Shown piece after piece: positions 1 through 20,117 of a stretch of DNA of 20,117 nucleotides. The notes under the pieces are model-generated. The model was not told the origin of the DNA, searched no databases, and worked only from the letters and a program-made list of their open reading frames with translations. Location of the stretch: contig KV425649.1 in assembly GCA_001632425.1 (NCBI GenBank), positions 1 through 20,117 on the forward strand, written 5' to 3'. Numbering within the stretch: the stretch's first letter is position 1; the number at the start of each line of letters is the position of its first letter. This stretch comes from Neolentinus lepideus HHB14362 ss-1. Its lineage: Eukaryota > Basidiomycota > Agaricomycetes > Gloeophyllales > Gloeophyllaceae. Both the position numbers and the translations under genes were made by a program.

Positions 1-100
1 TTTCTTCACCACACACTTCAGATCTCAGTCTTGCGACAGAGCTTTCTTTCTAAGTCCGTCTTGCGACTCGCGTTTAGGTACTCTTGCGTACCTCTGACTT

Positions 101-390
101 CACCCAGAGATAGCGACAGAGTACAACAGCGTAGCGTCGCTGTTCGTAAGTCACCGCATATACGTTCCCTTCTCAAAGACAGCCTCGTGCGCTGTAGCGT
201 AGTACTAATCAGAGTCGACATACGTCCGAGTCAGAGATAGCGACTACCAATAGCGCTCCACTATAGAGCGTCGAAGACCACATAGCGCCGAGCAAAAGGA
301 CCATCGTACAGCGCCCATACAGCGCCGCACATATAGCGCTACATAGCGCATAGCGTCGCCTTCATCCTACAGACTGCCGCCAAGTAGCGA
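101..390. repeat. TAGCG-rich low-complexity stretch
   Basis: The pentamer TAGCG occurs ten times on the plus strand, starting at 111, 132, 195, 238, 251, 283, 334, 344, 351 and 385. Three CAGCG variants lie between 127 and 324. About 0.3 copies of one pentamer would be expected by chance in this length. Spacing is irregular, so this is not a clean tandem array. Short open frames cross it on both strands but none looks like a protein. It may be part of a repeat element or the remains of a decayed microsatellite; the function is unknown. Confidence 0.6.
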
Positions 391-802
391 CTTGGCGCCA
401 ACCTTCCTTTAGCCCCACCTATACGTCTCACCGCCACCCATCCCCTCCGAACTATATTACCCTTCGTTACCCCGGGCCTCGCAGCCATCTGACACCAAGG
501 ACTTTGGTGTTTGCTTTGTGGTTGTGTCTACCCTTTAGGTCTCTTTTCCGCGGGTTTCGTCGTGTGTCTGTGCATATCAGCGGTGTGTGAAAAAATACTT
601 TTGGTAGTTTTTGGTACCCGTAGATAGCTGGCAGCTGATATAAATGGATGGGACAAGTCCCATATCTATAGCTCTAATGGCTGAGGTGCTACAACCATGA
701 CAAATCTCATCCAGGTAGAGAAATGGACCACCCCAGTGGAAAGAGGGTGAAAAATGGGTTCCAGAGGTGTATAACATCAAATTAACATCATATCAGGTAG
801 TT

Positions 803-1030
803 GATTACATAATATCATGATGGCATCTGGCCCCAAGGGGTCCTAACAACTACCCTGATTTTTTCCACATTTTTAGGCATTTTTACCGATTTTATATGAG
901 CAGCTGAATGGATATCATGAAAGGATTACATAATAACATGATGCCATCTGACCCCATCAGGTCCCAGGAGCTACCCTGATTTTTTCCGCATTTTTAGGCA
1001 TTTTATGCGAATTTATATGGGCAGCTGAAT
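803..1030. repeat. Two-copy imperfect tandem repeat, ~121-bp period
   Basis: Copy 1 (803-909, then a linker to 923) and copy 2 (924-1030) begin GATTACATAAT and end GCAGCTGAAT. They share CTACCCTGATTTTTTCC and ATTTTTAGGCATTTT, and matching landmarks are offset by 121 bp. A more degenerate relative of the central part appears around 1080-1140 (GGTCC, then CTGATTTATTCCGATTTTTCC). AT-rich blocks alternate with GGCCCC/GGGGTCC-like words. No coding potential is visible. It lies next to the broken end of the retroelement and is probably non-coding transposon or satellite material. Confidence 0.75.
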
Positions 1031-1378
1031 CCCATTCTGCAGCATTCTATATATATATCAATCTATTTTTATCATTGGAGGGGTCCCAAATGGGTCCAGG
1101 AATATATTCTGATTTATTCCGATTTTTCCGCATTTTCCCGGGCCAGAACCAAGGTCCTAGGCTATTATCACCAATATAGCAGCCTTTTTCCCACACTTGA
1201 CATCCAAACCCGATTGAGATCTTGATGCCTAGGTGCCGGGCAGTCCAATTCAAACCCAGCCCGGGTTCCGGGGCAATGTATGGCGCAGCCCGGGGCATTA
1301 ATACATTACGCTTAAAACATTACTGGGTATTGCATAAGGGTTTGTTAAAATATTAGACATGTAATACATTATTATTAC

Positions 1379-3003
1379 AGAACCGGCTGACTGCCAGGCG
1401 TCCCAGTGCTCTCCCCAGACTACGCCGATGCCCCAGGAAGTAGAAGCATCCACAAAGATGCCAAGGTCGTTCTCCATGCCACGCGGCGAGAGGTCACGAA
1501 AGGTGTTCGTCCGTACAAGCTGGGACTCCCACCAGACGAGATCGTTGACAACGGATTTGGGTGCCCACAGCTTAGCCCATTCGTTGCCCCCGAACTTCGA
1601 TGTCAGACGAAACAGGTTAGGGAGGTAGGGTCTGCCCAGAGGAAAGACAAACACAATGTGGCAGAGGGATCCTTGGATCTTCCGAACATCCTCCAACGAG
1701 ACCTGAGCCTTCTTGAATGCACGAACCGCATCCCGAACGCGCTGGAGGAACTTAAGCCTCTTCTCCTCAGGAAGAGAAACACGCTTCTGACCCAAGTCCC
1801 ACCGGAAGCCTAGGTAGGTAAAGAACGAGTCGAAGTCCTGGCCCTTCTCCTTGTGCCAAGGGATGCGAAGACACTCGATGCGCGCCAGCGCTTCAGCCTT
1901 GTCGTATGGGTAAACAAACGAGCCATCTTCACGAACGAGAGAGGGCATCCGGAAGGATGAAATGTCGTCTACCCACTTGACGGAGGGTCCGACACCAGTC
2001 TCCTTCCAGATGTCTAGGGCCGCGTTCGCGATCGAACCCGCGTTGCTCTCCGAGGAACAGCACCCGAATGGACAGGTGTGCTCCACCCAGAACCCGCGAA
2101 GGTCCTGGACCACGAACCAAGGCTTGTGGTCGGGCAAAATCGGGCAGGTTCGATGGAATTTGGCAATGTCGAGGGTCATCGCCTGCGTGCCCGCCGGGGC
2201 GTTGCAGATCTGTGGAAGAGTGGTAAGAAAAAGGCAAAGGATGTAAATGCGAACACGAGAGGGAAGAGCGTAATAGTATGCGCGCAATGAATGACGCGGT
2301 GATGGGGAAGACGGGGAAGGCGGGCGGGGAACGACCCGAGATGCAGCCAACGCGGGCATGAATGACCCGGGGCAAGGAGGGCGGGGAACGACCCTCATCC
2401 AACGCTCTCGGGCTAAGAAAGACCCAGAGGGGAAGTAGGAAAGGATGAATGTGACTCACAATCTCAGCTACGTCAAGCGCCGAGCCGAATCGAGTTGGAA
2501 ACTCGTCCGTGTTGATGTGGTCATTCGTCGAGATGTGCTCGCGGGATCCCTTAGAGAGATTGCGGCAGAGGCGCAGCTTGCACGGCTCACCTGGGCCCTG
2601 CGCCTGCTCGGAAATCATAAGCGGTGATGATTGGAATGGTCCCAGTATACGCTCGACCTGCTCCCGCATGAAGGGACCACTCATCCTCCCCGCGGCGGCC
2701 TCTTCATCCAGGTAATCTGCAATGTATGCTGCGTGTTTCGAACAGGAAGGGTGATTGGGGAAGATTACAGTTTTTGTAAGGGGGGTGGAGAAGTCCCCCA
2801 TAGGAAAGCCAGTTCTGAGTTTATGCGCTAGGTCTCTATGTTCGTCTAGAAGATTATATTTTACAAGTAGTTCTTCGAAAGCGCTGGCATCGTAGGGCGT
2901 AATGATACAGTTTCTGATGCAATCGCAGCAAGAGTCGTCAAGAAAAGATTGGCAGGAAGCAGATTTACAGGCTGAGCAAACTGAGCAAGTAGCAGGTGTC
3001 GTA
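1379..3003 (-). pseudogene. Truncated retroelement pol: DIRS-like reverse transcriptase and start of RNase H
   Basis: The minus-strand frame just past the gag stop encodes a retroelement polymerase. Visible landmarks in order are FEELLVKYNLL and TKTVIFPNHPS (N-terminal lead), GPFQSSP, the palm motif TLDIAKFHRTCP (catalytic Asp), PFGCCSSESNAG (motif B), and VKWVDDISSFR, an x-x-D-D motif C. These are followed by FLGFRWDL-like and GSLCHI..LGRPYLPNL segments, and finally GIFVDASTSWGIGVVWG, the start of a DIRS-type RNase H. Homology stops at about 1380 in the middle of RNase H, and no tyrosine recombinase or integrase follows. Two exons are needed: up to 2460 and from 2209, across a 250-nt intron. 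The frame is +1 relative to gag and remains open back to 3446 inside gag, so the true start is unclear. The DIRS-like assignment rests on RT pattern recall and is moderately certain; that this is an RT is nearly certain. Confidence 0.8.
2210..2459 (-). other. Predicted 250-nt intron within the retroelement pol gene
   Basis: On the minus strand the donor GTGAGT begins at 2459, right after codons for DVAEI. The acceptor TTCCACAG ends at 2210, before codons for ICNAPAGTQAM. Joining them restores a continuous RT palm lead-in and changes reading frame correctly. It is about five times longer than the introns of the other genes here. It carries a duplicated segment: the 14-mer GCGGGGAACGACCC (plus-strand reading) starts at 2324 and again at 2381. 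Both flanking frames stay open for some distance into it. Confidence 0.6.
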
Positions 3004-4452
3004 TCAGTTCGGCTTGGCCTTGCAGGACCAGGAGAAGGCGTGATGGTCGCCTGAGCCGCAAAACGAACAGATGTGTCGACGAGCAGGGTGGTCGGTCTGA
3101 CGGCAGGAGTTGGGGCCGGCCGCGTTCCATCGCCGGCAGATTTCCTCATCTCGTCCCCGCGCAAAGAGAGAGCCATTCCTCGCCTCCGCGAAGACTTGTC
3201 CCCCACCTGCAAATTGGGCCGCGGTGCAACCGGGGACCATGTGCCCCTTCCTAGCGCAGACAAGGCAGATGGAGGTCGAAGGGTCACCCCCACCGCCCAT
3301 CCGAAAGGGCGCGCGGCCTTGCGCGGGTCCAGCGCCTCCGCCGCGCGTGCGCCCAGCCGGCACTGGCTGAGCCCCACCCGCCTGAGCGGGAGCCCCGCGG
3401 GATGACTGTCCCTGCCTACCCGAGGGCGCCGGTGCAACCTGTCCAACCTGAATCACTCCATCCCGGATGAGCTCCGAGATTTCGGTGAACTTCATCTGAT
3501 AAAACATGGGATTAAAAGCAAAAGGAAGCGTACGGTATTGCCTGCGCAGCCGGATATCCATTTCGCGAAAGGTGGGCCACCTCTGCTCAAAGTATGGCTG
3601 CCGGATAAGCCAATCGAAGTGGTCCCTCCAACGCTGGACGAAGTCGTCGGCGCCGACCACCGCGCAGAAGCGGAGCCAGTTGTCGGCGGCTTCCCGCCAC
3701 TGCCCCGTGGAGAGAGCATGTTCGTTCATGAGCAAGATCGCCGAGAGGTCGATCACCCGGACCTTGGATTCCAGTTTTTTCTTTGGCATATCATCAGCAC
3801 TTTCCATAAATCTGTTCAGCTCCTCAAATGTGAAGATCGAAATGGGAAGATACTGGTTATTCCAGAATAAAATCTTGATTTCCTCGTGGAAGGAGCCTAG
3901 ACATGCCGGAACACTTGGGTCGGAAGGGATTTCCCCCACCGTAGTCCGTAGAGCCCGCGGCTTCTTCGAAGACCGAGCGCGGTCCTCATCATCATCCTCA
4001 ACATCGGCGGATCTCTTCTTGCTGAAGAACTCCTTGATGGCGCTCGGGTTCTTCGCGATCTCGAAGGCCATCTTGGTGACCGGAGACCAGCGCGATGGCG
4101 ACCCGATCGTGCTGAGGGATATCTGGGCTGGCGGGGTCTGGGGACGCACTGTCGGCGCTGGTGGCGCAGAAGACGCTCCTCCACCGTCCAGGTCGTCATC
4201 GCCACCCGGATGTATCGAGATCAAGGAGGCGAAGGACGAAACGCGCGAAAGCGTCCGTCCCGTGTCGGCAGATTGGCCTGACACGTCATCAGCACCCTCT
4301 TCGGCGAGTAGCGCCCGCTGCTGTCGTTTTAAATCGTTAGCCGAGCTACGGGACACATTCTCGGAGATCTTATCCCGCTCCGAGAGGCTGGACAGCCATT
4401 TCGACCAGACACCCGGGTCTGAGGTCTTATGTTTGGGGCCTGTGATTCTCAT
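3004..4452 (-). CDS. Retroelement gag-like protein with CCHC zinc knuckle
   Basis: A 482-residue protein if read from the ATG at 4452 (MRITGPKHK). The frame is open 73 codons further upstream, but that part is compositionally odd and probably leader sequence. Residues 1-170 are low-complexity and charged, with a basic SKKRSADVEDDDEDR stretch. Residues ~190-330 form a W/F/L-rich globular region. Then comes a Gly/Pro/Ala/Arg-rich linker and a perfect C-X2-C-X4-H-X4-C knuckle at ~396-409 (CLVCARKGHMVPGC). A second Cys/His cluster occupies ~439-479, ending HICSFCGSGDHHAF. Zinc knuckles and the adjoining RT mark it as nucleic-acid-binding Gag of the element. It ends about 20 codons before the recognisable start of pol, which is in the +1 frame. 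It appears intact, unlike pol. Confidence 0.75.
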   Translation of the reverse strand: MRITGPKHKTSDPGVWSKWLSSLSERDKISENVSRSSANDLKRQQRALLAEEGADDVSGQSADTGRTLSRVSSFASLISIHPGGDDDLDGGGASSAPPAPTVRPQTPPAQISLSTIGSPSRWSPVTKMAFEIAKNPSAIKEFFSKKRSADVEDDDEDRARSSKKPRALRTTVGEIPSDPSVPACLGSFHEEIKILFWNNQYLPISIFTFEELNRFMESADDMPKKKLESKVRVIDLSAILLMNEHALSTGQWREAADNWLRFCAVVGADDFVQRWRDHFDWLIRQPYFEQRWPTFREMDIRLRRQYRTLPFAFNPMFYQMKFTEISELIRDGVIQVGQVAPAPSGRQGQSSRGAPAQAGGAQPVPAGRTRGGGAGPAQGRAPFRMGGGGDPSTSICLVCARKGHMVPGCTAAQFAGGGQVFAEARNGSLFARGRDEEICRRWNAAGPNSCRQTDHPARRHICSFCGSGDHHAFSWSCKAKPN

Positions 4453-5239
4453 GGCGCGAAAAAATGAATAGCCGGCGTAAAAATAGTCCTTAGTCACGGC
4501 CGAAAACACAGAGAGGGTGGGTTGGAGAATCGAAGAGTGATAGCTCCGGGGATGGGGGTTGAAAAACGAAAAAGACGCGGCGTCGAGCCCAGCTGGCGAG
4601 CGACGCGTAATGGGGAAAGAAAAAGATGAGGGCGCGCTGAGCCCGAATCGAAGCAAAAGGGTGCGCGCCACATGGCGGACACGTGCTCAGCGCGCGTGGC
4701 CCATTCGCACGCTCTCTTAGCTTGGCTCGACATAAGTCTGAGCCGCTCGTGCCTCGCGTCATCCTTGTCCAGCAGCAATGTATTGCACTCAGATTAAAAT
4801 GCTATTACTACTCACCGGGAAGGGACCGGGTGACTTCCGGTGAGACCGACTCTTCCCATCACCTTCTCGCCGTTTGGGGCTGTCGCTGATCTTGGAGATC
4901 ATCAGATCTCGCTGACTAATCCGTGTAAACTTTGGGCACACTGGCTAGCCCAGACTCCTCTCCAGTCTCCTATCATCAGCTTCCGGCTTACCTGTTAGAG
5001 AGGGTATGCAAATGTCCTATTTATTAGCCTCCATTCTCTCATCTTAACATATAAAGTTCATTTTTTACTATACTTGTACCGCTTCAGATGTTGTTGATGC
5101 ACTCCCTTTCCACAAAAATCCGGAATTGTCTTTGCTCTTATTTGGCTTGTGGCAACACTGTTAACTTGGTCTGTTCCCATCTTTGTCAAGGTCTTCTTTC
5201 TGCCCAACAAGTACTGTTTGCGCTCGCCTACTCTGCTGT
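4453..5239. other. Intergenic region between retroelement gag and the RNB exonuclease gene
   Basis: This 787-bp stretch should hold the left end or leader of the minus-strand retroelement and the promoter of the plus-strand exonuclease gene. No convincing additional gene is seen. Visible structures are an 8-bp inverted repeat CTCACCGG...CCGGTGAG around 4812-4845 and a small hairpin GAGATC-ATCA-GATCTC near 4895-4910. No terminal repeat of the retroelement could be identified by eye, so its left boundary is unresolved. Confidence 0.5.
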
Positions 5240-8222
5240 ATGCATCGTCGCGCCGTGCAATGTGTTGCTGATCTACGACTTCATCCACTCAAGAACAGAA
5301 TCTCTTCTTCAAATACACAATGCCAAAAGAGAAATAGATCAGGCGCTACCGCCACCAAGCGAAAGGCAAAACAGCAGAACAAGACTTCTCCCGCACAGCT
5401 TGCAGACCACTGGACTCGCCTCCTAATAAATGCAGCTGCGGAAGGCGAAGAACGCCCAGGATGGAGTCATGTTACTGGTCGTGTAAGAGAGGAGGCTCGG
5501 CTGTCTGCCGAAGTAGTAGGACGTACTGGAGGCACTGCTGCAGTTATTACCCCGGTCAAGGAGGAGCATCAGGTCTTCTCGGCCCCAGCGGATGAAGATG
5601 GCGACGTGGAAGTATTGCAGGACTATAAACACACTTATTACAGACCTGGCGCGTTTGTCATCTTGAAAAGGTTGGCTTGGAAATATGTGCTTATACCCTG
5701 TTTAGCTGATCATGTGTCGCAGGAATTACCAAGAGATGCATGCTGTGGTACTTTTCCGCTACATGGTGAAAGCCGCAGAAATGGCTTTCTCTCTGACTTC
5801 GTCTGGTGCCTGCTTGGGTCATTATGTCGAGGATGTCGTCCACGCACTACCGGACTTCATTGATTCTACTCTTGCCGCGCGATGTGGTCGAGAAGAAGCC
5901 CCGCAGAGTAAAATTGAACATTCCGCTCGCGTGACGGTGCTCAAACGCCTTCGTGATATGGAACATATAATTGAAGGTGCCCAGGCGGCCATAAGCCGGA
6001 ACATCGGATGCTTATATGCATTGGTGAAGTCCCCGAAGCCAAACGAGTGGTCTGAGGTTACGCTGGACCAGGCAATCCGACTGGTACCCACGTCTCCCAA
6101 ATACCAGGGCACCATCCATGCTATGGGTGTGCATCGAGCCCTATTAGACCGATCCTTCGAGTTCCAGGCCGCTTCCGTGTACGAATCTCCGCCTATGCGT
6201 TTCTATGTTCGTCCCCAAGAGCATGTCGATACTATCAAGAAGATATCAGCAATAGTTCGCACGGCGAGTGACCAGGATGGCCCCATGCAAATTTTTGCAG
6301 CGAAAGCTCGCAAGATTATCACCGCTTCTCGGGAGAGGGCTGTAGCTTCTTGGACTGAACCTCCATCAGCCCGTCGGATGGATAGCGCTGTCTTCGACTC
6401 AACTGACTTGACGATCTTGACTTTCCTGCGTCGATCTATTCGAAAGACGCGTAAGATCCAGCCTGACCCCTATGCCCTATACGTATCCATCATCATCAGG
6501 ACGATAGGGCTGTATAACGACACTCAAATGGATCGTGGCGCGGAGCTTGTCCTTGAACAGCTCGGGCTCCTGGCGCCATGGGAGAGTGCGGAGGCGGAGC
6601 CTCGAGGACTACTCATGGACTATATGTCGACGAAACCAAAGGACGAGAGGTTCCTACCGCTTATGGGGCCAAAGGATGTCATCCCGTCACCAAGCTCAAC
6701 CACCGCCGCCTCGAAGCCAATGGGTCTCGATGACCTCTACACGCACGATCCCGTAGAGTCCATACGACACGACTTCGGTGACCTACCGGTGTACGTGATT
6801 GACGACGTTGATGCGAAAGAGCTAGACGACGGAATATCCGTCGAGCCCCTTTCCTCCGAGCCTGGATGTGCTTGGGTTCACGTTCACATTGCGGATCCTA
6901 CGTCCGTTCTTCCCCCTACGCACCGGATCTCTGCTGACGCCCGAGACAAAGTGTTTACTGCATACTATGTCCAGCGGACAGTGCCACTCCTAGGCGCGCT
7001 GCCCCAACTCGACAATCTTAGCTTGGGCGTTGTGTCAGCTACGGGACGGCCTGAACCCGTCATGACATTCAGTTTCAAGAGCGATGCGCATGGTAACATC
7101 CTGGATTACAAAGTGCGTGCCGGGATGGTGCGGAATGTGCGGCGGATGTCCTACGAGGAAGTCGATCGCACCTTGGACTTCCAAGCCCGTAGACGCACAT
7201 ACCCCTTCGGTGAACCAGAGTGGCTGGAGACCAGCTTCGTGGCCAGACGTTCTGTCACTGAAGCAGACAAGGAGAATTTATTAGCGCTACGCTCCATTGC
7301 AGATGGCTTGTTTGATCATGCACGAAGATCTGGAATATTCGTTATCAATAATGGGTATGCAACGATTTCAACATCAAATGCGCTTCCCCCCTCTCCTGAC
7401 GATATGACAACACCCGTTGAATTTCGAGGCTTCCCGACGCTCAAATACGCCGTTGAGGAGTACGTGATATATACTCAGGGTGCGAGAAGGATCGTATCGG
7501 AGTGCATGAAGGCAGCTTGTCGCGTCGCGTCGCGATTTGGAAAGGAGCACAACATTCCTTTGATGCGCAGGATGCAGCCGCAACCGGTCACACCAACGGA
7601 GGCAGCATTTCAGGACTTACTAAATGCACGGGATGAGGATCTGGTGGTGAGTTATACGGATATACTAAGGACAGGTGTCTCTCCCGCCTCAGGCAGATAT
7701 GTCCTTGAGCCTGCCCAGCATTGGTTCGTGGGGGCCAGTGCGGACGAGGGGTACGTCCGGGTCACATCGCCTTTGCGGCGCTACTACGATCTTGTGTCCC
7801 ACTGGCAGCTCAAGCACGCACTGATGCCGTCGTGCCCAGCTTTCTCCCTGTCGTTCATGGAGCAGCTTCTGAAGGAGGTGGACTACAAGACGAAGACGCA
7901 CATGAAGAGCGAGAGGGAGCACACGTTCAATTGGGCACTCAAATTTATTCAGCGCTGGCAGAAGGACCCACGCTTCGCCAACGAACGGCGGAAGAACGAT
8001 ATCTTGGAGAATTTGACAGGGCAGATACAAGACCCCCCTTCGTTTTCTCAGTTCAAGGGGACCTCGATGACGAAGATCTATGTACATGAGCTTGCCATCC
8101 ACGGGTATCTAGTCCATCTGCGTCGGGCAGCGGTGGACTATGTCGTTGGTGAAACTATCCCTGTGCGCATGGAGCCGTTGGATGTTGTTCAGGCCAGCGA
8201 ACTTATGTTCACCGAGCGGTAG
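5240..8222 (+). CDS. DSS1: Mitochondrial RNase II-family 3'-5' exoribonuclease (Dss1/cyt-4 type)
   Basis: Two exons, 5240-5670 and 5723-8222, give 976 residues, close to yeast Dss1 (969). The 52-nt intron (GTTGGC...TCGCAG, branch-like GCTGAT) splits an Arg codon; joining it gives RPGAFVILKRNYQEM. The ATG at 5240 opens a basic, hydroxylated N-terminus (MHRRAVQCVADLRLH) plausible as a mitochondrial targeting peptide. The RNB domain starts near residue 493: YVIDDVDAKELDDGIS at ~501-516 is the metal-binding acidic cluster (D504, E510, D512, D513). LPQLDNLSLG follows, and TSPLRRYYDLVSHWQL at ~825-840 is the conserved RNB C-terminal signature. By family knowledge this is the nuclease of the mitochondrial degradosome, which works with the Suv3 helicase in RNA turnover and maturation. 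The position usually Asp in bacterial RNase II is Glu here (E510). Further upstream non-coding exons cannot be excluded. Confidence 0.95.
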
Positions 8223-8766
8223 AGCGTATTCAATCGACTCGCTTCGGGCAGTGATGAGTGTTGCGTGTAGCGTTATCGAATCGTATAAGAAGTATAATTC
8301 TCATTGCGTGTCTAATTCCCTGTATCAGGAGAGCATTAACGATAAACATTCTCCACTCTTGCAGATGCACTCAAGGGCTTGCAGAAACGACACTCTTGGT
8401 GTAGTGTGCTATTAGACCGTGTGACCCACTCGTGGAGGCCTCGTGCGGCGGCAAGACGGCACTAGATGAGGATACTACGAAGCCAGACTCAGAGCTACAC
8501 ACGTGCAACGTTCTGGTGTGGAGCAGTTGCTCCTCAGTACCTCGGTGGATTGTCCATTCCGCATGCATGCGCAGCATATCCCGAAAGGCAAGTTTGTTTG
8601 TAATGCTTCGGGTGCATAGCCGCAGTGCAAAGAATAGATACAATGCATGTCAGAGCTGCGACTGATGGATTGCGTACACCGTACGACTGAGTGGGCTGAC
8701 CGGCGTCGAAAAAGAGGGTGGCAGTAGTGAATCAGGCCACCTACGGACTCATCTGACTAGCTCTGG

Positions 8767-9445
8767 TACTATCACTGGGGGAGTTCTTCTCCAGGATTCA
8801 GTGTTTCCCCAATTCCTCCGTCAGTAATTCACTTTCGGGGAATATTTCGACATAGACCTTTGCAATACAGTATATCCTATCACCCATCCTAAGAGCAAAC
8901 TAGCCAAATGTGAGCACAGAGCTCATCGGCATCGAAATACTGAGCTGAGCAGCGTTCTTCTCCATCCGTCACATCCAGGTCACAGCGGCGAGTTGGGACT
9001 CCGCTTCGGCAAGACAGACACGTCAGCCACTGTATTTAGAGCGGAGACTCAATGCTGTCACACTTGGTGGCGAACGCGGAGAAGGACGCTCTGTATTTCT
9101 GCAATTAAAACCCTTCTGTATCGATGTTCATCAATCGGAAGACATAGGTCCATCTGTGTGCATACAAATGTCTTAAATCCTGTAATTTGGGCTGATTGGT
9201 GAAGTGGCTAGCTTAGGATCTGCCAGATACACGATTTTTGTGTGACACATAAACAAATGTTCTGGCATCCCATCTTAAAATGGGACCCGTTTTCGCAATT
9301 TTGAATCGATGGATACCACAGATATGTACCAAAGATTGTATATACCAAGTTCCAAGTTATTCCATTCAGTGTTGAAGGTACAGGAAGTGACTTTGTGTGT
9401 AGAGAACATTCATACCCCCGGAGAAGAACTCCCCTAGTGATAGTA
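8767..9445. mobile_element. Possible non-autonomous DNA transposon remnant bounded by inverted repeats
   Basis: The left arm 8767-8792 reads TACTATCACTGGGGGAGTTC then TTCTCC. The reverse complement of the right arm (9445-9420) is the same except one base (A for G after CACT), so 25 of 26 match. Outside the arms a weaker match continues (AGCTCTGG against AGCCCTG). Inside each arm the match continues as CACT(G/A)GGGGAGTT, which recalls termini of CACTA-like elements. No transposase frame lies between the arms and no clear target-site duplication was found. A chance duplication of a short segment in opposite orientation is the alternative. Confidence 0.35.
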
Positions 9446-9739
9446 CAGGGCTTGATATCGTTTGATGGCCACGCTTGGACATGGAAGTCGGCAGACACCT
9501 GATGGTGTGAAGCCACAGGTCGTGTTGGAGGATGAAATGGCACGAAGATAGCGACAAGCTGTAGCGTGACGGGAGATTGGACAGTCCGGTCTCAAGAGAT
9601 ATATATTTTGCTCGGAGAGCACAATTCGCCTACACATGTATGTCATTAATCAATTAAACAAGTAGATGCATGTATGGCAGGCTGAGGAAACAGCAGCGGA
9701 AAGGAATGAATCGAACCTGGCAACGCGCGCTTAATGAGA

Positions 9740-9761
9740 CACGTGACGAGGATCTCCCAAT
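9740..9761 (+). promoter_or_regulatory. E-box and CCAAT box upstream of CYP51
   Basis: CACGTG lies at 9740-9745 and CCAAT at 9757-9761, about 170-190 bp before the CYP51 start codon. E-boxes bind bHLH-zipper factors, and fungal SREBP-type regulators (Sre1) control sterol genes including CYP51 in other basidiomycetes. CCAAT is a common fungal promoter element. Both words are short, so the link to sterol regulation is inference only. Confidence 0.3.
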
Positions 9762-9929
9762 AGGGCAATGGCGACGCCGTGCGTTGAGGCAAGTATCGTT
9801 CGATTTTTAGAAAACAGTTGCTGCCGGATTATTTTCCATAAATACGCTATCCGTCATACTCTTCTTTGCTACCCGCCGTCTCCCATACCCGCCCTCGTCG
9901 ACGGCGCTGACGACAAGTCCAACTCAGCC

Positions 9930-11990
9930 ATGTCCCTCAACACATCAGAGTATTTCTCACTCACCAGCGATTCCTGGACAGGCTTCATTGCCGATGCGCA
10001 GAGTCGTCTCTCTGGTTCTCCCCGTCTCCTCATTCTTGCACTGTGCAATATCCCTCTGATTGCTGTTGCCTTGAATGTACTTTGGCAGTTGGTGAGAGAC
10101 AAGATGCATACCGTTATTCGGCTCTGACCAGTGTTATGGCAGATTGCTCCACGTGACCCCTCGCTCCCGCCAGTAGTCTTTCACTGGCTTCCTTTTATCG
10201 GCTCCGCGCCTTCCTATGGCAACGATCCTCTCAAGTTTTTCTTCGAATGCAGAGAGAAGGTGCGTTAAGAGGGTCTGCTTTCAAATTCGGGATTTATCAA
10301 GATCACGTGTTCTGTTTCTTCTATGCGCCCATAGTACGGCGAGGTTTTCACGTTTATCTTGTTTGGCCGCAAGGTTACCGTTACGCTGGGACCTAAGGGG
10401 AACAACTTCGTTTTGGGTGGAAAGTCGTTGTCGCTGTCTGCGGAGGATGCGTACACAGTAAGTTGGCGCGTGTTGTTCCATCTTATTTTGCCTGACAATA
10501 TTTGATTTTAGCACTTGACCACGCCCGTATTCGGCAAAGATGTTGTTTACGACGTGCCTAACGAAGTCTTCATGGAACAGAAGAAGTTTGTCAAAGTTGG
10601 ACTGTCCACAGAGAACCTTCGCGCGTACGTCGGCATGATCGATCAGGAGGTCCAGGAGTTCCTGCGCCGCGACGCATCTTTCCAAGTCTTCCAGAAGAAC
10701 GCAACGGAGGAATGGGGCTCATTTGATGTCCTGAAGGTTCTGTCTGAAATCACCATTTTGACGGCATCGAGAACGCTGCAAGGCAAGGAGATCCGGGACA
10801 GTCTTGATAAGCACTTTGCGGACCTGTTTTCTGACCTTGATGGAGGCTTCACCCCTATCAACTTCCTGTTCCCCAATCTTCCTCTCGAGAGCTACCGGAA
10901 ACGGGACGTTGCTCACGCAAAGATGAGCCAGTTCTACCAGGATATCTTGCGCAAGCGAAAGGAGACAGGTAGCGAGGTTCGTTGCCGAATGCTCCGCAAA
11001 TAGGGCCTAGCTAACGATCACACAATTAGTACGAGCACGACATGATGGCTGCCCTCATGAACCAAGCGTACCGGAATGGCCGGCCGCTTCCCGACCACGA
11101 AATCGCCCACATTATGATTGCTCTCCTGATGGCTGGCCAACATACCTCCTCTGCGACGGGATCGTGGACACTGCTCCATCTGGCTGAGAAGCCTGAGGTT
11201 GCGTAAGTCCATATTCCACCGCGTCGCTTTCATGGCAACTGAACATCGTCGTCTTCAGCGATGCCATCTATCGTGAACAAGTCGAACACTTTGGCTCCGG
11301 CGATGGACACTTCCGCACCATGACGTACGAGGATATCAAGAAGCTGCCCGTTCTGGACTCTATCATCCGCGAAACCCTCCGTCTGCACCCTCCTATCCAC
11401 AGTATCATGCGTAAGGTCCGCGAGGAGGTCATCGTTCCCCCCACATTGTCTGCGCCCTCTGAGAATCGGACGTTCGTCGTGCCCAAGGGCTACTACGTTC
11501 TTGCGTGCCCCGCCGTCGCCCAGGTTGATCCCCGCATCTGGAGGAACGCGGATACTTGGGATCCTACGCGGTGGAGTGACCCCGAGGGTGCTGCTGCCAA
11601 GGCCTTCACGGAGTACAACGATGAGCACGGTGAGAAGGTCGACTTTGGTTTTGGTCTTGTCAGCAAGGGCACAGATAGTCCCTACCAGCCATTTGGTGCT
11701 GGCCGGCATCGGTGCATTGGTGAACAGGTGTGTAGTCAACAATGAGGGACCTTCACGGAGTCGCTAATATCTGAGGAACAGTTCGCTTACCTGCAACTCG
11801 GAACCCTCATTGCTACGTTGATTCGGAGCCTTGAGTTTCGACTACCTGGACCTTTTCCAGCACACAACTACCACGTGAGTATCTTCGGTTATGCGTACGA
11901 ACACACCATTGACATTCATCCACCCAGACTATGATCACGCTCCCGAAAGACCCACGAATCGTCCAGTACAGACGACGGCACCACGACTAG
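9930..11990 (+). CDS. ERG11: Sterol (lanosterol/eburicol) 14-alpha-demethylase, cytochrome P450 CYP51
   Basis: Eight exons: 9930-10091, 10143-10259, 10335-10457, 10512-10976, 11030-11202, 11259-11727, 11782-11874 and 11928-11990. They total 1665 nt and 554 residues, with every intron GT-AG and 51-75 nt. It removes the 14-alpha methyl group of the sterol precursor in ergosterol synthesis and sits in the ER membrane through an N-terminal helix (~residues 31-54). P450 signatures are all present: the CYP51 B'/SRS1 block [17 protein letters not shown] (Y133 and Y147, equivalent to Y118 and Y132 of Candida), the I-helix AGQHTSSAT (324-332), ExxR (E385, R388), and the haem loop [12 protein letters not shown] with ligand Cys499. 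The C-terminal part ([13 protein letters not shown]) is typical. The start fits the expected fungal length and a following anchor. No frame damage is seen. The segment after Y147 reads DVPN where DCPN is common. Confidence 0.97.
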
Positions 11991-12346
11991 AAGATCTTAG
12001 GCATCGTTCTTGGCTTGGCTATCTTGTTTCACTATACGACCCCACGAGTTATTATTCATTCTGTCCTACCCCACCCATCTATTAAGCCAGATGCAGGAGG
12101 CTATCCGTACCTGTAATTCATAGATTGTCTGCGACAGAAAGTAGAGTATATAATCAGGAGCATGTTCATAGTAGTAGTAGAAGTACAACGGAATACTGGG
12201 GCTGACAAGCAGCTTTTTCTAATTTTCTAACGGGATTCTAAGCCGCATTGTCCCCACATGGATGGCTCGGGGAATGATGTACTGATGATGGGGTTCGCAC
12301 GGCCTGGTGAAACCTGGATTTGTGCCACTGCGAGTCTCCGAGAGCC
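11991..12346. other. Intergenic: CYP51 3' region and promoter of the C3HC zinc-finger gene
   Basis: This 356-bp stretch separates two co-oriented genes. A short AGTAGTAGTAG triplet run lies near 12168-12180. No gene, RNA or convincing terminator structure is seen. Confidence 0.5.
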
Positions 12347-14398
12347 ATGGATTCTTCAAGTATAACGTCGACGATCGTAAATACTCAGCAGACCAGCCAT
12401 GCCAACGAAATCAAGGTGTTGTCATTTGCACACACGCTAGGGCACCCACTAACAGACGTGTTCAGCGCAAACTCGAGGATGCCTTGCAAAGTTTGGATGA
12501 AGCTGTCGGACCCATCTCAAGTTCATCAATCCACCCTCCGCCTTCGAAAAGACCTCGCGTAGCCAGGTCTATCTACTCAACTCTAGCAAAGTACGGGATC
12601 AAGACCAAACACGACAGTCCGTCAGTCATGCCCTACCTTTTCGCACCGCGTCTGCAATATTGAACTTACCGCCCTCGGGTCCCGGTCGACTCCAAATCCT
12701 GTAGAACTTCTTCTATTGGCAAATCGGAGTCCCTGTCCAAAGCACCTCATCTTTCTGCGATCCTCTCCCGTGCCGCCACTCGTACTCGAAAAGCTCTGCC
12801 GTTTAGGTTCTCCTCTGATGACACTGCAATCCCTACATCCCCTTCATACGGCGAGTATCGACCGTCATCCACTCAATCTTTCATGTTACGGCTTGCGACG
12901 TATAAGCTGCCCACATACTCGAACAAGCCGAACGCAATTGATGCAGTCGCGGCTGCCAAGTGCGGATGGATAAACGACGGGAAGGAGCGACTCGTGTGCG
13001 CGATGTGCGATGCGTCGTGGGTGCTTGCGGGGCGGGACGGACTCTCTAGAGAAGCGGGTGCGTAGCGTTGGAGTGCATACGGTAGGTCCCGGTTGTCAAC
13101 GAAATGTTTGTAGCGAATACCCTGGTGGAGAAGCAACGCATCGGTCTGGTTCAGAACCATAAGGATGGGTGCCCATGGAAGACACGGCAGTGTGATAGTG
13201 CGTATATCAGCCGATGACGAGACACTTACTCTCAGCTTACTTGTGATAGACGCTGTGTATCGTATACCAATGAGATCGCCGGCTGCTATGGCGAGGGACC
13301 TCAAGGCCCGTGCGATCCAATTAAACCCTCTCCTTGAAGCTGTACAAGTCAAGCATCCTTTGGTGGGTTGACCTTGTGTCTCTTAACACATTGTCGTCTC
13401 ATTCGTTTGTTGATAGTCGTCCTCGCAAGTACACGCGCTGGTGTCTACAATTAGGTCGGTATCAAGCAAGCCACCAACACTAGACTTGGGTCTCGATGAA
13501 GACAGTGCATCTCATAGGCCCTCGCCCGAACAGTCACACGATGCTGTATCTGAGGCAGAATCGGAGCCCTCTGAAACGGCCATCCTGGCCTCCCTTTTTG
13601 GCTGGGAAATAGCCCCTCCTCCACCACCACCCTCCCGCCGCACGTCTTCATTCTCCCGCGTAAGCTCTACAGCATCGTCGAGAGCCGGGACGCCATCCCT
13701 CTGTAGCCCGCCGTCGGTGAGTGCGCTATGGGGCAGTGGCCGCGCACAGACACCTCCGATAATATCTCATCCCAAGAGGCTTGGCTCTCATTTGTCCAGC
13801 ACGTCTGGTTCAGCTGCGGGAGGCAAGCATGAGATGTTATTGCATTGTCCCCTCTGCCAACGTCGGGTGGGGTTGTGGGCGTTTACACCACAAGGTGAAG
13901 ACGAGCGGGCTACTACGCCATCGAGCACTTCCTCATCGCGGCCGGCAAGACCTCAGCGACAATTCGACCTGCTCTTGGAGCACAGGAACTACTGTCCCTA
14001 CGTGGTCAAGTCGAGTGTCGTCCCGGCCCTGCCTACCCAGATGCAGGGCATCAACGCGAACTTCGCATCGATGTCGCAGGGTGCTGTGGAGGGATGGAGA
14101 GCGGTGTTGCAGACCGTGTCGCGGCATGGGCTAGCAGAGCGGCGCCGGAGGAGGTCAGCTTTGACCCGGCAACGAACGTTGACTGGAAGTGAAGTCGGTG
14201 CAAGTTCGGGCGAAGCACTGCCTCAAGAGGGCGAAGGTGATTCGGACATGGTTATTGACAGCGTCGAGGCGATGGTTGCCGAGGTGAAGACTCGCGGGGT
14301 ACGTTCGTTCTACGCAGTTGCGTGATTAGCTAGTAGCTAAACTCACCTTCCGCTAGGGCAAAGACATCCTAAAATATGTAAAGGGATTACTTGGTTAG
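12347..14398 (+). CDS. C3HC/Rsm1 zinc-finger protein, NIPA/ZC3HC1 (Pml39) family
   Basis: Seven exons: 12347-12415, 12466-12620, 12705-13057, 13114-13197, 13250-13362, 13417-14298 and 14357-14398, giving 565 residues. All introns are GT-AG, 50-84 nt. The start has a good context (GAGCCATGG). Residues ~24-62 hold RKLEDALQSLDEAV and SIYSTLAKYGIKTK, typical of fungal members. Module 1 (zf-C3HC) runs ~132-228: LRLATYKLPTYSNKP, CGW, then C173-x2-C176 and H208-x3-C212-x-W. Module 2 (Rsm1) runs ~395-490: HCPLCQRRVGLW with C402-x2-C405 and H447-x3-C451. Long Ser/Pro-rich segments separate and follow them. The last 13 residues (GKDILKYVKGLLG) come from a tiny final exon. Family members (human ZC3HC1, yeast Pml39) are nuclear-basket proteins, and S. 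pombe Rsm1 acts in mRNA export. A nuclear-envelope role is therefore inferred. The exon 2/3 junction (donor GTCAGT) is the least certain. Confidence 0.9.
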
Positions 14399-14530
14399 CT
14401 GTTTCTTCATCCTTCATCGCAGTCGCGACGTTTGGCAATTGGTCCCATGTTACTATGTTCCGTAGCTGTACCTGAATCTCATGTTTCCAATATAATTGAG
14501 CTCTATGTTATAGATCTGATGTGATCTGTC

Positions 14531-14577
14531 GCCTAGAATATATAGTCGGCTGTAGCCGCGCATATATTGTTCTAGGC
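14531..14577. repeat. Imperfect hairpin between the zinc-finger and Bsd2 genes
   Basis: GCCTAGAA at 14531-14538 pairs perfectly with TTCTAGGC at 14570-14577. The inner part (TATATAGTCGGC against GCCGCGCATATATTG) pairs imperfectly around a TGTA loop. It lies 133 bp after the upstream stop codon and 88 bp before the next start codon. It could form in the 3' end of the zinc-finger transcript or be a small palindromic repeat; no function can be assigned. Confidence 0.5.
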
Positions 14578-14664
14578 TATACCCCTCACAAGTACTGTCC
14601 ATAGCCACCTCGGGCTGGCAACTGTCCGCCTACTATCTTCGCTCTCTGATTTAATTATCTATCC

Positions 14665-16090
14665 ATGCCCGGTGGGTACGCTCCTCTGCCTAATCTGCGT
14701 TCTGCGCCGGACGCGGAACGGGAGATGGACGACGCATTCGAGTCGGACGGTGAAGAAGACCAGAACTTGGCGGAGATCAGGCCGTTGACGAGCGGGTACA
14801 ACAATACGCACCATGCCTCTCACGCTGAGGACGATGGTACTAGTCATGATATCCTTAATGCTCCTGGAGGATATGACTTTGAGAGGGATTATGACTTCCC
14901 ACCGCCGGGATCGCCACCTGCACCTGCTGCGCGTGCGTTACCCAATGACCTCGGCAACACGAACGGGGTGATACCTACATCTGTGGTTCGGCCACCTCTT
15001 CCCCGCCAATCGTTCGTCAGGAGAGCTGTCGGTGCATTATTGCCCAGTCATTACATCCGTGTGCCTACGGAGCCAGGCTACGTTAGGCCAGTGGGAGCAG
15101 GGATCGAGAATGATGGGGTATTTGCGAACGTTGTTGCAAAACCATCTCGAGGTGTTGAGGTGCAAGGCGACGACGGGAATATGTATGTGGTCCCGGAAGA
15201 GGCACAAAAGGAGACTCCCCCCGTAAGCTGTTGTCCTCTCCATGATCCCCTCATACAAAGACACTAACGACGTCGACCCGTAGTCCTATGAAGCTGCACG
15301 TCTCGACGCAGCTCCTCCATACTGGGAGACCACTGTTCACGCCCCTGCTGCCCTCGATGGCTCCGACATGATTGTTAATGACCTGCCTACGGGATCTATG
15401 CTACAGTTCGCTGCTAACTTCTTCACTTCATTCTTCTTCCAGTTCCCTGGCTTCCTTCTCACGTACCTCCTGCATACAACACATGCAGCTAAGTTTGGCT
15501 CGCGAGCGGGGCTGGGTTTGACTCTCATTCAGTTTGGGTTTTACTCTCGTACTCAGAGGATGGAGATGGGGGACAGTGGGAGTGGCTCTGAGTCATTACT
15601 TCTGGGTCACGATTCAGAAGGGTGGTCGTCGGAGACCATCCCGGATGCAAGCAATGCTACCATGAGCATAGGCAATGCCACGATGCCCGACGACACGATA
15701 GTCTACAATGGGGCCTTCAGCAGCATACCTTCGAGAGACTGGCTTGCTTTCATTCTCATGACGCTAGGTTCGTGCCCTGACTGCTGCTTCCATTCTATTG
15801 ACTCACTGACTGCATCTTATCTGATAGGTTGGATGCTCCTATTGACGTCCACACTTGGTTTCTGGCGTGTGAAGCGGTGGGAGCGGTCCATCCGTTCAGC
15901 GTCTCAGCCGCAGGCTCTCACTCCTGACGAACTCGAGCACGACAGAGCTGTGCGGCAGAACTTGGAAAACGTATTCGGCATTCCGCTCGACCAACAGAAC
16001 GCCGAGGACCGTCAGCTCGCGATCAGCCCCGAGGCTCTTGCTGCTGAAGAGCGGTTAACGAGGGACTTGCGGCAGGCAGGTCTGTTGTAG
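14665..16090 (+). CDS. BSD2: Bsd2/NDFIP-like membrane adaptor for Nedd4-type ubiquitin ligase
   Basis: Three exons: 14665-15222, 15284-15767 and 15828-16090, giving 434 residues. The introns are 61 and 60 nt, the second splitting a Gly codon. Residues 1-215 are polar, acidic and Pro-rich (cytosolic). Then come MLQFAANFFTSFFFQFPGFL at ~225-249 (TM1), a TM2 with GLGLTLIQFGFY at ~257-273, and WLAFILMTLGWMLLLTSTLG at ~339-358 (TM3). The C-terminal tail is charged and helical. Three helices after a long N-tail, with the FFFQFPGFLLTYLLHTTHA block, mark the NEDD4/Bsd2 family. In yeast these bring Rsp5 to metal transporters and misfolded membrane proteins for vacuolar sorting. An APPYW at 196-200 is a near-PPxY, possibly the ligase-binding site. 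The TM2-TM3 loop is longer than usual by recall and holds two NAT sequons (N310, N317). Confidence 0.9.
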
Positions 16091-16526
16091 TCGATGTTTT
16101 GTTCTGTTCTGTTCTGTTCTGTTCAAGATTGATATCTCCTTATTGCAATATCAATTCGCATAATTTCGGATTCGAGCATATTATTTGATCATCATTTTTG
16201 GTTTATATCTGTTGTACGTGCCATGTCGCATCAGGTAGTATTGGACATGGAAGTGTAATCTAACCTCGTCGTCATGTTGGATTGAGTGTTTCGTGGGTAC
16301 TTCTTCATACCGGGATGCTTCGCGTATGTCCAAGCAACTTGCCCAGAGGCTAGGTCGTACATCTGCATGCGCCTTCACTGTTAGTGCTAAAATCTGGCCG
16401 CCATTACAACTACGGTTTTCGCGCTGATTAAATGTCTCGCTTTGTTCCACTAGCAAGGGCCCAGCGGCGCATCACCGTATACATGCGCTCACGACAATCT
16501 ATAGTCTGGCTTGTCCCTGCTTGACC
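16091..16526. other. Intergenic: Bsd2 3' region and HEN1 promoter
   Basis: This 436-bp stretch begins with a GTTCT microsatellite and is otherwise unremarkable. An open frame of 91 codons on the minus strand (16181-16456) has no recognisable protein features. No TATA element or RNA gene is obvious. Confidence 0.5.
16101..16124. repeat. GTTCT pentanucleotide microsatellite
   Basis: Four full and one partial copies of GTTCT run directly from 16101 to 16124, 10 bp after the Bsd2 stop codon and so probably in its 3' UTR. Such short arrays are prone to length variation between strains. Confidence 0.9.
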
Positions 16527-18106
16527 ATGGACTTCAACGACCTCTCGGACGAGCGGCCTGAATTGCGGGTGACTTTTTCACCAAACTTGTACCTTCAACG
16601 GAGAGGATGGGTACTCAATCAACTGAGGCACGAGCACGTAACGCAGGCGAGCACTACCCATCTATGTTCTGCACCATGAAACTGATGAATTATACAGGTA
16701 CTAGACGTCGGGTGCGGCGAAGGCGAACTCCTCGCATGTCTCTGCCAACCCGCACCGTGGCTGCCCCCGCCACCCGCGGACTCCCTCCCAGATGCCGCGT
16801 CCGGATCGATATACTCAGATCCCTCCACTAGCACTCGGCTATATTACTATCCTGTACCCAATACGCTACCTGACAAGATCGCAAATCTACATCCCTCGCA
16901 TCTCGCCGGCCTCGACGTCTCGCAGCTAGATCTCCAAATCGCGGTGGAAGGCACGGCGCCGCGGCCCGCCATGCATTGGCACGAGAATGTCCGATGGGAG
17001 CCGCTGAAGGTTGATATATGGAAAGGAGGACTGGAGGTAGGGAACGAGGAGTTCGTAGGCGTGGAGTGTATCGTGGCGATGGAAGTGTACGTGTGCATGC
17101 ATATGTATCTCCTGGATTCAAGTTGAACAGCGATGGTTATAGCGTAGAACATCTGAATGAAGATGTCTTACTCGAGTTCGCCCCCATCCTCCTAGGCGTA
17201 TACCATCCTCGGATCCTGCTAGTGACGACACCCAATTTCACATTCAACGCAAGATTCCATCCTCCTGACACTCCCGAATCACGGGTAGGTGGCTACCCAG
17301 ACCCCACGGGGAGGACAGACCGCATCTTTAGACACCACGATCACAAATTCGAGTGGACTGTTGACGAATTTAAGCAGTGGTGCACGAGCATCGCAGAAGA
17401 GTGGGGATATACGGTCGATGTTGATGGGGTAGGAAAGGCGGTCGAGCCAGATGAATGGGGGAGAGAAGAAAAGCTGGGATACGCGAGTCAAGTAGCAAAA
17501 TTCACACGCATAGAAGGCGAGGAGTGGCGTGCTCTGCGAGCGAGGGAGGCTAGAGAGGTTGCAAAGAGAGCTAGTCAGAAGACTAAGCACGAGCTCTTGA
17601 AGACACACCAGTACAACGCGCATCCCCAAACCCGCCAGCCCGTATCCCTCGATGAAATAGGAGAAGCAATCAAATCGAAGATGCAGGATTTCCGACGAGC
17701 TGTGGTGAGACTGGAAGAGCTCTGGTTCGAAAACGAGATCGCCGTCATGTGTGGTGGCTGGTTCGAGTTCTTGCTTGCAGCAGTCGAGCGGCATAAGGAT
17801 CTAGAATTGATGACGGAGGAGGGGGGAGGCCGAGCTGAATGGGAGGTTGAGCTTATCGGCGGGTTGAAGGAAGAGCCCGAGCCGTTGTGGGATCAACTCG
17901 AACAAGATGAGTGGGAGTCCGAAGAAACGGTCACGGAGAGCGGCACAGCTGAGGCGAGAGAAGATCCCGGTATTCCACCTGATTGGGGTGTGTCGTGGGG
18001 TGCTGGTGAGGCTACAGCTGCGGACACGGGACAGTCGGGATGGGGGAACGGGGACGGCTGGGGCAATGTAGAGGCGCGTACCGGTAGTAGCATAGGCTGG
18101 TCATAA
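16527..18106 (+). CDS. HEN1: HEN1-type small-RNA 3'-terminal 2'-O-methyltransferase with GW/WG-rich tail
   Basis: Three exons: 16527-16646, 16698-17086 and 17143-18106, giving 490 residues. HEN1 enzymes methylate the 2'-OH of the 3' nucleotide of small RNAs using S-adenosylmethionine, protecting them from tailing and decay. Residues 17-26 (TFSPNLYLQR) match the FxPP-QR lead, with Asn for the second Pro. VLDVGCGEGELL (41-52) is the SAM-binding loop. EVVEH (E169, E172, H173) is the HEN1-specific metal site and is completed only by splicing. TPNFTFNARF (199-208) and FRHHDHKFEW (232-241) supply the remaining active-site block, including a metal-binding His. After ~350 the protein is acidic, and residues 450-490 carry five Trp in GW/WG context (W451, W455, W470, W476, W489). 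No double-stranded-RNA-binding or La domain is present, unlike plant HEN1. Intron 1 seems to use a GC donor; the alternative GT donor at 16638 would delete three residues. Confidence 0.92.
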
Positions 18107-18272
18107 CATTCAAAGCACGGAAACGCATGCGTGATATCTCTGAATTAATGCAGAATATACAGAAATGCTACAAATGCTGACATCAAGGGTGAATTCCGTG
18201 TTAACGCATGTGACATACATGGTAGATGATGCCAGCCGGGAAAAACCAGTCTCTCCAAATCTCATTCCGCTT

Positions 18273-18594
18273 TCACTCTTCTGCTGCGAGATTCTTTGTA
18301 GGAGCTACGAGGCACGCTCAGTCCACATCACAGCACTAAAGTCGGACAACGACTCACCAATTAGTGGATGTACCTGAGCCATATAGGTGACCATCCACAC
18401 GAGATAGCAGCACGACAGCGTAAGCATCACGCTGGTCCGTATTAACCTGCAAACCCGGATCTGTCTTGCGTTGCATGGCAGTTGAAGGTATCCACTCACG
18501 TTTGATTAGGCCCTTTGGGTGTCGTAAACCACGTCACTGCCATCAATCCAAGGACAATAGCAAGGATGACCACAACAGGGAATGCCGACGACAT
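18273..18594 (-). CDS. VMA9: V-type proton ATPase subunit e (Vma9)
   Basis: Three exons on the minus strand, 18594-18500, 18446-18358 and 18304-18273, give 71 residues, the normal size for this tiny subunit. Both introns are 53 nt with GTGAGT donors. The start context is GCTACCATGTC. Two hydrophobic helices are visible: FPVVVILAIVLGLMAVTWF (5-23) and VMLTLSCCYLVWMVTYMAQV (38-57). They are joined by the conserved TPKGPNQT turn, and LIAPTKNLAAEE closes the chain. The AQVHPL motif is typical of the family. Vma9 is a membrane component of the V-ATPase Vo sector needed for assembly and vacuolar acidification. It converges on the HEN1 gene, with 166 bp between stop codons. Without splicing the frame would end after 64 codons in unrelated sequence, so the intron calls matter. 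Confidence 0.93.
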
Positions 18595-19043
18595 GGTAGC
18601 AACGGGGAGAGTATTACACTGCAGCAATACCATACGCGCCCATCTTGTCCAATACGACCCCCAAGATGGACAGTCCCACGAAAAAGCTGACTAAGCACGC
18701 GGCTGATTGGCTGCATGAGAAGAGCTGTCGCCGCTAAGTCCAGTTGCACCCACATGTAGGTTTGAGCTGTTTGTATTTCGACATTAGACACATGTCATAC
18801 CTTTAAGCTAGTGAAACTCGAGAAACCCAAAGTAACAACCATCACCCAATTAAAATATATTTGCTTTGATTTTACCCCAGATGTCAATGAAGCAGAGGAG
18901 GGAGGGGGGGGTTCCCGGCCACCACCCTTTGTAGATAAACCGTAAAGCTCATATAAAACTCTTTTACCCAACTCAAGACCCAATGGAAACATACCCATCT
19001 GGCGGGCAGGAGTGGCGCAATAGTTACAAGCACAAAAAGAAAG

Positions 19044-19119
19044 AAAAATATGCATACATTCGGAGTCGAACCTCCTGCATTGCTAAAACCGAACGAGTTA
19101 ACCACTACACTATATAGAA
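19044..19119 (-). pseudogene. Degenerate tRNA-like pol III unit (pseudo-tRNA or SINE head)
   Basis: On the minus strand, TAGTGTAGTGG (19112-19102) fits the box A consensus and GGTTCGACTCC (19072-19062) fits box B. The start-to-start distance is 40 nt, close to that of a tRNA gene. A T5 run (19048-19044), the usual pol III terminator, follows 13 nt after box B. Folding by hand fails, however: the acceptor halves do not pair, the anticodon stem is poor, and the T stem pairs only as GGAG/CTCC around a 6-nt loop. This fits a decayed tRNA or the 5' head of a tRNA-derived SINE better than a working tRNA. Confidence 0.5.
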
Positions 19120-19224
19120 CTTGTGGAATAAATGGAATTAATATAATATGATGCCCACTCGCACTCTGCTTAGTCAGCTTTTTCGTGGGATTGTCTTTCT
19201 TGGGCACCTAGACGTCCCACGGTA

Positions 19225-19305
19225 TGAGCCTAGTTAGGCTTGTCCATGGAACCGCCGGTGGAGCCTAACTAGGCTCAAAATTGCTCTGTGCTAACACCGG
19301 CGGTT
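19225..19305. repeat. Two interleaved perfect inverted repeats
   Basis: Repeat 1: TGAGCCTAGTTAGGCT at 19225-19240 is the exact reverse complement of 19262-19277. Each arm is itself a near palindrome (AGCCTA..TAGGCT). Repeat 2: AACCGCCGGTG at 19250-19260 is the exact reverse complement of CACCGGCGGTT at 19295-19305. Because the order is 1a-2a-1b-2b, the two stems cross as in a pseudoknot. It may be the end of a transposable element with sub-terminal repeats; no coding content is present. Confidence 0.8.
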
Positions 19306-19544
19306 GTACCGGGAGTACATAGGGACTTCATACAGGTAGGCTACAGTGTATCTAGTAGTACTATCTATATAGTACCCATACAGCTGCCGCCGACGTCGGG
19401 TGGGCGCTTCGGCCATTGCCGATATGCCTAAACGAGCAATCGACCGCCCTTCCCGCCCTTTCCGCCGTCGTAGATAGTAGCGAGCTGCAGCCCCCGCACT
19501 TACAGATAAAAATGCGCAATAAATGGCATTAAGTAGTGTACAAA

Positions 19545-19578
19545 AGCGCTTCCATATCTGGCAAGAGCGCTTCCATAT
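19545..19578 (+). repeat. Short direct repeat, 21-bp period
   Basis: AGCGCTTCCATAT occurs at 19545-19557 and again at 19566-19578. A second small repeat, GTGCCCGC, follows twice just downstream. Two copies only; function unknown. Confidence 0.8.
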
Positions 19579-20117
19579 TGGTGCCCGCATCAGTGCCCGC
19601 CCTTCTGCTCGTTGTTGCTATCAGCGGCAACGTCTGCAGTCGTGTAGGGGCCATAGTAAATTCAGTAAAATTCTGAATAAATTGTATTTCATTCGTATCT
19701 ACCATCGCTACAGATATAGCACCATATTTTATGTATATACCTCAGTAATCGGTGAATATATTCACATCTGAGGTTAGACATATCACAGAAAAAAGGATAC
19801 TGCTCGGAAAACACTTACATATGCGATAGGAACTCCAGAAAACGTTTATACAATCTCTAATAGACCTATAGCACACAGTAATCAGCATCAGTATTGCCCA
19901 GGATGAGCCAAGAAGCATGGGGTAGGTAGTCAGGAGGGAAATGAAGGGTATAGAAGAAGGGAGCGGTCAATATACAGCAGTAATTGATAATTGGTAAGTG
20001 AAACATCCCTAATCAATGTTGGAACACACCTGGTACCCTGAATATGACTGCTGGTGGCATGGGAGGGTGTTGTTCCTATGGAAAGGGCAGTCTCCAGCAG
20101 GCTAGATGGGCTGGAGC

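Follow-up and report, generated by a model that had tools for sequence, protein, structure and literature searches.

A conserved Trp/Gly-rich tail on the small-RNA methyltransferase HEN1 of Agaricomycetes, a candidate Argonaute hook

Results

The HEN1 gene and its neighbours

The window, the whole stretch of DNA analysed here, comprises 20,117 nt from Neolentinus lepideus HHB14362 ss-1, an agaricomycete of the order Gloeophyllales, whose genome assembly consists of 33.8 Mb in 168 contigs. A gene for HEN1 lies on the plus strand at 16527-18106. The splice model of the gene, with GT..AG introns, contains three exons and encodes a protein of 487 residues (Table 1). Several other coding stretches of the window have Pfam matches; no RNAi gene besides HEN1 was seen among the coding stretches, and no tRNA was found in the window. 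By eye, long frames on the minus strand at 1298-4686 look like mobile-element coding sequence; the two minus-strand frames scanned in this region matched no Pfam family at E up to 0.01.

Table 1. Features of the window, with the basis of each assignment
Feature	Position	Strand	Basis or remark
RNB exoribonuclease	5706-8222	+	Pfam match
Cytochrome P450	11197-11745	+	Pfam match
NuBaID (zf-C3HC and NuBaID_C)	12664-14325	+	Pfam match
NEDD4/Bsd2	15284-16090	+	Pfam match
HEN1 exon 1	16527-16637	+	start ATG at 16527; frame open through GT..AG junctions
HEN1 exon 2, SAM-binding part with VLDVGCGEGE	16698-17086	+	splice model
HEN1 exon 3, stop codon 18104-18106	17143-18106	+	within 363-codon open frame 17015-18106
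E166, E169, H170, H234	17082-17344	+	stretch spans intron 2, 17087-17142
Second folded stretch, about residues 294-407	17522-17863	+	pLDDT in P0002 model
Acidic Trp/Gly tail (hook-like region), residues 408-487	17864-18103	+	conservation; predicted disorder in P0002
Five Gly-flanked Trp, W448, W452, W467, W473, W486	17984-18100	+	codon positions in exon 3

In a protein alignment, orthologue P0002 reads on alike across the splice junctions of HEN1, and the translation contains the VLDVGCGEGE motif, as does the consensus of 71 orthologues. The sole match of the exon-3 frame in its own assembly is itself. The GenBank protein of N. lepideus HHB14362 ss-1, P0003, is 100% identical in the alignment. 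In the GenBank annotation the frame does not end before residue 450, a possibility that the earlier note on this DNA had considered for transcripts; the annotated P0003 reaches the same C-terminal residues.

The GenBank model (342 residues) has MERRTGG as its first residues and leaves out a portion of the catalytic core (region 16527-17200), so that the SAM-binding half is absent from it. Compared with P0003, the 487-residue spliced model restores a reading like that of the orthologues.

Two trivial origins of the C-terminal tail were ruled out. The tail is not a splicing artefact, because it lies within one long open frame, and because the GenBank model differs at the 5' side and yet has identical C-terminal residues. 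Nor does it stem from a DNA tandem repeat, since there is none within the tail; the only tandem array in 16500-18200 is located at 17053-17093, at the end of exon 2.

HEN1 identity and folded core

All seven PDB sequence matches of N. lepideus HEN1 are HEN1-type methyltransferase domains; two of them are titled only methyltransferase type 12 and are bacterial CtHen1 in the Foldseek listing. Foldseek with the P0002 model gave HEN1 domains of human, plant and bacteria as the eleven best matches. A Pfam scan of the N. lepideus protein gave nothing at E up to 0.001. Judged by sequence and modelled fold, the gene encodes a HEN1 small-RNA methyltransferase, predicted to act as a 2'-O-methyltransferase on small-RNA 3' ends.

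Structure, conservation and Pfam families were assessed on alignment A1, which comprises 71 of the 120 listed orthologues. The columns of E166, E169 and H170 are at least 90% kept among these 71 orthologues, and the column of H234 is invariant. By alignment with Arabidopsis HEN1, we take these four residues to be the catalytic ones.

A second stretch between the methyltransferase domain and the tail is confidently folded in the P0002 model, with ten-residue pLDDT means of 82-98, and lies outside the part of HEN1 that is matched in the PDB. In the PDB sequence search with N. lepideus HEN1, the RNA-binding part of the plant enzyme was left unmatched.

The tail in N. lepideus

The tail (residues 408-487, 80 aa) contains 7 Trp, no Phe, no Tyr, 13 Gly, 13 Glu and 6 Asp. 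Five of the Trp are flanked by Gly: W448 and W452 precede a Gly, W467 and W473 have Gly on both sides, and W486 follows a Gly. The earlier note had described these five Trp and an acidic stretch ahead of them. All five are present, but its numbers (W451, W455, W470, W476 and W489) are each 3 too high; the acidic stretch is as described and contains the remaining W416 and W424. The tail is predicted to be intrinsically disordered, as judged on orthologue P0002, in which the ten-residue pLDDT means of the counterpart are 31-53 from residue 421 on.

Set against its own composition, the N. lepideus tail by itself stands out only modestly. Specifically, within-tail shuffles of this single sequence give 2.0 Gly-flanked Trp against the 5 seen (p ~0.02), and the case for the tail thus rests on the orthologues. 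As a genomic control we used 235,505 bases in 25 stretches of the same genome, five of them Argonaute loci. The 545 control frames run from stop to stop, are at least 100 aa long (23 are at least 300 aa) and mix coding with non-coding sequence. None of them has at least five Gly-flanked Trp per 80-aa window (maximum 3), and 3 of the 545 reach a plain count of at least seven Trp per 80-aa window.

Conservation of the tail across orthologues

Orthologues were pooled from the best 120 of 320 matches and the best 120 of 471 matches, the query of the second search being the most divergent orthologue; the sample is therefore nearest-first. The later search added 32 orthologues. In total there are 152 sequences, with the gene of the window counted once, and 142 tails of at least 50 aa. 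Shorter tails were excluded (8 of 121 and 2 of 32), most of them, 8 of the 10, from records marked partial. P0003 is counted among the 113 tails used for motif counts below and is left out of the 142, of the 58 and of the Trp-neutral pair test. Look-up of listed orthologues confirmed the orders Jaapiales, Boletales, Polyporales, Agaricales and Amylocorticiales; the named orthologues from the later search are presumably Agaricomycetes, as recognised by name.

The 142 full tails are all net acidic. At least one Gly-flanked Trp is present in 139 of them, at least two in 124 and at least three in 90, so that the tail Trp are not absent from close orthologues, an outcome that the earlier note had named as contrary to its proposal. 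At least five Trp of any kind occur in 137 of the 142, the Trp:Phe:Tyr ratio across them is 993:142:157, and the median spacing between tail Trp is 11 residues. The three full tails with no Gly-flanked Trp are P0087, P0096 and P0102, of which P0087 and P0102 are marked partial.

Among the residues directly next to tail Trp, Gly is the most strongly enriched, before as well as after the Trp. In the first orthologue set, 349 of 790 tail Trp adjoin Gly (tails of at least 50 aa). Among 58 non-redundant tails (core identity below 70%), 180 of 396 Trp adjoin Gly, compared with 81 +/- 7.5 expected from within-tail shuffles (2000 shuffles, maximum 105). Preference for a Gly neighbour is 2.2-fold for Trp and 0.6- to 1.1-fold for the other residues, Trp being the only one of nine tested that has it. 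The 30 orthologues unique to the later search behave alike, with 95 of 210 Trp adjoining Gly against 42 +/- 5.8 expected (shuffle maximum 64); their tails range from 59 to 160 aa; all 30 have at least one Gly-flanked Trp, and 27 have two or more.

Retention of tail residues was compared in pairwise alignments in which Trp was scored neutrally and thus cannot drive the alignment. The pairs are all 176 and 286 in the two closer bands of core identity and 300 sampled in the most distant. At 70-90% core identity, Trp is the best kept of 15 tail residues by raw identity (918 of 1165, 79%), with Pro next at 67%. At 60-70%, Trp (47%) is second to Pro (49%) by raw identity, and at 50-60% its raw identity of 23% is slightly below that of Asp, Gly, Pro and Ser. 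After background correction, Trp in the 70-90% band is kept 11-fold, below Leu, Ile and Lys at 14- to 21-fold. Judged from these alignments, tail Trp is strongly but not uniquely kept, and what is unique to Trp is the preference for Gly. At the level of sequence, the Trp/Gly tail is conserved in Agaricomycete HEN1.

Argonautes of the same genome

The earlier note had also allowed for a genome that lacks Argonaute. This is not the case for N. lepideus; Piwi-domain matches lie on five contigs, RdRP matches on four and Dicer_dimer matches on three. The spliced Argonaute on contig C47 has 1001 residues, is letter-for-letter identical to the GenBank N. lepideus protein P0121, and aligns through the pocket region to human AGO3 and AGO1. 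Its slicer tetrad is present and is kept in 119-120 of the best 120 of 708 relatives.

The human AGO2 pocket mutants P590G, K660S and R688S are in use (PMC11336974). At the corresponding positions the C47 Argonaute has Pro, Leu and Arg. Among the best 120 of 708 C47 relatives, the P590 position is Pro in 103 and the R688 position is Lys in 54 and Arg in 49, while the K660 position is Leu in 119. Further positions of the Trp pockets are F587, V591, Y654, F659 and E695. In the same 120 relatives, F587 and F659 vary, V591 is replaced by Thr in 119, Y654 in most cases by Lys, Arg or Gln, and E695 in most by Asp, Ser or Asn. The Leu at K660 and the changes at these further positions count against a hook. 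A 2025 survey describes the TRP3 pocket as distinctly conserved in fungi and fungal Trp pockets as variable overall (PMC12477606).

The other loci were read exon by exon. The C147 Argonaute (G000:C147:20318-21359) has Lys at 590 and Leu at 688; in the C65 Argonaute the corresponding residues are Asn and Arg. Position 590 is Pro in C71 and position 688 is Lys in C11, the partner position being not read with certainty in either. Among the readable positions of the five Argonaute loci, Pro590 and a basic residue at 688 thus occur together only in C47. If hooks matter, the C147 Argonaute may be a non-binder and a natural control.

Discussion

We consider it probable that the HEN1 tail is a multivalent Argonaute hook that ties 3'-end methylation to loaded Argonaute. 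The likeness to a hook, as proposed in the earlier note, is supported by conservation in orthologues, because the three contrary outcomes that it had listed did not turn up, as far as they could be tested. Specifically, the acidic C-terminal region with its GW/WG motifs, predicted to be disordered, would act as the hook. Its Trp would enter one surface pocket, or two, on the PIWI lobe of an Argonaute of the slicer type, for which the protein on contig C47 is the likeliest candidate. The methyltransferase would be tethered to loaded complexes, near the 3' end of the guide, and would methylate that end once the PAZ domain releases the guide. Methylated guides would then be protected from trimming.

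The fungal enzyme can be compared with HEN1 of other lineages. Arabidopsis HEN1 (PDB 3htx) has the methyltransferase fold and the catalytic residues in common with it, but the solved plant chain has 950 residues against 487, and only the methyltransferase part matches. With about half the solved plant chain, fungal HEN1 should need another way to find its substrates. The animal and ciliate enzymes (HENMT1, DmHen1/Pimet, HENN-1 and Tetrahymena Hen1p) are like fungal HEN1 in being without the plant RNA-binding part, and none of them is known to carry a GW/WG tail. Their substrates are described as single-stranded, Argonaute-bound small RNAs (PMC3330095, PMC5666084), and plant HEN1 is described as acting on duplexes, animal HEN1 on single strands (PMC3330095). 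Given that the plant-type RNA-binding part has no match in fungal HEN1 and that animal HEN1 works on single-stranded RNA, it is plausible that the fungal enzyme has some way to locate loaded guides.

Argonaute hooks named in the literature include GW182/TNRC6, Tas3, the largest subunit of plant Pol V, and Wag1p and CnjBp (PMC2904775, PMC5666084, PMC12477606). Like these, the HEN1 tail is a stretch of an RNAi protein, predicted to be disordered, in which Gly-flanked Trp recur; unlike them, the candidate hook forms the end of the small-RNA methyltransferase itself. In Tetrahymena, the GW repeats that bind Twi1p are reported to sit on the separate proteins Wag1p and CnjBp (PMC5666084), apart from Hen1p, whereas in the fungi the GW/WG region is on HEN1. 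Membership in the GW182/TNRC6 family by descent was rejected, because no GW182 family is among the Pfam matches of the 71 HEN1 orthologues at E up to 1 and a PDB sequence search with the tail gave nothing at E up to 10. On these comparisons, any likeness of the tail to GW182 is convergent.

A different partner deserves consideration, although we think it rather unlikely. The tail would then be a conserved Trp-based tail for an RNAi factor (Dicer or RdRP), an adaptor reading Trp-acidic motifs or a condensate scaffold, and HEN1 would meet Argonaute only indirectly. Plant HEN1 has been reported to contact Dicer and HYL1, which we count in favour of such a partner. Gly adjoins 349 of 790 tail Trp, and many of the others stand next to acidic residues instead; conservation of the Argonaute pockets is partial, and fungal pockets are described as variable (PMC12477606). 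However, Gly is the top neighbour of tail Trp on both sides and Trp alone has this preference, which is the signature of an Argonaute hook, and the substrates of HEN1 end up in Argonaute.

The tail could instead act on HEN1 or on its RNA, as an acidic, Trp-rich autoinhibitory segment or RNA mimic that folds back on the methyltransferase. The net acidity of 142 of 142 full tails would fit a basic RNA-binding face, and the tail is attached to the enzyme itself. We nevertheless regard this as very unlikely, since the P0002 model has no confident tail structure or docking (pLDDT means of 31-53) and an RNA mimic leaves the Gly preference of Trp unexplained. That the tail is a fast-evolving, low-complexity segment, rich in Trp and Gly by chance and with no specific partner, fits its variable length (59-160 aa in 30 orthologues) and the p of ~0.02 for the N. 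lepideus tail alone, but is likewise very unlikely, and composition alone was rejected as the main reading, given the enrichment of Gly-flanked Trp over shuffles in the 58 and in the 30 sequences, the 918 of 1165 Trp retained between close orthologues when Trp was scored neutrally, the 0 of 545 comparable frames and the lack of a DNA repeat in the tail.

Published work bears on the Argonaute hook from several sides. In Caenorhabditis elegans, HENN-1 and ERGO-1 are reported absent from each other's pull-downs (PMC3330095), which we count against a stable HEN1-Argonaute complex. In Rhizophagus, NaIO4-resistant small RNAs and AGO-column small RNAs are reported to have similar profiles; 54 of 631 enriched small-RNA loci are enriched both as 2'-O-methylated and as AGO-loaded (PMC8647823), an overlap that we count against the hook. 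Substrate choice of animal HEN1 is described as not fully resolved (PMC3330095), and for Nematostella a HEN1-Argonaute contact was proposed for guide-strand methylation (PMC6114907).

A conserved hook on HEN1, if true, would be such an Argonaute contact, placed in a tail outside the catalytic domain, and would give, for one large lineage, a physical answer to how HEN1 picks its substrates. Hook proteins would then include an enzyme, other GW proteins, if any, would have HEN1 as a competitor for their pockets, and fungal Argonautes would turn out to use the Trp pockets that the survey judged variable (PMC12477606). We see an even chance that a built-in hook of Agaricomycete HEN1 couples methylation to both the loading and the identity of Argonaute, such that guides of Argonautes with usable pockets are methylated and those of others are not. 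While HEN1 and Argonaute hooks are both established, a combination of the two that is conserved across a fungal class appears to be new. The earlier note knew of no such tail on HEN1, and no report of one was found among the open-licence papers listed.

Short motifs recur within the tails. In 37 of 113 tails (for example P0014, P0034 and P0100), GW[DE]GD stands among the final 30 residues as a near-constant C-terminal element, often followed by acidic residues and Thr or Ser, and a GDVSWNGSE-like motif recurs upstream of it in orthologue tails. It is possible that these two motifs are single high-affinity sites.
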